NCBI RefSeq assembly: GCF_003432075.1
Contig: NZ_QWBU01000003.1
Span: forward strand, 248,001-312,000
Direction of reading: 5' to 3'
DNA from: Shinella sp. WSJ-2
GTDB taxonomy: Bacteria; Pseudomonadota; Alphaproteobacteria; Rhizobiales; Rhizobiaceae
DNA: 64,000 nucleotides
In this document: piece after piece, positions 1 through 64,000 of the stretch
How the letters are laid out: the number at the start of each line of letters is the position of its first letter
Position numbering within the stretch: the first letter of the stretch is position 1
Notes under the pieces: generated by a model
Databases searched by the model: none
Told to the model about the DNA's origin: nothing
What the model saw: only the letters and a program-made list of their open reading frames with translations
Position numbers and translations under genes: made by a program

Positions 1-801
1 GAGATAGGAAATGTTGGCGAAATAGGCCTGGCGCGAACGGCGCACATGCTCGCCGCTGATGGCGAATTTGGCGTAGTCGCAGGAATGCAGGATGCGGGCG
101 GAATGCGGATCCTGCTCCTCCAGCATGCCGACGTCGGGCAAGAGGTGCTCGCAATCCTCGTAGAGGTCCCAGAACTTGCGGCGGGCCACGTAGGGATCGT
201 GCGGGTGGGTGAAGGAGACGGTCACGCACCAGGGGCGGCGGTATTGGTCGTCGTTCTCGCGCGAAAGCTGGTAGAGCTTCTGGTTGGCGAGGAAGGCGAC
301 CTCGTCGTCATATTCCATCTGGTTGGTGATCTCGGCGACACCCGCGCCCGTCACCGAGCCCATATTGTGATACCACCAGTCGATGCGCTCGCCCGGCTTG
401 CGATAATCCGGCGTCCAGCCGAAATCGGCCGGGTAGATATCGGTGGTCAGTCGTTCCTCGAAGCCGTGCAACTGGTCCGGCCCGACAAAGTGCATTTTCC
501 CTGACAGCGCCGTGTAATAGCCGGCGCGGCGCAGGTGGTGTGCAAAGGTCGGGATGGAGGAGACATATTCCGCCGCATTGTCATAGACCCGCGTGCGGCT
601 TGGCAATTGCCCGGCCATGAAGGACGCGCGGGCCGGCGCGCAGAGCGGCGAGGACGTGTAGTTGTTGCGGAAACGCGCCGAGCGGGCGGCGAGCGCCTTC
701 ATATGCGGCGCATGCAGCCAGTCCGCCGGCCCATCGGGGAAAAACGTCCCGTTGAGCTGGTCGACCATGATGATCAGGATATTCGGCTTGCTGGCGGTCA
801 C
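1..801 (-). CDS. betC: choline-sulfatase BetC (3' end cut by window)
   Basis: Hydrolyses choline-O-sulfate to choline and sulfate in the cytoplasm, feeding glycine-betaine synthesis. Translating the minus strand from a GTG at 801 (AAGGA seven bases upstream) gives a sulfatase N-terminus with the metal-binding stretch ILIIMVDQLNG and the sulfatase signature CAPAR at residues 54-58; Cys54 is the residue converted to formylglycine in known rhizobial BetC. About 267 of roughly 510 residues are present; the rest lies off the left edge. It follows betI by 29 bases on the same strand, the usual rhizobial betI-betC-betB-betA order. The ATG-free start explains why it is easily missed. Confidence 0.93.
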   Translation of the reverse strand, partial: MTASKPNILIIMVDQLNGTFFPDGPADWLHAPHMKALAARSARFRNNYTSSPLCAPARASFMAGQLPSRTRVYDNAAEYVSSIPTFAHHLRRAGYYTALSGKMHFVGPDQLHGFEERLTTDIYPADFGWTPDYRKPGERIDWWYHNMGSVTGAGVAEITNQMEYDDEVAFLANQKLYQLSRENDDQYRRPWCVTVSFTHPHDPYVARRKFWDLYEDCEHLLPDVGMLEEQDPHSARILHSCDYAKFAISGEHVRRSRQAYFANISYL

Positions 802-830
802 GGACAGGTCCTTGAAAAAGAAATTCGGAT

Positions 831-1466
831 TTAACGTTTCTCTGTGACGGGTGCTCGCCGGCCCGCGTCGGGTAAAGCAGCACCCGCGACAGCGGCAAGC
901 TGCGCATCCACATAACTCTCGGTCAGCGCAATCGACGATTCGATGCTGACGGGCGCCGAGCGCAACCCTTGCCGCAGATAGAGCCCGTCGATCATGGCGG
1001 CGGCGCCATCGGCGATCTGCGCGGCGTTCTCGGCCGGGCAAAGCTGCTTGAGACTGGAGAGCAGGCTGGAATTCAGCCGTCGCGCATAGACGACGAGCAG
1101 CCGGCGCACCGACTCGGAGCGCTGCGCCTCGGAATAGAAGGCAAGCCAGGCCGCCACTGTCTCGGGCGCGAACTGATGCGCCTGGAAATTCACGCGGATC
1201 ACTGCTGAAAGCCGCTCCCGCGGCGTCGTCGCTTCCCGGAGTGCTGCGACCGCATCGGCCCGCAGCTGGCGCAGCAGGCTGCGGATCGTCTCGATGACGA
1301 GCTGTTCCTTGGAGCCGAAATAATGATGGGCAAGCGCCGGAGATACGCCGGCATGCCGGGCGATCTCCGACATGGTCACGGTCAGCGAGCCGTGATCGCC
1401 GACCGCCCTCAGCGTCGCGTCTACCAGCGCCTTGCGGCGCACCGGCTCCATCCCAACCTTCGGCAT
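831..1466 (-). CDS. betI: BetI, TetR-family repressor of choline/betaine genes
   Basis: Choline-sensing repressor of the bet operon. The 211-residue product starts MPKVGMEPVRRK, closely like other BetI proteins, and has a TetR helix-turn-helix at about residues 32-51 (MSEIARHAGVSPALAHHYF). An in-frame start lies further upstream at 1547, but the start at 1466 has AAGGGG six bases before it and matches the family N-terminus. First gene of the operon, directly upstream of betC. A perfect ATTGATCGATCAAT palindrome lies about 35 bases upstream and is the likely autoregulatory operator. Confidence 0.94.
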   Translation of the reverse strand: MPKVGMEPVRRKALVDATLRAVGDHGSLTVTMSEIARHAGVSPALAHHYFGSKEQLVIETIRSLLRQLRADAVAALREATTPRERLSAVIRVNFQAHQFAPETVAAWLAFYSEAQRSESVRRLLVVYARRLNSSLLSSLKQLCPAENAAQIADGAAAMIDGLYLRQGLRSAPVSIESSIALTESYVDAQLAAVAGAALPDAGRRAPVTEKR

Positions 1467-1497
1467 ACTGTTCCCCTTATTATCGTCAAAGGTATTT

Positions 1498-1518
1498 TTA
1501 ATTGATCGATCAATCAAT
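1498..1518 (-). promoter_or_regulatory. putative BetI operator
   Basis: ATTGATCGATCAAT at 1501-1514 is a perfect 14-base palindrome, extended to a near-perfect 20-base dyad. It lies just upstream of betI, where BetI is known to bind a TTGA...TCAA type dyad in other bacteria. Assignment to BetI is by position and resemblance. Confidence 0.6.
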
Positions 1519-1617
1519 AAAAATTTTCGATGCCGGCAATGGTTCAATCAGATGTCGCAATGGCGTGTTCTTTCGTGTTAGGCTGGTTTTGTTTTCATTC
1601 AATTTTCGAGGTGCGTC

Positions 1618-2166
1618 ATGGTCCTCTCTCCCGGAATGAACCCACTCTCCGACGTCCGCGCCAAATGGGGCTGGTTTGTTGCCCTTGGTGTCGTGCTGCT
1701 CCTGTTCGGCGGCATCGCGGCAGCCAATCTCTTCATCGCGACGGTCGCCTCGGTCTATTATGTCGGCATGCTGATGATCGTTGGCGGGGCCGTGCATCTC
1801 GCCCATGCCTTCCAGGTCAAGGCCTGGCGGGAGACGATCGCCTGGGCGCTGAGCGCGCTGCTTTATCTGGCAGCCGGCGTGCTCGCCTTCGTCAATCCGG
1901 TGTTGACCTCCGCCGTTCTGACCCTGCTGATGGCCGCAGCCTTGCTCGTCGCCGGCATCTTCCGCATTTTCGCGGCCTGGCGTGTCCGCCCGGAAAAGGG
2001 TTGGGGCTGGCTGATGGCGGGCGGCATCGTCACCGCGCTTGCGGGTCTCGTCTTCCTGCTCGGCTGGCCGGTCAACAGCCTCTGGCTGCTCGGCCTTTTC
2101 CTTGCCTTCGATCTCGCGATGCAGGGCTGGGCGCTCATCGGCTTTGGCCTCGCGCTGCGAAAATAG
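1618..2166 (+). CDS. DUF308/HdeD-family membrane protein
   Basis: Predicted inner-membrane protein of 182 residues with about six hydrophobic segments arranged as three hairpins (for example residues 20-40, 45-65, 76-93, 98-117, 128-147 and 152-178), the layout of HdeD/DUF308 proteins. In Escherichia coli HdeD is linked to acid resistance; no function is shown here. The start at 1618 follows GAGGTGCGTC; a second ATG at 1636 (MNPLSD) is possible. It stands alone between the bet operon, which is divergent, and a thiolase. Confidence 0.8.
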   Translation: MVLSPGMNPLSDVRAKWGWFVALGVVLLLFGGIAAANLFIATVASVYYVGMLMIVGGAVHLAHAFQVKAWRETIAWALSALLYLAAGVLAFVNPVLTSAVLTLLMAAALLVAGIFRIFAAWRVRPEKGWGWLMAGGIVTALAGLVFLLGWPVNSLWLLGLFLAFDLAMQGWALIGFGLALRK

Positions 2167-2223
2167 CCTCTGCTCTTTACCTCCCGCCGCCATCGGCCCA
2201 TCATGCCGACGGGAGGATTGTTC

Positions 2224-3390
2224 ATGGACGTTTCCATCATCGGCTGGGCGCATACACGCTTCGGCAAGCTTGAAGGCGAGACGGTCGAGAGCCTGATCGT
2301 GACCGTCGCGCGCGAGGCGATCGCCCATGCGGGGCTGTCGGCCGGCGATATCGACGAGATCGTGCTCGGCCATTTCAACGCCGGTTTCTCGCCGCAGGAT
2401 TTTACCGCAAGCCTCGTGCTGCAGGCCGATGACGCCTTGCGCTTCAAGCCGGCGACGCGGGTGGAAAATGCCTGCGCCACCGGTTCGGCCGCCGTGCACC
2501 AGGGCATCCGTGCTATCAGGGCCGGTGCCGCGCGCCATGTGCTGGTCGTCGGCATCGAGCAGATGACGAAAACGCCCGCCGCCGAGATCGGCGCGAACCT
2601 GTTGAAAGCCTCCTACCTTCCGGAAGACGGCGACACGCAGGCCGGTTTTGCCGGTGTCTTCGGGCGTATTGCGTGGGCCTATTTCCAGCGCCATGGCGAC
2701 CAATCCGATGCGCTCGCGGCCATCGCCGCCAAGAACCATAGGAACGGGGTCGCCAATCCCTATGCCCAGATGCAGAAGGATCTCGGCTTCGATTTCTGCC
2801 GCACCGAAAGCGAGAAAAACCCTTTCGTCGCCGGGCCGCTGAAACGCACCGATTGCTCGCTGGTCTCCGACGGCGCCGCCGCTCTCGTGCTCGCCTCATC
2901 CGATGCCGCCGCCAGCGCCCCGCGGGCCATAGGCTTCCGCGCGGCCGCCCATGTGCAGGATTTCCTGCCGATGTCGAAGCGCGATATCCTGATGTTCGAC
3001 GGCTGCGCGCAAGCCTGGCGGCAGGCGCTGGCGCAGGCCGGGGCGACGCTCCGTGATCTTTCCTTCGTCGAAACCCATGACTGCTTCACCATTGCCGAGA
3101 TGATCGAATACGAGGCGATGGGCCTTGCCAGGCCGGGCGAGGGTGGCCGTCTGGCGCTCTCGGGTGAAACTGCGAAAGACGGCCGCCTGCCCATCAATCC
3201 CTCTGGTGGCCTGAAATCGAAAGGGCATCCGATCGGCGCGACGGGGGTCTCCATGCATGTGCTGACGGCCATGCAGCTTGCCGGCGAGGCGGGTGGCATC
3301 CAGGTGCCGGGTGCCACGCTCGGCGGCCTGTTCAACATGGGCGGGGCGGCTGTCGCGAACTATGTCTCCATCCTCGAACGCAAGCACTGA
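2224..3390 (+). CDS. thiolase-family acetyl-CoA acetyltransferase (SCP-x type)
   Basis: A 388-residue thiolase-fold enzyme probably acting on acyl-CoA. The nucleophile region is VENACATGSAAVHQGIRA (Cys about residue 84), followed by VETHDCFTIAEM and the C-terminal block GLKSKGHPIGATG with the catalytic-base region. The HDCF and GHP motifs in place of the classic biosynthetic thiolase motifs place it in the non-specific lipid-transfer protein/thiolase group, often involved in side-chain or aromatic acid degradation. GGGAGGA six bases before the ATG at 2224 fixes the start; an upstream ATG at 2203 lacks a site. Substrate unknown. Confidence 0.85.
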   Translation: MDVSIIGWAHTRFGKLEGETVESLIVTVAREAIAHAGLSAGDIDEIVLGHFNAGFSPQDFTASLVLQADDALRFKPATRVENACATGSAAVHQGIRAIRAGAARHVLVVGIEQMTKTPAAEIGANLLKASYLPEDGDTQAGFAGVFGRIAWAYFQRHGDQSDALAAIAAKNHRNGVANPYAQMQKDLGFDFCRTESEKNPFVAGPLKRTDCSLVSDGAAALVLASSDAAASAPRAIGFRAAAHVQDFLPMSKRDILMFDGCAQAWRQALAQAGATLRDLSFVETHDCFTIAEMIEYEAMGLARPGEGGRLALSGETAKDGRLPINPSGGLKSKGHPIGATGVSMHVLTAMQLAGEAGGIQVPGATLGGLFNMGGAAVANYVSILERKH

Positions 3391-3429
3391 GCGGTTTGAC
3401 AGCCACGGCGTCTGGGCCTAGAAATTCGC

Positions 3430-3495
3430 CTGTGGGATGGGGATGGAGCTCCCCGATATCAGCCGTTGACCGGCTGATAGCTCGTGCCAGGCCGG
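3430..3495 (+). ncRNA. fluoride riboswitch (crcB RNA motif)
   Basis: The segment has the crcB-motif layout: GGGGATGGAGCTCCCC (3440-3454 region) forming the first stem with the invariant GATG, then a pairing block ATCAGCCG / CGGCTGAT (3458-3478), then AGCTCGTGCC, the counterpart of the GGCUCCUAC strand that pairs back in the pseudoknot. It lies directly upstream of crcB, the fluoride channel gene this RNA class controls. A rho-independent terminator follows at 3533-3553, implying fluoride-dependent antitermination. Assigned by eye; a covariance-model scan would settle the borders. Confidence 0.82.
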
Positions 3496-3532
3496 CCAGC
3501 GATGGCCGTCGACGGCGGGAGCGTGTTCTGCG

Positions 3533-3555
3533 ACCGCCCGTGGGCGGTTTTTTGT
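3533..3555 (+). terminator. riboswitch expression-platform terminator
   Basis: ACCGCCC GT GGGCGGT followed by TTTTTG is a compact stem with a U tract between the fluoride aptamer and crcB. It is the expected attenuator switched off when fluoride binds. Confidence 0.8.
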
Positions 3556-3593
3556 TGTCCGGATGTCGCAACAACGGACTGTGAGGCACGGAC

Positions 3594-3983
3594 ATGACCT
3601 ATCTGATCGTCTTTCTCGGTGCAGGCATCGGCGGTGCCGGCCGGCATGGGGTGAATGTGCTGGCGGCAAAGCTGTTCGGCACGCATTTTCCCGCCGGCAC
3701 TCTGATCATCAATGTGCTCGGCTGCCTGCTGATGGGCCTGATCGCCGGCGTCTTCGCCTTCAAGGTGAGTCTGCCGCAGGAGGCACGGCTGTTCCTGACC
3801 ACCGGCATACTTGGTGGCTTCACCACCTTCTCCGCCTTTTCGCTTGATGCGGCGCTGCTCTGGGAGCGTGGCGAGATGGGGCTGGCGGCGCTTTATGTCG
3901 GCGCATCGGTTTTTGTTTCACTGCTGGCGGTCGCCGCAGGACTGGCGCTGACGCGGGTCATGCTCGCGGGAGGTGCAGTGTGA
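3594..3983 (+). CDS. crcB: CrcB/Fluc fluoride channel
   Basis: Exports fluoride through the inner membrane as a dual-topology dimer. The 129-residue protein has four membrane helices and the family motifs GAGIGGAGRHGVN near the N-terminus, GTLIINVLGC (residues 34-43) with the conserved Asn, and the sodium-site stretch GGFTTFSAFS (residues 73-82). It is preceded by a fluoride riboswitch and terminator. The next gene starts on a GTG that overlaps its stop codon, so the two are translationally coupled. Confidence 0.96.
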   Translation: MTYLIVFLGAGIGGAGRHGVNVLAAKLFGTHFPAGTLIINVLGCLLMGLIAGVFAFKVSLPQEARLFLTTGILGGFTTFSAFSLDAALLWERGEMGLAALYVGASVFVSLLAVAAGLALTRVMLAGGAV

Positions 3984-4417
3984 AGACCTTTCTGACCTCC
4001 TGGCAAGTCTGGGCGCTTGGCTCGGCAATCTTCGCCGCGCTGACGGCGATCTTCGCCAAGATAGGCATATCGGAGGTCAATTCCGACTTCGCCACCTTCG
4101 TGCGAACCGTGGTCATCCTGCTGGCCATCGCCTTGATGCTTACGCTTGCCGGCAACTGGCAGGCACCCGGCACGGTGCCGGTGAAGAGCTGGATCTTCCT
4201 CATTCTCTCGGGTCTGGCGACCGGCGCCTCCTGGCTCTGCTATTTCCGCGCGCTGCAGATCGGCAAGGCCGCGCAGGTCGCTCCGGTCGACAAGCTCTCC
4301 GTCGTGCTCGTCGCCGTCTTCGCCGTGCTTTTCCTTAGCGAGCAGCTTTCGACAACGCACTGGATCGCGGTTGCCATGATCGGCGGCGGCGCGCTGCTGC
4401 TTGCCTTGCCCATATGA
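3980..4417 (+). CDS. half-size EamA-family transporter
   Basis: A 145-residue protein with five hydrophobic segments, matching one EamA repeat (half of a ten-helix DMT transporter), with ALTAIFAKIGISEVNS at the N-terminus and LSTTHWIAVAMIGGGALLLALPI at the C-terminus. Half-size members must pair to work. The GTG start overlaps the crcB stop (GTGA), and GGGAGGTGCA upstream supplies a ribosome site, so expression should follow the fluoride riboswitch. Substrate unknown; the context suggests a role in fluoride stress, or passive co-transcription. Confidence 0.85.
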   Translation: MKTFLTSWQVWALGSAIFAALTAIFAKIGISEVNSDFATFVRTVVILLAIALMLTLAGNWQAPGTVPVKSWIFLILSGLATGASWLCYFRALQIGKAAQVAPVDKLSVVLVAVFAVLFLSEQLSTTHWIAVAMIGGGALLLALPI

Positions 4418-4539
4418 GGGGTTTCTTTTTCAACTCCTTGTAGTCGTTGCAGTTTCATCGAATTGTCACACTACGGAAACGGATTTTTCAGGGATCGGAA
4501 GAGAGACTTCGCGGCAGTGTAAAAGCCCCGGAGCGTCCC

Positions 4540-6363
4540 ATGTCCGCCGCCGAACTGCTCGCCCTTCGTCGCTTCGGCGATGGTGAGATCGTCACGCTCG
4601 CCAAGCTGGTTATCGAAACGGCGTTCCAGCCGATCGTCGAGGCCGCCACCGGTGCCGTCTTCGGCTACGAGTCGCTGATGCGCGGTTTCGACCGGCTGGG
4701 CTTCCGCTCGCCGCTCGATCTCCTCGACCGGGCGCACGAGGCCGGCCAGCTTCTGGCGCTCGAGCACATGGTCAACAGTCGGGCGATCGCCGCTTTCGCG
4801 GCGCTGCCGGATTTCCGCTCGCGCACGCTGTTCGTCAATCTCGATTCCCGACTGGTGGCCGAGGGCTCTGACCTCGTCGAGCGCCTGGCCGGCCATCTCA
4901 GCCGCGCCGGCATCCCGGCCTCGTCGATCTGCTTCGAGATTTCCGAGCGGTTTAACAATGATCAACTGCCGGATTTCGCCATGCTGGTGCGCAAGCTGCG
5001 GCTCGCCGGCTTCAAGCTCGCCATCGACGATTTCGGCGTCGGGCACAACGGCCTGAAGCTGCTCTGCGACCATCCGGTTGATTATCTCAAGATCGACCGC
5101 CACTTCATTTCCGGCATGGAAAGCGATGCGCGAAAGCGCCATCTCGTGCGCAACACGGTCAATGCAGCCCATGTTCTCGGCATTCGCGTCATTGCGGAAG
5201 GCGTGGAGAGCGAGGCGGAGTTCATCGCCTGCCGAGAGGCGGGCTGCGATCTCGTGCAAGGCTGGTTTGTCTCGCACCCCGTCACGGATTTTTCGGCGCT
5301 GAGCCCCGTCTATGCGCAGGTGGCGCGGGCGGGCGGCACGCGCCGCTCTTCGCGCACGCTGGACAGTATCCTCATCCGCCGCGAGATCGAGCAGGTCGCG
5401 GTGCTCCGGGAAAACGAGAGCCTGGAATCGGTCTTCGAATTCTTCCGCCGCGATCCCAAGCGCACCTTCTTCCCGGTGCTGAACGCCAATGACGAGCCGC
5501 GTGGCATCCTCCACGAATATCACGTCAAGGAGTTGAGCTATCACCCGTTCGGCCGCGACCTCTTGAAGAACAGGCTATACCAGAAGAGCCTGTCGCATTT
5601 CGTCACCATGGCGCCGATTGCCGATCTCGATACGCCGGCCGAACAGCTGCTCGATGTCTTCACCGGCATGGGCGGCAATGAATGCGTGATCCTCACCGAG
5701 AACCTGCGCTATGCCGGCATCCTCTCGGCCTCGTCGCTCTTGAAGATCATCAACGAGAAGCGGCTGAAGACGGCGGAGGACCAGAACCCGCTGACCGGCC
5801 TGCCGGGCAACCGCTCGATCCGCGATTACCTGCAGGACAAGGCGCTCGACGGCGACCAGCTGCGCTGCCTGTGCTACTTCGATTTCGACAATTTCAAGCC
5901 GTTCAACGATCACTACGGCTTCCACAAGGGCGATCTCGCGCTGTCGCTCTTCGCCTCGCTGCTGCGGCGCGAATTCGTCGGCGAGGATGTCTTCGTCGGC
6001 CATGTCGGCGGGGATGACTTTTTTGCCGGCGTTTCCGGTCGGCCGGTGGAGGTCGTGCAGGATATCCTGGAACGGCTGCTTGCCGATTTCGCCCGCGAGG
6101 TGCGCGCGCTCTATTCGCCGGAGGATCGGCTGGCCGGGGAAATCCGTGGCCGCGACCGGGCGGGCCATCAGACGAAATTTCCGCTGATGCGCTGTTCGGC
6201 CGTCGTGCTGGTGGTGCCGGAAGGTGAGGTGATCGGCGAGGCGGGGCAGATCAGCAGCCGAATCGCCGCCCTGAAGGCGGATGCCAAGGAGAGCGACGGG
6301 GGGCTCGTGCTCTCCTCGGTCTCGGGCGACATGCAGCCTGCGGCAGCGGCACGTCGTTCATAA
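4540..6363 (+). CDS. EAL-CBS-GGDEF c-di-GMP protein
   Basis: Probable c-di-GMP phosphodiesterase with a degenerate cyclase domain. EAL domain at about residues 20-250 keeps the catalytic set: E44 (ESL), N100, E133, D163-D164 (IDDFGVG), K184, E220 (AEGVE) and Q240. A CBS pair follows at about 285-415 and a GGDEF domain at 430-600, where the signature reads GGDDF (490-494). No signal peptide or membrane segment is seen, so it is cytosolic and the CBS pair probably senses nucleotides. The ATG at 4540 (GGAG six bases upstream) is preferred to a TTG 93 bases earlier, giving 607 residues. Confidence 0.88.
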   Translation: MSAAELLALRRFGDGEIVTLAKLVIETAFQPIVEAATGAVFGYESLMRGFDRLGFRSPLDLLDRAHEAGQLLALEHMVNSRAIAAFAALPDFRSRTLFVNLDSRLVAEGSDLVERLAGHLSRAGIPASSICFEISERFNNDQLPDFAMLVRKLRLAGFKLAIDDFGVGHNGLKLLCDHPVDYLKIDRHFISGMESDARKRHLVRNTVNAAHVLGIRVIAEGVESEAEFIACREAGCDLVQGWFVSHPVTDFSALSPVYAQVARAGGTRRSSRTLDSILIRREIEQVAVLRENESLESVFEFFRRDPKRTFFPVLNANDEPRGILHEYHVKELSYHPFGRDLLKNRLYQKSLSHFVTMAPIADLDTPAEQLLDVFTGMGGNECVILTENLRYAGILSASSLLKIINEKRLKTAEDQNPLTGLPGNRSIRDYLQDKALDGDQLRCLCYFDFDNFKPFNDHYGFHKGDLALSLFASLLRREFVGEDVFVGHVGGDDFFAGVSGRPVEVVQDILERLLADFAREVRALYSPEDRLAGEIRGRDRAGHQTKFPLMRCSAVVLVVPEGEVIGEAGQISSRIAALKADAKESDGGLVLSSVSGDMQPAAAARRS

Positions 6364-6365
6364 TA

Positions 6366-6389
6366 GGGCGGGCCCTCGCGGACCCGCCC
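6366..6389. terminator. convergent hairpin after the EAL gene
   Basis: GGGCGGG (6366-6372) pairs with CCCGCCC (6383-6389). It sits three bases past the EAL gene stop and just before the 3' end of the minus-strand DUF1344 gene, so it may stop both transcripts. There is no clear U tract. Confidence 0.45.
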
Positions 6390-6398
6390 CGTGCCACG

Positions 6399-6656
6399 TC
6401 AGCGGAGAATCTTCACCGTCTTCGCTTCGTGGTTCTTGCCGGACATGTCGAAGGAGATAGCCACCTTCTCGCCAGCCTTCAGTCCGGGATCGTGAAACCC
6501 CTTGGGAAGGTGGTAGACGGTGCCATCGGCAAGCGTCAGAGACATCGACGCCTTGTTGTACTCCTTGACCGTACCGGTCGCCGACTTGGCGGCGAGGGCA
6601 AGACCTGGGGTGGCAAGAATGGAAACGATGGCGAGATTGGAAAGAAGAACACGCAT
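6399..6656 (-). CDS. DUF1344 small secreted protein
   Basis: An 85-residue protein with an N-terminal signal peptide (hydrophobic residues 4-22, cut near ALAAKS) and a single small beta domain TGTVKEYNKASMSLTLADGTVYHLP typical of DUF1344. Predicted periplasmic; role unknown. It stands alone and converges with the EAL gene. Starts MRVLLSNLA. Confidence 0.8.
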   Translation of the reverse strand: MRVLLSNLAIVSILATPGLALAAKSATGTVKEYNKASMSLTLADGTVYHLPKGFHDPGLKAGEKVAISFDMSGKNHEAKTVKILR

Positions 6657-6976
6657 CTGGGTCGTCCATAAGGGCCCCGGGCGGGGCTGAGAAGCCGTCC
6701 GGGAGGCGTCGCGTCGCAGCCGTCAAGGGAAGGGCTGCCGGCGCTCCCCGGCTTCGGAAGAGAGGCTAGGCCTGGAAAAATCCGTTTTCAAATTAACAAG
6801 ATTTAATTTTCACGGCCGCGAAACAGCCGAAATTTCAGGGTTTCGCGGCCAAATCTTGACGATGTTCAAGCGCCACGTGATGTCGCAGCAAACGCATCCA
6901 AGCGATTCAAAAGATTCGTACTTTGGGCTAGAATCACCAAAGAGATGCGGTCGCAACATGCGGGGAGGGTCTATCC
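6657..6976. other. 320-base intergenic region with hairpin and promoter elements
   Basis: No gene seen. An AT-rich stretch at 6776-6812 is followed by GGCCGCGAAA (6814-6823) and TTTCGCGGCC (6841-6850), a perfect 10-base inverted repeat with a 17-base loop. TTGACG at 6856 could be the -35 box for the downstream oxidoreductase. Confidence 0.4.
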
Positions 6977-7978
6977 ATGCCAGTTCCATCATCCATGTCC
7001 TATATCGGGCTGAGCGAACACGGCGGCCCCGACGTGCTGGTGCCGACCGAGGGGCGCACGCCGCAGCCGCGCAGCGGCGAGATTCTCGTGCGCGTCGCGG
7101 CAGCCGGCATCAACCGGCCGGACGTGCTTCAGCGCAAGGGTGATTACCCGCCGCCGCCGGATGCGAGCCCCATCCTCGGCCTGGAGATCGCGGGCGAGGT
7201 GGTGGCGATCGGCGAGGACGTGATCGGCTATCATCTTGGCGACAAGGTCTGCGCGCTGGCCAATGGCGGCGGCTATGCGCAATATTGCGCGGTGCCCGCC
7301 ACCCAGGCGCTGCCCTTCCCGAAAGACTATGATGCGGTGAAGGCAGCGGCGCTGCCGGAAACCTTCTTCACCGTCTGGGCGAACCTCTTCATGATGGCCG
7401 ATCTGAAGCCAGGCGAGAGCGTGCTCATCCACGGCGGATCGAGCGGCATCGGCACGACGGCGATCCAGCTTGCCGCCGCGCTGGGCTCGCGCGTCTTCAC
7501 GACGGCCGGCACGGCGGACAAATGCGAGGCCTGCCTTGATCTCGGCGCCAGCCGCGCCATCAACTACCGCAACGAGGATTTCTGCACCGTCATCGCGGAA
7601 GAAACGGGCAAGGCCGGCGTCGACGTCATCCTCGACATGATCGGCGCCGCCTACTTCGAGCGTAACCTCAAGTCGCTCGCCCGCGACGGGCGCCTGTCGA
7701 TCATCGCCTTCCTCGGCGGCACCTTCGCCGAAAAAGTCAGCCTCGCGCCGATCCTGCAAAAGCGCCTGCGCCTGATGGGCTCGGCCATGCGCCCGCGCAC
7801 CGCGGCGGAAAAGCAGGCGATCCGCGATGCCCTGCTGGAGAAGGTCTGGCCGCTGCTGGAGGAGGGGCGCATCGCCCCGGTCATCCACGCCGTTCTGCCT
7901 TACAAGGAGGCCGCCGCCGGCCACCGCATGATGGAGCATGGCGATCACATCGGAAAGATCGTGCTGACCTTCGATTAA
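6977..7978 (+). CDS. NAD(P)H:quinone oxidoreductase, PIG3/zeta-crystallin type
   Basis: A 333-residue medium-chain reductase of the zinc-free quinone oxidoreductase group. It shows the N-terminal GroES-like domain with [20 protein letters not shown] (residues 42-61, split motif NRxDxxQRxGxYPxP) and a Rossmann domain starting at [17 protein letters not shown] (about residues 149-165). No zinc-binding cysteines are present. Probable cytosolic NADPH-dependent quinone reduction. GGGAGGG precedes the ATG; a second ATG (MSYIGL) seven codons on could be the true start. Confidence 0.88.
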
Positions 7979-7981
7979 GAT

Positions 7982-8914
7982 CTATTCGGCGCAGGTGATG
8001 CGGTCGCGGCCGAGATGTTTGGCGCGGTAGAGCGCCCGGTCGGCGCGCTCGAAAAGGTCTTCCGCCGCCGTGCCGCAGAATTCGGCGATACCGGCCGACA
8101 TGGTGTAGCTGCAGCACAGGTCGGCCCGGTTCTCCGCCCGCGCCATGTGGCTGCGCAGCCGCTCGATGGCGTCTGTCGCCTGGCGCAGGCCGGTGCCCGG
8201 CATCAGCACCAGAAACTCCTCCCCGCCGATGCGCGCGAAGAAGTCGCCGCCGCGCAGTTCCTGCCGGCCGGCGGCGGCAAAGTGCTTCAGCACCCGGTCG
8301 CCATTGGCATGGCCGTAGCGGTCGTTGATGCTCTTGAAATTATCGAGGTCTATCAGCACCAGCGAGAGCGGCGTGCCGTCGCGCAACGCCGCCTGCATGT
8401 CCGCCTCCAGCCGCTCCATGGCGGCCCGGCGGTTGAAGAGGCTGGTCAGCGGGTCCGTATCGGCGGCGAGGCGGGCGGCATCGCGGGCAAGCTGCAGCAC
8501 GCGCTCGTTGGATTTGAGCATGGTGATGTCGGTGAAGACATGCCACAGCCAGCCGCCCGGCAGCAGCGTCTCGTTGACGAGGAACCACCTGTCGTCGCTG
8601 ATATCGATCTCGAAGGTGCGCTGCGGGCTGCTGCGCCGCCTCTTGCAGGCCATGTCGAGGAATTCCTCAATCGGCAGGCTGATCTTCGGTCCGACGCGCT
8701 TGCCGTGGCAATTGCGCATGATGTCGGCAAAGGTGCTGGCGCCGGACTGCACGTCGAAGAGCAGACGGAAAGCTGCGGAACCGTAGGCAAGCTCATCATC
8801 GGGCGAAAACAGCGCGAAGGCGACGCCGGACGCGTCGAGGCCGGACAGGATAAGGTCCGTGGTGGCGCGGTCGCGGAGAAGGGCGAGCGGCAGGATCGTA
8901 TCGATCTTCGCCAT
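7982..8914 (-). CDS. diguanylate cyclase with PAS sensor domain
   Basis: Makes c-di-GMP from two GTP. The 310-residue protein has a PAS-like N-terminal domain (about 20-135, ASGVAFALFSPDDELAYGS) and a GGDEF domain with DPLTSLFNRRAAMERLE and an intact GGEEF signature (IGGEEFLVLMPG). No membrane segment, so it is cytosolic. Start chosen at 8914 (MAKIDTILP), with GGAAGA upstream; an in-frame start 42 bases earlier is possible. Its stop is a few bases from the convergent oxidoreductase stop. Confidence 0.88.
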   Translation of the reverse strand: MAKIDTILPLALLRDRATTDLILSGLDASGVAFALFSPDDELAYGSAAFRLLFDVQSGASTFADIMRNCHGKRVGPKISLPIEEFLDMACKRRRSSPQRTFEIDISDDRWFLVNETLLPGGWLWHVFTDITMLKSNERVLQLARDAARLAADTDPLTSLFNRRAAMERLEADMQAALRDGTPLSLVLIDLDNFKSINDRYGHANGDRVLKHFAAAGRQELRGGDFFARIGGEEFLVLMPGTGLRQATDAIERLRSHMARAENRADLCCSYTMSAGIAEFCGTAAEDLFERADRALYRAKHLGRDRITCAE

Positions 8915-9066
8915 GCCGCTTTCTTCCAGCCAGCCATGTCCATCGCTCAGCCGCAACCGTTCGTCCTTTCCGGGGCAGAATCGCCGGCCAGACCGACGAT
9001 AGGTGCCCTTTGTGGCAGAAGGCGGCAGTGTCGCAATCGCGACCGCAGGACGACGTTAACAAATCC

Positions 9067-10503
9067 TCAATCGCCGAGCCCGGTCGCTTTGTGCGGCAGG
9101 CCGATGGTAAGCAGGATGGCGAGGGCCGCCGGCAACGCGAGCAGCGCATAGAGCCAGCGCGCCGCCGTCACCGCACCCTCGACGCCGCCCGGCTGCAACA
9201 GCCCGGTGGAGTTGACGATGATGCCGGCGAGCGCCGCCCCGAAGGCAGCACCGAGCGCCTGCATGGTGGTGATGGCCGCCGACGCCTTGTCCGTTTCGCC
9301 TGCGGGGGCAAGCCACATGACATGGGTCACGAGATGCGCCCAGCCCATGCCGATGCCGAAACCCATCAGGTAGGTGAAAACAGTCGAGAGCACGAGCAGG
9401 ACAAGGCCGCTGTCGGGATTGTGCCGGGCGAGCGTGAAGACGAGCAGCGCGGTGGCCAGCGTCTCGATTGCCCCGCCGATGAGAATGACGCGGTTGGCCA
9501 GCCTTCCCTTGAGGCTTGCGGTCATGAAGGCCGCCGTCGTCCAGCCGAGCGCCAGAAGCGCCACGAGATAGCCCGAGATCAGCGGCGTGACGCCGTGCAG
9601 CACCTGCAGAAAATAGGGGATGTAGACATCCGAGCAGATCGTCACCAGCAACAGCAGCATGATGAGATAGACGCGGGCAAGCGGCGAGCCGAGGCTGATC
9701 GTGCCGGCCGGCAGCAGCCGCGCCTCGGCATGGCGCTCGATGGTGATGGTGGCGATGATGCCGATGACGGCGGCCGCCGCGAGAACGCCGCGCAGCGCCG
9801 GCGCATCCACCGAGCTTGCGAAGGAGAGCAGCACGACGGCCGTCACCAGAAGTACGATCTGCACGAAGGGCGTCTTGGTCGTCACGCGCTCGCCTTCGCC
9901 CGAGGGCAACAGCCGGGGCGCGACGAAGGCCATGATGGCGGAGAGCGGCACGAGCAGCGCGAAAGCCTCGCGCCAGGCGCTGCCGGCCGCGAAGATGCCG
10001 CCGATGGTCGGCCCGAGGAAGGTGGCGATGCCCCAGACGGCGGCGTAGAGCGTGGAGGCCGTGCTCCACAGCGCCTCGGGATAGACATAGCGGATGAAGG
10101 CATAGCCGAGCGCCACGAGGAAGCCGGCGCCGAGCCCCTGGATCGCACGGCCTGCCAGCACGATCTCCATGGTGGGGGCGATGGCGCAGACCAGGCTGCC
10201 GATGCCGAACAGCACCGCGCCGAAGACGTAGCAGCGGTTGAGCGTCACATTTTCCGGCCTGACGGCCACGAAGGTCGAGCCCAGAACGGAGGCCGCGACA
10301 TAGATCGTCGTCGCCCAGGCGAAGAGCTCGAGACCACCGATATCGCGCACGATCGAGGGCATCAGCGTCGCGGTGATATAGGTCTCCACCGCATGCAGCA
10401 TGATCCCGCCGCCGAGCATCAGCGTCCCGAACAGGGTGCCGCGATGAAACAGGCTGGACAGCCGCGGCGCGGCTTCCTTCGGGGTGATGACGCTATCGGA
10501 CAT
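9067..10503 (-). CDS. MFS transporter, DHA2-like (14-helix type)
   Basis: A 478-residue inner-membrane permease with about 14 hydrophobic segments. Landmarks are the first helix GTLFGTLMLGGGIMLHAVETY, VETYITATLMPSIVRDIGG (a DHA2 first-helix motif) and GRAIQGLGAGFLVALGYAFI (motif C region). Likely drug/proton antiporter; substrate unknown. It is monocistronic with no regulator beside it. Confidence 0.85.
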   Translation of the reverse strand: MSDSVITPKEAAPRLSSLFHRGTLFGTLMLGGGIMLHAVETYITATLMPSIVRDIGGLELFAWATTIYVAASVLGSTFVAVRPENVTLNRCYVFGAVLFGIGSLVCAIAPTMEIVLAGRAIQGLGAGFLVALGYAFIRYVYPEALWSTASTLYAAVWGIATFLGPTIGGIFAAGSAWREAFALLVPLSAIMAFVAPRLLPSGEGERVTTKTPFVQIVLLVTAVVLLSFASSVDAPALRGVLAAAAVIGIIATITIERHAEARLLPAGTISLGSPLARVYLIMLLLLVTICSDVYIPYFLQVLHGVTPLISGYLVALLALGWTTAAFMTASLKGRLANRVILIGGAIETLATALLVFTLARHNPDSGLVLLVLSTVFTYLMGFGIGMGWAHLVTHVMWLAPAGETDKASAAITTMQALGAAFGAALAGIIVNSTGLLQPGGVEGAVTAARWLYALLALPAALAILLTIGLPHKATGLGD

Positions 10504-10802
10504 GGGAACGGACCTCGGAGTGCAAAAGTGCGGGAGAGACGTCGCACGGCCCTATCGGGAGTTCAAGCCGTGACTTTTGGTTGAAAAGGCGAGCGGAATG
10601 AAGGGTGGGCGGGAGTGAGCGGCGGCGACGCCAGATAATCGGCCGCGGGATCGCGTGGTGCGTAATCGTCCCAGGTATCTATCTCCCGGCACGGAGAGGA
10701 GGTGAGAGGCGGCGGAAGGGAGGAGACGAAGGGTAAGAAAGGAAGCGAAGGTAGGGGTCTGCGCCTGCAAGCCCCGCCCCCAAGCCTCCCGCCAGCCGCG
10801 TC
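10504..10802. other. 299-base intergenic region, no gene seen
   Basis: Lies between two minus-strand genes. It is purine-rich around 10680-10750 and GC-rich near 10770-10800. I see no convincing reading frame, dyad operator or terminator; it should hold the promoter of the MFS gene. Confidence 0.4.
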
Positions 10803-11261
10803 TTATGGGTTCCACTCGCCGGCAACCTGCCGGGTTGCCACGTTGAAGCGGTTCCAGACATTGATCGCCGCGATCTCCACGACGAGGGCGGCCAGCGTCT
10901 TCTCGTCGTAGTGGCGGGTGGCCTCGTTCCAGACCGTGTCCGGAACCGGCTCCTCGCGGTCGGCGATGCGGGTGAGCGCCTCGGTCAGGGCAAGGGCGGC
11001 GCGCTCGGCATCCGTATAGAACGGCGCCTCGCGCCAGGCGGCGACGGAGAGGATGCGCCGGTCGCTCTCGCCGGCCTTCTTCATCATGCGCGGGTGCAGA
11101 TCGACGCAGAAGCCGCAGCCATTGATCTGGCTGGCGCGCAGATGCACGAGATGAGCGGTCTTTTCCGGCAACTCCGTCGTCTGGGCCGCACCTTGCAGCG
11201 CCTGCATGGCCTTCATGACTTCGGGGAGGATGGTAACGATATTGGTCATACGGGATTGCAT
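10803..11261 (-). CDS. AhpD-like carboxymuconolactone decarboxylase family protein
   Basis: A 152-residue all-helical alkylhydroperoxidase-like protein. It carries the CGFC redox pair (Cys49, Cys52) with His56 downstream, the AhpD active-site layout, so it probably reduces peroxides or acts as a thiol oxidoreductase. AAGGAG lies seven bases before the ATG. It is divergent from an ECF41-like sigma factor; that family is known to pair with carboxymuconolactone-decarboxylase-type partners, so the two are probably one regulon. Confidence 0.9.
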   Translation of the reverse strand: MQSRMTNIVTILPEVMKAMQALQGAAQTTELPEKTAHLVHLRASQINGCGFCVDLHPRMMKKAGESDRRILSVAAWREAPFYTDAERAALALTEALTRIADREEPVPDTVWNEATRHYDEKTLAALVVEIAAINVWNRFNVATRQVAGEWNP

Positions 11262-11305
11262 TTTGATGCTCCTTGCACTGTTTTCGCTTCGACGGTTGCG
11301 AGCCC

Positions 11306-11332
11306 TGTCACACCGGTGCGGCTTCGTTCGTC
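11306..11332 (+). promoter_or_regulatory. ECF41-type promoter
   Basis: TGTCACA (11306-11312), exactly 16 bases, then CGTC (11329-11332). This equals the published ECF41 consensus TGTCACA-N16-CGTC. It points at the sigma gene, whose ATG is 36 bases downstream, implying autoregulation. I found no equal site pointing at the AhpD-like gene. Confidence 0.85.
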
Positions 11333-11368
11333 ATGGCCATGACGCCACGAACCGAGGGAGTGTGACCG

Positions 11369-12232
11369 ATGAGCGAAAAAAAGTTTTGGACCGAGCGTTT
11401 CGAGGCCGAGCGCGGCCGTCTGCGCAGCGTGGCCTTCCGCATGCTGGGCTCGCATACGGAGGCGGATGACGCCGTCCAGGAGGCGTGGCTCCGGCTGGAG
11501 CGCGCCGGTGATGGTATCGAAAACCCTGCGGGCTGGCTGACGACCGTCGTCGGTCGCATCTGCCTTGACATGCTGCGTGCCCGCACCAGGCGCCGCGAGG
11601 ACCCGATCGACGGCGATGAAGGCGAAGTCCAGCACGCCGACCCGGCAGCCGGCGCCGATGAACAGGCCGCCCTTGCCGATTCCGTCGGCCTGGCGATGCT
11701 CGTCGTGCTGGAGCGCCTCGCGCCCGTCGAACGCCTCGCCTTCGTGCTGCACGATATGTTCGACGTGCCCTTCGAGGAGATCGGCCGCATCGTCGATCGC
11801 TCGCCGGACGCTGCCCGCCAGCTGGCGAGCCGCGCCCGCCGCCGGGTGCAGGGCCTGCCGGAAACCCCATCCGCCGATTACGACCGCCGCAAGAACGTCG
11901 TCGCCGCCTTCCTCGCCGCCTCGCGTGACGGCGATTTCTCCGGCCTGCTAGCCGTGCTCGATCCCGACGTCGTCTTCCACGCGGATGCGGATGCCGTCAG
12001 GCTCGGTTCGCTCGCCGAGATGCACGGCGCCCAGGCCGTGGCGACCAATTTTAAGGGCAAGGCGACGGCGGCGAAGCTCGCCCTCATCGACGGCCAGCTC
12101 GGCTTCGCCGTCATTCTCGGCGGCCAGCTCAAGCTCGTCGTGCTCATGGAGGTGGAGGGCGATCAGATCATCGCGATCAACTCCATCGCCGATCCCGCGC
12201 GCATCGCGGCCTGCGAGGTGGAATATCTGTAA
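11369..12232 (+). CDS. ECF41-like RNA polymerase sigma factor with SnoaL-type extension
   Basis: A 287-residue extracytoplasmic-function sigma factor. Sigma-2 at about 8-75 (RMLGSHTEADDAVQEAWLR), sigma-4 at about 107-160 (DMFDVPFEEIGRIVDRSPDA, QLASRARRRV), then a SnoaL-like domain at 170-285 that in this family controls activity in place of an anti-sigma factor. The family DGGGK motif of the extension is not intact: the matching place reads HADADAVRLG. Divergent from an AhpD-like gene, with a perfect ECF41 promoter between them. Confidence 0.9.
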   Translation: MSEKKFWTERFEAERGRLRSVAFRMLGSHTEADDAVQEAWLRLERAGDGIENPAGWLTTVVGRICLDMLRARTRRREDPIDGDEGEVQHADPAAGADEQAALADSVGLAMLVVLERLAPVERLAFVLHDMFDVPFEEIGRIVDRSPDAARQLASRARRRVQGLPETPSADYDRRKNVVAAFLAASRDGDFSGLLAVLDPDVVFHADADAVRLGSLAEMHGAQAVATNFKGKATAAKLALIDGQLGFAVILGGQLKLVVLMEVEGDQIIAINSIADPARIAACEVEYL

Positions 12233-12284
12233 GAGGCGGCCACGAGAAGATACCTTGAAGCCCCGACATTTCCCACCCACCGAC

Positions 12285-12363
12285 GTCATCCTCGGCCGAG
12301 GATCCATGCCACGGGCAAGACGGTGCGGATGGGTGGATCCTCGGGTCAAGCCCGAGGATGACG
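12285..12363. repeat. palindromic intergenic repeat
   Basis: Two nested palindromes: GTCATCCTCGGCCGAGGATCC at the left, and GGATCCTCGGG...CCCGAGGATGAC at the right; the ends are inverted copies of each other. This GTCATCCTCGG/CCGAGGATGAC pattern resembles short palindromic repeats scattered in alphaproteobacterial genomes. It lies between convergent genes and could act as a terminator. Confidence 0.6.
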
Positions 12364-12394
12364 GAGGGGGGAGCGGCCGGTGGGCGGCTGCGGG

Positions 12395-13132
12395 CTAAAT
12401 CCCGATCCGCCCGATCGCCGGGATCTTGATCGCCGGCCGCATCACATCGATGCCGGCGACGAGGCCCATGATGTGCAGCTCCAGCCCGCTGCGCAGGCCG
12501 GCGGAGACGCCGAGCAGGCCGTAGAGCGTCGCATGCACGTCCCTGCCATCCGCATCCACGGCAAACAGCTTGCCTTCCGGCAGGTAATCGCGCCCCACGG
12601 CATCCGGCGGCAGCACGACCCCGAGTTCCGGCACGCTGCGCAGTACATGGGCGACGAAGGTGTTGGAGTTCGGCCCGGGCCAGATGCGGTAGGCGCCGGG
12701 CGTCGAATAGGGATAGGCCGCAATCGCCTTCTCGATTTTCGGGATCAGCCGCGCCGCCTCCTTGCCGCTGACGGAGGCGACAATGCGCGGGGTGTTGGAA
12801 TACCAGAAGGCATCGGGCGCATAGGCATTCTTGCGCACTGGCGTGCCCCAGCCGACCTTGTCGTAGCGATTGTAGCTTGCGGCATTCGCCTCTTTCGTGA
12901 CGATCCAGGCATGGCTCGCCACCGCGCCCTTCATGCCGCCTGTCGCGGCGGAGAAGATGTGGATCGTCGCCTGCGGCGTCGTCTTCGCGTCCGGCAGGAT
13001 GCCGGCGGAAGTCCAGTTCGCCTCACGCCAGTTGGCCGGACGGTCCTTGATGTACCAGTAGCCGGCGGCGCCCAAGGCGGGCATCAGATAGATCACCAGA
13101 AAGAGGACAAGGACGTTCCTCAGCAATTTCAT
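12395..13132 (-). CDS. DUF3750 membrane-anchored protein
   Basis: A 245-residue protein with one N-terminal membrane segment (residues 5-24, VLVLFLVIYLMPALGAAGYW) and a periplasmic domain with HAWIVTKEANAASYNRYDKVGWG and PNSNTFVAHVLR, features of DUF3750. The latter domain resembles a papain-like/NlpC fold by its His and Asn motifs, but no reaction is known. The frame stays open far upstream over the divergent asparaginase gene; the ATG at 13132 is chosen because the membrane anchor begins there. Confidence 0.82.
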   Translation of the reverse strand: MKLLRNVLVLFLVIYLMPALGAAGYWYIKDRPANWREANWTSAGILPDAKTTPQATIHIFSAATGGMKGAVASHAWIVTKEANAASYNRYDKVGWGTPVRKNAYAPDAFWYSNTPRIVASVSGKEAARLIPKIEKAIAAYPYSTPGAYRIWPGPNSNTFVAHVLRSVPELGVVLPPDAVGRDYLPEGKLFAVDADGRDVHATLYGLLGVSAGLRSGLELHIMGLVAGIDVMRPAIKIPAIGRIGI

Positions 13133-13214
13133 GCGGGCGCTCCGAAACCGAGTGGGCAGTTCGATCGATTTCGGATAATACCGCAGCGGAAATCGGAAAT
13201 TTGAGGGCACGATC

Positions 13215-14222
13215 ATGGCAAATCCGGTACTTGTCGAAGTCACGCGCGGCAATCTCGTCGAAAGCCGCCATCGCGGCATGGTCGTGGTGGTCGATGGCGA
13301 TGGATCGGTGGTGTTTTCGCAGGGCGATATCGATGGCGGCGTCTTCCCCCGTTCGGCCTGCAAGGCCATGCAGGCGCTGCCGCTGATCGAAAGCGGTGCC
13401 GCCGATGCCCATGCCTTCGGCAACCAGGAACTGGCGCTCGCCTGCTCCTCGCACAGCGGCGAAGCGGCGCATGCCCGTCTGGCCGGCTCCATGCTCGCCG
13501 CCGCCGGCGTCGATGAGAGCGTGCTGGAATGTGGCGCGCACTGGTCCTTCGAACAGCCCGTGCTGATCGGCCAGGCCCGTCTGCTCGATCGCCCGACGGC
13601 CCTGCACAACAATTGCTCCGGCAAACATGCCGGCTTCGTCTGCGCCGCCTGCCACACCGGCAAGGACCTCAAGGGTTATGTGCGCTATGAGCATCCCGTG
13701 CAGGCCGAAATCCGCGGCATCATGGAAAGCCTGACGGGCGCCGCACTTGCCGTCGACAATTGCGGCGTCGACGGCTGCTCGATCCCGACCTATGCCGTGC
13801 CGATGAAGGGTCTCGCCCACGGCTTCGCAAAGATGGCGACCGGCGTCGGCCTCGGTGCCGAGCGCGCAAAAGCCTCGCGCCGCCTGATAGAGGCCTGCAT
13901 GGCCGAGCCCTTCTTCGTCGCCGGCACCGGCCGCGCCTGCACCCGCCTGATGGAAACCGCTCCCGGCCGCATCTTCGCGAAGACCGGCGCCGAAGGTGTC
14001 TTCTGTGCCGCCATTCCGGAGAAGGGCCTCGCCATTGCGCTGAAATGCGAGGACGGCACGACCCGCGCCGCCGAAAGCATGGTCGCCGCCACGCTTGCCC
14101 GTTTCTTCACGGAAGAGCCGGACATCCACGCCGCCCTGATGGCCCAGGCCAACCGCTCCATGAAGAACTGGAACGGCATTCATGTCGGCGATATCAGGGT
14201 GACGGACGCGTTCGCGGCCTGA
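13215..14222 (+). CDS. L-asparaginase, rhizobial ReAV type
   Basis: Splits L-asparagine to aspartate and ammonia. The 335-residue protein matches the Rhizobium etli AnsA/ReAV class rather than E. coli asparaginases: a Ser-x-x-Lys nucleophile pair (S47, K50 in PRSACK) and the metal-site residues C134 and K137 (NNCSGKHAG) plus C188 (CGVDGC), each one residue offset from the ReAV numbering I recall. It begins MANPVLVEVTRG; no transporter gene is adjacent. It ends next to the stop of a convergent DeoR gene. Confidence 0.92.
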   Translation: MANPVLVEVTRGNLVESRHRGMVVVVDGDGSVVFSQGDIDGGVFPRSACKAMQALPLIESGAADAHAFGNQELALACSSHSGEAAHARLAGSMLAAAGVDESVLECGAHWSFEQPVLIGQARLLDRPTALHNNCSGKHAGFVCAACHTGKDLKGYVRYEHPVQAEIRGIMESLTGAALAVDNCGVDGCSIPTYAVPMKGLAHGFAKMATGVGLGAERAKASRRLIEACMAEPFFVAGTGRACTRLMETAPGRIFAKTGAEGVFCAAIPEKGLAIALKCEDGTTRAAESMVAATLARFFTEEPDIHAALMAQANRSMKNWNGIHVGDIRVTDAFAA

Positions 14223-14978
14223 TCAGGCTTCCCGTATCTCCACATCCAGTTCCCGATAGGGCGCCAGCATTTCCGGTGCGAGGCTATCAGGCACGATAAG
14301 GCCGGTGGCTGAGCCTGTTGGCATGATTTTCCAGGGGGATGCACGGCCGAGTTTTTCGGCGGTGAGCAGGACCCAGGTGGCGGCGGCGTTTTCGGCGATG
14401 ATGCGCTTGGTGGCGGCTTCCTCCATGTCGCCGGTCGTCAGGCCCTGCGTCGGGTGGGCAGCCGTGACGCCCATGAAATAGAGGTCAGCCTTCAGGCCGC
14501 GGATCGCCCCCAGCGCCACGGCGCCCGTCGTCACCATCGAATGTTTGTAGAGCCGGCCGCCGATCAGCACGACCTCGGCGGTCGGGTGGCGTTCGAGTTC
14601 GCAGGCGATCGTCGGGCTGTGCGTCACCACCGTGAAGGCGAAGCTGCGCGGCAGCGCGCGGGCAAGGGCGGCCGTCGTCGTACCGCCGTCGAGGAAGATC
14701 ACCTGTCCCGGTTCGATCATCGCCGCCGCACGGGCACCGAGTGCCGCCTTTTCGTCGGCTGCCAGCGTCTGGCGCGCGGCAAGATCCGGTAGGGCCGGGG
14801 CAAGCGGCAGTGCCCCGCCATGCACGCGTTTCAACAGCCCCTCCGCTGCCATTTCCCGCAGATCCCGGCGGATCGTGTCCTCGGACAGGTCGAGTTCCGC
14901 CGCGAGCGTCTTGGCGACGATTTCCCCGTCGCGGCTCAGGCGCTGGGCGATGAGTGCCTTTCTCTGGCTGGTCAGCAT
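14223..14978 (-). CDS. DeoR-family transcriptional regulator
   Basis: A 251-residue repressor with the DeoR helix-turn-helix at residues 20-55 (KTLAAELDLSEDTIRRDLREM) and the C-terminal sugar-phosphate-sensing DeoRC domain (VIFLDGGTTTAALARAL, LIGGRLYKHSMVTTG, DLYFMGV). Divergent from a DUF4406 gene with a 97-base gap full of dyads, so it probably represses that gene and itself. Inducer unknown. Confidence 0.92.
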   Translation of the reverse strand: MLTSQRKALIAQRLSRDGEIVAKTLAAELDLSEDTIRRDLREMAAEGLLKRVHGGALPLAPALPDLAARQTLAADEKAALGARAAAMIEPGQVIFLDGGTTTAALARALPRSFAFTVVTHSPTIACELERHPTAEVVLIGGRLYKHSMVTTGAVALGAIRGLKADLYFMGVTAAHPTQGLTTGDMEEAATKRIIAENAAATWVLLTAEKLGRASPWKIMPTGSATGLIVPDSLAPEMLAPYRELDVEIREA

Positions 14979-15000
14979 ATGCGAACTCCATCTTGACTCT

Positions 15001-15056
15001 GCACGAAATTACACGAATAATCGTGAAATATCCAGAATAATCCGGATATTTCGTGC
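15001..15056. promoter_or_regulatory. nested dyads, likely DeoR operator
   Basis: Three inverted repeats share this gap: outer GCACGAAAT/ATTTCGTGC (15001-15009, 15048-15056), inner CACGA-N4-TCGTG (15012-15025) and AAATATCC/GGATATTT (15026-15033, 15044-15051). They sit between the divergent DeoR and DUF4406 genes. Confidence 0.6.
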
Positions 15057-15075
15057 AAAATGTAAGGAGTAAGAC

Positions 15076-15444
15076 ATGTTGATCCTGGTTGCCGGCCCGT
15101 ATCGCTCGGGCACCGGGGATGACCCGCAGAAGATGGCGGAGAACCTGAAGCGGCTGGAGGCACCGTCCTATGCGCTGTTCAAGGCCGGCCATGTACCCAT
15201 GATCGGCGAATGGGTGGCGCTGCCCGTCTGGCATGCGGCCGGTGGCCAGGAGATCGGCGATGCCCTGCACGAGGAGATCTTTTATCCGACGGCGCATCGC
15301 CTGCTCGAACTCTGCGAGGGCGTGCTGCGCCTGCCCGGCGACAGCAAGGGTGCGGACAATGACGTGCGCATCGCCCGCGAACGCGGCATTCCGGTCTGGC
15401 ATCGGCTGGAGGATGTACCGGGCTGCGCTGCGGCGGCGGCGTAA
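15076..15444 (+). CDS. DUF4406 / nucleoside deoxyribosyltransferase-like protein
   Basis: A 122-residue protein opening with MLILVAGPYRSG, the start typical of DUF4406 and nucleoside 2-deoxyribosyltransferase-like proteins, and containing LPGDSKGADNDVRIARERGIPVW, the conserved substrate-loop and helix. It may bind or cleave a nucleoside or nucleotide-sugar; no reaction is proven. AAGGAG lies close upstream. Divergent from and probably controlled by the DeoR regulator. Confidence 0.8.
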   Translation: MLILVAGPYRSGTGDDPQKMAENLKRLEAPSYALFKAGHVPMIGEWVALPVWHAAGGQEIGDALHEEIFYPTAHRLLELCEGVLRLPGDSKGADNDVRIARERGIPVWHRLEDVPGCAAAAA

Positions 15445-15542
15445 TTTTTTCGAAAACCTTGTCGGGAAGGGGCGTCGTGTTACGTCCTTGTGGCATGATG
15501 GGGGAAAACGCCCCGCATCGCCAACAATCGAGGAGGATTTCC

Positions 15543-15938
15543 ATGCGCATGATTTTCGTCAACCTGCCCGTCAAGGACCTGCCAGCGACCCGCCGCTTTT
15601 TCGGCGCGCTCGGCTTTACCTTCAACGAGCAGTTCTCCGACGACACCGCCGCCTGCATGGTGGTGGACGAGAACATTTTCGTCATGCACCTGACCGAGGA
15701 GAAGTTTGCCCAGTTCGTCAACGGCAAGGTCGGCGATCCCGAGCAGCAAACGCAGGCGCTGACCTGTTTCTCTGCGGTGAGCCGCCAGGAAGTCGATGAC
15801 TTCAAGGCCAAGGCGCTGGCCGCCGGCGGCCGCGAATGGAAGCCGAACATCGAATTCGGCCCGATGTACGGCTGCTCCTTCCAAGACATCAACGGCAATG
15901 TCTGGGAGTTCATGCATATGGACCAGTCGGGCGGCTGA
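15543..15938 (+). CDS. VOC-family (glyoxalase/bleomycin-resistance-like) protein
   Basis: A 131-residue vicinal-oxygen-chelate protein with the paired beta-alpha-beta-beta-beta layout: MRMIFVNLPVKDLPATRRFFGALGF at the start and GCSFQDINGNVWEFMHM at the end, the last Glu being a typical metal ligand. Substrate unknown. AGGAGG about eight bases before the ATG at 15543 fixes the start. Confidence 0.87.
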   Translation: MRMIFVNLPVKDLPATRRFFGALGFTFNEQFSDDTAACMVVDENIFVMHLTEEKFAQFVNGKVGDPEQQTQALTCFSAVSRQEVDDFKAKALAAGGREWKPNIEFGPMYGCSFQDINGNVWEFMHMDQSGG

Positions 15939-15948
15939 TCGCCGATCC

Positions 15949-15980
15949 GCAACCCTCTCCCGGCCGCGGGAGAGGGTTGC
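15949..15980. terminator. perfect 14-base hairpin after the VOC gene
   Basis: GCAACCCTCTCCCG (15949-15962) pairs fully with CGGGAGAGGGTTGC (15967-15980) around a GCCG loop. No U tract. It lies ten bases after the VOC stop; sequences of this kind also occur as dispersed repeats. Confidence 0.55.
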
Positions 15981-16023
15981 ACATCGCGTTGCCGGTCTTC
16001 GGCAGGGTTTTATCGGGAAGGCG

Positions 16024-16308
16024 CTATCTCTTCCATCGCAATCGCCGTGCATGCACGACGGGCGAGCCCATATAGGTGATGAAGCAACTTCGCAGTCGTT
16101 CGCGCCTTATCATGGCGCGAGGATTGCCAAACCATTGCTCGCCTTCCGCCATGAAAACCCAGTCTATGAAATCATCGACGGTGACATACCCCCTTTCGGG
16201 AATGTAGCGCGTCACATGACGCCATCCGTCATCCTGCAAGCTGCCGCAATAGCCATAGCCGACGCAGATCGCTCTGATCAGCGCGTGGAAATCCTTGTTT
16301 TCGGACAT
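16024..16308 (-). CDS. hypothetical protein, 94 residues
   Basis: Not recognised. The product is acidic/aromatic in its first two thirds (MSENKDFHALIRAICVGYGY, TVDDFIDWVFMAEGEQW) and ends in a basic tail (RRLRWKR). No signal peptide or membrane segment. Composition and length look like a conserved small rhizobial protein. It converges with the VOC gene. Confidence 0.6.
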   Translation of the reverse strand: MSENKDFHALIRAICVGYGYCGSLQDDGWRHVTRYIPERGYVTVDDFIDWVFMAEGEQWFGNPRAMIRRERLRSCFITYMGSPVVHARRLRWKR

Positions 16309-16424
16309 TGGAATGCCCGCCGATGCGGGCCAGAAGTGAGGAACTGACCGTAATGAAGCCGGAAAATGTCGGGGCTGTCAATCACGGCCAGTGCCTCTGA
16401 TATGCCTATGCCTCGGTCTGGCGC

Positions 16425-17162
16425 CTAGTCGTCGTGGCTATGCGCCTCCGCGACGAAGCTGAGCGTTGCGGTGTAGCCGATCTGGTCCGCCTTCGGGTCG
16501 TTTTCCAGCGGCACGCTGTGATCGACGGCCAGCACGTTCAGTCCGTCATTGCGGATCGCCACGACCACTTCGCCGTCGGCGTCGGTCGGGTCGCTCTTGA
16601 GGGAAGCCTGGTTGACGTAGTCGAGCGTCACCACCGCGCCGGCGAGCGGTTTGCCGTCGTGCAGCACGCGCAGCCGGATCGGATCTCCGGCCTTCCGGCC
16701 GATAGGGTTGTCGAGCGGCAGGATCTGCAGATTCTGCTTCGGGAAAGCGGGCAGGGCGCCGTGGGCGTGGAGAAGCGACAGGCTGTTCTTGATGTAATGG
16801 CCGGCGGCCTTGGCGTCCGCCACCTTGTCTTTCGCCTCGTTCACCCATTTGCCATCCGTCTTCTCCGTCCAGTAACCGTTGTCGAAGGTGAGCAGGATGG
16901 CTGCGGGCTCGCTCTCCGGCTTCAGGATCGCGTGCTTCTCACGTTTGTCGACCTCCACCGGCGTTGCAGTCCCGTCTTCGGAGATCGCCAGCGCCTGGGT
17001 AATGCGTGCGGGATCGTAGGGATCGTCACCCGCGCCATGGCCATAGACGACGCCGAGATTGCCCCAGCGCTCCGCCACCCACGCGCCATGCGCCCCGGCG
17101 GTGAGGGGGTGCGAGAGGACGAGCGCGAGCGCGCCCGAAACAGCGAGAATCTGCTTCAGCAT
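16425..17162 (-). CDS. DUF4198 periplasmic protein, probable metal uptake
   Basis: A 245-residue exported protein: signal peptide at residues 1-24 (cut after LTAGA), then a domain beginning HGAWVAERWGNLGVVYGHG and ending in histidines (AEAHSHDD). DUF4198 proteins are beta-sandwich periplasmic proteins found with nickel, cobalt or zinc uptake genes. A GTAAT-GTT-ATTAC dyad just upstream resembles a zinc-type (Zur) site. No transporter is adjacent, so the partner is unknown. Confidence 0.82.
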   Translation of the reverse strand: MLKQILAVSGALALVLSHPLTAGAHGAWVAERWGNLGVVYGHGAGDDPYDPARITQALAISEDGTATPVEVDKREKHAILKPESEPAAILLTFDNGYWTEKTDGKWVNEAKDKVADAKAAGHYIKNSLSLLHAHGALPAFPKQNLQILPLDNPIGRKAGDPIRLRVLHDGKPLAGAVVTLDYVNQASLKSDPTDADGEVVVAIRNDGLNVLAVDHSVPLENDPKADQIGYTATLSFVAEAHSHDD

Positions 17163-17178
17163 TCTGGTCTCCAGATTG

Positions 17179-17211
17179 GTAATGTTATTACGTTACCAAG
17201 ATCGTGTAACG
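17179..17211 (-). promoter_or_regulatory. Zur-like dyad upstream of the DUF4198 gene
   Basis: GTAATGTTATTAC (17179-17191) is a perfect 5-3-5 dyad; it overlaps a second one, CGTTAC-N9-GTAACG (17191-17211). Position, 17 bases before the gene start, and AT-rich TGTTAT core suggest a Fur/Zur-family metalloregulator. Confidence 0.5.
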
Positions 17212-17282
17212 TTCAGCGCTGCGGCCTGTCAAGCATGGCCGCCATTATTGTTTGGGCGGCCGCCGATTAGCCTCCAGCTCCT

Positions 17283-17750
17283 TCAGAGGGGGGAAATGCA
17301 AAGGGTGAGGACTGCGACGTCCAAGATTGTTATGTTTGAAAAATCGACTGCATTCAGCACAAGTTGCGAGCCGCAAACGGCAAGAGGGCCATTCAGCTCT
17401 CTCACCGAGAGAGGCCGCGTTGGTGCGGCGACCCTTTCGTAGCTGCCGACGTAGTCACCGACTTTATGAACATCCGTCCAGTCGAACGCATAAAGTCCCC
17501 GTTCCGCAAATTTGTCGAAGGCTTTATGGCCGGGTGCGTCGCGCCGGCTATTGACGTTCGATGTGATTGGGAGGGCCTGTATCCAATCCTCGACGTCCAG
17601 AATTTGCCCATAGGCCTCACACAGGGCAATGGCGGGGACGGGGCCAATTCCGGCCGTGATGAACGCGCCAACATTCCCCGCGCTGTCGATCGCCAGCCAG
17701 GCGCAGTCTATTTGGTTGGGATATTCATGCGGCGTGATGCTTTCTTTCAT
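17283..17750 (-). CDS. hypothetical protein, AT-richer
   Basis: Not recognised. About 155 residues from MKESITPHEYPNQIDCAWLA; contains AIDSAGNVGAFITAGIGPVP and FAERGLYAFDWTDVHKVGDY. No signal peptide. Base composition is visibly less GC-rich than its neighbours, suggesting transfer. The start is uncertain: no good ribosome site, and another in-frame ATG lies 36 bases upstream. It could be an orphan immunity-type protein, but nothing in the context proves it. Confidence 0.55.
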   Translation of the reverse strand: MKESITPHEYPNQIDCAWLAIDSAGNVGAFITAGIGPVPAIALCEAYGQILDVEDWIQALPITSNVNSRRDAPGHKAFDKFAERGLYAFDWTDVHKVGDYVGSYERVAAPTRPLSVRELNGPLAVCGSQLVLNAVDFSNITILDVAVLTLCISPL

Positions 17751-17817
17751 ACCTAGTATGAATGAGCATTGGCCAGAAAACATCAAGAGATATGGGGCAA
17801 ATGGATTCAGTCAATTT

Positions 17818-18033
17818 CTACAGTGAACATGCCCTGCGTGTGGATATGCGAATGTCAGCGTCGGTGTGCCCGACCTGTGCGCGGAAGAGGCCGAAGGGCA
17901 GGTCGCCCAGCGCGCGGGCGTCCATCGTCTCGATTTCGGGATGGGCAAGCGGGTCGCGCATCCAGACGGGCGTCTCCGCCGGCTCGGCCTCCGCCTTCAG
18001 GGCTGCCGCGATCATGGAGAAAATCTTGAACAT
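17818..18033 (-). CDS. small hypothetical protein divergent from LysR
   Basis: A 71-residue product starting MFKIFSMIAAALKAEAEPAE after a strong AAAGGAG site. Contains MRDPLAHPEIETMDARALGDLP, then a basic C-terminus. No clear membrane span. It diverges from the LysR gene with about 100 bases between, so it is a likely LysR target. Function unknown. Confidence 0.65.
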   Translation of the reverse strand: MFKIFSMIAAALKAEAEPAETPVWMRDPLAHPEIETMDARALGDLPFGLFRAQVGHTDADIRISTRRACSL

Positions 18034-18136
18034 TGTCTTCTCCTTTCGGTTTGTTATCTTTGGCAATGATTGATAATCGCGCCAAAAGGGCGTTTCTTCA
18101 ATCGAGCACTTCGTGATCTGGATATAGAAAACCTAT

Positions 18137-19078
18137 ATGCGAAATCTCAACCTCGTGCATCTGAATGGTCTTCGTGCGCTGGAGGCGGTGGGGCGGCTCG
18201 GCTCCTTGCAGGCGGCGGCCGAGGAGCTGGGCGTCACAGTCGGCGCCGTCAGCCAGCAGGTCATTCGCGCCGAAGAGCAATTGGGGCGGGCGATCTTCGA
18301 CCGCACCAACCGCGGCCTCACCCAGACCGCCTTCGGCACACCCTTTCTGGCTCGCCTCTCGGCGGGCTTCGGGCAGATTTCCGAGGCGGTCGCGACGACC
18401 CGGCGCCGCGACGATGCGATCCTGACGATCTCGGTCGCGCCGATCTTCGCATCGCGCTGGCTCATCCATCGCATCGATCGCTTCGCCGCCGCTCATCCGG
18501 ATATCAGCCTGCGCATCGAGGCGACGACGACGCTGGTTGATCTCGCCCGCTCGGATGTCGATCTCGGCATCCGCGTCGGGCCGGGCACCTGGCCGGATGT
18601 GCGGGCGGAGTTTCTGATCCCGCAGGTGATGTTTCCGGTCTGCGCGCCGGCGCTGGCGGAAAAAATCAGGACGCCCGCGGATCTCGCCACGCAGCCGGCC
18701 GTGATCGATGGTAATGACCAATTCACCTGGGGGCGCTGGCTGAAGGCGGCGGGGCTCGACATTCCCGCACCGAAGGCGCGCCACGTCTTTTCCGATGCCT
18801 CGCTCTGCCTCGATGCGGCGCTGGCCGGGCAGGGGGTGCTGCTCGCCTGGCCGGTGCTCGCCTCCTGGGCGCTGAAGGAGGGGCGGCTCGTCGCGCCGTT
18901 CCCGCTGCGGGTCGAGACCGGCAACGGCTATTATTTCGTGACGGCCCCGGGCGTACCGGAGCCGCGCAAAGTATCGCTCTTCAAGCGATGGTTGCGGGCC
19001 GCCATCGTTGAGGACGAGGATGGCTTTGCCGGTGCCGTCATTCCAGCTCTTTTGCCCGCGTCTCCATCATCGCCCTGA
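18137..19078 (+). CDS. LysR-family regulator, GcvA-like
   Basis: A 313-residue regulator with the LysR winged helix at residues 8-65 ([42 protein letters not shown]) and a periplasmic-binding-like effector domain resembling GcvA-group proteins ([32 protein letters not shown]). Its likely target is the divergent 71-residue protein. Its last 41 bases overlap the 3' end of the convergent GST gene. Confidence 0.9.
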
Positions 19079-19697
19079 AGGCCGGGCGTGCCTGGCAGCG
19101 CTCCAGCCAGGCCTTGACGTTCGGCGCGGCGTCGAAGAGCTGCGGCTGGCTCATCGCATAGCGGAAGACCTCCGCGACATTGAGATCGGCGACGGTGAAG
19201 CGGTCGCTGACGACATGACCGGTTGCGGCGAGATGCTGGTCGAGCCGCTGGAAACATTTTTTCAGCGCCTTGGCCGCGGCGCGAATGGTCAGGCGCCCCG
19301 CCTCGCTTTCGGCCGCATTGGTGTCGAGCGTCAGGATGATCTTCACGGCATGCGGCTCCACCTCGGTCGCCGCCCACATCGTCCATTGCAGCATTTCGGC
19401 CTCTTCCGTCACCGTCTGGCCGGAAAGCGGGCCGCCATGCTTGCGGGCAAGATAGAGGTTGATCGCCAGCGATTCGGTCATCACGAAGCCGCTGTCATCG
19501 ATGCAGGGGATGAGGCCGGTCGGGTTGACGGCCAGGAAGTCCGGCGACTGCGTGTTGAGGGGCGCGTCGGCCGCATGCGGATCGTCCACCCGACGGGCCT
19601 GCACGACCGGCACGGAAACGAAGGGCAGGCCGAGTTCGCCCGCCAGCCAGTAGTTGCGCGAGGCGCGGGAGCGATAGACGCCGTAGATGCTGAGCAT
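19038..19697 (-). CDS. glutathione S-transferase
   Basis: A 219-residue cytosolic GST with an N-terminal thioredoxin-like domain starting [15 protein letters not shown] (Ser/Tyr candidates for glutathione activation) and the glutathione-binding [22 protein letters not shown] (cis-Pro and Glu-Ser motif), then an all-helical C-terminal domain. Substrate unknown. AAGGAGGA lies directly before the ATG. Converges with, and overlaps, the LysR gene. Confidence 0.9.
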
Positions 19698-19922
19698 GGA
19701 TCCTCCTTATGCAAGCGGTTTGGCGATGCGTTTGCAATAGAACAAAGTGCCCCCGCGTTTCCTGCCCAGAAAGGCATGAACCGCAGAGGATTTGCCGGCA
19801 CCATAGGCGGCGGGCCATGCCTGCGGTAGGCTAATCGTCTGATTGATCGATGAATTGTCGTGATGGCGCGCCAATCTTATGACTGCAAAGAGATTGGAAG
19901 CGTCGAAGCGGGGGATCTGCAC

Positions 19923-20612
19923 ATGAATGATACCGCTCCACCGCGCCAGCTCCGCAGCCGCCCGAACCGCGTCACGCCTTTCGGACGATTGGAGGCGTCG
20001 GTTTCCCGAGGGGCATTCCTCGGCAACCGCGGCGACCTGCATGCTGCCGATGGTGCCATCCGCAAGTCCTATGCGGTGAAGTTCTGGATTTGCTGCACGC
20101 TTGAGGAGACCAACGGCCAGCGGGTGACGTTTGACAAGCGGGGACACTATACGCCGCTCTTCTTCTGGGACGAGGCCGTTGCTATGGCCGCCGGTCACCG
20201 TCCCTGCGGGCAATGCCGAAAGCCAGCATTTCACGCCTTCAAACACGCCTTCAACAGGGCCAAAGGCCTTCCTGACGGCCATTTCGTGTCGGTCAAGGAG
20301 ATCGACGCCGAGCTGCATGCAGGCAGGCTCGACGAGAATAAGCGCCAGCGCCGATACAGGGCATCGGCAATCGCGTTGCCTTCCGGGACGTTCGTCACCT
20401 TCGACAGCGCGCCGGAAACCGCGGTTTTAATTTGGCATGGATTGGCATATTCATGGAGCCATGCCGGATATGCGGAGCCGGTCGTCATCGATAGCCTCGC
20501 CCAAGTTCACGTGCTGACACCGCGGATACTCGTAGAGGTCCTGAGAGCGGGCTATGTCCCCTCGGTCCGTCTCCCGTCAATGCAACAGGAAAATCCGAGT
20601 AGCCGATGGTAA
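19923..20612 (+). CDS. Ada-like zinc-site protein of unknown function
   Basis: A 229-residue protein with the stretch FFWDEAVAMAAGHRPCGQCRK (about residues 81-101), close to the second cysteine pair of the Ada zinc domain (GYRPCxxCRP). The earlier CC in WICCTLEE may give the other two ligands. The rest has no domain I know; it lacks methyltransferase and AraC parts. Start at 19923 has GGGGGA seven bases upstream. Could be a nucleic-acid-binding or repair-linked protein; this is a guess. Confidence 0.6.
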   Translation: MNDTAPPRQLRSRPNRVTPFGRLEASVSRGAFLGNRGDLHAADGAIRKSYAVKFWICCTLEETNGQRVTFDKRGHYTPLFFWDEAVAMAAGHRPCGQCRKPAFHAFKHAFNRAKGLPDGHFVSVKEIDAELHAGRLDENKRQRRYRASAIALPSGTFVTFDSAPETAVLIWHGLAYSWSHAGYAEPVVIDSLAQVHVLTPRILVEVLRAGYVPSVRLPSMQQENPSSRW

Positions 20613-20703
20613 GCGGTCCGGCCGTCTGCTTTGCCGCATTGACCTCTCGCCGGCATGGAGCTATGGGCGAAGGGGTCCGCGCGATCGTGGATGGGGACGA
20701 AGA

Positions 20704-21087
20704 ATGAGACGAGGGATGACACATTGGGGCCTTTGCCTGCGCATGCTGTGCGCGGTCGCCCTGCTGTTCGTCGGTCTCGCCCATCGCCCGGCCATGGCTG
20801 CAATGCCCGCCGGCGTCTCGCTTGCGGATTATGTGCTGCCCGATGGCACCTTCGCCGATCTCTGCCTGAACAATGTCGTCGACGGCAAGACGAAGCAGGC
20901 CATGCCTGGAAAGTGCGAGGCCTGCCGTATCGGCGGCGCCATGCTGATGCCCGAACCGGCAACGTTTGCCGCGGCCGTTCTCACCTTCCGCCAGGTCGCC
21001 GCCCTTCCGCTTGTCGAGGAGGCGCTGCACTCCCGGCGTGAGCGGCCCGGTGCGCCGCCGCGCGCGCCTCCCTTCCTGTCCGTCTGA
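20704..21087 (+). CDS. small secreted CxxC protein (DUF2946-like), copper context
   Basis: A 127-residue protein with a signal peptide (hydrophobic residues 8-31, cut near AMAAMP), a CEAC pair in KCEACRIGGAMLMPEP and methionines around it, then a Pro/Arg-rich tail. Resembles DUF2946-type proteins of copper operons. It is followed by a PepSY membrane protein (67 bases) and a PCuAC copper chaperone, so a periplasmic copper or haem role is inferred. The start at 20704 is preferred because the signal peptide begins there. Confidence 0.65.
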   Translation: MRRGMTHWGLCLRMLCAVALLFVGLAHRPAMAAMPAGVSLADYVLPDGTFADLCLNNVVDGKTKQAMPGKCEACRIGGAMLMPEPATFAAAVLTFRQVAALPLVEEALHSRRERPGAPPRAPPFLSV

Positions 21088-21154
21088 TTTTTTGCAGTCC
21101 GCGCGGCGAAAAAAGCCGCCGTGCGCCCGAAATTCAGCCTGACAGGACCATCTC

Positions 21155-22543
21155 ATGTCCGTAATCTCCGACGCGCCGGCCGTTGCCGCCGCCGAACCCG
21201 CAGCACTTGCGCAGCGCCTCTATCGCGCGATCTGGCGCTGGCACTTCTTCGCCGGCCTCATCGCCGTGCCCTTCATGATCAGCCTTGCCATTACCGGTGG
21301 CCTCTATCTGTTCAATGACGAGATCGATGCCAGCCTGTTCCGCTACCGCAACTATGTCGCGGTGGGCGATGCGGTGCTGCCACCATCGAAGATCGTCGAA
21401 AAGGCGATCGAGGCCGTGCCAGGCGGCACGCTTTCCTCCTACCGCACGCCGGCCGGTGCCGACCGCTCCGCCCGCGTGACGCTGTCGACCGATGCCGGCC
21501 GCGAGCTGGTCTTCGTCGATCCCTATAACGGCGCCGTGCTCGATACGGTGGGCGCCAAGGAGGAGTTCAACGAGGTCGTGCAGGACCTGCACAGCCTCGA
21601 TTACTTCGGTACCTCGTGGGAGCGGATCATCGAGGTGGTCGCGGGCTTCGCCATCGTGCTGACGCTGACGGGCATCTATCTCTGGTGGCCGCGCAACCAG
21701 ACAGGTGGCGTTCTGAGCGTGCGCGGCACACCGAAGAAGCGCGTCTTCTGGCGCGACCTGCATGCCGTCACCGGCATTTTCGCCAGCGTCGTCATCCTGT
21801 TCCTCGCCTTCAGCGGCCTGCTCTGGTCGGGTTTCTGGGGCGCCAAGCTCAATGCCAGTCTCACGGCAAACGGTATGGGCTATCCCGTCCAGCTCTGGGA
21901 CAACGTGCCCCATTCCATGCTGATCACCACCGATGTGCAGCCCAACGCCTCCTGGCTGATGGAAAACGCGCCCGTGCCGGAATCAAGCCTGCCCGCATCC
22001 GGCCAGACGGCGCTGCCGCCCATCGGCCTCGACAATGCGGTGACCATCGCCGATGCTGCCGGCATGCTGCCAGGCTATGAGATGTCGCCGCCTTCGAGCG
22101 AAACCGGTGTCTATACCGCCGCCATCTACCCGGCCGATCTTCAACATGAGCGAACCATCCATCTCGACCAATATACCGGCGAACGCCTCGTCGACATCGC
22201 CTATGGCGACTATCCCGCGACGGGCAAGGCGATCGAATGGAGCATCAACCTGCACAAGGGGCAGGAGTGGGGCCTGTTCAACCAGCTCCTGATGCTCGCG
22301 ACCTGCATCGTCGTCATCGCCATGAGCGTGTCGGCGGTTGTCATGTGGTGGAAGCGCCGTCCCGCCGGCCGTATCGGCGTGCCGCCGGCACCGCGCGAAA
22401 AGCGTATCTACATCGGTCTCTGGGCGATTGCCGGCGTGTTCGGCGTGCTCTTCCCGCTGACGGGCATCACCATTCTCGCCATGATCCTGTTCGACCAGAT
22501 CGTCATCCGCTCCGTGCCGCCGCTGCGGCGCCTGTTCTCCTGA
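21155..22543 (+). CDS. PepSY-domain membrane protein
   Basis: A 462-residue inner-membrane protein of the PepSY-associated type: membrane segments at about 30-50 (FAGLIAVPFMISLAITGGLYLF), 165-187, 215-235, 380-402 and 425-450, with periplasmic PepSY regions between. DLHSLDYFG and NLHKGQEWG carry the conserved histidines near the helices. Members are linked to iron or copper reduction and uptake. It lies between a CxxC secreted protein and PCuAC. The stop is followed by a strong hairpin. Confidence 0.88.
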   Translation: MSVISDAPAVAAAEPAALAQRLYRAIWRWHFFAGLIAVPFMISLAITGGLYLFNDEIDASLFRYRNYVAVGDAVLPPSKIVEKAIEAVPGGTLSSYRTPAGADRSARVTLSTDAGRELVFVDPYNGAVLDTVGAKEEFNEVVQDLHSLDYFGTSWERIIEVVAGFAIVLTLTGIYLWWPRNQTGGVLSVRGTPKKRVFWRDLHAVTGIFASVVILFLAFSGLLWSGFWGAKLNASLTANGMGYPVQLWDNVPHSMLITTDVQPNASWLMENAPVPESSLPASGQTALPPIGLDNAVTIADAAGMLPGYEMSPPSSETGVYTAAIYPADLQHERTIHLDQYTGERLVDIAYGDYPATGKAIEWSINLHKGQEWGLFNQLLMLATCIVVIAMSVSAVVMWWKRRPAGRIGVPPAPREKRIYIGLWAIAGVFGVLFPLTGITILAMILFDQIVIRSVPPLRRLFS

Positions 22544-22547
22544 TTCA

Positions 22548-22600
22548 GAGCATTTCCGGTGAACTCCGGTTCACCGGAAATGCTCGGAATTTTTGTTTTT
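22548..22600 (+). terminator. 16-base hairpin with T-rich tail, repeat-like
   Basis: GAGCATTTCCGGTGAA (22548-22563) pairs fully with TTCACCGGAAATGCTC (22570-22585), then GGAATTTTTGTTTTT. GAGCATTTCCGG...CCGGAAATGCTC hairpins are common dispersed repeats in rhizobia. A second half, CCGAAGCGA-ACTCGCTTCGG with GGAAATGCTCC, follows to 22650. It lies inside the copper operon before the PCuAC gene, so it may lower read-through. Confidence 0.7.
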
Positions 22601-22666
22601 TACCGCATTGTCCGACGCCGAAGCGAACTCGCTTCGGCTGGAAATGCTCCAGACAAGGAAACGACC

Positions 22667-23167
22667 ATGAAACGCCTTCTCGCAACCATTGCCGCACTGG
22701 CGCTCTCGGCCACCGCCGCGCTGGCCCACGACTTCACCATCGGCACGCTGGAAGTCCATCACCCAGCCTCCAAGGCCACCTTGCCCGGCCAGCCCGTGGG
22801 CGGCGGGTTCATGACCATCGCCAACAAGGGCACCGAGGCCGACCGCCTCGTCTCCATCACCGCGCCCGACGTCTCCGACGACGTGCAGATCCACGAAATG
22901 GCAATCGAGAATGACGTCATGAAGATGCGCCAGCTGCCCGACGGCGTGGAGATCCCGGCCGGCGGCACGGTCGAGCTGAAGTCCGGCGGTCTGCACGTCA
23001 TGTTCATGAAGATCAAGCATCCCCTCAAGGAAGGCGAGAGCTTCAAGGCGACGCTGAACTTTGAAAAGGCCGGCGCCCTTGACGTCACCTTCAAGATCGA
23101 ATCCGCCAAGCCCGGCAATGCCGCAGGCGGCGAGGGCGGCGCCAACCACGAGGGCCATGGCGGCTGA
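22667..23167 (+). CDS. periplasmic copper chaperone PCu(A)C
   Basis: A 166-residue secreted Cu(I) chaperone that delivers copper to cytochrome oxidase assembly. Signal peptide at residues 1-21 (cut after ALA), then the copper motif HEM...MKMR and LHVMFM, the HxM/M/HxM set of PCuAC. The C-terminus is His/Gly-rich (NHEGHGG), possibly an extra metal site. AAGGAAACGACC precedes the ATG at 22667. Last gene of the copper-type cluster; a 15-base hairpin follows. Confidence 0.93.
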   Translation: MKRLLATIAALALSATAALAHDFTIGTLEVHHPASKATLPGQPVGGGFMTIANKGTEADRLVSITAPDVSDDVQIHEMAIENDVMKMRQLPDGVEIPAGGTVELKSGGLHVMFMKIKHPLKEGESFKATLNFEKAGALDVTFKIESAKPGNAAGGEGGANHEGHGG

Positions 23168-23173
23168 AGAAAA

Positions 23174-23212
23174 GCGGATGAGGGGGCAATGCGGATATGC
23201 CCCCTCATCCGC
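23174..23212. terminator. 15-base hairpin after PCuAC
   Basis: GCGGATGAGGGGGCA (23174-23188) pairs fully with TGCCCCCTCATCCGC (23198-23212) around a 9-base loop. No U tract. It separates the convergent PCuAC and Tat repeat-protein genes. Confidence 0.55.
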
Positions 23213-23264
23213 CTTGGCGTCCCTCCGTTCGGGCAAAAGGGAGAGGCGCTTTGCGGGGGCGGGC

Positions 23265-24638
23265 TCAGCCCGTCCGGTTCCGTTCGATCGTCAGATGCGC
23301 ATAGCTCGACGATTCGGTGGCGAGATCGCCGGTGGTGCGTTCGTTCCAGCGGTAGCCGACGATGGCGCCATCAGGCGTGTCGTCGAAGATGTTGCCGGAA
23401 ATGAGCGCCGAGCCGGCCTCCTCGACCACGCTGACGGCGCAGCCGACCGGGCTTTTGCGCACGAGATTGCCTGACACGACGAGCCCGCGCATATAGGGGC
23501 CCCAGCCGAGCACAAGGCCCCATTTCGGTGCGTTTTCCACCGTGTTGCCGGAGACGACCGTGTCGGCTTCCACGGCAATGCCGAAGCCGAAGCCCGCGCC
23601 GTCATGGATATAGGGGCCATCGAGCTTGAGATTGCGCACGACATTGCCGGTGACGGTAGCGAGCCGGCCGCCCTCGTTGAAATTGACGATCAGGATGCCG
23701 TTCGCCGCGCCGTCGACGAGGTTGCCGTTGACGATGGCGCCCTCGAAGCCGAATTCCGAATAGATCGCCGTCTCGCCGCTCTCGAGGCAGGTATTGCCTG
23801 CGATCTGAACGTTCGAGCCGGCATTGGAGCGGATGGCGGAGAAGGCACAAGCCGAGACGTGATTGTTCGTCACCATCACATCGTCGGCGCGAAAAATGTT
23901 GATGCCGTTGCCATATTCGCCGGTGCCGCCGCGCGTCGCGGAGATGCGGGCGATACGGTTGCCCGAGACGATGGTGCCGTCGCGACCCTTCTGCCAGCGG
24001 TGGATGAGGATGCCGCCATTGCCGCAATCGAAGACCTGGTTGCCGGTGACGGAGAGGTCGTGGCTCTCGACGGCATAGAGCGCATAGTCGGCGGCACCGG
24101 ACAGCCTGTTGCGCTCGATGCGCCCGCCGGAACGCTCCAGACTGACGGCGGTCTTGGACGAACCCTGGATCTCGCAATTCTCGATCACGACATTGGCGAC
24201 GTTGCTGAGATGAACGAGGCCTTCCACGGTATCGCCGAGCCAGCGGTTCGCCCCGTCGATGACGAGATTGGCAAGCTCGATGCGGGAGACGCCATCGGCC
24301 GCGAAGAGATGCCCACCACCGCCATAGACGATGCGCGTGGCGCCCGGCACCCCGGTCAGCCGGGTGTTGTCGGGCAGGGTGATGTTGGAGATCGCATAGT
24401 CGCCGGGCGGCAGGAAGACCGGCATGTTCTTGGCGGCGGCGTCCTCCAGGAGTTTTTCGAAGGCCTTGCTCTTGCGGTCATCAGCGCCGGGGCGAATCCC
24501 ATGCGCCGAGGCATCGATGCTGCCGCGCAGATCGACATCGACGATCGGCAGGCGTGTACCGCCGGCCGCTGCCGCGGGAGCGGCAAAACCGGCTGCGCCA
24601 AGACCGAGACCTGAAAGAAATAACCGTCTGGTAACCAT
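23265..24638 (-). CDS. TIGR03808-type Tat-exported parallel beta-helix protein
   Basis: A 457-residue protein exported folded: twin-arginine signal MVTRRLFLSGLGLGAAGFA (residues 1-25), then a region with many short NxI/VxxN-type beta-helix turns (IENCEIQGSS, VSGNRIARI, VTNNHVSACAF, VTGNVVRNLK, ISGNIFDDTP). Matches the uncharacterised Tat-plus-repeats family TIGR03808 of Rhizobiales. The N-terminal part (VFLPPGDYAIS) resembles pectate-lyase-3 entry strands. Substrate unknown; probably binds or modifies a polysaccharide. Confidence 0.88.
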   Translation of the reverse strand: MVTRRLFLSGLGLGAAGFAAPAAAAGGTRLPIVDVDLRGSIDASAHGIRPGADDRKSKAFEKLLEDAAAKNMPVFLPPGDYAISNITLPDNTRLTGVPGATRIVYGGGGHLFAADGVSRIELANLVIDGANRWLGDTVEGLVHLSNVANVVIENCEIQGSSKTAVSLERSGGRIERNRLSGAADYALYAVESHDLSVTGNQVFDCGNGGILIHRWQKGRDGTIVSGNRIARISATRGGTGEYGNGINIFRADDVMVTNNHVSACAFSAIRSNAGSNVQIAGNTCLESGETAIYSEFGFEGAIVNGNLVDGAANGILIVNFNEGGRLATVTGNVVRNLKLDGPYIHDGAGFGFGIAVEADTVVSGNTVENAPKWGLVLGWGPYMRGLVVSGNLVRKSPVGCAVSVVEEAGSALISGNIFDDTPDGAIVGYRWNERTTGDLATESSSYAHLTIERNRTG

Positions 24639-24874
24639 GGAAGCTCCTTGCCGAAAACAAGAGCAGGAACCGTGCCAGTTGCTTTCGTGCCGAAACGGAA
24701 CAGTTTGGGTGATGCTCGCCCGAGTTGTTGAAAACGTCCCGAGAACGGCCGGATTGGCAGCATTTCTCCGGTTTCCTTTAGGTTTGGATAACGACTCTAG
24801 GTGTAGCGTCAGTTGTTCCGGGAAGAGCGGCGGCAGGCCGAGGGCTTCCTTGCGTTTGGGCTTTGCAGGGAACC

Positions 24875-27175
24875 ATGTCGACTCAACTGTCCCACCTTGG
24901 CAATGATGACGCCGATGCGACCGCGCGTCTGATGTCCGCCAGTCAGCGCCTCATCGCCGAGGCGGCACGGCTTTTCCCGCTTGCCGCCGCGCAGAACGAG
25001 CGCACGATGTGGCTGGAAGCCATGATCGACGAGGTGCCGGACTATCTCTATTTCAAGGACCGCAACAGCCGCTTTGTCGTGGCCAACCGCGCCATCGTCA
25101 AGGACAACATGCGTGAGGGGCTGGAGAGCCTCGAAGGCCTGTCGGATTTCGACATCCACCCCGAACATGTCGCGCGTGGCTTCTTCGAGACCGAGCAGGA
25201 GATCATCCGCACCGGCCGGCCGATGCTCGACATGGAAGAGCTCATCCGTGATGTCAGGGGCAAGCTGAAATGGCTGCTCACCTCCAAGCTGCCGGTGCGC
25301 GACAGCAAGGGCGAGGTGATCGGCATCGTCGGCATCGCCCGCGACATCACCGAGCGAAAGCGCTCCGAAAGCCTTCATGTCGGCCAGGCGCATCTTCTGA
25401 AGATGATCGCGCTCGGCTCGCCGCTGGCGGATGTGTTCTCTTCGCTCATCCTGCTGATCGAGGCGCATGTCGCCGATGTCACCGGCTCGATCCTGATGCT
25501 GGCGCAGGATGGCAAGCATATTGTCAACGGTGCCGCACCCAATCTCGACCCGGCCTATTGCCAGATGATAGAGGGTGCCGAAATCGGCCCGGCCATGGGC
25601 TCCTGCGGTACGGCGATGTGGCGCGGCGAGCAGGTCATTGTTTCCGATATCGAGACCGACCCGCTCTGGGCCGATTACAAGGCACTGGTCGCGCCCTACG
25701 GTTTCCGTGCCTGCTGGTCGGCGCCCATTCGCTCCTACCAGGGCAAGGTGCTCGGCACCTTCGCGCTCTATTCGCGCACGCCCGGCGAGCCAACGGCCGA
25801 GTGCATGAAGCTCGTCGGCATGGCGACGCACATTGCCGGTATCGCCATCGAGCGCAAGGAGGCCGAGGACAGCATCCAGTTCATGGCGCATCACGATACG
25901 CTGACGGGCCTGCCGAACCGCAGCATGCTCGACGAGCGCGTTGCCTCGGCCATCGAGGCGGCGGACGATTGTGGTGGCACGATGACGCTCGCCTTCATCG
26001 ACCTCGACAATTTCAAACTGGTCAATGACAGCCTCGGTCATCATGCTGGCGACGAACTGCTGAAGATCGTCGCCAACAGGATGCTGCGCTGCGTACGTGC
26101 CAGCGACAGCATCGTGCGCCTCGGCGGCGATGAATTCGTCATCCTCATCAACGGTGCGATGCGCCGTGGCGAAAGCGTGGATGACAGGCTGCGCGCCGTG
26201 CGTGAGGCGATCGCCGAGCCCGTCGTCATCGAGGGACGCTCCTTCCAGGTCACCTGTTCGATGGGTGTCGCCGCCTATCCCGAGCACGGCCGCAATGTCA
26301 CCGAACTGCTCGCCCGTGCGGACGTTGCCATGTATCGCGCCAAGGAAATCGGCCGCGATGCCATGCAGGTCTTCACCGCCGAGCTTGCCAACCGGGCGCA
26401 TGAAAAGCTGGAGCGGCAGGAGGAGCTGCGCCGCGCGCTGGCGCAGGGCGAACTCTTCCTGCAATACCAGCCGCAGATGGACCTTGCGAGCGGCCGCATC
26501 TTCGCCGTCGAGGCGCTGATCCGCTGGCGCCATCCCGAGCGCGGCCTTATCGGCCCCGGCGATTTCATCCCGCTTGCCGAAGAGACGGGCCTCATCGGCC
26601 CGATCGGTGACTGGACGCTGCGCGCCGCCTGCCGGCAGAACAAGGCCTGGCAGGTCTCCGGCCTGCCGCCCATCGTCGTCAGCGTCAACGTCTCGGCCCG
26701 TCAGTTCCAGGAGAAGGATTGGGTGGAGCGCGTGGCGGCGGCGCTGGAGGAGAGTGGGCTGGAAGCGCGCTATCTCGAACTGGAGCTTACCGAAAGCCTC
26801 ATCATGCAGGACGTGCAGCAGGCGGTGGAAACCATGCATCGGCTGGAAAAGCTTGGCGTGCATCTCGCCATCGACGATTTCGGCACGGGCTATTCCAGCC
26901 TTGCTTCATTGAAGAGCTTCCCGGTCGGACGCCTGAAAATTGACCGCTCCTTCGTCAAGGACCTGCCGGAGGACGGCGACGACGCGGCGATCGCCCGTGC
27001 CATCATTTCGCTGGCGCGCACGCTGCAGCTGCGCGTTATCGCGGAGGGCGTGGAGACCCGGGAGCAGATGGATTTTCTGCGCGAAGCGGGCTGCGATGAG
27101 ATCCAGGGCTACTATCTCAGCCGTCCCATCGATGCGCGCGGTCTTCAGGCCATTCTCTGCATTCCCAACCTCTGA
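24875..27175 (+). CDS. PAS-GAF-GGDEF-EAL c-di-GMP enzyme
   Basis: A 766-residue cytosolic protein. PAS at about 40-160 (VPDYLYFKDRNSRFVVANRA), GAF at 175-330 (SSLILLIEAHVADVTGSILML), GGDEF at 340-500 with intact RLGGDEFVI, and EAL at 510-760 with EALIRWRHP, NVSARQF, ELELTES, IDDFGTGYSS, KIDRSF, AEGVET and QGYYLS, all catalytic positions present. It can therefore in principle both make and break c-di-GMP; the PAS and GAF inputs would set the balance. Divergent from the Tat repeat protein gene. Start at ATG 24875 after AGGGAACC. Confidence 0.92.
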   Translation: MSTQLSHLGNDDADATARLMSASQRLIAEAARLFPLAAAQNERTMWLEAMIDEVPDYLYFKDRNSRFVVANRAIVKDNMREGLESLEGLSDFDIHPEHVARGFFETEQEIIRTGRPMLDMEELIRDVRGKLKWLLTSKLPVRDSKGEVIGIVGIARDITERKRSESLHVGQAHLLKMIALGSPLADVFSSLILLIEAHVADVTGSILMLAQDGKHIVNGAAPNLDPAYCQMIEGAEIGPAMGSCGTAMWRGEQVIVSDIETDPLWADYKALVAPYGFRACWSAPIRSYQGKVLGTFALYSRTPGEPTAECMKLVGMATHIAGIAIERKEAEDSIQFMAHHDTLTGLPNRSMLDERVASAIEAADDCGGTMTLAFIDLDNFKLVNDSLGHHAGDELLKIVANRMLRCVRASDSIVRLGGDEFVILINGAMRRGESVDDRLRAVREAIAEPVVIEGRSFQVTCSMGVAAYPEHGRNVTELLARADVAMYRAKEIGRDAMQVFTAELANRAHEKLERQEELRRALAQGELFLQYQPQMDLASGRIFAVEALIRWRHPERGLIGPGDFIPLAEETGLIGPIGDWTLRAACRQNKAWQVSGLPPIVVSVNVSARQFQEKDWVERVAAALEESGLEARYLELELTESLIMQDVQQAVETMHRLEKLGVHLAIDDFGTGYSSLASLKSFPVGRLKIDRSFVKDLPEDGDDAAIARAIISLARTLQLRVIAEGVETREQMDFLREAGCDEIQGYYLSRPIDARGLQAILCIPNL

Positions 27176-27258
27176 CGCCTTCGTCTCTGCCTGCAGCTGA
27201 ACAGGCCCATGTGCCGGCTGCGCAAGAGGCCTCCCGGCCATTGTTGGCATGTCGGCTC

Positions 27259-27287
27259 TTGACATTGTTATGTTGATATCAACAGTA
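27259..27287 (+). promoter_or_regulatory. MarR-gene promoter with palindromic operator
   Basis: TTGACA (27259-27264) is a perfect -35 box. TGTTGATATCAACA (27271-27284), a perfect 14-base palindrome, sits in the spacer and would block polymerase if bound. It is nine bases before the MarR start, so autorepression is likely. Confidence 0.65.
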
Positions 27288-27293
27288 AGAAAC

Positions 27294-27740
27294 ATGTCCG
27301 ATGACGCGCTGATTCCCTACGAGACGACGCTTTTCGTGCGTGACCATTGCCTGTGCCTGCATGCGCAGCGCGCGGCGCGCGCACTCGCTCGCCGGTTCGA
27401 CGATGCGCTGCGCCCGCTGTCGTTGACCAATGGCCAGTTCTCTTTGCTAATGGCGCTGAACCGACCCGAGCCGCCGCCGATGGGGCCGGTCGCCGCCGTG
27501 CTCGCCATGGATCGTACGACGCTGACCGCTGCCCTGAAGCCGCTCGAACGCCGCGGTCTCGTGCGCGTCGAGGCCGATCCGCGCGACCGCCGCGGCCGCC
27601 TGCTGCGCCTGACCGAAGAGGGACGTCGCCTGCTGACGCTAGCTTTTCCGATCTGGAAGGAAACCCATGAAAAGATCGACCGGCAGCTTTCCACCGTCGA
27701 TATGGGCGTGCTCAGGGCCGGTATGATGGCGATTGCCTAG
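27294..27740 (+). CDS. MarR-family transcriptional regulator
   Basis: A 148-residue winged-helix repressor: LSLTNGQFSLLMALNR, AAVLAMDRTTLTAALKPLERRGLVRV (recognition helix) and DPRDRRGRLLRLTEEG (wing), at about residues 42-110. Cysteines in DHCLCLHAQ near residue 20 could sense oxidants or electrophiles. The start at 27294 follows a palindrome in the promoter. The VOC gene 33 bases downstream is its likely co-regulated target. Confidence 0.9.
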   Translation: MSDDALIPYETTLFVRDHCLCLHAQRAARALARRFDDALRPLSLTNGQFSLLMALNRPEPPPMGPVAAVLAMDRTTLTAALKPLERRGLVRVEADPRDRRGRLLRLTEEGRRLLTLAFPIWKETHEKIDRQLSTVDMGVLRAGMMAIA

Positions 27741-27772
27741 ACTGCGTCGTAGACGTTTTGGGAGGTTGAAAC

Positions 27773-28210
27773 ATGGCAATCAAGCGGATGGACAATGTCG
27801 GCATCGTCGTCGAAAACCTCGATGCGACGATCGATTTCTTTCTCGATCTCGGCCTTGAACTTGAAGGGCGAGCCATGATCGAGGGCGAATGGGCCGGGCG
27901 TGTGACGGGACTGGGCGACCAGCATGTCGAGATCGCCATGATGCGCACACCCGATGGCCACAGCCGGCTCGAACTTTCCCGGTTCCTCCGCCCAGCCGTC
28001 GTCGCCGATCACCGCAATGCTCCCGTCAATGCGCTCGGCTATCTGCGTGTGATGTTCGCCGTGGACGATCTCGACGCGACGCTGGAGCGTCTTGGGCCGC
28101 GGGGTGTCGTCCTTGTCGGCGAGGTTATCGACTACGAAGGCGTCTATCGTCTCTGCTATATCCGCGGCCCCGACGGGCTTCTGATCGGGCTCGCGCAGGA
28201 ACTCCGCTGA
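27773..28210 (+). CDS. VOC-family protein downstream of MarR
   Basis: A 145-residue vicinal-oxygen-chelate protein: MDNVGIVVENLDATIDFFLDLG at the start, HVEIAMMRTPDGHSRLELSRF in the middle and YIRGPDGLLIGLAQEL at the end. His, Glu positions are consistent with a metal site. Probably detoxification or a small-molecule lyase/dioxygenase. Shares an operon with the MarR gene. TGGGAGG precedes the ATG. Confidence 0.87.
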   Translation: MAIKRMDNVGIVVENLDATIDFFLDLGLELEGRAMIEGEWAGRVTGLGDQHVEIAMMRTPDGHSRLELSRFLRPAVVADHRNAPVNALGYLRVMFAVDDLDATLERLGPRGVVLVGEVIDYEGVYRLCYIRGPDGLLIGLAQELR

Positions 28211-28273
28211 GGCGGTGCGGCAAACGCCGTCCTCCCTCTGGCAGAGTGCCGCAAAGCCGCTATCTTCTCAATC

Positions 28274-29284
28274 ATGAAGCCCGATCAGCTCCTCAAACCG
28301 GCGCCCGCCGGTCTCTATTGCCCTGCCGGCGACTTTTATATCGATCCCGTCCGCCCCGTGGCGCGGGCGTTGATTACCCATGGCCATTCCGACCATGCCC
28401 GCGCCGGCCATGGCGCGGTGCTGGCGACGCGCGAAACGCTCGACATCATGGCGATCCGGTATGGTGAAGATTTTTGCGGCACCAGCCAGGCCGCGGCCTT
28501 CGGCGAGCGCATCGATCTTTCTGGCGTCACGGTCTCCTTCCATCCCGCCGGCCATGTGCTCGGCTCGGCCCAGATCGCGGTGGAGAAGGATGGGCTGCGC
28601 ATCGTCGCCTCGGGCGATTACAAGCGCGGCGCCGACCCGACCTGCGCGGCTTACGAGCCGGTGCCCTGCGACGTCTTCATCACCGAGGCGACCTTCGGCC
28701 TGCCGGTCTTCCATCATCCGGATCCCAAGGCCGAGATGGGCAAATTGCTCACCTCGCTCCGGCAGTTTCCCGAACGCAGCCACCTCGTCGGCGCCTATTC
28801 GCTCGGCAAGTCGCAGCGCGTGCTGCGGCTTCTGCGCGACTGCGGCTATGACGCGCCGATCTATATCCACGGCTCGCTCGCCCGGCTCTGCGACTACTAT
28901 GTCAGCCGCGGCATCGATCTCGGCGACCTTCGCCCCGCCACGACGGAAAAGAGCAGTCCCGCCGATTTCCGCGGCGCCGTCATCGTCGGCCCGCCCTCGG
29001 CCTTCGCCGATCGCTGGGCGCGCCGCTTCAACGAACCGCTCGTCGCCTTCGCCTCCGGCTGGATGATGGTACGCCAGCGCGCCAAACAGGGCGGCGTCGA
29101 GCTGCCGCTTGTTATCTCCGACCATTGCGACTGGCCGGAACTCACCGAAACGATCCGCGACCTCGCTCCCCAGGAGGTCTGGGTAACCCACGGCCGCGAA
29201 GAAGCGCTTGTCCGCTGGTGCGAACTGTCCGGCGTACCGGCCAAGCCGTTGCATCTGGTGGGCTATGAGGATGAGGGGGACTGA
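28274..29284 (+). CDS. ligase-associated DNA exonuclease (metallo-beta-lactamase fold)
   Basis: A 336-residue member of the SNM1-like/beta-CASP-related exonuclease family TIGR04122. The metal motif HGHSDHA (His36, His38, Asp40, His41) is intact, followed by HPAGHVLGSAQI, SGDYKRG and the C-terminal VWVTHGREEALVRWC. It is thought to process DNA ends in a repair module with the downstream ATP-dependent ligase (254 bases away, same strand). The helicase and phosphoesterase usually in this module are not seen nearby. Confidence 0.9.
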   Translation: MKPDQLLKPAPAGLYCPAGDFYIDPVRPVARALITHGHSDHARAGHGAVLATRETLDIMAIRYGEDFCGTSQAAAFGERIDLSGVTVSFHPAGHVLGSAQIAVEKDGLRIVASGDYKRGADPTCAAYEPVPCDVFITEATFGLPVFHHPDPKAEMGKLLTSLRQFPERSHLVGAYSLGKSQRVLRLLRDCGYDAPIYIHGSLARLCDYYVSRGIDLGDLRPATTEKSSPADFRGAVIVGPPSAFADRWARRFNEPLVAFASGWMMVRQRAKQGGVELPLVISDHCDWPELTETIRDLAPQEVWVTHGREEALVRWCELSGVPAKPLHLVGYEDEGD

Positions 29285-29310
29285 TGCGCGCGATGATGCA
29301 CCACCCGACA

Positions 29311-29487
29311 TCAGGGGAACGTCAGGAGCCTGATATGCAGCATGCCGATGGTGAGGCCGGCGAATGCGCCCATGGGAGCAAAGGTGATTGCGCCGAGGAT
29401 CCCCGCAATGTCGTAGCCGCCCCAAAGGCCAACAAAGAGACCCACCGTGCTGAGAATGGTGGTGATGGCATTGTGTATTTTTCCCAT
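29311..29487 (-). CDS. small two-helix membrane protein
   Basis: A 58-residue product, MGKIHNAITTILSTVGLFVG, with two hydrophobic segments (8-30 and 33-50, GILGAITFAPMGAFAGLTIGM). No good ribosome site is seen before 29487, and an upstream in-frame start at 29523 exists. It runs against the exonuclease and ligase genes and fills most of the gap between them. Function unknown; reality moderately likely on its protein-like composition. Confidence 0.5.
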   Translation of the reverse strand: MGKIHNAITTILSTVGLFVGLWGGYDIAGILGAITFAPMGAFAGLTIGMLHIRLLTFP

Positions 29488-29537
29488 GAAGGGGCACGTG
29501 GGGGGCCGCGCTCGAAACCGCAAGAAGTCGCCTCCCC

Positions 29538-31163
29538 ATGAGAGCCTTCGCCACCCTCCTGGACCGCCTCGTCCTTACCCCCTCGCGCAATGGCAAGCTG
29601 AAACTGCTCGCCGACTATTTTCGTGACACGCCCGATCCTGATCGTGGCTACGGTCTTGCCGCCATCGCCGGCACCCTGGACCTGAAGAGCGTCAAGCCCG
29701 CGCTGCTGCGCGAATTGGTGCTGGAGCGCATGGACGAGGTGCTGTTTCGTTATTCCTACGACTATGTCGGCGATCTCGCCGAAACCATCGCGCTCGTCTG
29801 GGATCAGGAACGCAAGGAGCGCGTGCCGGATGAGGCCCAGCCGCGGCTCGGCGCCGTCGTTGCCCGCATGAATGCACTCGGCCGCACGGAGGTGCGCGGC
29901 GCGGTCCGCGATCTGCTCGACCGGCTCGATCCCTCCGCTCGCTTCGCCTTCCTGAAACTCGCGACCGGCGGCCTGCGCATCGGCGTTTCGGCGCGGCTCG
30001 CCAAGCAGGCGCTCGCCGAATTCTCCGGCATGGACGTGACGGAGATCGAGACCCTGTGGCACGGCCTGCAGCCGCCCTATGAATCGCTCTTCGCCTGGCT
30101 GGAGGGTACCGCCGACCGGCCGGTCCTGGCCACGCCTGCCATCTTCCACTCCGTCATGCTCGCCAATCCAGTGGGCGAGGGCGATCTCGACAATCTCGAC
30201 CCCGCCGATTTCGCCGCCGAATGGAAATGGGACGGCATTCGCGTGCAGATGTCGTCGTCGGGCACGACGCGAAAACTCTATTCCCGCTCCGGCGATGATA
30301 TTTCCGCCGCCTTTCCGGATGTGCTCGACGCCATGAATTTCGAGGGTGTGGTGGATGGCGAGCTTCTGGTCGGCGGCACGGCGCGCACCAACAGCCCGAC
30401 CCGCACCTTCTCCGATCTCCAGCAGCGGCTGAACCGCAAGACGGTCAATACAAAAATGCTGGAGGATTTCCCGGCCTTCGTGCGCGCCTATGATCTGCTC
30501 TTCGAAGGGGAGGTGGATGTGCGCCCCGCCGCCTTCACCGAGCGCCGCGAGCGCTTGGCCCACCTCATCGAAAAGGCCCCGCACGACCGCTTCGACCTCT
30601 CGCCGCTCGTGCCCTTCGAAAGCTGGGAGGCACTCGAAAAGATCCGCCGTGACCCGCCCGATCCGGTCATCGAGGGCGTGATGATCAAGCGGCTCGACAG
30701 CGCCTACCAGGCCGGTCGCATGAAGGGGCCGTGGTTCAAGTGGAAGCGCGATCCGTTCAATGTCGATGCCGTGATGATGTATGCCCAGCGCGGCCACGGC
30801 AAACGTTCGAGCTACTATTCCGATTTCACCTTCGGCGTCTGGACGGAAGGCCCTGACGGCGACGTGCTGGTGCCCGTTGGAAAAGCCTATTTCGGCTTCA
30901 CCGATGCCGAACTCGAAGTGCTCGACCGCTTCGTGCGCAACAACACGACAGACCGTTTCGGCCCCGTCCGCGCGGTGCGCGCCGAGCCCGCCTTCGGCTT
31001 CGTGCTGGAGGTCGCCTTCGAAGGTATCAACCGCTCCACCCGCCACAAATCCGGCGTCGCCATGCGCTTCCCCCGCATCGCGCGCCTCAGGCAGGACAAA
31101 TTACCCGCCGATGCCGACCGGCTGGAGACGCTGATGGCGATGGTGGAAGCGAAGGAGGCGTGA
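29538..31163 (+). CDS. ATP-dependent DNA ligase (LigC-like, TIGR04120 type)
   Basis: A 541-residue ligase that seals nicks using ATP. An alpha-helical N-terminal domain (1-190) precedes the adenylation domain with the nucleophile motif EWKWDGIR (Lys230), SRSGDDIS (motif Ia), FEGVVDGELLV (motif III) and IEGVMIKRLDSAY, FKWKRDP (motifs IV-V), then an OB-fold with VAFEGINRSTRHKSG and MRFPRIARLR. Matches the bacterial ligase partnered with the TIGR04122 exonuclease upstream. Not the main NAD-dependent LigA. Confidence 0.93.
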   Translation: MRAFATLLDRLVLTPSRNGKLKLLADYFRDTPDPDRGYGLAAIAGTLDLKSVKPALLRELVLERMDEVLFRYSYDYVGDLAETIALVWDQERKERVPDEAQPRLGAVVARMNALGRTEVRGAVRDLLDRLDPSARFAFLKLATGGLRIGVSARLAKQALAEFSGMDVTEIETLWHGLQPPYESLFAWLEGTADRPVLATPAIFHSVMLANPVGEGDLDNLDPADFAAEWKWDGIRVQMSSSGTTRKLYSRSGDDISAAFPDVLDAMNFEGVVDGELLVGGTARTNSPTRTFSDLQQRLNRKTVNTKMLEDFPAFVRAYDLLFEGEVDVRPAAFTERRERLAHLIEKAPHDRFDLSPLVPFESWEALEKIRRDPPDPVIEGVMIKRLDSAYQAGRMKGPWFKWKRDPFNVDAVMMYAQRGHGKRSSYYSDFTFGVWTEGPDGDVLVPVGKAYFGFTDAELEVLDRFVRNNTTDRFGPVRAVRAEPAFGFVLEVAFEGINRSTRHKSGVAMRFPRIARLRQDKLPADADRLETLMAMVEAKEA

Positions 31164-31166
31164 GCA

Positions 31167-31412
31167 TCAACGGGCGCGAAACCACACGATGAGCCGCCAT
31201 ATGGCGACTGCTGCCGAGGCCGCGAGCACGACAAGAGACGTAACGGTGGCGATCAGCAGCATGTCGCCATACCCGGCAAAGGGACTATTGCACTGGAAGC
31301 CGCCGAAGCCGAAGGCGCAATGGCGCTCGGTGATGCCGCTGGACAGGGTAAGAATTGCTGCCGACGTTACCGTCAGAGCGATGCTTGCAATGGGAAATGG
31401 CCGTGTGTTCAT
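31167..31412 (-). CDS. small membrane protein, hypothetical
   Basis: An 81-residue product with two hydrophobic segments (5-25 and 48-75, MLLIATVTSLVVLAASAAVAIW) and two cysteines in the loop between (HCAFGFGGFQC) that could form a disulfide in the periplasm. Not recognised. It converges with the ligase gene, its stop four bases away, and lies downstream of a second small membrane protein gene. Confidence 0.6.
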   Translation of the reverse strand: MNTRPFPIASIALTVTSAAILTLSSGITERHCAFGFGGFQCNSPFAGYGDMLLIATVTSLVVLAASAAVAIWRLIVWFRAR

Positions 31413-31502
31413 CGATGCCGACCATTCCGCGTCAGATCTTCTCGGTCAAGGTTTTGTGGAATGCGCTGCACCCGAGAAGTGGCGGAGGTGAGGGTAGGGA
31501 GG

Positions 31503-31871
31503 CTAGCTGCCATACGCCGCGGCGCTTGTGCCGTATCCGAAGAGCATCGAAACCCAGAAAGAGAATGTGCACGCCAGCACGATGCCGCCCCCGACGACGC
31601 CGGCGGAAACATTATATTTTCGTGCGAGAATGACGGTGACGGCTACCGGAGCCACCACAATCATCACGCCGTGCCAAGCATGGAAATAGGGAGGAACAGG
31701 TGACGTCTGGTCGTTCACCGTCGCGGCGAATATCCAGGCCGCGACGATAGCCGAGAGCACTGGCCAGATCAGTCCGGCCAGTAGAATTCCATGGCGGCGA
31801 TAGAGCCGCCGCGCTTCGGGAAATGTGGCCAGAAGGCCGGTCACCAGTCCGGTGAGCGCTACAATCGGCAT
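31503..31871 (-). CDS. four-helix membrane protein, hypothetical
   Basis: A 122-residue product with about four hydrophobic segments (2-18, 28-50, 66-86 and 92-115). HAWHGVMIVVAPVAVTVILARK carries the only histidine pair. Not recognised. It starts inside the last codons of the upstream YqjG-like gene region, two bases away, so it is probably in the same operon. Confidence 0.6.
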   Translation of the reverse strand: MPIVALTGLVTGLLATFPEARRLYRRHGILLAGLIWPVLSAIVAAWIFAATVNDQTSPVPPYFHAWHGVMIVVAPVAVTVILARKYNVSAGVVGGGIVLACTFSFWVSMLFGYGTSAAAYGS

Positions 31872-31872
31872 A

Positions 31873-32832
31873 TCACAGCCCCAGCGGCGACAGATCCGGG
31901 CCGAGCGGCACGATGCGGTTCGGGTTGAGCGACTTGATCGAATAGTAGCCGTGCTTGATGTGGTCGATATTGACCGTTTCGCGCACGCCCGGAAGATCCA
32001 GCACCCGCTTCGTGTAGGCCGAGAGCGCCGTATAGTCGGCGAGGCGCTGGCGGTTGCATTTGAAGAGGCCGAAATAGGCGGCGTCGAAGCGGATGAGGGT
32101 GACGAAGAGGCGGATGTCGGCTTCGGTGAAGCTGTTGCCCGTCAGGAAGGGGCGGCCGTCGGACAGGCGGGTTTCCAGCTCGTCCAGCATGGCGAAGACG
32201 CCCTGATAGGCTTCCTCATAGGCGACCTGTGTGGTGGCGAAGCCGGTGCGGTAGACGCCGTTGTTGAGCGCGGGATAGATGCGCTCGTTGAGGGCATCGA
32301 TTTCGCCGCGAAGGGCTTCCGGGTAGAGATCGACGCTCTCATCCGCCAGCGCGCCGAAACCGCTGTTCAGCATGCGCACGATATCGGCGGATTCGTTGTT
32401 GACGATGGTCTTCTTCTCCTTGTCCCACAGCACGGGCACGGTGGCGCGGCCGGTGAAGGTCGGGGCCGCCCGCGTGTAGAGCTCGTGCATATAGGTCGCG
32501 CCGTTCAGGTCGTCGCGGTTGGAGCCCGGGAAGGTGCCGAATTGCCAGCCCTGGTCGGAAAGCGCGGGCTCGACGACGGAAACGGAGATCGCGTCGTCCA
32601 GCTTCTTCAGCTTGCGGGTGATCAGCGTGCGCGAGGCCCAGGGGCAGATGAGCGCGACGTAGAGGTGGTAGCGGCCTTTCGCGGCGGCAAAGCCACCTTC
32701 GCCGGTCGGGCCGGCGCTGCCATCGGGCGTCACCCAGTTACGGAAGCTCGAAACCTGGCGCACGAAGCCGCCCTTGGCGTCCGTCGCCTGCACCGGCTGC
32801 CAGTCTTCCGTCCACTTGCCGTTGACGAGCAT
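31873..32832 (-). CDS. yqjG: glutathionyl-hydroquinone reductase (YqjG/Xi-class GST)
   Basis: Reduces glutathionyl-hydroquinones, releasing glutathione. The 319-residue protein has the Xi-class features: catalytic Cys63 in YVALICPWASRTL, GRATVPVLWDKEKKTIVNNESADI for glutathione binding, and the helical C-terminal domain with GNSFTEADIRLFVTLIRFD and HIKHGYYSIKSLNPNRIVPLGP, a family hallmark. Upstream of two small membrane-protein genes on the same strand. Confidence 0.93.
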   Translation of the reverse strand: MLVNGKWTEDWQPVQATDAKGGFVRQVSSFRNWVTPDGSAGPTGEGGFAAAKGRYHLYVALICPWASRTLITRKLKKLDDAISVSVVEPALSDQGWQFGTFPGSNRDDLNGATYMHELYTRAAPTFTGRATVPVLWDKEKKTIVNNESADIVRMLNSGFGALADESVDLYPEALRGEIDALNERIYPALNNGVYRTGFATTQVAYEEAYQGVFAMLDELETRLSDGRPFLTGNSFTEADIRLFVTLIRFDAAYFGLFKCNRQRLADYTALSAYTKRVLDLPGVRETVNIDHIKHGYYSIKSLNPNRIVPLGPDLSPLGL

Positions 32833-33112
32833 CGCATCACCTCATGTCGTTGATTGTGGCTCCGAAGTACCGCCCGCGCGGGAAAACGGCAATTCGCGCG
32901 GCGATTGACACAGCGTTCACAAACCTGTGCCGGATGTCGAACGCAGCGTGGACATGGTGCCACAGTCGCGCGGAAACGCCATGCGTAAGCCTCGGGCCAG
33001 CCGCAATTGCCACAATTAGGGCAGGGTTATGGACCTAGTTTGCGCTTGTTAGCTAGTGATTCAGCCTCCTCGTTCATTCTGCCTTTCCGTCAAACGGATA
33101 TTGATCCCTTCC

Positions 33113-33892
33113 ATGACCGATACCGCGCTTTCCCGCCGCCGCTTTCTCCAGTTTTCCGGCCTCGCCATGGCGACCGGCCTGGCGGGCTGCACCTCGTCGA
33201 TGAACACGGACCGTTTCCGCGAGGAGACGCGCCCCTATTTCCGCAATCCCGCGCTGGAAGGCCGGCCCGAGATCATTGCTGACGGGCGCGGCCCCATCAG
33301 CATCTACGGCCAGACGCCGCCCTCGGGCCTGCTGCCCGAATCGTCAGCCTATGCTGCCATGTACGGCCCAGTGAACGATGGTGGCTTTCAGGTGCCGGCG
33401 ATCCCTTACCAGCAGATCGACGCGCGCTTCTATCGCCATGAGGTCGACAGCCCGTTTGCCGAGCAGCCGGGCACGATCATCGTCGATACCGGCAACCGCT
33501 TCCTCTATCTGATCCTGCCGAACGGCCGGGCCATGCGCTACGGCGTGGGCATTGGCCGGCAGGGTTTCGCCTGGTCGGGCCGCGGCGTGATCCAATGGAA
33601 GCAGGCCTGGCCGAAATGGACCCCGCCGGACGAGATGGTCAAGCGCCAACCGGAACTGACGAAATACTCCGGCGCCAATGGCGGCATGCCCGGCGGCCTT
33701 AACAACCCGCTCGGCGCCCGCGCGCTCTATATCTTCCAGAATGGCCAGGACACGCTCTACCGCCTGCACGGCTCGCCGGAATGGAAATCGATCGGCAAGG
33801 CCGTCTCGTCGGGCTGCGTGCGCATGCTCAACCAGGACGTCATCGATCTCTACGATCGCGTCAAGGGCAAGGCGCCGATCCTCGTTATTTGA
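33113..33892 (+). CDS. L,D-transpeptidase (YkuD), Tat lipoprotein
   Basis: Cross-links or anchors peptidoglycan. The 259-residue protein starts MTDTALSRRRFLQFSGLAMA, a twin-arginine signal, with a lipobox LAGC so it is probably a Tat-exported lipoprotein. The YkuD domain (about 115-259) has the catalytic set LYRLHGSPEW and SSGCVRMLNQDVIDLY. Length and order match other rhizobial ErfK/YbiS/YcfS proteins. No strong ribosome site, so the start is chosen from the signal peptide. A rho-independent terminator follows. Confidence 0.9.
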   Translation: MTDTALSRRRFLQFSGLAMATGLAGCTSSMNTDRFREETRPYFRNPALEGRPEIIADGRGPISIYGQTPPSGLLPESSAYAAMYGPVNDGGFQVPAIPYQQIDARFYRHEVDSPFAEQPGTIIVDTGNRFLYLILPNGRAMRYGVGIGRQGFAWSGRGVIQWKQAWPKWTPPDEMVKRQPELTKYSGANGGMPGGLNNPLGARALYIFQNGQDTLYRLHGSPEWKSIGKAVSSGCVRMLNQDVIDLYDRVKGKAPILVI

Positions 33893-33914
33893 CGCTATTT
33901 TTCCGAATACCAAA

Positions 33915-33943
33915 GGCCCGGATGTCACACATCCGGGCTTTTT
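33915..33943 (+). terminator. rho-independent terminator
   Basis: GCCCGGATG (33916-33924) pairs with CATCCGGGC (33930-33938) around TCACA, then TTTTT. It ends the L,D-transpeptidase transcript. Confidence 0.9.
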
Positions 33944-34131
33944 GCGTTTCGGCGCGCTATCGTTCCGTGAGGCGGGGGAGTGGCCGAATAGGCGAAGAGC
34001 CTTGATATTACAGTTTTTGCGCGAGATTGGTATCGCTACTCAATCTTCAGGTATTGCTAATTTTAAGCATTGCTAAATGAACTTTGTTTACCATTAGGGC
34101 AACCAAAACTCCCGAACGGCAAGGCATTCCC

Positions 34132-36015
34132 ATGCAGATCTCGACCAAACTCGGTGCGGTAACGCTCTTCCTGACGCTGCTGCTCGCCGGCGCCATTTTT
34201 TCCACCTATCTCGTCCTCAATACCATGTCGGCCAAGATGGGCACCATCGTCGTCGACCGGCTGGTTCCCGCCGCCAGCCTCAAGAAGGTCGGCGACCTCT
34301 ATGCCGTCAATATCGTCGATACCGCTCACAAGGTGCGCAGCGGCGCGCTCTCGTGGGAGGAGGGGCACCGTCTGAATACCCAGGCCGTCGCCGAGATCCA
34401 GACGATCTGGGATGCCTATGCCGCGACATACCTCACCGACGAGGAGCGCGGTCTCGCCAAGCAGATGACCGAGGAGATGCACAAGCAGGCCGGCAGCATC
34501 AACGACCTGCTTGCCATCATGCAGTCGAAGGATCAGGCGGCGCTCGATACCTATGTGACGACCCGGCTTTATCCGACCATCGATCCGATCGGCACCTATG
34601 TGGCCGCGCTGATCGATCTGCAGATCCGGGTCGGCCAGGAGGAGTTCAGCGCCGCCAATGAGACGAAGCACCTGAACCTCATCCTGCTCGCTTTGTTCGG
34701 CGCCGTTGCGCTCACCGTGGCCGGCCTGTCCTTCTGGATCATCGTCGCCGGTGTTTCGCGCCCGCTGCGCACCATCACCAAGGTGATGTAGACGCTGGCG
34801 CAGGGTGTGACGGATTTCGAAGTGCCGTTCCGCAGCCGCAAGGACGAGATCGGCCAGATTTCGGGCGCGGTTGAAGTTTTCCGCCAGTCTGAGATCGCCA
34901 AAGTCCGCTTGCAGGCGGAGGCGGAAGCCGCGCGCCTCCAGGCCGAGCAGGACCGCGTGCGCTTGCAGGAGGAAGCCGAGGCGGCCGCGCAGAAGCGTCT
35001 GCAGCAGGCAACATCAGGCCTTGCCGCCGGCCTGCGCCGTCTTGCCAGTGGCGATCTCAGCTTCCAGCTCGACGAACCTTTCGCGTCCGATTTCGAGCAG
35101 CTGCGCAGCGACCTCAATTCCGCCGTGGCGGAGCTCGGCGAAACGCTGCGCGCCGTCTCGCAGGCCGTCGACGAGATGGACACCGGCACCCGTGAAATCA
35201 GCACCGGTGCGGATTCGCTCTCCAAGCGCACGGAGCAGCAGGCTGCCTCGCTGGAGGAGACTGCCGCGGCACTCGACGAGATCACCGCCAACGTCACCAA
35301 TTCGACGCGCCGGGCCGAGGAAGCGCGCGCTGTTGCCGCCGAGGCGAATGGTAATGCCGCCCGGTCGGGTAACGTGGTCGCCAATGCCGTCAACGCCATG
35401 CAGCGCATCGAGCAGTCGTCGGGTCAGATCTCGTCGATTATCGGCGTCATCGACGAGATCGCCTTCCAGACCAACCTTCTTGCGCTGAATGCCGGTGTTG
35501 AAGCGGCGCGGGCCGGTGAAGCCGGCAAGGGTTTTGCGGTCGTCGCGCAGGAGGTGCGGGAACTGGCGCAGCGTTCGGCACAGGCGGCCCGCGAGATCAA
35601 GGACCTCATCCGAAATTCCGAAGCCGAGGTGAAGAACGGCGTCAAGCTGGTCAGCGAGACCGGCGAGGCCTTGCAGGCGATCGGCGGCAATGTCGCGACC
35701 ATCAACCAGCACATGGAGGCAATTGCCGTCTCCGCCCGCGAACAATCCGTCGGCCTTTCTGAAATCAACACCGCCGTCAACCAGATGGACCAGACGACGC
35801 AGCAGAACGCCGCGATGGTGGAGGAAACCAACGCCGCATCTGCGACGCTCGTCACCCAGGCCGACCGCCTGCGCACCCTGATCGAGCGCTTCTCGCTCGG
35901 CCAGCCGGCACGCCAGCCGCAAGCCGCGCACGCGACGCCGCAGCGCACAGTCCCGTCCCGTCCGCGCGCTTCCGGCAACACCGCCCTGAAGGCGGAAAGC
36001 TGGGAAGAATTCTGA
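34132..36015 (+). pseudogene. methyl-accepting chemotaxis protein, interrupted by in-frame amber stop
   Basis: Chemoreceptor with two membrane helices (about 8-30 and 185-210), HAMP, and a cytoplasmic signalling domain with the hairpin tip [20 protein letters not shown] and the C-terminal EVFRQ/NWEEF-like end WEEF. One TAG at 34789-34791 (codon 220) splits it inside HAMP: before it RPLRTITKVM, after it [13 protein letters not shown], both HAMP sequence in the same frame. TAG differs by one base from CAG (Gln). Unless suppressed, only a 219-residue membrane stub is made. A GTG at 34807 could restart a soluble signalling fragment of 402 residues. Confidence 0.85.
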
Positions 36016-36035
36016 TCTCCAGAATTCATCGACAA

Positions 36036-36067
36036 AAAAGCCGCCCGGATCGCTCCGGGCGGCTTTT
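36036..36067. terminator. bidirectional terminator between MCP and ohr
   Basis: AAAAGCCGCCCGGA (36036-36049) pairs with TCCGGGCGGCTTTT (36054-36067) around TCGC. The A and T flanks make it work for both convergent genes. Confidence 0.92.
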
Positions 36068-36084
36068 CATTTGGGACGGGCCAA

Positions 36085-36507
36085 TCAGGCGACGGTCGTT
36101 TTGACGTCCAGATTGCCGCGCGTGGCGTGGCTATAGGGGCAGACGACGTGGGCCTTCTTGATGAGGTCCTCGAGAACGGCCTTGTCGACGCCGGGCGCGG
36201 ACACTTCGAGCGAGGCTTCGATGCCGAAACCGCCGCCATCCTCACGCGGGCCGATGCCGACCGTTGCGGTGACCTTGGCGTCTTCGCCGATCTTGACCTT
36301 CTCCTTGCCGGCGACGAACTTCAGCGCGCCGAGGAAGCAGGCCGAATAGCCGACCGCGAAGAGTTTTTCCGGGTTGGCGCCCGTTGCGCCGTCGCCGCCA
36401 AGTTCCTTGGGAACAGTCAGCGTGACGTCGACGGTGCCGTCTTCGGTTGCGCCATGCCCGGCGCGGCCACCGGTTGCGGAAGCCTTGGTCCTGTAGAGAA
36501 TGGGCAT
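36085..36507 (-). CDS. ohr: organic hydroperoxide resistance protein Ohr
   Basis: Thiol peroxidase that reduces organic hydroperoxides. The 140-residue OsmC/Ohr-fold protein has the redox cysteines Cys57 (GYSACFLGAL) and Cys123 (HVVCPYSHATRGN), with Arg15 and Glu48 at the active site. AGGAGAC precedes the ATG at 36507; an earlier in-frame start adds 12 residues without family similarity. Divergent from ohrR with palindromic operators between. Confidence 0.96.
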   Translation of the reverse strand: MPILYRTKASATGGRAGHGATEDGTVDVTLTVPKELGGDGATGANPEKLFAVGYSACFLGALKFVAGKEKVKIGEDAKVTATVGIGPREDGGGFGIEASLEVSAPGVDKAVLEDLIKKAHVVCPYSHATRGNLDVKTTVA

Positions 36508-36562
36508 GAGTGTCTCCTTCCTTGCTGTCGTTGTTGATGACAATTGAATAGCGCAAAATTAA

Positions 36563-36593
36563 ATTGCGCGCAATATGATTTTGCAAATTGCAA
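36563..36593. promoter_or_regulatory. OhrR operators
   Basis: ATTGCGCGCAAT (36563-36574) is a perfect 12-base palindrome and TTGCAAATTGCAA (36581-36593) a perfect 13-base one. Both lie between ohr and ohrR; OhrR is known to bind AT-rich TTGC/GCAA dyads in related rhizobia. Confidence 0.75.
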
Positions 36594-36620
36594 TTTTAGC
36601 CCTTTGTGCGACAATGAAGC

Positions 36621-37109
36621 ATGATCGAGAAACGTGACGAAGCTGAGACGGACACCATCCCCGAAGGCGTGCTGGCGCTCGACCAGCAGCTCTGCTTTGC
36701 CGTCTATTCCGCCGCGCACGCGCTCAACCGCACCTACAAGCCGCTGCTCGATCCCTACGGCCTGACCTATCCGCAATATATCGCGCTGATGACGCTCTGG
36801 CAGCAGGACGGCCGCACGGTGAAGGCGCTGGGCGCCACGCTCGGGCTCGATTCCGGCACGCTCTCTCCGCTCCTGAAGCGGCTGGAGGCATCGGGATATA
36901 TCACGCGCGCCCGCGACAAGGCGGACGAGCGTCAGGTCCTCGTTACGCTCACCGAAAAGGGCAGGGCGATGCAGCGTGATGCGGTGGCCATTCGCATGGA
37001 GATCGGCAAAGCCACGGGCTGCACGCTGGAGGCACTTCAGGCGCTGACCCGAGACCTCCAGGCCATGACCGAGCGACTTGAAAGCGGCGTGCACCACGAC
37101 GCCGCCTGA
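36621..37109 (+). CDS. ohrR: OhrR, peroxide-sensing MarR-family repressor
   Basis: A 162-residue MarR-type repressor of ohr and itself. The peroxide-sensing Cys is Cys25 in DQQLCFAVYSAAH, the standard OhrR place. Winged helix at about 55-110 (LGATLGLDSGTLSPLLKRLEASGYI, RDKADERQVLVTLTEKG). Oxidation of Cys25 by organic hydroperoxides would release DNA. Divergent from ohr. Confidence 0.95.
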   Translation: MIEKRDEAETDTIPEGVLALDQQLCFAVYSAAHALNRTYKPLLDPYGLTYPQYIALMTLWQQDGRTVKALGATLGLDSGTLSPLLKRLEASGYITRARDKADERQVLVTLTEKGRAMQRDAVAIRMEIGKATGCTLEALQALTRDLQAMTERLESGVHHDAA

Positions 37110-37214
37110 AAAGTACGATTTTACCGTAAAGCCGGCCCTGCCGCACCTGTTCGCGATTCAACCTTCGCGCTAGACTGCGCGTGAAGACGAAGAAACCGTC
37201 GATTGGGGGCGCGG

Positions 37215-39134
37215 TTGACTTTCACATGGTCCTGGGAGAGGGCGAACGTCGCGGCGAGCCTGTGGTGCATCGCCGTGGGTCTCGTCATGTTGGCGCTTTG
37301 GCTGGCGGAACCGGCGGCCCTGGCTGCTGCGCATCCCGGCCTGTTCAACATGAAGTTCAATGCGGCGCTCACCTTCGTCGTGCTCGGCGTGTCGCTCTGG
37401 CTTGTCGCCGCCGGCCGCAGAAAGCTGCCGGCACTGATGATGGTTCCCGTCTTCATCTACGGCGCGCTTGCGCTTGCCCAGCATGTCCTGACCATCGATG
37501 CCGGCATCGATACGCTGCTCAACACACCCTTCGTCGATATCGGCACCAGTCAGCCCGGGCGCATAGCGCCGAACACGGCGCTCTGTTTCATTCTGATGAG
37601 CATCGCCATCGCCCGCCGCGCGCTCCGTGGCAAAAACGATATCGTGCAGGTGGCGCTCGGCTTTGCGACCTTCATCATCGCCGCGGCCGCCCTTGTCGGC
37701 TACGCGATCTCGCTCGACTTCGCGCATGACTGGATTCGCTTCACGCGCATGTCGGTTCAAAGTGCCAGCTGCTTCGTGGCGCTTGCCGTCGCCATCGTCT
37801 TCGTCGGCACAGAGAAGACCGGCTACAACCGGCTGACCATAGCCGCCATTCTGGGCCTGCTGACCTATCTCATCCTGCTGGCGATGGCCTATTACGAACT
37901 GGCGCGCTACGAGAATACGTTCGGGATCACCTTTACCATTAACGGCATCAATGCACGCAGCACGCTCTCTTCACTCGTCCTGATTTCGGGCGCGCTTTAT
38001 GGCGCACTCATCGTTCATCTCTATTTCTCCTCCCGCCAAGCCCGCGCCATGGCGGCGGATCTTGCCGAGAGCCGGGGGCGCCTTGCCGCCATTATCGACA
38101 ACGCGGTTGACGGCATCATCACCATCGACCAACACGGCATCATCCAGTCCGTCAACGACGCCTGCACGCGCATCTTCGGTTACGAACCGGAGGAAATGAT
38201 CGGCTGCAACGTCAAGATGCTGATGCCGGAGCCTTATCACAGCGCCCATGACGGCTATCTCGGTAATTACCATCGCACCAGCGAAGCCAAGATAATCGGC
38301 ATCGGCCGCGAGGTGGAGGGACGGCGCAAGGACGGCGTGATCTTCCCGCTCGACCTTGCGGTGGCGAAAGTGGAACTGAACGGCGCCACCATCTATAGCG
38401 GCATCGTGCGTGATATTTCCGAGCGCAAGGCGAACGAGCGGGCGCTGATCGAGGCGAATGCCGAGCTGGAGGAATTCGCCTACCGCACCTCGCACGATCT
38501 GCGCTCGCCGATCGCCTCCTCGCTGGGTTTGCTCGGTATTTCCAAGGACATGCTGGCGGAGGGGAATACGCCGGCGCTCGGCCAGATGCTGCAACGCATG
38601 GAGGTGAATTTCCGCCGGCTCGATCATCTCATCCAAAACATCATCACGGTGACGCGTACGCGGCTGATGGAGGAGGACGAAGGACCGATCAAGCTGCGCG
38701 TGCTTGTCGCCGAGGCAATCGATGCGCTCTCGCATCTCGATGATTTCAAGCGGATCCGCATCGAAAATCATGTGCCTGCAGAATTGACAATTGTCAGCAA
38801 GCCATCGAAATTCCAGGTCATCGTCGGCAACATGCTGTCCAACGCGGTCAAGTATCACGATCCCAAGGAGGCCGAGCCGGCGATCGATGTGCGCGCTTTC
38901 CGCTACGGCGGCCGGCTCAGGCTGTCGGTGGAGGACAACGGCCTGGGCGTTCCGCCCGCAAGCCGTCATTTGTTGTTCAAAATGTTCAAACGGCTGCACC
39001 CCAACCGATCCTTCGGCAGTGGGCTCGGCCTCTACATATTGAGAAAGAGCGCCGAAGCCCTGGGCGGCACGGCGCTCTATGAAGCAAGAGATAAGGGCAG
39101 TCGCTTTATGATCGACCTGCCCGACGGGGACTGA
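37215..39134 (+). CDS. membrane sensor histidine kinase with FixL-like PAS
   Basis: About 639 residues: seven or eight N-terminal membrane segments (MASE-like, 1-280), a PAS domain (about 300-410), and HisKA-HATPase with H427 in RTSHDLRSPI, N box NMLSNAVKYH, DNGLGVP and GSGLGLYI. The PAS is very close to the FixL oxygen sensor (MPEPYHSAHDGYL, IIGIGREVEGRRKDG), but the haem-ligand His of FixL is Lys359 here (EAKIIGIGR). A TTG at 37215 with GGGGG upstream is chosen; TTG at 37203 is possible. One base before a single-domain response regulator. Confidence 0.88.
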   Translation: MTFTWSWERANVAASLWCIAVGLVMLALWLAEPAALAAAHPGLFNMKFNAALTFVVLGVSLWLVAAGRRKLPALMMVPVFIYGALALAQHVLTIDAGIDTLLNTPFVDIGTSQPGRIAPNTALCFILMSIAIARRALRGKNDIVQVALGFATFIIAAAALVGYAISLDFAHDWIRFTRMSVQSASCFVALAVAIVFVGTEKTGYNRLTIAAILGLLTYLILLAMAYYELARYENTFGITFTINGINARSTLSSLVLISGALYGALIVHLYFSSRQARAMAADLAESRGRLAAIIDNAVDGIITIDQHGIIQSVNDACTRIFGYEPEEMIGCNVKMLMPEPYHSAHDGYLGNYHRTSEAKIIGIGREVEGRRKDGVIFPLDLAVAKVELNGATIYSGIVRDISERKANERALIEANAELEEFAYRTSHDLRSPIASSLGLLGISKDMLAEGNTPALGQMLQRMEVNFRRLDHLIQNIITVTRTRLMEEDEGPIKLRVLVAEAIDALSHLDDFKRIRIENHVPAELTIVSKPSKFQVIVGNMLSNAVKYHDPKEAEPAIDVRAFRYGGRLRLSVEDNGLGVPPASRHLLFKMFKRLHPNRSFGSGLGLYILRKSAEALGGTALYEARDKGSRFMIDLPDGD

Positions 39135-39135
39135 C

Positions 39136-39525
39136 ATGAAGATCCATTCGATCCTGGTCGTCGACGACGACGAGAACGACCAGTTCATTTGTGAATATAC
39201 GATCCGCAAGTTCGATCCGTCGATTCGCATCCTCAAGGCGTTCGACGGCACCGAGGCGCTCGATATCCTGCGACAGGAAGAAACACCCGACGCCATCATC
39301 CTCGATATCAACATGCCCGTGATGAACGGTTTCGAATTCCTCGACCGCTATGCCGAGGAGTTTGAACAGCACGCCCCCGTCGTTGCCATGCTGACCAGTT
39401 CGCATCTCGGCAAGGATCGCGAGCGGGCGATGCAATACAGCTTCGTGAAGAGCTATTTCGAGAAGCCGCTGCAGTCCGATCACCTGCATATCATGGCCGA
39501 ACTTCTCGGCCACAAAGGGCCGTAA
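39136..39525 (+). CDS. single-domain response regulator
   Basis: A 129-residue CheY-like receiver with acidic pocket DDD (10-12), phosphoacceptor Asp57 (IILDINMPVMNG), Thr/Ser switch (MLTSSH) and Lys in YFEKPL. No output domain, so it works by protein contact or as a phosphate shuttle. One base separates it from the upstream kinase, its probable partner; such kinase/receiver pairs resemble bacteriophytochrome-type response-regulator pairs. Confidence 0.93.
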   Translation: MKIHSILVVDDDENDQFICEYTIRKFDPSIRILKAFDGTEALDILRQEETPDAIILDINMPVMNGFEFLDRYAEEFEQHAPVVAMLTSSHLGKDRERAMQYSFVKSYFEKPLQSDHLHIMAELLGHKGP

Positions 39526-39533
39526 ACTTGTCT

Positions 39534-39568
39534 TTGGAAAAATAGATGCTATATTCTTTCCAAGGAAA
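39534..39568 (+). promoter_or_regulatory. promoter and operator of the Xre-RES pair
   Basis: TTGGAAA (39534-39540) and TTTCCAA (39557-39563) form an inverted repeat around TGCTATATT, a probable extended -10 box; an extra half-site gives TTTCC-AA-GGAAA (39557-39568). The antitoxin is expected to repress here. Confidence 0.6.
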
Positions 39569-39579
39569 GGATTAAGCCC

Positions 39580-39957
39580 ATGCAGCGGAAACCCATACAA
39601 CAGGCCAATGCGGAAGGCGTCGTGCTCACCAAGGCGGCCGTCAATGCGGCGGACCGGCTGGGATTGACGGCGCGCATCCTCTCGGCGGTCATCGGCGTGT
39701 CGGAGGCGACGGTGTCGCGGCTGAAGCGGCAGGACGTGCTGCTGGAGCGCGGCACGAAGCCCTTCGAGCTCGCCGTGCTGCTCGTGCGGCTGTTCCGCTC
39801 GCTCGACGCCATCGTTGGCGGCGACGAGAGTGTTGCGCGCAACTGGATGACGGCCGAAAACACCGCGCTCGGCGCCCGCCCCGTCGATTGTATCGTCTCC
39901 GTTACCGGCCTTGTCGATGTCCTTGCCTATCTGGACGCCCGCCGCGCTCTCGTCTGA
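39580..39957 (+). CDS. Xre/MbcA/ParS-type antitoxin (DUF2384)
   Basis: A 125-residue antitoxin. Helix-turn-helix at about 24-50 (LGLTARILSAVIGVSEATVSRLK) and a C-terminal toxin-binding DUF2384 domain (LLVRLFRSLDAIVGGDESVARNWM, NTALGARPVDCIVSVTGL). It neutralises the RES toxin encoded downstream, whose start overlaps its last 41 bases. AAGGAAAGG upstream gives a strong ribosome site. Confidence 0.93.
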   Translation: MQRKPIQQANAEGVVLTKAAVNAADRLGLTARILSAVIGVSEATVSRLKRQDVLLERGTKPFELAVLLVRLFRSLDAIVGGDESVARNWMTAENTALGARPVDCIVSVTGLVDVLAYLDARRALV

Positions 39958-40675
39958 GGCGCGGCCCTTCGTGGGCAGCGTCTGGCGGTTCGTCGAGGCG
40001 CAGCATCGCGTCTCGACGCTGAAGCTCGTCGATACCTTGGACGAGCAGGCCTTGCTGGAAGACATTCTCGAAGAGAGCAAGCCGGTGCTGCCGCCTGAAT
40101 GCGCCGGCCTCGATTATCTGCTCGCCACACCCTTCCGCTACGGCGCGATCTATCCGCACGGCTCGCGCTTCCGCCGGGCAGGGCGCACGCTCGGCGTCTA
40201 CTACGCGGCGCTGACGGTGGAGACGGCGCTGGCCGAGATGGCCTTCTACCGTCTTCTGTTCTTCGCGGAATCGCCTGCCACGCCGCTGCCGGCGAATGCG
40301 GCCGACTACACCGCCTTTTCTGCCGCCGTTGCGACCGGCGAGGCCATCGACCTCACCGTGCCGCCGCTCGACCGGGATGCGGCCTTATGGACGCACCCGA
40401 CCGACTACGCCGCCTGCCAGTCGCTTGCCGACGGCGCGCGGGAAGGCGGGCTTGCCGCCATCCTCTATCGCTCGGTGCGCGATCCCGCTGCCGGCATGAA
40501 CCTCGCACTCCTCACGGCAAAAGCCTTCGCCGCGCCAAAACCGGTGGAGCGCCAGACCTGGCGCATCCGGTTGTCAGGGCTCGGCGTGCAGGCCTTGTGC
40601 GACCACCCGCCGCGGCGCATCGGCTTTTCCCGCGAGGATTTTTCCGCCGATCCGCGCATCGCCTCACGCCGATAG
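39917..40675 (+). CDS. RES-domain toxin (NAD+-degrading)
   Basis: A 252-residue RES toxin; members deplete NAD+ in the cell. It shows the RES core: VWRFVEAQHRVST (Arg), FRYGAIYPHGSRFRRAG, GVYYAALTVETALAEMAFYR (Tyr and Glu) and ILYRSVRDPAAGMNLALL (Ser/Arg-x-Asn region). Toxin second, overlapping the antitoxin, is usual for Xre-RES modules. The start is ATG 39917; a TTG lies six bases earlier. Its 3' end overlaps the convergent ABC-F gene by 12 bases. Confidence 0.92.
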   Translation: MSLPIWTPAALSSEARPFVGSVWRFVEAQHRVSTLKLVDTLDEQALLEDILEESKPVLPPECAGLDYLLATPFRYGAIYPHGSRFRRAGRTLGVYYAALTVETALAEMAFYRLLFFAESPATPLPANAADYTAFSAAVATGEAIDLTVPPLDRDAALWTHPTDYAACQSLADGAREGGLAAILYRSVRDPAAGMNLALLTAKAFAAPKPVERQTWRIRLSGLGVQALCDHPPRRIGFSREDFSADPRIASRR

Positions 40676-42184
40676 GGCGGCCTCCTCGAAGAAATCCTCC
40701 GGGCTATCCACCTCGATCAGCCGCCGCTTCTCGATCAGCCAGAACCGGTTGGCCACCGCGCGTACGAAGGCGCGGTCATGCGAGACGAAGAGGCAGCTCG
40801 CCTGCTGCGCTGTGAGCTCTCGTTCCAGCGCTTCCTGCCCCTCGATGTCGAGATGGTTGGTCGGTTCGTCGAGCAGGTAGAAGTTCGGATTGGTCAGCCT
40901 GAGCACCAGCATGCCGAGCCGCGCCTTCTGCCCGCCCGAAAGCAGACCGACCGGCCGTCCCTGCATCTCCACGGAAAAGCCGGCACCGGCAAGCAGGCTG
41001 CGCGCCCGCTGGTCGCCGACATCGAAGCGGTGGATGATCGTGCCATGCGGCGTCTCCGTGTCGGAAAGATCCGACAGCGCCTGGTCGCCATAGCCGAGCA
41101 CCAGCGATGGCGTCGGCTTGATGCCCTCCCGTGCCGTGCCCTCGATTGCTTCGCGCAGCCGCAGCACGAACCGCGTCTTGCCGGTGCCGTTCAACCCGAG
41201 CAGCACGATGCGGTCGCCCTGGCAGATGAATTTCTGGCCGGTGCGGAAGAGGAGGGTGCCATCGGGCGTCTCGACCGGGCAATCCTCCAGAGTCACCAGA
41301 ACCTTGGCATGGGTGCCGCGATTGGCGAGCCGGATGGCGCCGGCGGAATTCTCCTGATGGGCGGGGCGCGCCGCATCCTCGATGCGCTCGGCGCGGGCTT
41401 TCAGCTGCTTGGTCTTTACCACCAGCAGATCGCTGCCCGAATTGATGCCGATATTGTTGAGCTTCGCCGCCTGCTGACGCAATTGCGCGGCCGCCTTCAT
41501 GTCCTTCTCGAAGCGCCGCTCCTCGGCCGCATCCGCCTCGTCCAATGCCGCGCGGGCGCGAGAATAGGGCAGCGCAAAGAGCTGCGAGCGCTCGGGCCTC
41601 AAGAACAGCGTGCGGTTCGTCACCGCGTCTAGGAAGGCGCGGTCGTGGCTGGAGAGGACGACCGGCATGTCGCGCGGCAACGTGCCGAGCCAGCTTTCCA
41701 GCCGGGCGATCTTCTCGAGGTCGAGATGGTTGGTCGGCTCGTCGAGCAGCAGCACATCGGGTTCCGCGACACGCACGCGGGCAATCAGCGCGATGCGCTG
41801 CCAGCCACCGCTCAATGCACCCAGCGGCCGCTCGCGCAGCGCCTCGGGCACCTCGAGCTCTTCGAGCGTCACATCCGCCCGCCAGCTTTCGCTCTCCTGC
41901 TGTTCGGGCGAAAGCGCACTCAGCACTGCCTGACGAAACGTCAGTTTTTCCAGCCCCGGGGCAAGGTTCTGTTCCATATGGCCGACGGTGAGGCCACGGG
42001 CGCGGGTGATCTCGCCGCTGGTCGGCTCGAAATCACCGGTGATGCAGCGCAGCAGGGTGGATTTGCCGCGCCCGTTGGCGGCGACGAGACCGATGCGGTC
42101 GCCGCTCGCGATGGCGAGGTTGAGATTGGCGAAGAGGGGAGCGGAAAGCGTGACGCCGAGCGCACGGATATTGATGAGCGACAT
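40664..42184 (-). CDS. ABC-F family ATPase
   Basis: A 506-residue soluble protein with two ATP-binding domains and no membrane part: Walker A VAANGRGKSTLL (34-45) and LGLNGTGKTRFV, signatures LSGGWQRIA and LSGGQKARLG, and two LLDEPTNHLD Walker B blocks, joined by a charged linker (ARAALDEADAAEERRFEKDM). ABC-F proteins act on ribosomes in translation or antibiotic protection; which applies here is not clear. The leader holds two hairpins. Confidence 0.92.
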   Translation of the reverse strand: MSLINIRALGVTLSAPLFANLNLAIASGDRIGLVAANGRGKSTLLRCITGDFEPTSGEITRARGLTVGHMEQNLAPGLEKLTFRQAVLSALSPEQQESESWRADVTLEELEVPEALRERPLGALSGGWQRIALIARVRVAEPDVLLLDEPTNHLDLEKIARLESWLGTLPRDMPVVLSSHDRAFLDAVTNRTLFLRPERSQLFALPYSRARAALDEADAAEERRFEKDMKAAAQLRQQAAKLNNIGINSGSDLLVVKTKQLKARAERIEDAARPAHQENSAGAIRLANRGTHAKVLVTLEDCPVETPDGTLLFRTGQKFICQGDRIVLLGLNGTGKTRFVLRLREAIEGTAREGIKPTPSLVLGYGDQALSDLSDTETPHGTIIHRFDVGDQRARSLLAGAGFSVEMQGRPVGLLSGGQKARLGMLVLRLTNPNFYLLDEPTNHLDIEGQEALERELTAQQASCLFVSHDRAFVRAVANRFWLIEKRRLIEVDSPEDFFEEAALSA

Positions 42185-42473
42185 GAAAAATCTCTGGTCT
42201 TCAAGGCCCCGCGGCGCGGCATCAGCCGTCGATCACGCGAAAAGGCACAAGGAAATTGGATGCGGGGGAACCGCATCGCCGGACAGGCGGACCAGAAGAG
42301 AAGTGTGTTCGTTCCGATCAGCCCTGCAAACGCATCTGCAGGGCAAGATTGGGACCATGCGTGCGGTGTGGCAGAAATTCGTATTTCACGCGCAGTCCTC
42401 TCTTACGTGTTGCGAACGGGCAAGCGATACCATCGGCGAGTGGGCTTGGCAACCGGGAGCGGGGAAGCGCGGC
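42185..42473. other. ABC-F leader / LysR 3' gap with two hairpins
   Basis: No gene seen. GATGCGG-GGGAA-CCGCATC (42259-42277) and GCCCTGCA-N8-TGCAGGGC (42321-42344) are perfect hairpins in what would be the 5' leader of the minus-strand ABC-F mRNA. A short open frame starting at 42276 overlaps the ABC-F start and could be a leader peptide; this is speculative. Confidence 0.35.
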
Positions 42474-43367
42474 TCAGATCTTCTCCGCGAGAAAGTCGAT
42501 AAAGGCTCGGATGCGGGCCGCCAGATGCTCGTGGCCGACATAGACCGCATGGACCTGTTCCGGCTGCTCCGGATTGTAGTCCGCAAGCACCTCGACCAAG
42601 ATACCCGCCGCAATGTCGCCTTCGACATGGAACTTGCCGATGCGCGCGATGCCGAGGCCCTGAAGGCAGAGCAGCCGCGCGACGGAGCCGCTGGCGGCCA
42701 TCAGGTTGCCGGCGGCCGGCGCCGGATAGACCGTGCTTTCGCCGGGATCGCGGAACGGCCATTCGCCCGGTGTGCGGCCGAAGGTGAAGGTGATGCAATT
42801 GTGCGCGGCGAGATCCGCCGGTGTGCGCGGCGTGCCGCGCCGGGCGAGATAGCCGGGCGTGGCGACGGTCACGCGATGGCTGACGAGCAGCTTTCGCGCC
42901 TTGAGCGCGGAATCGGCCATCGGCGCGGTGCGAAAGGCGATGTCAGTGCGCTCCTCGACGAGATCGATCAAGCCGTCGCTCAGCGAAAGTTCCAGCTTCA
43001 CATCCGGATAGAGCGCGAGGAACTCGCCGACGAGCGGGATGATGTAGCACTCGCCGAAGCCGATCGTGGCGTTGATGCGCAGCAGGCCGCGCGGTTTCGC
43101 CTGCGCGCCGCGCGCGACCAGCCGCTCCATCTCGTCGATTTCCGCCAGCACGCGCCGCGCCCGCGCCAGATAGGTCTCGCCTTCCGGCGTCAGCAGGAGC
43201 GAGCGGGTGGTGCGCACCAGCAGGCGCGTGCCCAGGCGATCCTCGATACGGGTCACCAGCTTGCTCACCGCCGAGGGCGTCAGCTTCAGCAACCGGGCGG
43301 CGGCGGAAAAGCTTCCGGTCTCGGCGGCAGCGACGAAGACATCCATTTCACCGGTGCGATTGTCCAT
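42474..43367 (-). CDS. LysR-family regulator
   Basis: A 297-residue LysR protein: winged helix at residues 8-66 (FVAAAETGSFSAAARLLKLTPSAVSKLV, RLGTRLLVRTTRSLLLT) and a substrate-binding-like domain (INATIGFGECYIIPLVGEFLALYPDVKLEL). It is divergent from an MFS permease and aldo/keto reductase, its likely targets; this arrangement is common for small-molecule efflux operons. Inducer unknown. Confidence 0.9.
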   Translation of the reverse strand: MDNRTGEMDVFVAAAETGSFSAAARLLKLTPSAVSKLVTRIEDRLGTRLLVRTTRSLLLTPEGETYLARARRVLAEIDEMERLVARGAQAKPRGLLRINATIGFGECYIIPLVGEFLALYPDVKLELSLSDGLIDLVEERTDIAFRTAPMADSALKARKLLVSHRVTVATPGYLARRGTPRTPADLAAHNCITFTFGRTPGEWPFRDPGESTVYPAPAAGNLMAASGSVARLLCLQGLGIARIGKFHVEGDIAAGILVEVLADYNPEQPEQVHAVYVGHEHLAARIRAFIDFLAEKI

Positions 43368-43501
43368 GGCTCTTCCTGTGAATTTGTTTCACAGTCCTTT
43401 ATCCATTGCGCATTCTTATCATTCAAGTGGCTGCACCGCATATTCCCGCCATCACTCCCGCACGGCGTCCGCGAGGCGCCGCCCAAGCCTTTAGGTGCTC
43501 C

Positions 43502-44689
43502 ATGCCACTTGCTCTCTTTGCGCTTACCGTCGCGGCCTACGCGATCGGCACCACGGAATTCGTGATCGTCGGCCTGTTGCCGACCGTCGCCTCCGATCTT
43601 CACATCACCCTGCCGCTCGCCGGTCTCATCGTCTCCGTCTATGCGCTCGGCGTCACCTTTGGCGCACCGGTGCTCACGGCGCTCACAGGAAAACTCGGCC
43701 GCAAGCCGTTGCTGCTCGGGCTGATGGCGCTGTTCATCGCCGGCAATGCGATTGCTGCCCTCTCGCCAAGCTATGAAATGCTGCTGGTCGGCCGCGTGCT
43801 CTCGGCCTTCGCGCATGGCGTCTTCTTCTCCGTCGGCGCCACCATCGCAGCCGATCTCGTGGCACCCGATCGCCGCGCCTCGGCCATCGCCATGATGTTC
43901 ATGGGCCTGACCGTCGCCATCGTCACCGGTGTGCCGCTCGGCACATTCATCGGCCAGACGCTCGGCTGGCGCGCCACCTTCTGGGCCGTCGCCGGCCTCG
44001 GACTCGTCGCCTTCGCGGCCATTGCGCTTTTGCTGCCGAACAATCTCAAGCGCGAAAAGCCGGCAGGCCTGATGGACCAGGTGCGCGTGCTCGGCTCCGG
44101 CCGCCTGCTCATCGTCTTCGCCATGACGGCGCTCGGCTATGGCGGCACCTTCGTGACCTTCACCTTCCTCTCGCCGCTGCTTCAGGAGATCACCGGCTTC
44201 TCCGCCAACACGGTGAGCCTCGTTCTGGTCCTCTATGGCGCGGCCATCGCGCTCGGAAATCTCTTCGGCGGCAAGGTGGCGGACAAGGATCCCGTGAAGG
44301 CGCTCGTCGTGCTCTTCGCCCTGCAAGCCGTCGTCCTTGTCGTGCTCACCTTCACCGCTCCGTCGCCGGTCTTCGCGCTGATTACCCTCGCCGCGCTCGG
44401 CTTCCTGTCCTTCGCCAATGTACCCGGCCTCCAGCTCTATGTCGTCGACATGGCCAAGCGCCATCGCCCGGCCGGTGTCGACGTCGCCTCGGCCCTCAAT
44501 ATCGCCGCCTTCAATCTCGGCATCGCGGCCGGCGCCTGGATCGGCGGACTGGTCGTCGCCTCGCCGCTCGGACTGGGTGCCACGCCCTGGGTCGGTGCCA
44601 TCCTCGTCGCCGGTGCCCTCGGCCTGACGCTCGTCAGCGGTGCGCTCGACCGCCGCGAGCGCAGCCAGCCCATCTGTCAGCCCGCCTGA
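43502..44689 (+). CDS. MFS transporter, DHA1 family (AraJ-like)
   Basis: A 395-residue permease with 12 hydrophobic segments. TTEFVIVGLLPTVASDLHI in helix 1 and VTFGAPVLTALTGKLGRKPLL (motif A) are typical of AraJ/chloramphenicol-type exporters. It probably exports a drug or sugar-like compound by proton antiport. The ATG at 43502 matches the start of helix 1. It is 28 bases upstream of an aldo/keto reductase and divergent from a LysR gene. Confidence 0.88.
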   Translation: MPLALFALTVAAYAIGTTEFVIVGLLPTVASDLHITLPLAGLIVSVYALGVTFGAPVLTALTGKLGRKPLLLGLMALFIAGNAIAALSPSYEMLLVGRVLSAFAHGVFFSVGATIAADLVAPDRRASAIAMMFMGLTVAIVTGVPLGTFIGQTLGWRATFWAVAGLGLVAFAAIALLLPNNLKREKPAGLMDQVRVLGSGRLLIVFAMTALGYGGTFVTFTFLSPLLQEITGFSANTVSLVLVLYGAAIALGNLFGGKVADKDPVKALVVLFALQAVVLVVLTFTAPSPVFALITLAALGFLSFANVPGLQLYVVDMAKRHRPAGVDVASALNIAAFNLGIAAGAWIGGLVVASPLGLGATPWVGAILVAGALGLTLVSGALDRRERSQPICQPA

Positions 44690-44717
44690 ACCCTTTAAAG
44701 CCCATCAGGAAAATCCC

Positions 44718-45551
44718 ATGAAAACCATCAACGCCAATGACGCCCGCATTCCCCAGCTCGGTTTCGGCACCTTCCGCATGCCGGAAGCCGATGTCCTCTC
44801 CATCCTGCCGAAGGCGCTCCAGCGCGGCTTCACCCATGTCGATACCGCCCAGATCTACGGGAACGAGGCGGCCGTCGGCGACGCCATCCAAAACTCCGGC
44901 GTGGCGCGTGAAAACATCTTCCTGACCACAAAGGTCTGGGTCGCGAATTACGCGAAGGATGCCTTCGCATCGTCCGTTGAAGAGAGCCTGCGCAAGCTGA
45001 AGACCGACCATGTCGATCTTCTCCTGCTGCATTGGCCGAACAAGGCGGTGCCGCTTGATGTGCAGATCGCGGAACTCAACGCCGTGCGTGAAAAGGGTTT
45101 TGCGAAACATATCGGCGTCAGCAATTTCAACACGGCGCTGATGGCCGAGGCCGTGCGCCTGAGTGCAGCACCGCTCGCCACCAACCAGGTCGAATACCAT
45201 CCCTTCCTCGACCAGACGGCGGTGCGGGACGCGGCCAAGCGCCACGGCATGGCGCTCACCGCCTATTTCGCCATGGCCGATGGCAAGGTGCCGGCCGATC
45301 CTCATCTCCAGGAGATCGCCGCCGCGCACGGCAAATCCGCCGCGCAGGTCGCGCTGCGCTGGCTGATCCAGCAGCCGGATGTGGTGGCTCTGACCAAGAC
45401 GGTGACGGAAGCGCGGCTTGCCGAGAACCTCGCGATCTTCGACTTCGCGCTGACGCCGGACGAGATGGCGCGCATCCATGCGCTCGCCCGTCCCGACGGT
45501 CGCATCGTCAGCCCGGATGGCCTGGCACCCGTCTGGGACCGCGCGGCCTGA
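44718..45551 (+). CDS. aldo/keto reductase
   Basis: A 277-residue NADPH-dependent carbonyl reductase. It has the AKR signature FTHVDTAQIYGNEAAVGDAI (Asp and Tyr of the catalytic tetrad), TTKVW (Lys), LLLHWP (His) and IGVSNFN, NQVEYHPFL, and ends with TKTVTEARLAENLAIFDF for cofactor binding. Resembles 2,5-diketo-D-gluconate reductase-type enzymes. In an operon with the MFS gene, so transport and reduction may act on one substrate. Confidence 0.92.
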   Translation: MKTINANDARIPQLGFGTFRMPEADVLSILPKALQRGFTHVDTAQIYGNEAAVGDAIQNSGVARENIFLTTKVWVANYAKDAFASSVEESLRKLKTDHVDLLLLHWPNKAVPLDVQIAELNAVREKGFAKHIGVSNFNTALMAEAVRLSAAPLATNQVEYHPFLDQTAVRDAAKRHGMALTAYFAMADGKVPADPHLQEIAAAHGKSAAQVALRWLIQQPDVVALTKTVTEARLAENLAIFDFALTPDEMARIHALARPDGRIVSPDGLAPVWDRAA

Positions 45552-45558
45552 TAAATTT

Positions 45559-45583
45559 TGGCGGGGCTGGTCGTGCCCCGCCG
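45559..45583 (+). terminator. GC-rich hairpin after the aldo/keto reductase
   Basis: GGCGGGGC at about 45559-45566 pairs with GCCCCGCC at 45575-45582. No T run follows. Confidence 0.45.
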
Positions 45584-45673
45584 ATTACGCCCCAGGGCGA
45601 GGCCGGCTTCCCAAAAGGGCGCCGGACCTGTATGGGAGTGACGCGCCGCCCCGTATGCGGCAGGGAGCCCCTC

Positions 45674-46828
45674 ATGCAGTCCTCGTCTTCAACGGTCCTT
45701 TCACCGGACTGGCCGGCCATTATCGCCGTCGTGCTTGGCGCGACCGCGTTTTCCGTGGCGCAGGGGCTCACCTATCCGCTCGTCTCGCTGACGCTGGAAG
45801 CGCGCGGCTACTCGTCCTCGATGATCGGCGTCAACGCCATCGCCTATGCTGCCGGCATGGGCGCCTCGACGCTGCTCGTCGGCAGCCTCACCGCGCGCTG
45901 GCGGCCGGACCGGCTGATCATCTTCAGCCTCGTCATCTGCTCGCTGTGCCTTGCCACCTTTGCGGCCACGTCGTCCTTCGTCGTCTGGGGCCTTGCCCGC
46001 TTCCTGCTCGGCTTCTTCGCCAGCATGATCTTCATGCTCGGGGAAGCCTGGCTGAATGCCGCCTGTCCGGATCGCCTGCGCGGACGCGTCTCCGGCCTCT
46101 ACGGCATGGGCATCTGCGGCGGCTTTGCCGCCGGACCGCTGGCCATTCCGCTGTTCGGCAGCGCAGGCGGCCTCGGTTTTGCGCTGACGGCCGTCTATCT
46201 GGCCATCGTCGCCTTCGCGACCGCCATGCTGATGTTCTCGACCAAAACGGCGCCCGCGCCGTCGTCCACGGTTGATGTCTTCCGCTTCTTCAAGGCCGCG
46301 CCCATTCTCGTCGGCATGGTCTATGTCTTCGGCTTTGCCGATATCGCGGCGATATCCGCCATGCCGGTCTATTTCGTGAAGACGGGCTACAGCGAGGCTT
46401 TCGCCGCCGTCACGGTGACGGTGATGGCCTTGCCAACAGCCCTTGCACAGCCCTTCATCGGCATGCTGCTCGACAAGCTGCCGCGCGAACGCGTGGCGCT
46501 CGCCACCGTTATCGTCGCCGCCGCGAGCTATCTCGTCCTGCCGCTGGTGACGTCGGAGATCGGGATCCTGGCGCTTCTGGCCACAATGGGTACGGCGATT
46601 TTTTCGCTCTATACCTGTGCGCTCACCATGCTCGGCGAACGCTATAGCGGCTCCATGCTGGTTGCCGGTTCAGCTGCCTTCGCGCTCGTCTACGCAGCGG
46701 GCAGCGCCACGGGTTCGGGGCTAACCGGCGCGATCATGGAAGCCGGCGGCCCACAGGCCGGCCCGCTCTCGGTCGGCCTCGGCCTCACCGCCTTCACCGC
46801 GCTGCTGGTCCTGACCCGGAAGCGCTAA
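45674..46828 (+). CDS. MFS transporter, YcaD-like
   Basis: A 384-residue permease with 12 hydrophobic segments and the features of the YcaD/quinate-type group: YPLVSLTLEARGYSSSMIG after helix 1, GEAWLNAACPDRLRGRVSGLYGMG in the loop before helix 5. Substrate unknown. The start at 45674 is favoured because a signal for helix 1 begins shortly after (DWPAIIAVVLGATAF) and GGGAGCCCC is just upstream. Confidence 0.87.
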   Translation: MQSSSSTVLSPDWPAIIAVVLGATAFSVAQGLTYPLVSLTLEARGYSSSMIGVNAIAYAAGMGASTLLVGSLTARWRPDRLIIFSLVICSLCLATFAATSSFVVWGLARFLLGFFASMIFMLGEAWLNAACPDRLRGRVSGLYGMGICGGFAAGPLAIPLFGSAGGLGFALTAVYLAIVAFATAMLMFSTKTAPAPSSTVDVFRFFKAAPILVGMVYVFGFADIAAISAMPVYFVKTGYSEAFAAVTVTVMALPTALAQPFIGMLLDKLPRERVALATVIVAAASYLVLPLVTSEIGILALLATMGTAIFSLYTCALTMLGERYSGSMLVAGSAAFALVYAAGSATGSGLTGAIMEAGGPQAGPLSVGLGLTAFTALLVLTRKR

Positions 46829-47004
46829 ACTCGGAAAGTTTTCTAGGAAAATTCTACGGCGACCATGCGGATATCCGGCCGGATGATCCGGTTCAACACG
46901 TCGTCACCCTATGCCAATGCGCGCGGTCGGTGCGCAAATGGCTGAAGTACAAGCCGGCGTATAAACGGGCCATCCCGCGCTGGCACGGGATGGCAAAGGT
47001 TGCA

Positions 47005-47397
47005 TCAAGCGAACTGGCTGAGGCCCGGCACGGAGGCGACGACTTCGTCGACCACGTCGCTGCCGGCATGTTCGCGGGCGACCGCGATGGTTTCCTTGGC
47101 GAGGCCGGAGATTTCGCCCATGCCGAGGCCCTGGCTCATCAGCTGCTGGCCGAGACCCATGATGCCGCCGCCGCCGATCGCGCTCATCAGGCCGCCGAGC
47201 AGACCGCCGCCGCCGGTGCCTTCGCCATTGTATTGGGCGACCAGCTCGGAGGCGCCGGGAATGGCTTCGATCATCCTGGCGACCGGGCCGTCGGCTGCTT
47301 CGCGCTGCAGGAAGCCCAGCATCATGCCGATAGCCTTTTCGGCGACGGCCGGTTCGATGCCGACGGCATCGGCAACGCGGGTGACGAGATCGTTCAT
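47005..47397 (-). CDS. small Gly-rich protein, DUF2780/DUF2267-like
   Basis: A 130-residue protein beginning MNDLVTRVADAVGIEPAVAE. N-terminal helical part (GMMLGFLQREAADGPVARMIEAIPGA), a glycine-rich middle (GEGTGGGGLLGGLMSAIGGG) and a C-terminal helix ending VASVPGLSQFA. This matches small proteins labelled DUF2780 or DUF2267; function unknown. GGAGGAT precedes the ATG at 47397. A perfect 16-base palindrome lies 20 bases upstream. Confidence 0.72.
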   Translation of the reverse strand: MNDLVTRVADAVGIEPAVAEKAIGMMLGFLQREAADGPVARMIEAIPGASELVAQYNGEGTGGGGLLGGLMSAIGGGGIMGLGQQLMSQGLGMGEISGLAKETIAVAREHAGSDVVDEVVASVPGLSQFA

Positions 47398-47416
47398 GGA
47401 AAATCCTCCGAAGGAA

Positions 47417-47432
47417 TTGACGTTAACGTCAA
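47417..47432 (-). promoter_or_regulatory. 16-base palindrome upstream of the small Gly-rich protein
   Basis: TTGACGTTAACGTCAA is a perfect palindrome 20 bases before the start at 47397. It resembles sites of MerR-family regulators such as LiuR, though no such regulator is in the window. Confidence 0.55.
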
Positions 47433-47617
47433 GGTAAATGAACTCTCCGGCAAATTCAAGCCGGCTTCGTATTCCGGGGCGGGGGCACGAAGGCCTTGAA
47501 ATCGTGTTGTTCCCGTGCCGGACTATCCTTATAACTTGCCTGAGACGATTCAATGAAAACCGTTTTGACGCGGCAGTCCGCTTCTGACGGGAAACCGGCA
47601 GTCAGGGAGTTTTCAGC

Positions 47618-49189
47618 GTGACGGATTCCATTCTTCAGGACGGCAAGCTTTATATCGGCACCAGCCGCAAGCCTGACGACACCAACAACAAGCCGGAATA
47701 TCTGGAGCTGAAATTCGGCAACCGCCACGGCCTCGTGACGGGCGCGACCGGCACCGGCAAGACCGTGACGCTGCAGATCCTCGCCGAGGGTTTTTCCAAT
47801 GCCGGCGTGCCGGTGTTCTGCGCCGACGTGAAGGGCGACCTTTCCGGCATCGGCGCGATGGGCGAGCCGAAGGATTTTCTCCAGAAGCGCGCCGACCAGA
47901 TCGGGCTCACGCCCTACGATTTCCAGGAATTCCCGGTCATTTTCTGGGATCTCTACGGCGAAAAAGGCCACCGCGTCCGCACCACCATGTCGGAAATGGG
48001 CCCGCTCTTGCTCTCGCGCCTGATGAACGCGACGGATGCGCAGGAAGGCGTCATCAACATTGCCTTCAAGATCGCCGATCAGGGCGGCCTGCCGCTGCTC
48101 GATCTCAAGGATTTCCAGGCGCTGCTCAATTATATGGGCGAGAACGCCACGGCGCTGTCCAACCAGTTCGGCTTTATTTCCAAGGCCTCCGTCGGCTCGA
48201 TTCAGCGCGAATTGCTGATCCTCGAGCAGCAGGGGGCCGAGCAGTTCTTCGGCGAGCCGGCGCTGAAGATTTCCGACATCATGCGCACCACCAATGACGG
48301 CCGCGGCGCGATCTCGGTGCTCGCCGCCGACAAGCTGATGATGAACCCGCGCCTTTACGGCACCTTCCTGCTCTGGATGCTCTCCGAGCTGTTCGAGGTG
48401 CTGCCGGAAGTCGGCGATCCGGAAAAGCCGAAGCTGGTCTTCTTCTTCGACGAGGCGCATCTTCTCTTCAACGATGCGCCGAAAGTGCTGCTGGAGCGCA
48501 TCGAGCAGGTCGTGCGCCTCATCCGCTCTAAGGGCGTGGGCGTCTATTTCGTCACGCAGAACCCGCTCGACGTGCCGGAAACGGTGCTCGCCCAGCTTGG
48601 CAACCGCGTGCAGCATGCGCTGCGCGCCTATACGCCGCGCGAGCAGAAGGCGGTGAAGACGGCGGCCGATACGTTCCGCCCGAACCCGGATTTCGACTGC
48701 GCCACCGTCATCACCAATCTTGGCACCGGCGAGGCGCTGGTCTCGACGCTGGAAGGCAAGGGCGCGCCCTCCATGGTGGAGCGCACGCTGATCCGCCCGC
48801 CCGCCTCGCGGCTCGGGCCGATCACCGAGGCCGAACGCAAGCAGATCATGGGCGTCAGCCCGGTCGCCGGCCTCTATGACGAGGATTTCGACCGCGAATC
48901 CGCCTACGAGATCCTCATGGCGCGCGCCAAGAAGGCAGCCGATGCCGCCGCCGCGCAGGAACAGGCCGAACAGCCCGCCGAGCAACCCTCCGGCGGCAGC
49001 CGCTGGACCTTGCCCGGCTTCGGCGACGACGAGCAGGCGGCACCTTCCGCGCCCAAGCAGGCAAAACCCCGCGCCGGCTATCAGCGCGAGACGGTAGCGG
49101 AAGCCGCGATGAAATCGGTGGCGCGCACCGTTGCGTCCTCGCTCGGCCGCGCGCTGGTACGCGGCATTCTGGGCAGTCTGCGGCGCTAA
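47618..49189 (+). CDS. HerA-like ATPase (DUF853, YjgR type)
   Basis: A 523-residue P-loop ATPase of the HerA/FtsK superfamily: Walker [12 protein letters not shown] (41-51), [10 protein letters not shown], Walker [14 protein letters not shown] and the sensor region [11 protein letters not shown]. The C-terminal 100 residues are Ala/Glu/Pro-rich and low complexity, ending [13 protein letters not shown]. Role unknown; YjgR-type proteins are widespread and not tied to NurA. It ends in a rho-independent terminator shared with tam. Confidence 0.92.
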
Positions 49190-49220
49190 AACGGCGCAGG
49201 CTCTGAACGGGAAAAACCGA

Positions 49221-49250
49221 GGCGAGGGGACATCATTCCCTCGCCTTTTT
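49221..49250 (+). terminator. rho-independent terminator after the HerA-like gene
   Basis: GGCGAGGG (49221-49228) pairs with CCCTCGCC (49238-49245) followed by TTTTT. Confidence 0.9.
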
Positions 49251-49252
49251 CG

Positions 49253-50026
49253 TCAGCCCTTCACCGCCACGATGAACAACCGGGGAAACCGCAACAGCCG
49301 TCTTCCATCCGCCATCGGCGTATAGGCCTTGGCGATCCGGCTCTCGTAATCGGCGAGGAAGCCGTCGCGCTGTTCGGCCGGAACGCGGTCCAGATAGGGC
49401 CTCAGCCCCGTGCCCTTCACCCATTCGACGATCGCGGCGGCATCCGCCATCGGATGATTGTAGGCGGTGTGCCAGACATCCACCCGCGCCGCTTTCGGCC
49501 CGAGCGCATCCATATAGGCGGCGGGCGCGGGCAGGGGCTTACGGCGCGGCGTGCCGCTCTCGAAGGCGCTCTGCCACGGGCCGGCCAGCGCGCTTTCCTC
49601 CATCACCAGGTGCGAGGGTTCGGAAAGATTGTCCGGCATCTGCACGGCAAGCACGCCGCCGCGGCGAAGCCCGTCCATCAGGTTGGCCAACAGCGTCATG
49701 TGATCCGGTAGCCACTGGAAGACGGCGTTGGCATAAAGCAGTGCCGCGGGCTCCGGCGGGCGCCATTTTGCCAGATCGCATTCGACGAAATCGACGCCGG
49801 GCAGGCGCTGACGCGCGGCCTTCAGCATGTCGCTGGCATTATCGACGCCCTTGACGCCGCGGCCGGGGAAACGGTCGACCAGCAGCTCCGTGGAATTGCC
49901 CGGCCCGCAGCCGAGATCATAGACCGTGCCGGCCACGAGATCAGCCGGTACTTGGGCGAGCAGGTCGCGGGCCGGGCGCGTGCGTTCGTCCTCGAACTTC
50001 AGATACTGGGCGGCGGACCAAGCCAT
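49253..50026 (-). CDS. tam: trans-aconitate 2-methyltransferase
   Basis: Methylates trans-aconitate with S-adenosylmethionine, removing an inhibitor of aconitase. The 257-residue protein matches E. coli Tam along its length: [30 protein letters not shown] (SAM motif I), [25 protein letters not shown] and [17 protein letters not shown] 50026 (MAWSAAQYL) is preferred to a TTG fifteen bases earlier inside the upstream gene. It follows a haloacid dehalogenase with almost no gap. Confidence 0.94.
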
Positions 50027-50027
50027 G

Positions 50028-50678
50028 TCAAAGGCTTTCAAGCGAGGGCAGGATCAGTGAGGGGCCGAGATCGAAATATTCGTCCGGCATGTTGGCGCGG
50101 TTGATCCAGACGGTGCGGAAGCCGAATTTCGTGGCGCCGGCAATATCCCAGCGGTTGGAAGACTGGAAGGAGACGACATTGGGATAGAGCCGGTAATGCG
50201 TCGTCACGAGATCGTAGACGCTGGGTGCGGTCTTGTAGGTCTTCAGCGCATCGACGGAAAAAATGTCGTCGATGACGGTGTCGAGTGCGGCATTCTTCAC
50301 CGCCGAAGCGAGCATGGAGGGCGAGCCGTTCGACAGGATGGCGATATGCGCCCCGCGGCTCCTTAGCGCCTTGAGCACGGCAGGCACTTCCGGATAGCAG
50401 TCGAGCTTCCAATAGGCATCGAGCAGTTTTTGCCGGAGCGCCGGATCGACGCCGCCCACGCGCTTGAACGTATAGTCGAGCGCCTGTTCGGTCAGCTGCC
50501 AGAAATCGGCATAAGCGCCCATCAAGGCCCGCGTCCAGGAGTATTCGAGCTGCTTGGCGCGCCACATTTCCGAAAATGCCTGATAATTCGGCCCCACATC
50601 CCCCGCATGCCGCCGCACCGCCGCATGCACATCGAACAGCGTGCCATAGGCATCGAACACATAGGCGGCATGGGACAT
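50028..50678 (-). CDS. (S)-2-haloacid dehalogenase (type II), HAD superfamily
   Basis: Hydrolyses 2-halo acids by an Asp ester. The 216-residue protein starts [20 protein letters not shown] (nucleophile Asp9), then [14 protein letters not shown] (Ser/Asn motif II), [14 protein letters not shown] (Lys, motif III) and [17 protein letters not shown] (motif IV with Asn-Asp). These match L-DEX-type enzymes. GGAGGA lies ten bases before the ATG at 50678. First gene of a two-gene unit with tam. Confidence 0.92.
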
Positions 50679-51056
50679 GAACGGCGATTCCTCCAGCATT
50701 TATGGGGGATTGGGTGATATCGGAGGGGGAATGTCAATTGTGGAGTTGAGGGGGGGCGGTTCTCGGCGCTGTTGGTGTTTTATCCGTAAGAGCAGAGAAG
50801 TTTGCGCATGTCGCTTCTGTTGAACGCCGCACCTCAACGAAGGTTCAATAACTGGCAGCAGATGTCGCAACAGCGGCTATCGGCCCGCAGAAGACAAAGA
50901 GGGGTTCGGTGGTGGATGACCGCTTTGCGCGGCCGCTCAGACTGGAATAAGCGGGAATCAAGTAGCGACAGCATTCGTAAAACTATTGAGTTTGCACTGG
51001 ACGACTCTGTCTACTCGGCACTAATCTATACAAGCGAGGGTAGAGAGGGACGACGC
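50679..51056. other. 378-base gap before the DUF5343 gene, no clear gene
   Basis: The frame of the DUF5343 gene stays open here from 50802, but the translation (for example RRRQRGVRWWMT) has no coding look. Composition shifts from GC-rich to AT-richer near 50940, marking the left edge of the foreign island. GAGGGA near 51046 serves the DUF5343 start. Confidence 0.4.
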
Positions 51057-51677
51057 ATGGCACCGCCTTTCATAAATTCGACAGGTCTAATTGGAAAGAT
51101 TTTTGAGAAGATACAACAGGCAAAGGTACCGCCTCGTTATACACAAGATTTCCAAGCAACCGTTCTAGGTTATGGCTCCGGCAGCGCTAAGCCATTCATT
51201 CCGTTCTTGAAGCGACTTGGCTTTATAAATAGCGATGGAACACCAACGGAAATCTACACTCGTTTTCGTAACGCTGATAGCAGCGGCGCGGCAATGGCCG
51301 AGGCCATGCGGCATGGTTTTTCCGACATATTTCAGAAAAATGAGTTCGCGCATGCACTGACGGACGACAAACTAAAAAACCTAGTCGTTGAAGTCACTGG
51401 CAAAGAACCTAGCGACGGAACCGTTGGCGCAATCGTAGGAAGCTTCAAAGCGTGTAAACAGCTTGCCGATTTTGAGGCTGCGGATGAACCCTCGAAAGAA
51501 AAAGTAGCGCCCATAGACGTCTCCCGATCATTAGTGAGGCATGAAGCAAAATCGACATCGCGGACTGAGCTGCGTCTTGCGTATACTATTAATGTCAATT
51601 TGCCCGAGACCACGGATGTAAACGTCTATAACGCCATTTTTTCAGCCATCAGAGCGAACCTTCTGACCGATGAGTAG
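51057..51677 (+). CDS. DUF5343-domain protein
   Basis: A 206-residue protein starting MAPPFINSTGLIGKIFEKIQ, the start seen in DUF5343 proteins, with QDFQATVLGYGSGSAKPFIP and LKRLGFINSDGTPTEIYTRF. The fold is predicted to be a winged-helix-like helical domain with a C-terminal beta part ending RTELRLAYTINVNLP. Much AT-richer than surrounding genes. It overlaps the HEPN gene by eight bases, so the two products are made together. DUF5343 proteins occur in defence-type islands; function unproven. Confidence 0.82.
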   Translation: MAPPFINSTGLIGKIFEKIQQAKVPPRYTQDFQATVLGYGSGSAKPFIPFLKRLGFINSDGTPTEIYTRFRNADSSGAAMAEAMRHGFSDIFQKNEFAHALTDDKLKNLVVEVTGKEPSDGTVGAIVGSFKACKQLADFEAADEPSKEKVAPIDVSRSLVRHEAKSTSRTELRLAYTINVNLPETTDVNVYNAIFSAIRANLLTDE

Positions 51678-52254
51678 CCAATCTGACCGTATTCGCCTAT
51701 TCGCTTTGAATAATTTAGCAATTGAGGCTGCAATTCAACGCGTTGAGCGTGACTATGAGGTAGACTTGGGGCATGTGCCGCCAACGGAAGAAAAGATCGA
51801 TGAAACGTACTACCCGCAATTTGAAGAAAAGATTCGCCGCGAAGCAGCTGACATGAGTGCGCACTACCGCGTCTTCTATTGCTTGGAAAATTCGATTCGC
51901 TCGCTGGTTATTGATGTTCTGTTCGAAAAATACGGCGAACAATGGTGGGATTTGACAGTCCCCGAAAATGTGAGAAATCATGTCGCTTCAACGCGGAAGA
52001 AGGAAAAGGAATTCGGCGTTTCTGTTCGATCTCAGGAGGCTATCGACTACACGACTTTTGGCGAACTGTCGGAAATAATAAAATCAAACTGGGGCGACTT
52101 CAGTGATATATTTCAGGATGTTAAGGCCCTTGAAAGAGTGACCGCAACATTAAACGTGCTTCGCGGCCCGATAGCACATTGCAAACCGCTCGCTGAGGAC
52201 GAGGTAGTCCGTTTGCATCTCTCTATCCGGGATTGGTTTCGAGCGATGGGATAA
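51670..52254 (+). CDS. Swt1-type HEPN-domain protein
   Basis: A 194-residue helical protein. Long helices (AIEAAIQRVERDYEVDLGHV, YRVFYCLENSIRSLVIDVLF) are followed by a C-terminal HEPN stretch with TLNVLRGPIAHCKPL: R165-x4-H170 is the HEPN RX4-6H ribonuclease motif. Such proteins act as RNA-cutting toxins or defence effectors. Visibly AT-rich with different codon choice from the chromosome. Second gene after DUF5343, start overlapping its end. Confidence 0.85.
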   Translation: MSSQSDRIRLFALNNLAIEAAIQRVERDYEVDLGHVPPTEEKIDETYYPQFEEKIRREAADMSAHYRVFYCLENSIRSLVIDVLFEKYGEQWWDLTVPENVRNHVASTRKKEKEFGVSVRSQEAIDYTTFGELSEIIKSNWGDFSDIFQDVKALERVTATLNVLRGPIAHCKPLAEDEVVRLHLSIRDWFRAMG

Positions 52255-52554
52255 GTTTCGTGTCCCGAACAAATCTGCCAAACTTGAGAAGGAACACTGA
52301 CTAGCCGGAGCGTTAGCAAAAGATGTTGGGAAGCAATGAGGCGTACTGCAGTCACTCATAACGAGAAAGGTGCAGTTTGCTGCTGGACGGGCATACCATC
52401 ACGCCGCCAGATTCGGACGTCTGCTATTTGGCGCAAAGCGGCCGTCACAGCCCGCATTTTCTTTTGAGCAAACCGAATTAATCCTCTGCGAAATTTCCTT
52501 GATTGCGGGAATATCCGGCTAAACAGAGATGCGCCCCGAAGCCAACCCGCCCCC
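52255..52554. other. 300-base gap after the HEPN gene, possible remnant
   Basis: No intact gene. AT-leaning until about 52380 and again at 52455-52520. No terminator stem is clear. It may hold decayed sequence from insertion of the island; no direct repeats or tRNA were seen. Confidence 0.35.
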
Positions 52555-53595
52555 TCAAAACCGCGTAATCACGCTGATCCCCAGATCGGTCGCCTTGTCC
52601 ATCGCCATCAGCGCCGGCACGGCCTCTTCCAGGCTGATATGCCGCCCGATCAGCTTTTGCGGCGCGAGCTTGCCGCTTTCGATCATCGCCAGCATGGCGT
52701 CGTAGCGCCAGGCCTGCATGCCGTGGCTGCCGTAGATTTCCAGTTCGTGGCCGATGACCTGGGCCATGGGGATCTGCGGCGCCGCATGGTCGGCGAGCAT
52801 CAGGCCGACCTGCACGTGCCGGCCACGGCGGCGCAGGTTCTTGATGGAGTTGAAGCAGGTGACGGGCGAGCCGAGCGCGTCGACCGAAGCATGTGCGCCG
52901 CCGCCGGTGAGGTCTCGTACGGCCTCAGCAACGTCGGCGACCGCGCGGGCATCGATGGTGGCGACGGCGCCCATCTTGCGGGCGAAATCCAGTTTCTCGG
53001 CGGAGATGTCGATGGCGATGGGATTGGCGCCGAGCGCTGCCGCAATCATGATGGCGGAGAGGCCCACACCGCCGCAGCCGTGCACGGCTACCCATTCGCC
53101 GCCCGTCACGCGGGCCTGATCGACCACCGCGCGGAAGGAGGTGGCGAAGCGGCAGCCGAGGCTTGCGGCGGTGGCGTAGTCCACGGTTTCCGGCAGATGC
53201 ACGAGATTGTGGTCGGCGTAGTCGATCGCGACATATTCGGCAAACGAGCCCCAATGGGTGAAGCCCGGCTGGAACTGCTCTTCGCAAACCTGCTGGTTGC
53301 CCGAGCGGCACTCGCCGCAATGGCCGCAGCCGGAGACGAAGGGCACCGTCACGCGCTGGCCCTCGCGGAACCGGCGCACGCCCTTGCCGACCGCGACGAC
53401 CTTGCCCGCCAGCTCGTGGCCGGGCACATGCGGCAGCTTGATATCGGCGTCGTGGCCCATCCAGCCGTGCCAGTCGCTGCGGCAAAGCCCCGTCGCCTCC
53501 ACCTGGATCACCACGCCGCCCTCGGTCGATGTCGGATCGGGCAGGGTGCGGATTTCGGGCGTGGTCTCGAAGGCCTCGTAATACATCGCGCGCAT
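52555..53595 (-). CDS. zinc-dependent alcohol dehydrogenase
   Basis: A 346-residue medium-chain dehydrogenase. Catalytic zinc ligands are in [11 protein letters not shown] (Cys) and GHELAG (His-Glu); the structural zinc site is [17 protein letters not shown] (four cysteines). The Rossmann motif is [15 protein letters not shown]. Substrate unknown. GGGAGAAAAGCC precedes the start at 53595. Alone on its strand, divergent from the aminotransferase gene. Confidence 0.92.
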
Positions 53596-53780
53596 GGCTT
53601 TTCTCCCTTTGCTTCCTGTATTGCATGGGTCCCGAGGGGCCTCAATCGCAGCATCCATGATAAGACCTGATACACCCATTCAACATCTTGAATGGACAAG
53701 CGGCGTGCGCTGTCGGAAGGCAAGTGCAGCTTGACCGGCCCTGCCGGCCGGGCGTTTGATGGGCGAAAAGGAGTAGAAAA

Positions 53781-54665
53781 ATGCCAGTCGATACATCACC
53801 ACGCTCGACGACCTGGACCTTCGTGGATGGCGAATGGATTTCGGGCAACCCGCCGCTGATCGGCCCCACCTCGCATGCCATGTGGCTCGGCTCGACCGTA
53901 TTCGACGGTGGCCGCTGGTTCGATGGCATCGCGCCGGACCTCGACCTGCACTGCCAGCGCGTCAACCGCTCGGCCGAGGCGCTCGGCATGACGGCGACCG
54001 TTGCGGCCGAGGAGATTGAGGCGCTCGCCTGGGAAGGCGTGAAGAAATTCGACGGCAGGACGGCCATCTATATCAAGCCGATGTACTGGGCCGAACACGG
54101 CTCGCCGATGAGCGTCGTGGCGCCCGATCCGGACTCGACCCGCTTTGCGCTCTGCCTCTTCGAAGCCTCGATGGGCGACCCGAAGGCCGCCTCGTCGCTC
54201 ACCGTCTCGCCCTTCCGCCGCCCGACTGTGGAATGCATGCCGACGGATGCCAAAGCCGGCTGCCTCTACCCCAACAATGCCCGCATGCTGGTGGAAGCGC
54301 GCAAGCGCGGCTTCGACAATGCGCTGGTGCGCGACATGCTCGGCAATGTCGCCGAAACCGCGTCCTCCAATATCTTCATGGTGCGTGACGGCGTCGTCTT
54401 CACGCCTGCCGCCAACCGCACCTTCCTCGCCGGCATTACGCGCACCCGCGTCATCGGCCTCTTGCGGGAAGCCGGCTTCGAGGTGGTCGAGACCACCTTG
54501 AGCGTTGCCGATTTCGAGGCCGCGGACGAGATCTTCACCTCAGGCAACTACTCCAAGGTGGTGCCGGTAACGCGTCTCGACGGCCGCGACCTGCAACCCG
54601 GCCCGATCACCGCCAAGGCCCGCGACCTCTATTTCGACTGGGCGCATTCAAACGGGGATGCGTGA
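53781..54665 (+). CDS. branched-chain amino acid aminotransferase family (class IV)
   Basis: A 294-residue PLP enzyme of fold type IV. The catalytic Lys is in TDAKAGCLYPNNARML, with SHAMWLGSTVFDGGRWFDG at the substrate/cofactor entry and GNVAETASSNIFMVRDG and FLAGITRTRVIGLLREAGFEV for phosphate binding. It probably transfers the amino group of branched-chain or related amino acids to 2-oxoglutarate; a D-amino-acid or aminodeoxychorismate role cannot be excluded. AAGGAG precedes the ATG. Confidence 0.9.
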   Translation: MPVDTSPRSTTWTFVDGEWISGNPPLIGPTSHAMWLGSTVFDGGRWFDGIAPDLDLHCQRVNRSAEALGMTATVAAEEIEALAWEGVKKFDGRTAIYIKPMYWAEHGSPMSVVAPDPDSTRFALCLFEASMGDPKAASSLTVSPFRRPTVECMPTDAKAGCLYPNNARMLVEARKRGFDNALVRDMLGNVAETASSNIFMVRDGVVFTPAANRTFLAGITRTRVIGLLREAGFEVVETTLSVADFEAADEIFTSGNYSKVVPVTRLDGRDLQPGPITAKARDLYFDWAHSNGDA

Positions 54666-54670
54666 ATGAC

Positions 54671-54696
54671 GAGAGCCGGTCGAAGGGCCGGCTCTC
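54671..54696 (+). terminator. hairpin after the aminotransferase
   Basis: GAGAGCCGG (54671-54679) pairs with CCGGCTCTC (54688-54696). No T run, but it is placed between two convergent genes. Confidence 0.5.
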
Positions 54697-54724
54697 ATGC
54701 TTTCAAAGGCTCGTTTTGCAGCAC

Positions 54725-55117
54725 CTATTCCTGCCCCGCCGCATCCTCGGTCTTGTTGTCGCCGGTCGCGGCCTTCTTTTCCGCCACCGCCGCGCGCTCG
54801 CTTTCGCGCACCACATGCAGGAAATCGGCGGCGATTGGCGGCGAAACCTCTACCGTCTTCTTCTGCTTGTCGTAGATGCAGACATAGGTGATCTGGCTCT
54901 TGGCCTCGGGCGAAAGCCCCTCCACGGCGGCGATGCCGAAGGACTCCGTGCCGGTCGGCTCCACGAAAACGGTCGGTGTTCCCAACGCCTCGGGCAGGCT
55001 TGCCAGGCAGCTCTTTTCCACGTCGGCGCGGAATTCTTCCCAAGCTTCGGATGAGGAGGCGTGGGCCAGCGGGGCAGCAAGCGAAAGGGTGAGGACAGCA
55101 AGGGGGATGGCGCGCAT
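54725..55117 (-). CDS. periplasmic hypothetical protein
   Basis: A 130-residue exported protein: signal peptide at 1-20 (LAVLTLSLAAPLAHA), then a mixed domain with two cysteines (EKSCLASL, TYVCIYDKQKKTVEVSPP) that may form a disulfide, and a charged Ala/Glu-rich tail. Not recognised by family. The frame is open upstream to 55366 over the sodB promoter, but the signal peptide fixes the start at 55117. Divergent from sodB. Confidence 0.72.
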   Translation of the reverse strand: MRAIPLAVLTLSLAAPLAHASSSEAWEEFRADVEKSCLASLPEALGTPTVFVEPTGTESFGIAAVEGLSPEAKSQITYVCIYDKQKKTVEVSPPIAADFLHVVRESERAAVAEKKAATGDNKTEDAAGQE

Positions 55118-55323
55118 GGAAAACTCCGGTTGGCGGGAACGGACAAAATGTTTCGAATCGCTATTCGTTCCAATTCGTCCTTGATCTCTCACGCAAAACG
55201 GCAAGGATTTTGTCCAAGGGTCGGAAAAATTGGAATGCTGGCGGTTGCCTCTTCCGGTTGCCGCTCCTATGTTCCGGTCACGGATTTCCTTGAAAAATTC
55301 CGTCGCCAAGAGGAGACACCATA

Positions 55324-55926
55324 ATGGCTTTCGAACTTCCGCCGCTTCCCTATGATTACGATGCACTCGCGCCCTTCATGTCGCGCGAAACGCTCGAATA
55401 TCACCACGACAAGCACCACAAGGCCTATGTCGACAACGGTAACAAGCTGGCGGAAGAAGCCGGTCTCGCCAACCTCTCGCTCGAAGAGATCGTCAAGAAG
55501 TCCTACGGCACCAACCAGGGCCTCTTCAACAATGCCGGCCAGCACTACAACCACATCCATTTCTGGAAGTGGCTGAAGAAGGACGGCGGCGGCAAGAGCC
55601 TGCCGGGCGCTCTGCAGAAGGCCATCGACAGCGACCTCGGCGGCTACGACAAGTTCAAGGCCGATTTTATCGCTGCCGGCACCACGCAGTTTGGCTCGGG
55701 CTGGGCCTGGCTCTCCGTCAAGGACGGCAAGCTCGCCATCTCCAAGACCCCGAATGGCGAAAACCCGCTGGTTCACGGCGCAGAGCCGATCCTCGGCGTC
55801 GACGTCTGGGAACACTCCTACTACATCGACTACCGCAACGCCCGCCCGAAGTACCTCGAAGCCTTCGTCGACAGCCTGATCAACTGGGACTACGTCCTGG
55901 AACGCTACGAAGCCGCCACGAAGTAA
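55324..55926 (+). CDS. sodB: superoxide dismutase (Fe/Mn)
   Basis: Converts superoxide to peroxide and oxygen. The 200-residue protein has the metal ligands in LEYHHDKHHKAYVDN (His27), NNAGQHYNHIHFWKWL (His), and DVWEHSYYIDYRN (Asp and His). GTTQFGSGWAWLSV is the family core. Fe versus Mn cannot be told surely from sequence. GAGGAG precedes the ATG. It ends in a strong terminator. Confidence 0.97.
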   Translation: MAFELPPLPYDYDALAPFMSRETLEYHHDKHHKAYVDNGNKLAEEAGLANLSLEEIVKKSYGTNQGLFNNAGQHYNHIHFWKWLKKDGGGKSLPGALQKAIDSDLGGYDKFKADFIAAGTTQFGSGWAWLSVKDGKLAISKTPNGENPLVHGAEPILGVDVWEHSYYIDYRNARPKYLEAFVDSLINWDYVLERYEAATK

Positions 55927-55950
55927 TTTTCGCGCGCAGTGGCATTTCGC

Positions 55951-55979
55951 AAACCCCGGTCGGAAACGGCCGGGGTTTT
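55951..55979 (+). terminator. rho-independent terminator of sodB
   Basis: CCCCGGTCG pairs with CGGCCGGGG around a GAAA tetraloop (55954-55975), flanked by AAA and TTTTG. Confidence 0.88.
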
Positions 55980-56020
55980 GTTTGTCGACATTTCTCTCTA
56001 TTGATGGCATAAATGCCAAC

Positions 56021-56301
56021 ATGGATGCGGTGCTGCTCGAGCGTTCGAAGACGGTCCTGCCGGATGGTTCGATCGTCGAGATCGTGCTGTGGCAGGTTCC
56101 CGAACCCGTTGCGGGAAGCGAGCATTGCTACAAGTACCGCCTGTTTTACGGGCGGGATGGCCGGCGCATCGTCGGCTTCGACAATGAGCGCGGCAAGGGC
56201 GATCATTGCCATCTCGACGGGCGGAATTCCGCTATGCTTTCACGACCGTCGCGGCCCTGCTCGATGATTTTCGAGCCGAAATTGCCAAAAGGAGGCCCTG
56301 A
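56021..56301 (+). pseudogene. TumE-type toxin with apparent frameshift
   Basis: Toxin of the TumE (DUF6516) family. The start MDAVLLERSKTVLPDGSIVE and KYRLFYGRDGRRIVGFDNERGKGDH fit the family. After codon 68 (near 56224) the frame gives NSAMLSRPSRP, which is not family-like; the +1 frame gives EFRYAFTTVAALLDDFRAEI and stops at TGA 56299-56301, directly before the antitoxin ATG at 56302, exactly as in intact pairs. One missing G in GGCGGAATTCC accounts for it. The unshifted reading ends at 56305 with an altered tail. Confidence 0.8.
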
Positions 56302-56670
56302 ATGAGACGCGCACGCATCCAGATCCGCAGCGACGCCGAAGATGCACTGGCCGAGAGCCTGGCCCGCGCAACCGAGGCCGCGCGCACGGGAAAACCCTCC
56401 GATCCGGTCGCGACCTTCACCTTCAGCTCGCCCGCACAGCTCTTTTCGGTAATCAGCCCGAAACGCTGGGAGTTGATCGAGCATCTGCAAAAAATCGGCC
56501 CGAGCAGCATCCGGGCGCTCGCCCGCTCGCTAGGTCGGGACGTGAAGCGGGTGCACGAGGATGTCGTCGCTCTGGCGGATTGGGGCATTGTTGATCGGAC
56601 GGAGGAGGGGAAGGTCGAAGTGCCGTTCGATGTCATCCACGCCGATTTCGATTTGCGGGCGGTCGCCTAA
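56302..56670 (+). CDS. TumA-type antitoxin, HVO_A0114-like DNA-binding protein
   Basis: A 122-residue winged-helix protein: IQIRSDAEDALAESLARAT at the N-terminus and the DNA-binding part FSVISPKRWELIEHLQKIGP, SIRALARSLGRDVKRVHEDV, ALADWGIVDRTEEGKVEVPF. This is the TumA partner of TumE toxins. The frame is intact. Its ATG follows the toxin TGA directly. Its end overlaps the convergent YafY stop by four bases. Confidence 0.88.
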   Translation: MRRARIQIRSDAEDALAESLARATEAARTGKPSDPVATFTFSSPAQLFSVISPKRWELIEHLQKIGPSSIRALARSLGRDVKRVHEDVVALADWGIVDRTEEGKVEVPFDVIHADFDLRAVA

Positions 56671-57356
56671 CGCTGGTTCTCCACCCAGCCGGCAATCCAC
56701 AGCTGCCTCAGCCCATCCCCTTCGCCGCGAAAATGCGCCTCCGTCCTCTCGCAGGCCTCCACCCGGTCGGCGCGGAAGTTGCGGATGGCCTGGCGCAGCT
56801 CGCACCAGGCGACAATGTTGGCCGTCTCCGAATAGTAGATGAGGGCGATGGGGCGGATGGTGCGTTCGGTGGCGCGGGCATATTCGTCGCGGTAGTCGAT
56901 CAGCAATTTCTCTTCGTCGCGGATGGCGCGCCGCACGGTGGCGAGGTCGATGCCTTCGGGCTGGCGCGGCATGCTGCCCCAGGCGTGCAGCGCGCGGGCC
57001 GACAGCGTCTGGCGCAGTGGCGGCGGCACGGCACCGGCAATCTTTTCCGCGACGCGGCCAGCGGCGGCTTTCAGTTCGGTGTCGCCGGTGCGCTCCAGCA
57101 GCGCCAGCGCCAGAACGATCGCCTCCGTCTCCTCGATGGAAAACATCAGCGGCGGCAGGTCGAAACCGGGGCGCAGGATATAGCCGATGCCGCGCTCGCC
57201 CTCGACGGGCACGCGCATCGCCTGAAGGGCCGCGATATCGCGATAGATCGAGCGCACCGTCACCTCCAGCCGCGCGGCGATCTCGGCCGCGGTAACGGGC
57301 AAGCGGGCCAGCCGCAATATCTGGATGATCTCGAACAGCCGCGAGGCCTTGCGCAT
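56667..57356 (-). CDS. YafY-type HTH/WYL transcriptional regulator
   Basis: A 229-residue DeoR-like/WYL regulator: HTH at about 15-45 (LPVTAAEIAARLEVTVRSIYRDIAALQ), a middle linker, and a WYL domain (about 130-215) with LIDYRDEYARATERTIRPIALIYYSETANIVAWCELRQAIRNFRADRV. The WYL motif is changed to IYY. It probably represses the divergent LysE-type gene through the dyad at 57371-57394. The start is set at 57356 by GGAG seven bases upstream. Confidence 0.88.
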   Translation of the reverse strand: MRKASRLFEIIQILRLARLPVTAAEIAARLEVTVRSIYRDIAALQAMRVPVEGERGIGYILRPGFDLPPLMFSIEETEAIVLALALLERTGDTELKAAAGRVAEKIAGAVPPPLRQTLSARALHAWGSMPRQPEGIDLATVRRAIRDEEKLLIDYRDEYARATERTIRPIALIYYSETANIVAWCELRQAIRNFRADRVEACERTEAHFRGEGDGLRQLWIAGWVENQR

Positions 57357-57370
57357 CGGTTTCTCCATCA

Positions 57371-57394
57371 CAACTGACACATCCCTGTCAGTTG
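57371..57394. promoter_or_regulatory. dyad operator of the YafY/LysE pair
   Basis: CAACTGACA (57371-57379), six bases, TGTCAGTTG (57386-57394): a perfect 9-base inverted repeat. A third copy CAACTGACA occurs at 57470-57478 and overlaps the LysE ATG (57478). Confidence 0.75.
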
Positions 57395-57477
57395 GCCTCG
57401 GTTATAGCACGCACCAAGCGCTTGAAACAAAAGGCAGCATAGGGCGGCCGCGCAGAAAACGGCAATGGACAACTGAC

Positions 57478-58113
57478 ATGACCTACAGCGAAAACCTCTG
57501 GCTCTTCTTCCTGCTCGTGTCCGGCATCATCATCGTGCCGGGCATGGACATGGTCTTCGTCATGGCGAGCTCCCTCTCAGGCGGGCGCAAGGCCGGGCTG
57601 TCGGCCACCTTCGGCATCATGGCGGGCGGGCTGGTGCACACGCTCTACGCCGCGCTCGGCGTCGGCGTGCTGCTGCATTTCGCGCCGCAGCTCTTCAATA
57701 TCCTGCTGGTCGCCGGCGCGCTCTATGTCGCCTGGATCGGCTGGCAGCTGTTTCGAAGCTCCATCGTCATCGATTCCGTCGATGGCATCGACCGGCGCGG
57801 TCTCGTCACCCGCTTCCGCCAGGGCGCGCTGACGAGCCTGATGAACCCGAAAGCCTATCTCTTCATGCTCGCCGTCTTCCCGCAGTTCCTGCGCCCGGAA
57901 TTCGGCCCCGTCTGGCGGCAGGCGACGATCATGCTGCTGGTGATCTGGGTGACGCAGCTTGCCGTTTATGGCGGGCTTGCGCTGGCGGCGGCCCGCAGCC
58001 GCGATGCGTTGACCGGCAACCCGGCGGTCACGCGCTTCATCGGCCGGGCGGCGGGCGTGCTCCTGGTCGTCATCGCCATCGTTACGCTGTGGCGGGGATG
58101 GGGCAGCGTCTGA
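57478..58113 (+). CDS. LysE-family exporter
   Basis: A 211-residue inner-membrane exporter with six hydrophobic segments; VPGMDMVFVMASSLSGGRKAGLSATFGIMAGG at residues 19-50 is the RhtB/LysE signature and LTSLMNPKAYLFMLAVFPQF carries the conserved Asn-Pro-Lys. Probably exports amino acids or derivatives. A repressor half-site overlaps its start, and the divergent YafY regulator is the likely controller. Confidence 0.92.
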   Translation: MTYSENLWLFFLLVSGIIIVPGMDMVFVMASSLSGGRKAGLSATFGIMAGGLVHTLYAALGVGVLLHFAPQLFNILLVAGALYVAWIGWQLFRSSIVIDSVDGIDRRGLVTRFRQGALTSLMNPKAYLFMLAVFPQFLRPEFGPVWRQATIMLLVIWVTQLAVYGGLALAAARSRDALTGNPAVTRFIGRAAGVLLVVIAIVTLWRGWGSV

Positions 58114-58236
58114 TCCAAAAGGATTTCGGCCGTCAAAAAGATTTTACTTTCATCGAGTTCCCAAAATGCAATCATGGCGACGCATCGTCAAACCGGCGGC
58201 GCGGAGACAACCGCCCGCCAGAATCGGGAGCAATCG

Positions 58237-58680
58237 ATGAAGTTCAAAACCTTGGCGGCTGCGGCCGCGCTTGCCGTCATCGGCGCAGGCGCCGTCGTGG
58301 CGGCGGATGAACCCCAGGTCGTCCGCCAGGAGATGATGAAGAAGGTCGGCGGCGCCATGGGCGCGCTCGCCGGCATCGCCAAAGGCGAAAAGCCCTATGA
58401 CGCAGAGATCGTCAAGGCATCGCTGACCACGATGGGCGAAGTTGCCAAGGCTTTCCCGGAACAGTTCCCGCCCGGCTCCGAAACGGGCCACGAGACGGAA
58501 GCAAGCCCCAAGATCTGGGAGCAGATGGACGACTTCAAGGCCCATGCCGCCAAGCTCGGCACGGATGCCGAAGCGGTGCTGGCAAGCCTGCCGGCCGACC
58601 AGGCGGGCGTGGCGGCCGCGCTCGGCACGATCGGCAAGAATTGCGGCGGCTGTCATGAGGTCTACCGCGTCAAGAAATAA
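58237..58680 (+). CDS. cytochrome c'
   Basis: A 147-residue periplasmic haem protein: signal peptide 1-23 (ALAVIGAGAVVA, cut after AA), a four-helix-bundle body, and the C-terminal haem site NCGGCHEVYRVKK. Cytochromes c' bind NO and can protect from nitrosative stress. The ATG at 58237 starts a normal signal peptide. It is followed by a dihaem cytochrome gene on the same strand, 121 bases away. Confidence 0.93.
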   Translation: MKFKTLAAAAALAVIGAGAVVAADEPQVVRQEMMKKVGGAMGALAGIAKGEKPYDAEIVKASLTTMGEVAKAFPEQFPPGSETGHETEASPKIWEQMDDFKAHAAKLGTDAEAVLASLPADQAGVAAALGTIGKNCGGCHEVYRVKK

Positions 58681-58801
58681 GCGGTAGACCGGACCATCCC
58701 TCACCAAGACGCACACTGTCCCGACGCCGGCCGCCGGGGCGGTGTCTTTCCGTTCCGGCGCTGCCGGAGCCGGATTTCGGATCAGCGAGAGGAAACGGCG
58801 C

Positions 58802-59710
58802 ATGGCTCTCAAGAAACTCATCGGCGGCATCGTCGTGCTGGGCGCGATCGGCGCCGGCGCGTTCCTGTTCATCACCAAGCCTGAGCGCCTGCCGGCGGAA
58901 ACCTGGCTTGCTGCCGGCGAACCGGATCTGGCGAATGGCGAGCGCATCTTCCATGCCGGCGGCTGTTCCAGCTGTCACGCCGCACCGGGCGCGGCCGACG
59001 ACCAGAAAACCGTGCTGACCGGCGGCCTGGCGCTGAAGAGCCCCTTCGGCACCTTCTACGCTCCCAATATCTCTCCCGACGAGACCGCCGGCATCGGCGC
59101 CTGGACGCTCGCCCAATTCGGCGACGCCATGAAGCGCGGCACGGGTAAAAACGGCGAGCATCTCTACCCGTCCTTTCCCTACGCCTCCTATGCGCGCATG
59201 ACGGTGAAGGATGTCGGCGATCTCTACGGTTACCTGAAGACCCTGCCGAAGAGCGCGAATGTCGCACCCGAACACGACCTGCCGTTCCCCTTCAACATCC
59301 GGCTGTCGCTCGGCGGTTGGAAGTTCCTCTATCTCAACGACGCCCCGCGCGTGACGCTCGCCAGTGCCGATGAGGTGGTCAGACATGGCCAGTATCTCGT
59401 CGAAGGTCCCGGCCATTGCGGCGAATGCCACACGCCGCGTGACGTGCTGGGCGGCCTGAAGGTCGACCAATGGCTCGCCGGCGGGCCGAACCCGGAAGGC
59501 GAGGGGCGCATCCCCAACATCACGCCGGCCGAGGGCGGCTTCGGCGGCTGGAGTGCGGGCGATATCGTCAACTATCTCGAGACCGGCTTCACCCCCGATT
59601 TCGACAGCGTCGGCGGCGCGATGGTCTCGGTGCAGAAGAACATGGCCCAGCTGCCCAAGGAGGACCGTGAGGCGATCGCGGCCTATCTGAAGGCCATTCC
59701 CGCGCATTGA
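58802..59710 (+). CDS. dihaem c-type cytochrome (alcohol dehydrogenase cytochrome subunit-like)
   Basis: A 302-residue membrane-anchored cytochrome: one N-terminal helix (6-24, IGGIVVLGAIGAGAFLFIT) and two haem sites, CSSCH (about residue 58) and CGECH (about 205). The layout with TFYAPNISPDETAGIG and GEGRIPNITPAEGG is typical of the small cytochrome c subunits that take electrons from dehydrogenases. Next to cytochrome c', so both are probably in one periplasmic electron path. Confidence 0.9.
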   Translation: MALKKLIGGIVVLGAIGAGAFLFITKPERLPAETWLAAGEPDLANGERIFHAGGCSSCHAAPGAADDQKTVLTGGLALKSPFGTFYAPNISPDETAGIGAWTLAQFGDAMKRGTGKNGEHLYPSFPYASYARMTVKDVGDLYGYLKTLPKSANVAPEHDLPFPFNIRLSLGGWKFLYLNDAPRVTLASADEVVRHGQYLVEGPGHCGECHTPRDVLGGLKVDQWLAGGPNPEGEGRIPNITPAEGGFGGWSAGDIVNYLETGFTPDFDSVGGAMVSVQKNMAQLPKEDREAIAAYLKAIPAH

Positions 59711-59820
59711 CCGCACGCGCAGAATTTTTTCGACCTGATGTCGGATCGGCGTCGGCGCCTGCGTCTTCAAGGCACGGGATCGTCGCCGACGATCTGAAAC
59801 CGGAACGAAAGGATGTTGCA

Positions 59821-60294
59821 ATGGCCAAGAACACGATTTGCCTGTGGTTCGACAAGGATGCCGAGGAGGCCGCCCGCTTTTATGCCAAAACCTTTCCGGA
59901 CAGTGCTATTGGCGCCATCGTGCGCGCCCCCGGCGATTACCCTGATGGTAAGCAGGGCGAGGTCCTCGTCGTCGAATTCACGGTCGCCGGCGTTGCCTGC
60001 GTCGGCCTGAACGGCGGCCCGATGTTCAAGCACAACGAATCGTTCTCCTTCCAGATCTCGACCGAAGACCAGGCCGAGACCGATCGCTATTGGGATGCGA
60101 TCGTCGGCAATGGCGGCCAGGAAAGCGAATGCGGCTGGTGCAAGGACAAGTGGGGCCTCTCCTGGCAGATCACCCCGCGCGTCCTCATGGACGCCATGAA
60201 GGCCGGCGGCGGCGAGGCCAAGCGCGCTTTCGACGCCATGATGAAGATGAAGAAGATCGACGTCGCCGCAATCGAGGCCGCGCGCCGCGGCTGA
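59821..60294 (+). CDS. VOC-family PhnB-like protein
   Basis: A 157-residue protein with MAKNTICLWFDKDAEEAARFYAK at the start and QESECGWCKDKWGLSWQITPRVL near the end, the hallmark of the PhnB/3-demethylubiquinone methyltransferase-like VOC group. Substrate unknown. AAGGATGTTGCA precedes the ATG at 59821. Downstream of the dihaem cytochrome gene; operon membership not clear. Confidence 0.88.
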   Translation: MAKNTICLWFDKDAEEAARFYAKTFPDSAIGAIVRAPGDYPDGKQGEVLVVEFTVAGVACVGLNGGPMFKHNESFSFQISTEDQAETDRYWDAIVGNGGQESECGWCKDKWGLSWQITPRVLMDAMKAGGGEAKRAFDAMMKMKKIDVAAIEAARRG

Positions 60295-60374
60295 GCGGGC
60301 TTGATCCGTGCCGCCGGCTCCGCCCTGCCTTGGGGGCGGAGATGCCGGGTCTTAAATACTGCTTGCGGGGTGCC

Positions 60375-60959
60375 TCAGCCAGTCGCCCCGCGATGCTCGT
60401 CGCCATACATGCCGAGATAGTCGAAAAGTTCTGCCGAGCCGAGCCCGATGGCATCGAGGATTTCCCGCGCGAATGTCACCGGTGCGGCACCCGAAGCGGT
60501 GATGACACCACCGTCGCGCACGGCCTGCGGCTGATCGCGGTAGAGGGCGGCGCCCCGATACGCCGGCACGACGTCCTTGAGCTGGCTGGCATAGTTGCCG
60601 GTATGGGCGCGTGTATCGAGCAGGCCGAGGCGGCCGAGTGCCAGTGTGGCGTCGCAGATGCCGGCAACGGGTTTGCCCGCCGCGATGAAGCGCCCGACCG
60701 GAGCCGAGAGGTCGGGCACGTCATCACTCTGCCAGATCGTGCCGCCGCACAAAACCAGCACGTCAAAGAGGGCGGGATCGGCATCCTCCGCCGCACCGGC
60801 AGATTTGACCTGTACGCCGCCGAGCGAGGTGACGTCCCTGCCGCCGGGGGTGAGGATGACCGTTTCGGCGCCGCATTCGTTGCGCGCAGTCGCCATCAGG
60901 AGCCCGCATTCCCAGTCGGCATACCCCGCGGTCAGCACGATAGCCAGTCGCTTCGTCAT
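60375..60959 (-). CDS. DJ-1/PfpI-family protein
   Basis: A 194-residue type-1 glutamine-amidotransferase-like protein: MTKRLAIVLTAGYADWECGLL at the start, VLVLCGGTIW and the nucleophile elbow VAGICDATLALG with the catalytic Cys. Members act as glyoxalases, chaperones or peptidases; the exact role is not seen here. Convergent with the VOC gene and upstream of a GNAT gene on the same strand. Confidence 0.88.
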   Translation of the reverse strand: MTKRLAIVLTAGYADWECGLLMATARNECGAETVILTPGGRDVTSLGGVQVKSAGAAEDADPALFDVLVLCGGTIWQSDDVPDLSAPVGRFIAAGKPVAGICDATLALGRLGLLDTRAHTGNYASQLKDVVPAYRGAALYRDQPQAVRDGGVITASGAAPVTFAREILDAIGLGSAELFDYLGMYGDEHRGATG

Positions 60960-60985
60960 GTCGGTATCCTCCTCGCGTGCCGCCT

Positions 60986-61486
60986 TTAACCCAAGGCCTG
61001 TACGTAACGCATGCCGGTGACGGGACCGGCGCGGAAATTCATTTGCTCGTAGAAACGGTGCGCGCCGAAATTGCCCGTGGCGGCGCTGACGGTGAGATAG
61101 CCGCAGCCGGCGATGCGGGCATGTTCGCGGGCGCGGGACACGAGATGGCGGCCGATGCCGTGGCCGCGATGGTCCTTGCGCACGAAGAGCTGGTGCAGCT
61201 CCATGCCGCGCATGCCCTCGGCGGCGCGGTACATCGGCACAAGCAGCGCATAGCCGATCAGCCGGCCGCCGGCTTCAGCCACGAGCGCAGTGATCCAGGG
61301 ATTGGCGCCGAACAGGTCGCGGTCCAGATCGACGGCGGAAACTTTTGCGGTGTTGCCATGGCATTCGGCGTGCAGCGCGATCATGTCGAGGATCTGCTGG
61401 AGATCGCCTTGACGCGCCGCGCGGATGGTCAGCATCGGTGGCCGGTCGAGGGCGGCGGGTTCAAGCTTGATGGCTGTATTGTGCAT
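60986..61486 (-). CDS. GNAT-family N-acetyltransferase
   Basis: A 166-residue acetyl-CoA-dependent acetyltransferase. GNAT fold with the pyrophosphate loop in ELHQLFVRKDHRGHGIGRHLVSRA (Arg/Gln-x-x-Gly motif A), GCGYLTVSAATGNFGAHRFYEQMNF (motif B). Substrate unknown. AAGGAG lies six bases before the ATG at 61486. Next to a DJ-1 gene, 26 bases upstream of it. Confidence 0.9.
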   Translation of the reverse strand: MHNTAIKLEPAALDRPPMLTIRAARQGDLQQILDMIALHAECHGNTAKVSAVDLDRDLFGANPWITALVAEAGGRLIGYALLVPMYRAAEGMRGMELHQLFVRKDHRGHGIGRHLVSRAREHARIAGCGYLTVSAATGNFGAHRFYEQMNFRAGPVTGMRYVQALG

Positions 61487-61526
61487 TTCGGGCTCCTTGG
61501 TTTTCTGCCATCAGGTGCCCTTAAAA

Positions 61527-61554
61527 CAACAAAGCCGCCTGATGGCGGCTTGTT
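61527..61554. terminator. hairpin near the GNAT gene start
   Basis: AAGCCGCC (61532-61539) pairs with GGCGGCTT (61544-61551) around TGAT, flanked by ACA/TGT. It lies between two minus-strand genes and ends transcripts from either side. Confidence 0.65.
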
Positions 61555-61713
61555 GACATGATCAAACAGCCGCTCCTATCGGAACAGCCAAAAATACGTT
61601 GCGGCGATGTGCGAGCTCTCGATCATGGTCGCGATATTCTCCGTTTCGCGGCGATTGTCAATCGGTTTAATCGCGACCGCAGAAATGAGGAGGGGAGATG
61701 AAGCGGAGGGCGG

Positions 61714-62160
61714 TCAGACCTCCGCTTCCTCCGGTCCGGCGGTGGCTTGCCCTTCCACGGCGCCGGCATGTTGGGTTTCGTCGATGCCGAGCTGTTCCTT
61801 GATGGCGCGGCGGATATCCTCCTCGATCGCCTCGCGCTGCTCGTCGGGCAAGGCGGCGAGGCTCGTTTCGTCGAGGCCCATGCGGTCGAGGATTTCCTTC
61901 CGCAGGCGCTCGGCCGGCGTCATCTTGGACAGTTCCATGAATTCGGCGATCAGGCTGTCGCTCTCCTCCTGCGCTTTGTCGAGCTTGGCATTGGTGAGCC
62001 ACAGCGCATTGGCGAGGCCGGACGGCATGGTGCCGGCGGCGCTGACGGTCGGGATGTTGCGGGAGGCCGCGCCGGCTTCCGCGCCAGCATAGGCTCCGCT
62101 GTCGCTGGTCGTGCGCTTGGTCGTCGCGTAGGCTGAAATAAGGCTGCCATCGATCTTCAT
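61714..62160 (-). CDS. hypothetical protein, 148 residues
   Basis: Not recognised beyond similarity to a rhizobial family starting MKIDGSLISAYA. N-terminal half is low complexity (Ser/Ala/Gly-rich); the C-terminal half is helical and acidic (MTPAERLRKEILDRMGLDET, REAIEEDIRRAIKEQLG). No signal peptide. Such proteins could be small chaperone-like or secretion substrates; no proof. It follows gcd on the same strand after 70 bases. Confidence 0.65.
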   Translation of the reverse strand: MKIDGSLISAYATTKRTTSDSGAYAGAEAGAASRNIPTVSAAGTMPSGLANALWLTNAKLDKAQEESDSLIAEFMELSKMTPAERLRKEILDRMGLDETSLAALPDEQREAIEEDIRRAIKEQLGIDETQHAGAVEGQATAGPEEAEV

Positions 62161-62230
62161 GGAAAAGGTCTCCCTGAAAAATGTTCAGGGAGACCTTTAG
62201 CGGTTGCAGCTTTTGCGAGACTTGTCGTCG

Positions 62231-64000
62231 CTACGGCAGCGTATAGGCGATCACGTAGTCGCCGGGCTTGGTACCGACGGAGCCATGGCCCCCGGCGACG
62301 ATCAGCACATACTGCTTGTCGCCGGCCGTGTAAGTCATCGGGGTGGCCTGTCCGCCGGCGGGAAGGCGGCCTTCCCAAAGCTGGCGGCCGGTCGTCACGT
62401 CATAGGCGCGGATATAGTTATCCACGGCAGCTCCCAGGAAAGCGACGCCGCCCTTGGTGAGCATCGGGCCGCCGATGCCGGGCACGCCGACCTTGAAGGG
62501 CAACGGCAGTGGCGTCATGTCCATGACCGTGCCGTTCTTGTGCTTCCAGGCGGTCTTGCCGGTGGCGAGATCGGCACCTGCGACATAGCCCCATGGCGGC
62601 GCCTGACAGGGAATGCCGAGCGGGCCGAGGAACGGACCCATGAAGACGCCATAGGGCGCGCCGTCATTGCGGTTGAGGCCCTGTTCGGAACCCTTCTCGT
62701 CCTGACCCTTCGGCGGCACCTGATCGCGCGGCACCAGCCGCGAGGTGAAGGCGAGATAGGTCGGCATGCCGAACATGATCTGCCGTTCCGGATCGACCGC
62801 CACGGAACCCCAGTTGAAGGTGCCGAAATTGCCGGGATAGACGATCGTGCCTTCCAGCGACGGCGGCGTATAGCGGCCCTCGTATTTCATCGACAGGAAA
62901 TCGATGCGGCAGGCGAGCTGATCGAACATGGTGACGCCCCACATGTTCTTTTCCGTCAGCGGCGGCGGCGAGAAGGTGAGGTCGGAGATCGGCTGGGTGG
63001 GCGCGGTGAAGTCTTCCGGGATTGCCCCGGTCGGTGCCGGTATCTCCTTGACGGGGATGATCGGCTCGCCGGTGCGCCGGTCGAGCACGTAGATATCACC
63101 TTGCTTGGTCGGCCCGACGAGAGCCGGAATGGTCGTGCCATCCTTCGTGATGTCGATCAAGGCTGGCTGGGCCGGCACGTCCATGTCCCAGAGGTCATGG
63201 TGCACGGTCTGACGCACCCAGCGCAGGGCGCCGGTCTTGATGTCGAGCGCGACGATCGAGGAGGAGAACTTCTCGACATGCTCGCTGCGGCCCATGCCGA
63301 GCTGGTCCGGCACCTGGTTGCCGAGCGGGATGAAGACCAGGCCAAGCGCTTCGTCATAGCTGAAGACCGACCAGGAATTCGGCGAGTTGACAGTATAGAC
63401 CTGGCCTTCCGGCAGCGGCGTGGTGCTGTCCGGATTGCCGGAATCCCAGTTCCAGATCAGCTGGCCGGAATTGACGTCGAAGGCGCGGATGACGCCGGAC
63501 TGCTCCTGCGTCGAATAGTTGTCGTTGACCGCGCCGCCGATGATGATCTTTCCGTCGGTGATGACGGGCGGCGAGGTGGAGTAATAGTAGCCTGCCGGAT
63601 TGTAGGGCATGCCCTTTTCCAGATGCAGCACGCCGTTTTCGGCGAAGGTCGTGCAGACGTCGCCGGTGGCGGCGTCGAGCGCGATCAGCCGGGCATCGGA
63701 GGTCGGCAGGTAGAGGCGGGCGGCGCAGGCCGTGCCGGCAGCGGCAGCCGGGTCGGCGTAATAGGTCACGCCGCGGCAGGTCTGGTGCTGGCGATCCGGG
63801 TTCATGCCGGAGTTGGAATCGTATTTCCATTTCTCCTTGCCGGTCGCCGCATCGAGCGCGATGGCCCAATTGTGCGGCGTGCACATGTAGAGTGTGTCGC
63901 CCACCTTGAGCGGCGTCACCTGATAGGTGGTTTCGCCGACATCGTCGGGCTTCTTCACGTCGCCGGTCTGGTATTGCCAGGCGACCTTCAGGGTAGAAAC
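62231..64000 (-). CDS. gcd: PQQ-dependent glucose dehydrogenase, C-terminal part
   Basis: Membrane-bound quinoprotein that oxidises glucose to gluconate in the periplasm and passes electrons to ubiquinone. The visible 589 residues, open to the right edge, are the beta-propeller domain: TTYQVTPLKVGDTLYMCTPH, HQTCRGVTYY, VRQTVHHDLWDMDVPAQPAL, GYYYSTSPPVITDGKIIIGG and the W-motif KTAWKHKNGT, matching E. coli Gcd. The missing N-terminus should hold five membrane helices. PQQ synthesis genes are not in the window. Confidence 0.93.
   Translation of the reverse strand, partial: VSTLKVAWQYQTGDVKKPDDVGETTYQVTPLKVGDTLYMCTPHNWAIALDAATGKEKWKYDSNSGMNPDRQHQTCRGVTYYADPAAAAGTACAARLYLPTSDARLIALDAATGDVCTTFAENGVLHLEKGMPYNPAGYYYSTSPPVITDGKIIIGGAVNDNYSTQEQSGVIRAFDVNSGQLIWNWDSGNPDSTTPLPEGQVYTVNSPNSWSVFSYDEALGLVFIPLGNQVPDQLGMGRSEHVEKFSSSIVALDIKTGALRWVRQTVHHDLWDMDVPAQPALIDITKDGTTIPALVGPTKQGDIYVLDRRTGEPIIPVKEIPAPTGAIPEDFTAPTQPISDLTFSPPPLTEKNMWGVTMFDQLACRIDFLSMKYEGRYTPPSLEGTIVYPGNFGTFNWGSVAVDPERQIMFGMPTYLAFTSRLVPRDQVPPKGQDEKGSEQGLNRNDGAPYGVFMGPFLGPLGIPCQAPPWGYVAGADLATGKTAWKHKNGTVMDMTPLPLPFKVGVPGIGGPMLTKGGVAFLGAAVDNYIRAYDVTTGRQLWEGRLPAGGQATPMTYTAGDKQYVLIVAGGHGSVGTKPGDYVIAYTLP

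Follow-up and report, generated by a model that had tools for sequence, protein, structure and literature searches.

The crcB locus of Shinella sp. WSJ-2 raises the question of whether a small membrane protein encoded directly behind a fluoride channel belongs to the fluoride response, and whether the RNA leader preceding both genes still senses fluoride. The window, that is, the whole stretch of 64,000 nucleotides analysed here, comes from genome G000 (5.14 Mb, 29 contigs); Shinella sumterensis and S. yambaruensis are among its relatives within the genus. In this soil bacterium, a small operon encodes a protein for fluoride export and a membrane transporter of half size. The first-pass annotation had described the aptamer, terminator and crcB as a textbook unit, to which the gene of a five-helix EamA half-transporter is coupled, and had suggested co-regulation of both genes by fluoride.

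Layout of the crcB-eamA locus

The locus comprises the following features, in 5' to 3' order:

End at 3390: thiolase gene, the 5' neighbour of the leader
3396..3424, + strand: sigma-70-like promoter, exact match to the pattern TTGACA-N17-TAGAAA, immediately 5' of the aptamer
3430..3493, + strand: degenerate fluoride riboswitch aptamer (RF01734), 29.1 bits
3439..3454, + strand: aptamer helix P1 (3439-3442 with 3451-3454), whose loop holds the pseudoknot 5' strand (3445-3450)
3457..3479, + strand: perfect 9-bp hairpin TATCAGCCG / CGGCTGATA (3457-3465 with 3471-3479)
3479..3484, + strand: pseudoknot 3' strand, its outer pair broken by a private C to G change at 3484
3480..3522, + strand: switching stem (anti-antiterminator), 3480-3488 with GGCGGGAGC at 3514-3522
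3514..3538, + strand: proposed antiterminator, GGCGG (3514-3518) with CCGCC (3534-3538)
3532..3553, + strand: intrinsic terminator, stem 3532-3549 of seven pairs followed by a T run
3594..3983, + strand: crcB (fluc), fluoride channel, 129 aa (PF02537, NF010794)
3980..4417, + strand: eamA, half-size EamA (DMT) transporter, 145 aa, GTG start (PF00892)
Downstream of eamA: EAL-GGDEF gene

The CrcB protein scores 92.5 bits against PF02537 (cut-off 32.9) and 160 against NF010794 (cut-off 125), and it is the only CrcB match in G000. The start of eamA overlaps the crcB stop by 4 nt (GTGA). The promoter pattern TTGACA-N17-TAGAAA has a chance expectation of 0.02 in the window, and in 16/16 aptamer-bearing leaders examined, a TTGACA element and, at a spacing of 17-18 nt, a TA(A/G)(A/G)(A/T/G)A box lie 5' of the aptamer. 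A simple scan with a stricter consensus returned no promoters; it missed that at 3396-3424, so its failure to show a promoter for eamA inside crcB is weak evidence. Since a scan for terminator-type sites gave a count near the shuffle level (three found versus 1.9 in shuffles), the case for the terminator rests on conservation, its core pairs being present (6/6) in all 16 leaders. The terminator, crcB and the overlapping eamA reported in the first pass are all in place.

Farther downstream, TTTCATCGAATTGTCAC at 4453-4469, 5' of the EAL-GGDEF gene, resembles what we take to be a rhizobial PhoB box, and a stretch similar to it by eye occupies the same place in 17/19 aligned rows, L004 and L008 being the exceptions. 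In L008, a weak match to the Brucella sRNA BASRCI27 (L008:1928-2077, 32.5 bits against a gathering score of 59.8) lies just 3' of eamA, where the usual downstream sequence is missing.

A degenerate aptamer behind a conserved promoter-like motif

A covariance scan, as proposed in the first pass, of a stretch of 1,301 bases located RF01734 at 3430-3493 with an E of 9.9e-6 and a score of 29.1 bits, below the gathering score of 34 bits; no RNA family reached its gathering score anywhere in the window. Of 20 EamA-gene loci scanned, 16 carried an RF01734 match, and the 15 besides the window, 14 of them from the same genus code and one (L019) from G031, scored 48.0-54.4 bits and passed the gathering score. 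The description as a textbook unit is not confirmed for this strain, whose aptamer also carries four private substitutions. The scan gave no match in L002, L009, L011 and L020; for L020, the aptamer lies farther upstream, before a CLC gene, as seen in the longer locus L177.

We also built an RNA model (R2) from 34 aptamers, the window aptamer excluded, which superseded a model whose pseudoknot strands had been chosen by RNAalifold (R1). R2 gave 49.3 bits for the window versus 68.7 for L092, and 65.1 and 69.7 for L091 and L094, both of which are among its 34 aptamers. A chance match was ruled out, since the same position holds strong aptamers in 15 relatives, behind the same type of promoter.

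crcB-eamA pairs in the genus

Among the 21 genus genomes searched, eamA was present in 18: 14 with a strong aptamer, one (this strain) with the degenerate copy, and three (L171-L173) with none detected by an R2 scan of 10-12 kb around the crcB-eamA pair. The remaining 3/21 genomes keep crcB and lack eamA. These three pairs are those of L002, L009 and L011. L002 encodes a CrcB protein identical to that of the window (DNA 91.7% identical) with unrelated sequence upstream of crcB; in the other two, the frame immediately 5' of crcB is a DUF308 gene judging by sequence. The 4-nt overlap of crcB and eamA is present in 19/19 orthologous pairs (18 from the genus plus G031). Between the window and 17 relatives, L008 being left out of the table, dN/dS amounts to 0.07-0.26 for eamA and 0.01-0.26 for crcB; by these ratios, eamA is under purifying selection, as is crcB.

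Proposed switching in the leaders of the genus

The switching pathway was deduced from 16 leaders, two of them identical. Helix P1 has 4/4 pairs in all 16 by pairing count. The pseudoknot 3' strand (3479-3484) overlaps the nine-pair switching stem (3480-3488 with 3514-3522), which is complete in 14 relatives and has 8/9 pairs both in the window and, through one mismatch, in L017; in L005 and L014, a U-A pair of this stem is now G-C. The GGCGG/CCGCC antiterminator shows 5/5 pairs in 15/16 leaders and 4/5 in L005, and because its columns hardly vary, it is proposed without covariation proof.

The OFF state, consisting of switching stem and terminator, has an energetic advantage of 6.0 to 14.5 kcal/mol in 14/15 relatives and of 6.4 kcal/mol in the window, the preference being reversed by 1.9 kcal/mol in L017. 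The switching hairpin itself reaches -26.8 kcal/mol in the window versus -26.4 to -33.3 kcal/mol in the 15 relatives. When the pseudoknot strands were blocked, giving a docked-like state, antiterminator and terminator differed by no more than 5.5 kcal/mol, and in 7/15 relatives it was the antiterminator that had the lower stability; at such near-equal energies, kinetics or fluoride must decide.

We infer that the genus leader is an ON switch that acts by antitermination and contains an additional switching hairpin. In the ancestral form, docking in the presence of fluoride would hold the pseudoknot 3' strand, leaving GGCGG free to mask the terminator and switching both genes on, and without fluoride the pseudoknot 3' strand would pair with GGCGGGAGC, allowing the terminator to form.

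A perfect hairpin private to this strain

The window aptamer carries four private substitutions, at 3457, 3459, 3461 and 3484. Over aptamer columns 3-60, with the P3 loop left out, private letters number four in the window, two in L005, one in L017 and none in the other 13 rows, although the leaders of L006 and L008 are identical and several others are near copies, so that private letters cannot appear in those. The remaining leader has no private letter in the window, versus seven in L005 and eight in L019. The other aptamers of the order, 34 in number, all have A at 3459 (A to T in the window), C at 3484 (C to G) and either C or T at 3461 (A in the window), whereas 3457 is a variable position.

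The changes at 3457, 3459 and 3461 coincide precisely with the mismatches in an imperfect repeat, CAACYGCCG/CGGCTGATA, found in nearly all relatives (L017 has GAACTGCCG). As a result, the hairpin arm has 9/9 pairs in the window versus 6/9 in 15 relatives, which form only a 4-bp P3, and the computed energy of the P3 hairpin is -11.8 kcal/mol versus -5.6 to -7.0 kcal/mol. Template switching at quasipalindromes, the subject of an E. coli study (PMC7202029), is described as yielding such corrections and perfect RNA hairpins (PMC8794818). We propose that one event of this kind replaced the three bases in J1/3-P3, and that this single copying error probably disabled the RNA switch.

Alternatively, the four changes could be separate substitutions accumulated under relaxed selection rather than a template switch plus one substitution. 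The fourth change does lie outside the palindrome, 3457 varies anyway, and the three other genus pairs in which no aptamer was found suggest that selection may be relaxed. Against this stand the three changes that fall precisely on the three mismatches and all match the other arm, and a simulation, conceived only after the pattern had been noticed, in which four random substitutions produced a perfect arm in 82 of 2,000,000 trials. We consider separate substitutions quite improbable and favour the template switch.

The consequences for folding can be followed with the numbering in which the pseudoknot comprises nucleotides 12-17 and 42-47 (PMC10687018), so that window positions 3475-3479 correspond to aptamer nucleotides 38-42. 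The pair A40-U48 is described as the main linchpin locking the fluoride-bound state (PMC8752731). The letters of A40 and U48 are both present in the window, and nucleotides 38-41 and 48 are as usual; A40 and U41 are nevertheless predicted to be paired in the hairpin, the unpaired probability of A40 being 0.00 in the window versus 0.74-1.00 in 15 relatives according to an energy model that takes no account of the pseudoknot or magnesium. In addition, the change at 3484 removes the outer pseudoknot pair (5/6 pairs in the window versus 6/6 in 15 relatives) and one pair of the switching stem. P1, the terminator and the inner leader hairpin are intact.

A competing explanation is that the aptamer is a divergent working variant that still senses fluoride, its extended P3 opening when docked. 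It is still recognised by both RNA models, P1 and the expression platform are conserved, total divergence is low, and the usual letters at nucleotides 38-41 and 48 are retained. Yet three of the four changes (3459, 3461, 3484) hit columns that are invariant or C/T throughout the order, A40 and U41 are predicted to be paired, and the pseudoknot lacks its outer pair. This working variant is in our judgement unlikely. Moreover, four changes in 64 nt are far below the dS of 0.41-0.42 between the window and L003, so that any loss would be recent or partial.

The aptamer of the window is predicted to misfold, and fluoride sensing in this strain is probably lost or much reduced. Since the aptamer is predicted to misfold, fluoride co-regulation is not supported for this strain, while fluoride control of the operon looks ancestral. 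The earlier proposal that fluoride co-regulates eamA consequently holds in part: it agrees with the relatives under fluoride riboswitches, and it does not extend to this strain or to the 3/18 eamA-bearing genus genomes that keep the pair and in which no aptamer was found.

EamA genes and fluoride riboswitches in Hyphomicrobiales

A survey of 297 genomes of the order identified at least 71 EamA places (69 genomes) and aptamers in at least 34 genomes, and a survey of 378 genomes of the phylum at least 36 EamA places; these are lower bounds, as searches of more than 40 genomes scored part of the first-look candidates and used stricter RNA filters. Within the order, 6/71 EamA places follow an RF01734 match of the same strand at a distance of no more than 1 kb; they belong to six genomes with five family codes (G000, G040, G070, G106, G112 and G279). 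Within the phylum, 3/36 places do so (G000, G070 and G603). Outside the genome of the window, five cases were seen versus 0.005 expected within 3 kb in the 12 non-window genomes having both features; as the loci of G070 and G112 are near-identical and the two genomes have one genus code in common, it is safer to count four independent cases (P about 3e-11). Among the matches listed, a clear aptamer accompanies 7 of the best 80 named loci, in six of them as an upstream element of the same strand and in L153 divergently, the weak matches of L163 and L155 (E 0.17 and 0.39) being left out.

The search for crcB-EamA pairs in other rhizobia, suggested in the first pass, showed EamA relatives under fluoride riboswitches in several families and gene orders. 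The order aptamer-crcB-eamA occurs in the genus, G031, L178 and L242-L244; aptamer-CLC-crcB-eamA in L095, L100 and L177, the EamA protein of L100 being the same as that of L177; aptamer-CLC-eamA in L104 (Ancylobacter); and aptamer-eamA-usp-enolase-crcB-mutS in L241, where eamA is the first gene. The CLC genes of L095, L100, L104 and L177 carry GNNLI, GREGT and GEVTP, described as CLC(F) signatures (PMC11139923). A backup fluoride exporter was sought in G000 and not found: beside its one CrcB, the lone CLC has GHGIP and GAEGP, not the CLC(F) motifs.

Several further arrangements were observed. In L104:3054-4904 and L177:3986-5827, CLC(F) is fused to a C-terminal DUF190 domain, and in L180 the two are separate adjoining genes. 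L241 and L245, two contigs of G279, each have a fluoride aptamer in a leader similar to that of the other contig; a usp-like gene (in L245 by sequence likeness only) and, farther on, crcB lie behind either aptamer, and eamA is the first gene in one of the two but not in the other. In L153 (Bradyrhizobium australiense; region L153:2673-5426), an aptamer on the minus strand (4858-4916) precedes two crcB genes and lies head to head with eamA; a second aptamer is at 2673-2735. Seven fluoride aptamers fall within 20 kb in G186:C22:157565-176872, out of eight in that genome, perhaps marking a fluoride or organofluorine island.

The fluoride-linked EamA proteins as a single clade were rejected (p-AU 0.0012) in a test on 86/129 rows, from which 14 of the 19 belonging to the genus and G031, together with 29 named ones that were near-duplicates or sat on long branches, had been taken out by hand. 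In the larger tree, which has 143 columns for 129 rows and many open forks, the well-supported branches alone force just one label change, not polyphyly. The label 'fluoride' included L021, whose crcB match has an internal stop, and L153, divergent to a fluoride operon, was labelled 'other'; three aptamer-less genus pairs were labelled 'fluoride' in the larger tree only.

Most relatives of EamA do not reside in fluoride loci. A CobN cluster is found in 10 of the best 80 loci among the matches listed, with a small gene behind CobN in nine; the half-size eamA behind CobN-CobO was profiled by family in L098 and L181, and suggests a different role at such loci, one that may concern cobalamin or cobalt. 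The group of CobN-CobO-eamA loci includes records from Brucella, Ochrobactrum and Bartonella. Other eamA genes accompany SBP_bac_11 binding proteins (L101, L127 and L164) or DUF1178 (L138). Given these varied contexts, EamA resembles a transporter of general use that was recruited, and the gene neighbourhood does not reveal its substrate. The first-pass suggestion that it might move a metabolite required under fluoride stress is speculative.

Such a spread of contexts (CobN-CobO, SBP_bac_11, DUF1178 and others) is what would be seen if EamA were a mere passenger behind crcB or CLC(F), with no role in fluoride stress, and its absence from 3/21 genus genomes that keep crcB points the same way. 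A passenger is harder to reconcile with recurrence under five family codes and in four different gene orders, in one of which eamA is the first gene directly behind the aptamer, with proteins that are not one clade, and with the 4-nt coupling in 19/19 pairs under purifying selection. We rate the passenger explanation as unlikely. In independent lineages, genes of this family follow a fluoride riboswitch, and from this recurrent link in varied gene orders we conclude that eamA probably does belong to the fluoride regulon of Hyphomicrobiales. Judging by gene context, a role of eamA in fluoride stress is likely.

A half-size DMT transporter

The EamA protein matches PF00892 with 79.2 bits (cut-off 28.2) over residues 7-142, covering profile positions 2-134 of 135. 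An AlphaFold2 model from 88 rows (pLDDT 92.5), which replaced an earlier model from 15 rows (pLDDT 58.9), predicts five membrane helices, the fourth with a one-residue break, in support of the five-helix half-transporter annotated in the first pass. The model covers one half of the DMT fold, matching LicB (7paf; Z 10.6), the triose-phosphate translocator (Z 9.2) and 5i20 (Z 8.2) in VIA-align, values that are only moderate for a helical protein. Foldseek returned no match to the model at E < 0.001, so that the DMT assignment rests on the Pfam and VIA-align results. We take 5i20 to be YddG. A magnesium transporter was considered and rejected: matches of the EamA-set profile to NIPA2 were weak (best E 0.0029), superfamily-level and uninformative as to substrate.

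Ten-helix DMT members are fused repeats; the window EamA shares their fold (PF00892; 5i20, LicB 7paf) and differs from them in being a single repeat of 145 aa that is modelled as one five-helix half. It agrees in length and helix number with five-helix single-domain DMT proteins, presumably the BAT family (TCDB 2.A.7.2). As a single repeat, it should pair with its own copy or a partner, and it probably functions as a homodimer. Its loops carry two K/R on each side, and this small charge bias makes antiparallel dimers possible. In being a small subunit with little charge bias, it resembles the SMR family and Fluc/CrcB, which form dual-topology dimers; we assume that its fold differs from that of Fluc and that it has one helix more than SMR.

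A more far-reaching reading would make EamA a third fluoride-response membrane protein beside Fluc and CLC(F), an antiparallel homodimer recruited repeatedly to riboswitch operons of Hyphomicrobiales, together with the notion that a single quasipalindrome template switch can disable riboswitches in nature. The cargo of EamA would be a solute that becomes harmful or scarce under fluoride, such as a metabolite accumulating ahead of blocked enolase, or a divalent cation, either free or complexed with fluoride. As a whole, this joint reading is speculative, and we hold it to be rather doubtful.

Model and comparison with known systems

The reading that we prefer, with a probability of roughly 0.65, is that of a fluoride-stress operon with an ancestral antitermination riboswitch whose fluoride response has been lost or strongly reduced in this strain by a template switch and a substitution. 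One promoter would serve the riboswitch, the fluoride exporter gene crcB and the gene of the half-size EamA, coupled to crcB in translation. In this strain, the 9-bp hairpin would bury nucleotides 38-42, the linchpin base A40 included, and the further C to G change would have weakened both pseudoknot and switching stem; with these two lesions, the fluoride response is predicted to be lost or strongly reduced, and crcB-eamA would be set at a fixed low or leaky level.

To our knowledge, half-size DMT transporters mostly have no assigned function, and the repeated association of one of them with a riboswitch whose ligand is known offers a direct handle on that transporter. The window further provides a natural, nearly single-event aptamer lesion beside intact orthologues, which lets one test the control of fluoride sensing by P3 length and the linchpin, as well as template switching as a force in riboswitch evolution. 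The pieces are of known kinds; what is new is the combination of EamA with fluoride riboswitches and the natural lesion. Within the open-licence literature searched, no paper linking the two was found, and the term EamA is absent from the main text of a fluoride-resistance review (PMC11139923), of the crcB motif paper (PMC2864571) and of the E. cloacae operon paper (PMC5533749); one paper names EamA in connection with ykkC subtype 2d RNAs.

Compared with the fluoride riboswitch family (RF01734), the leader of the window shares P1, P3, the pseudoknot, the conserved UGAU, a downstream terminator and crcB as target, whereas its copy scores below the cut-off, has an extended P3 and lacks one pseudoknot pair. 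In the fluoride switch of B. cereus, the terminator is described as directly disrupting pseudoknot pairs (PMC11077080); in contrast, the genus platform seems to use a separate switching stem. At the level of the operon, the closest tested counterpart in our comparison is that of E. cloacae FRM, ppaC-uspA-eno-gpmA-crcB-orf5249 (PMC5533749), which is likewise led by a riboswitch and contains crcB, and with which L241 shares usp, enolase and crcB. The window differs from the FRM operon, as that operon is listed there, in having an EamA gene.
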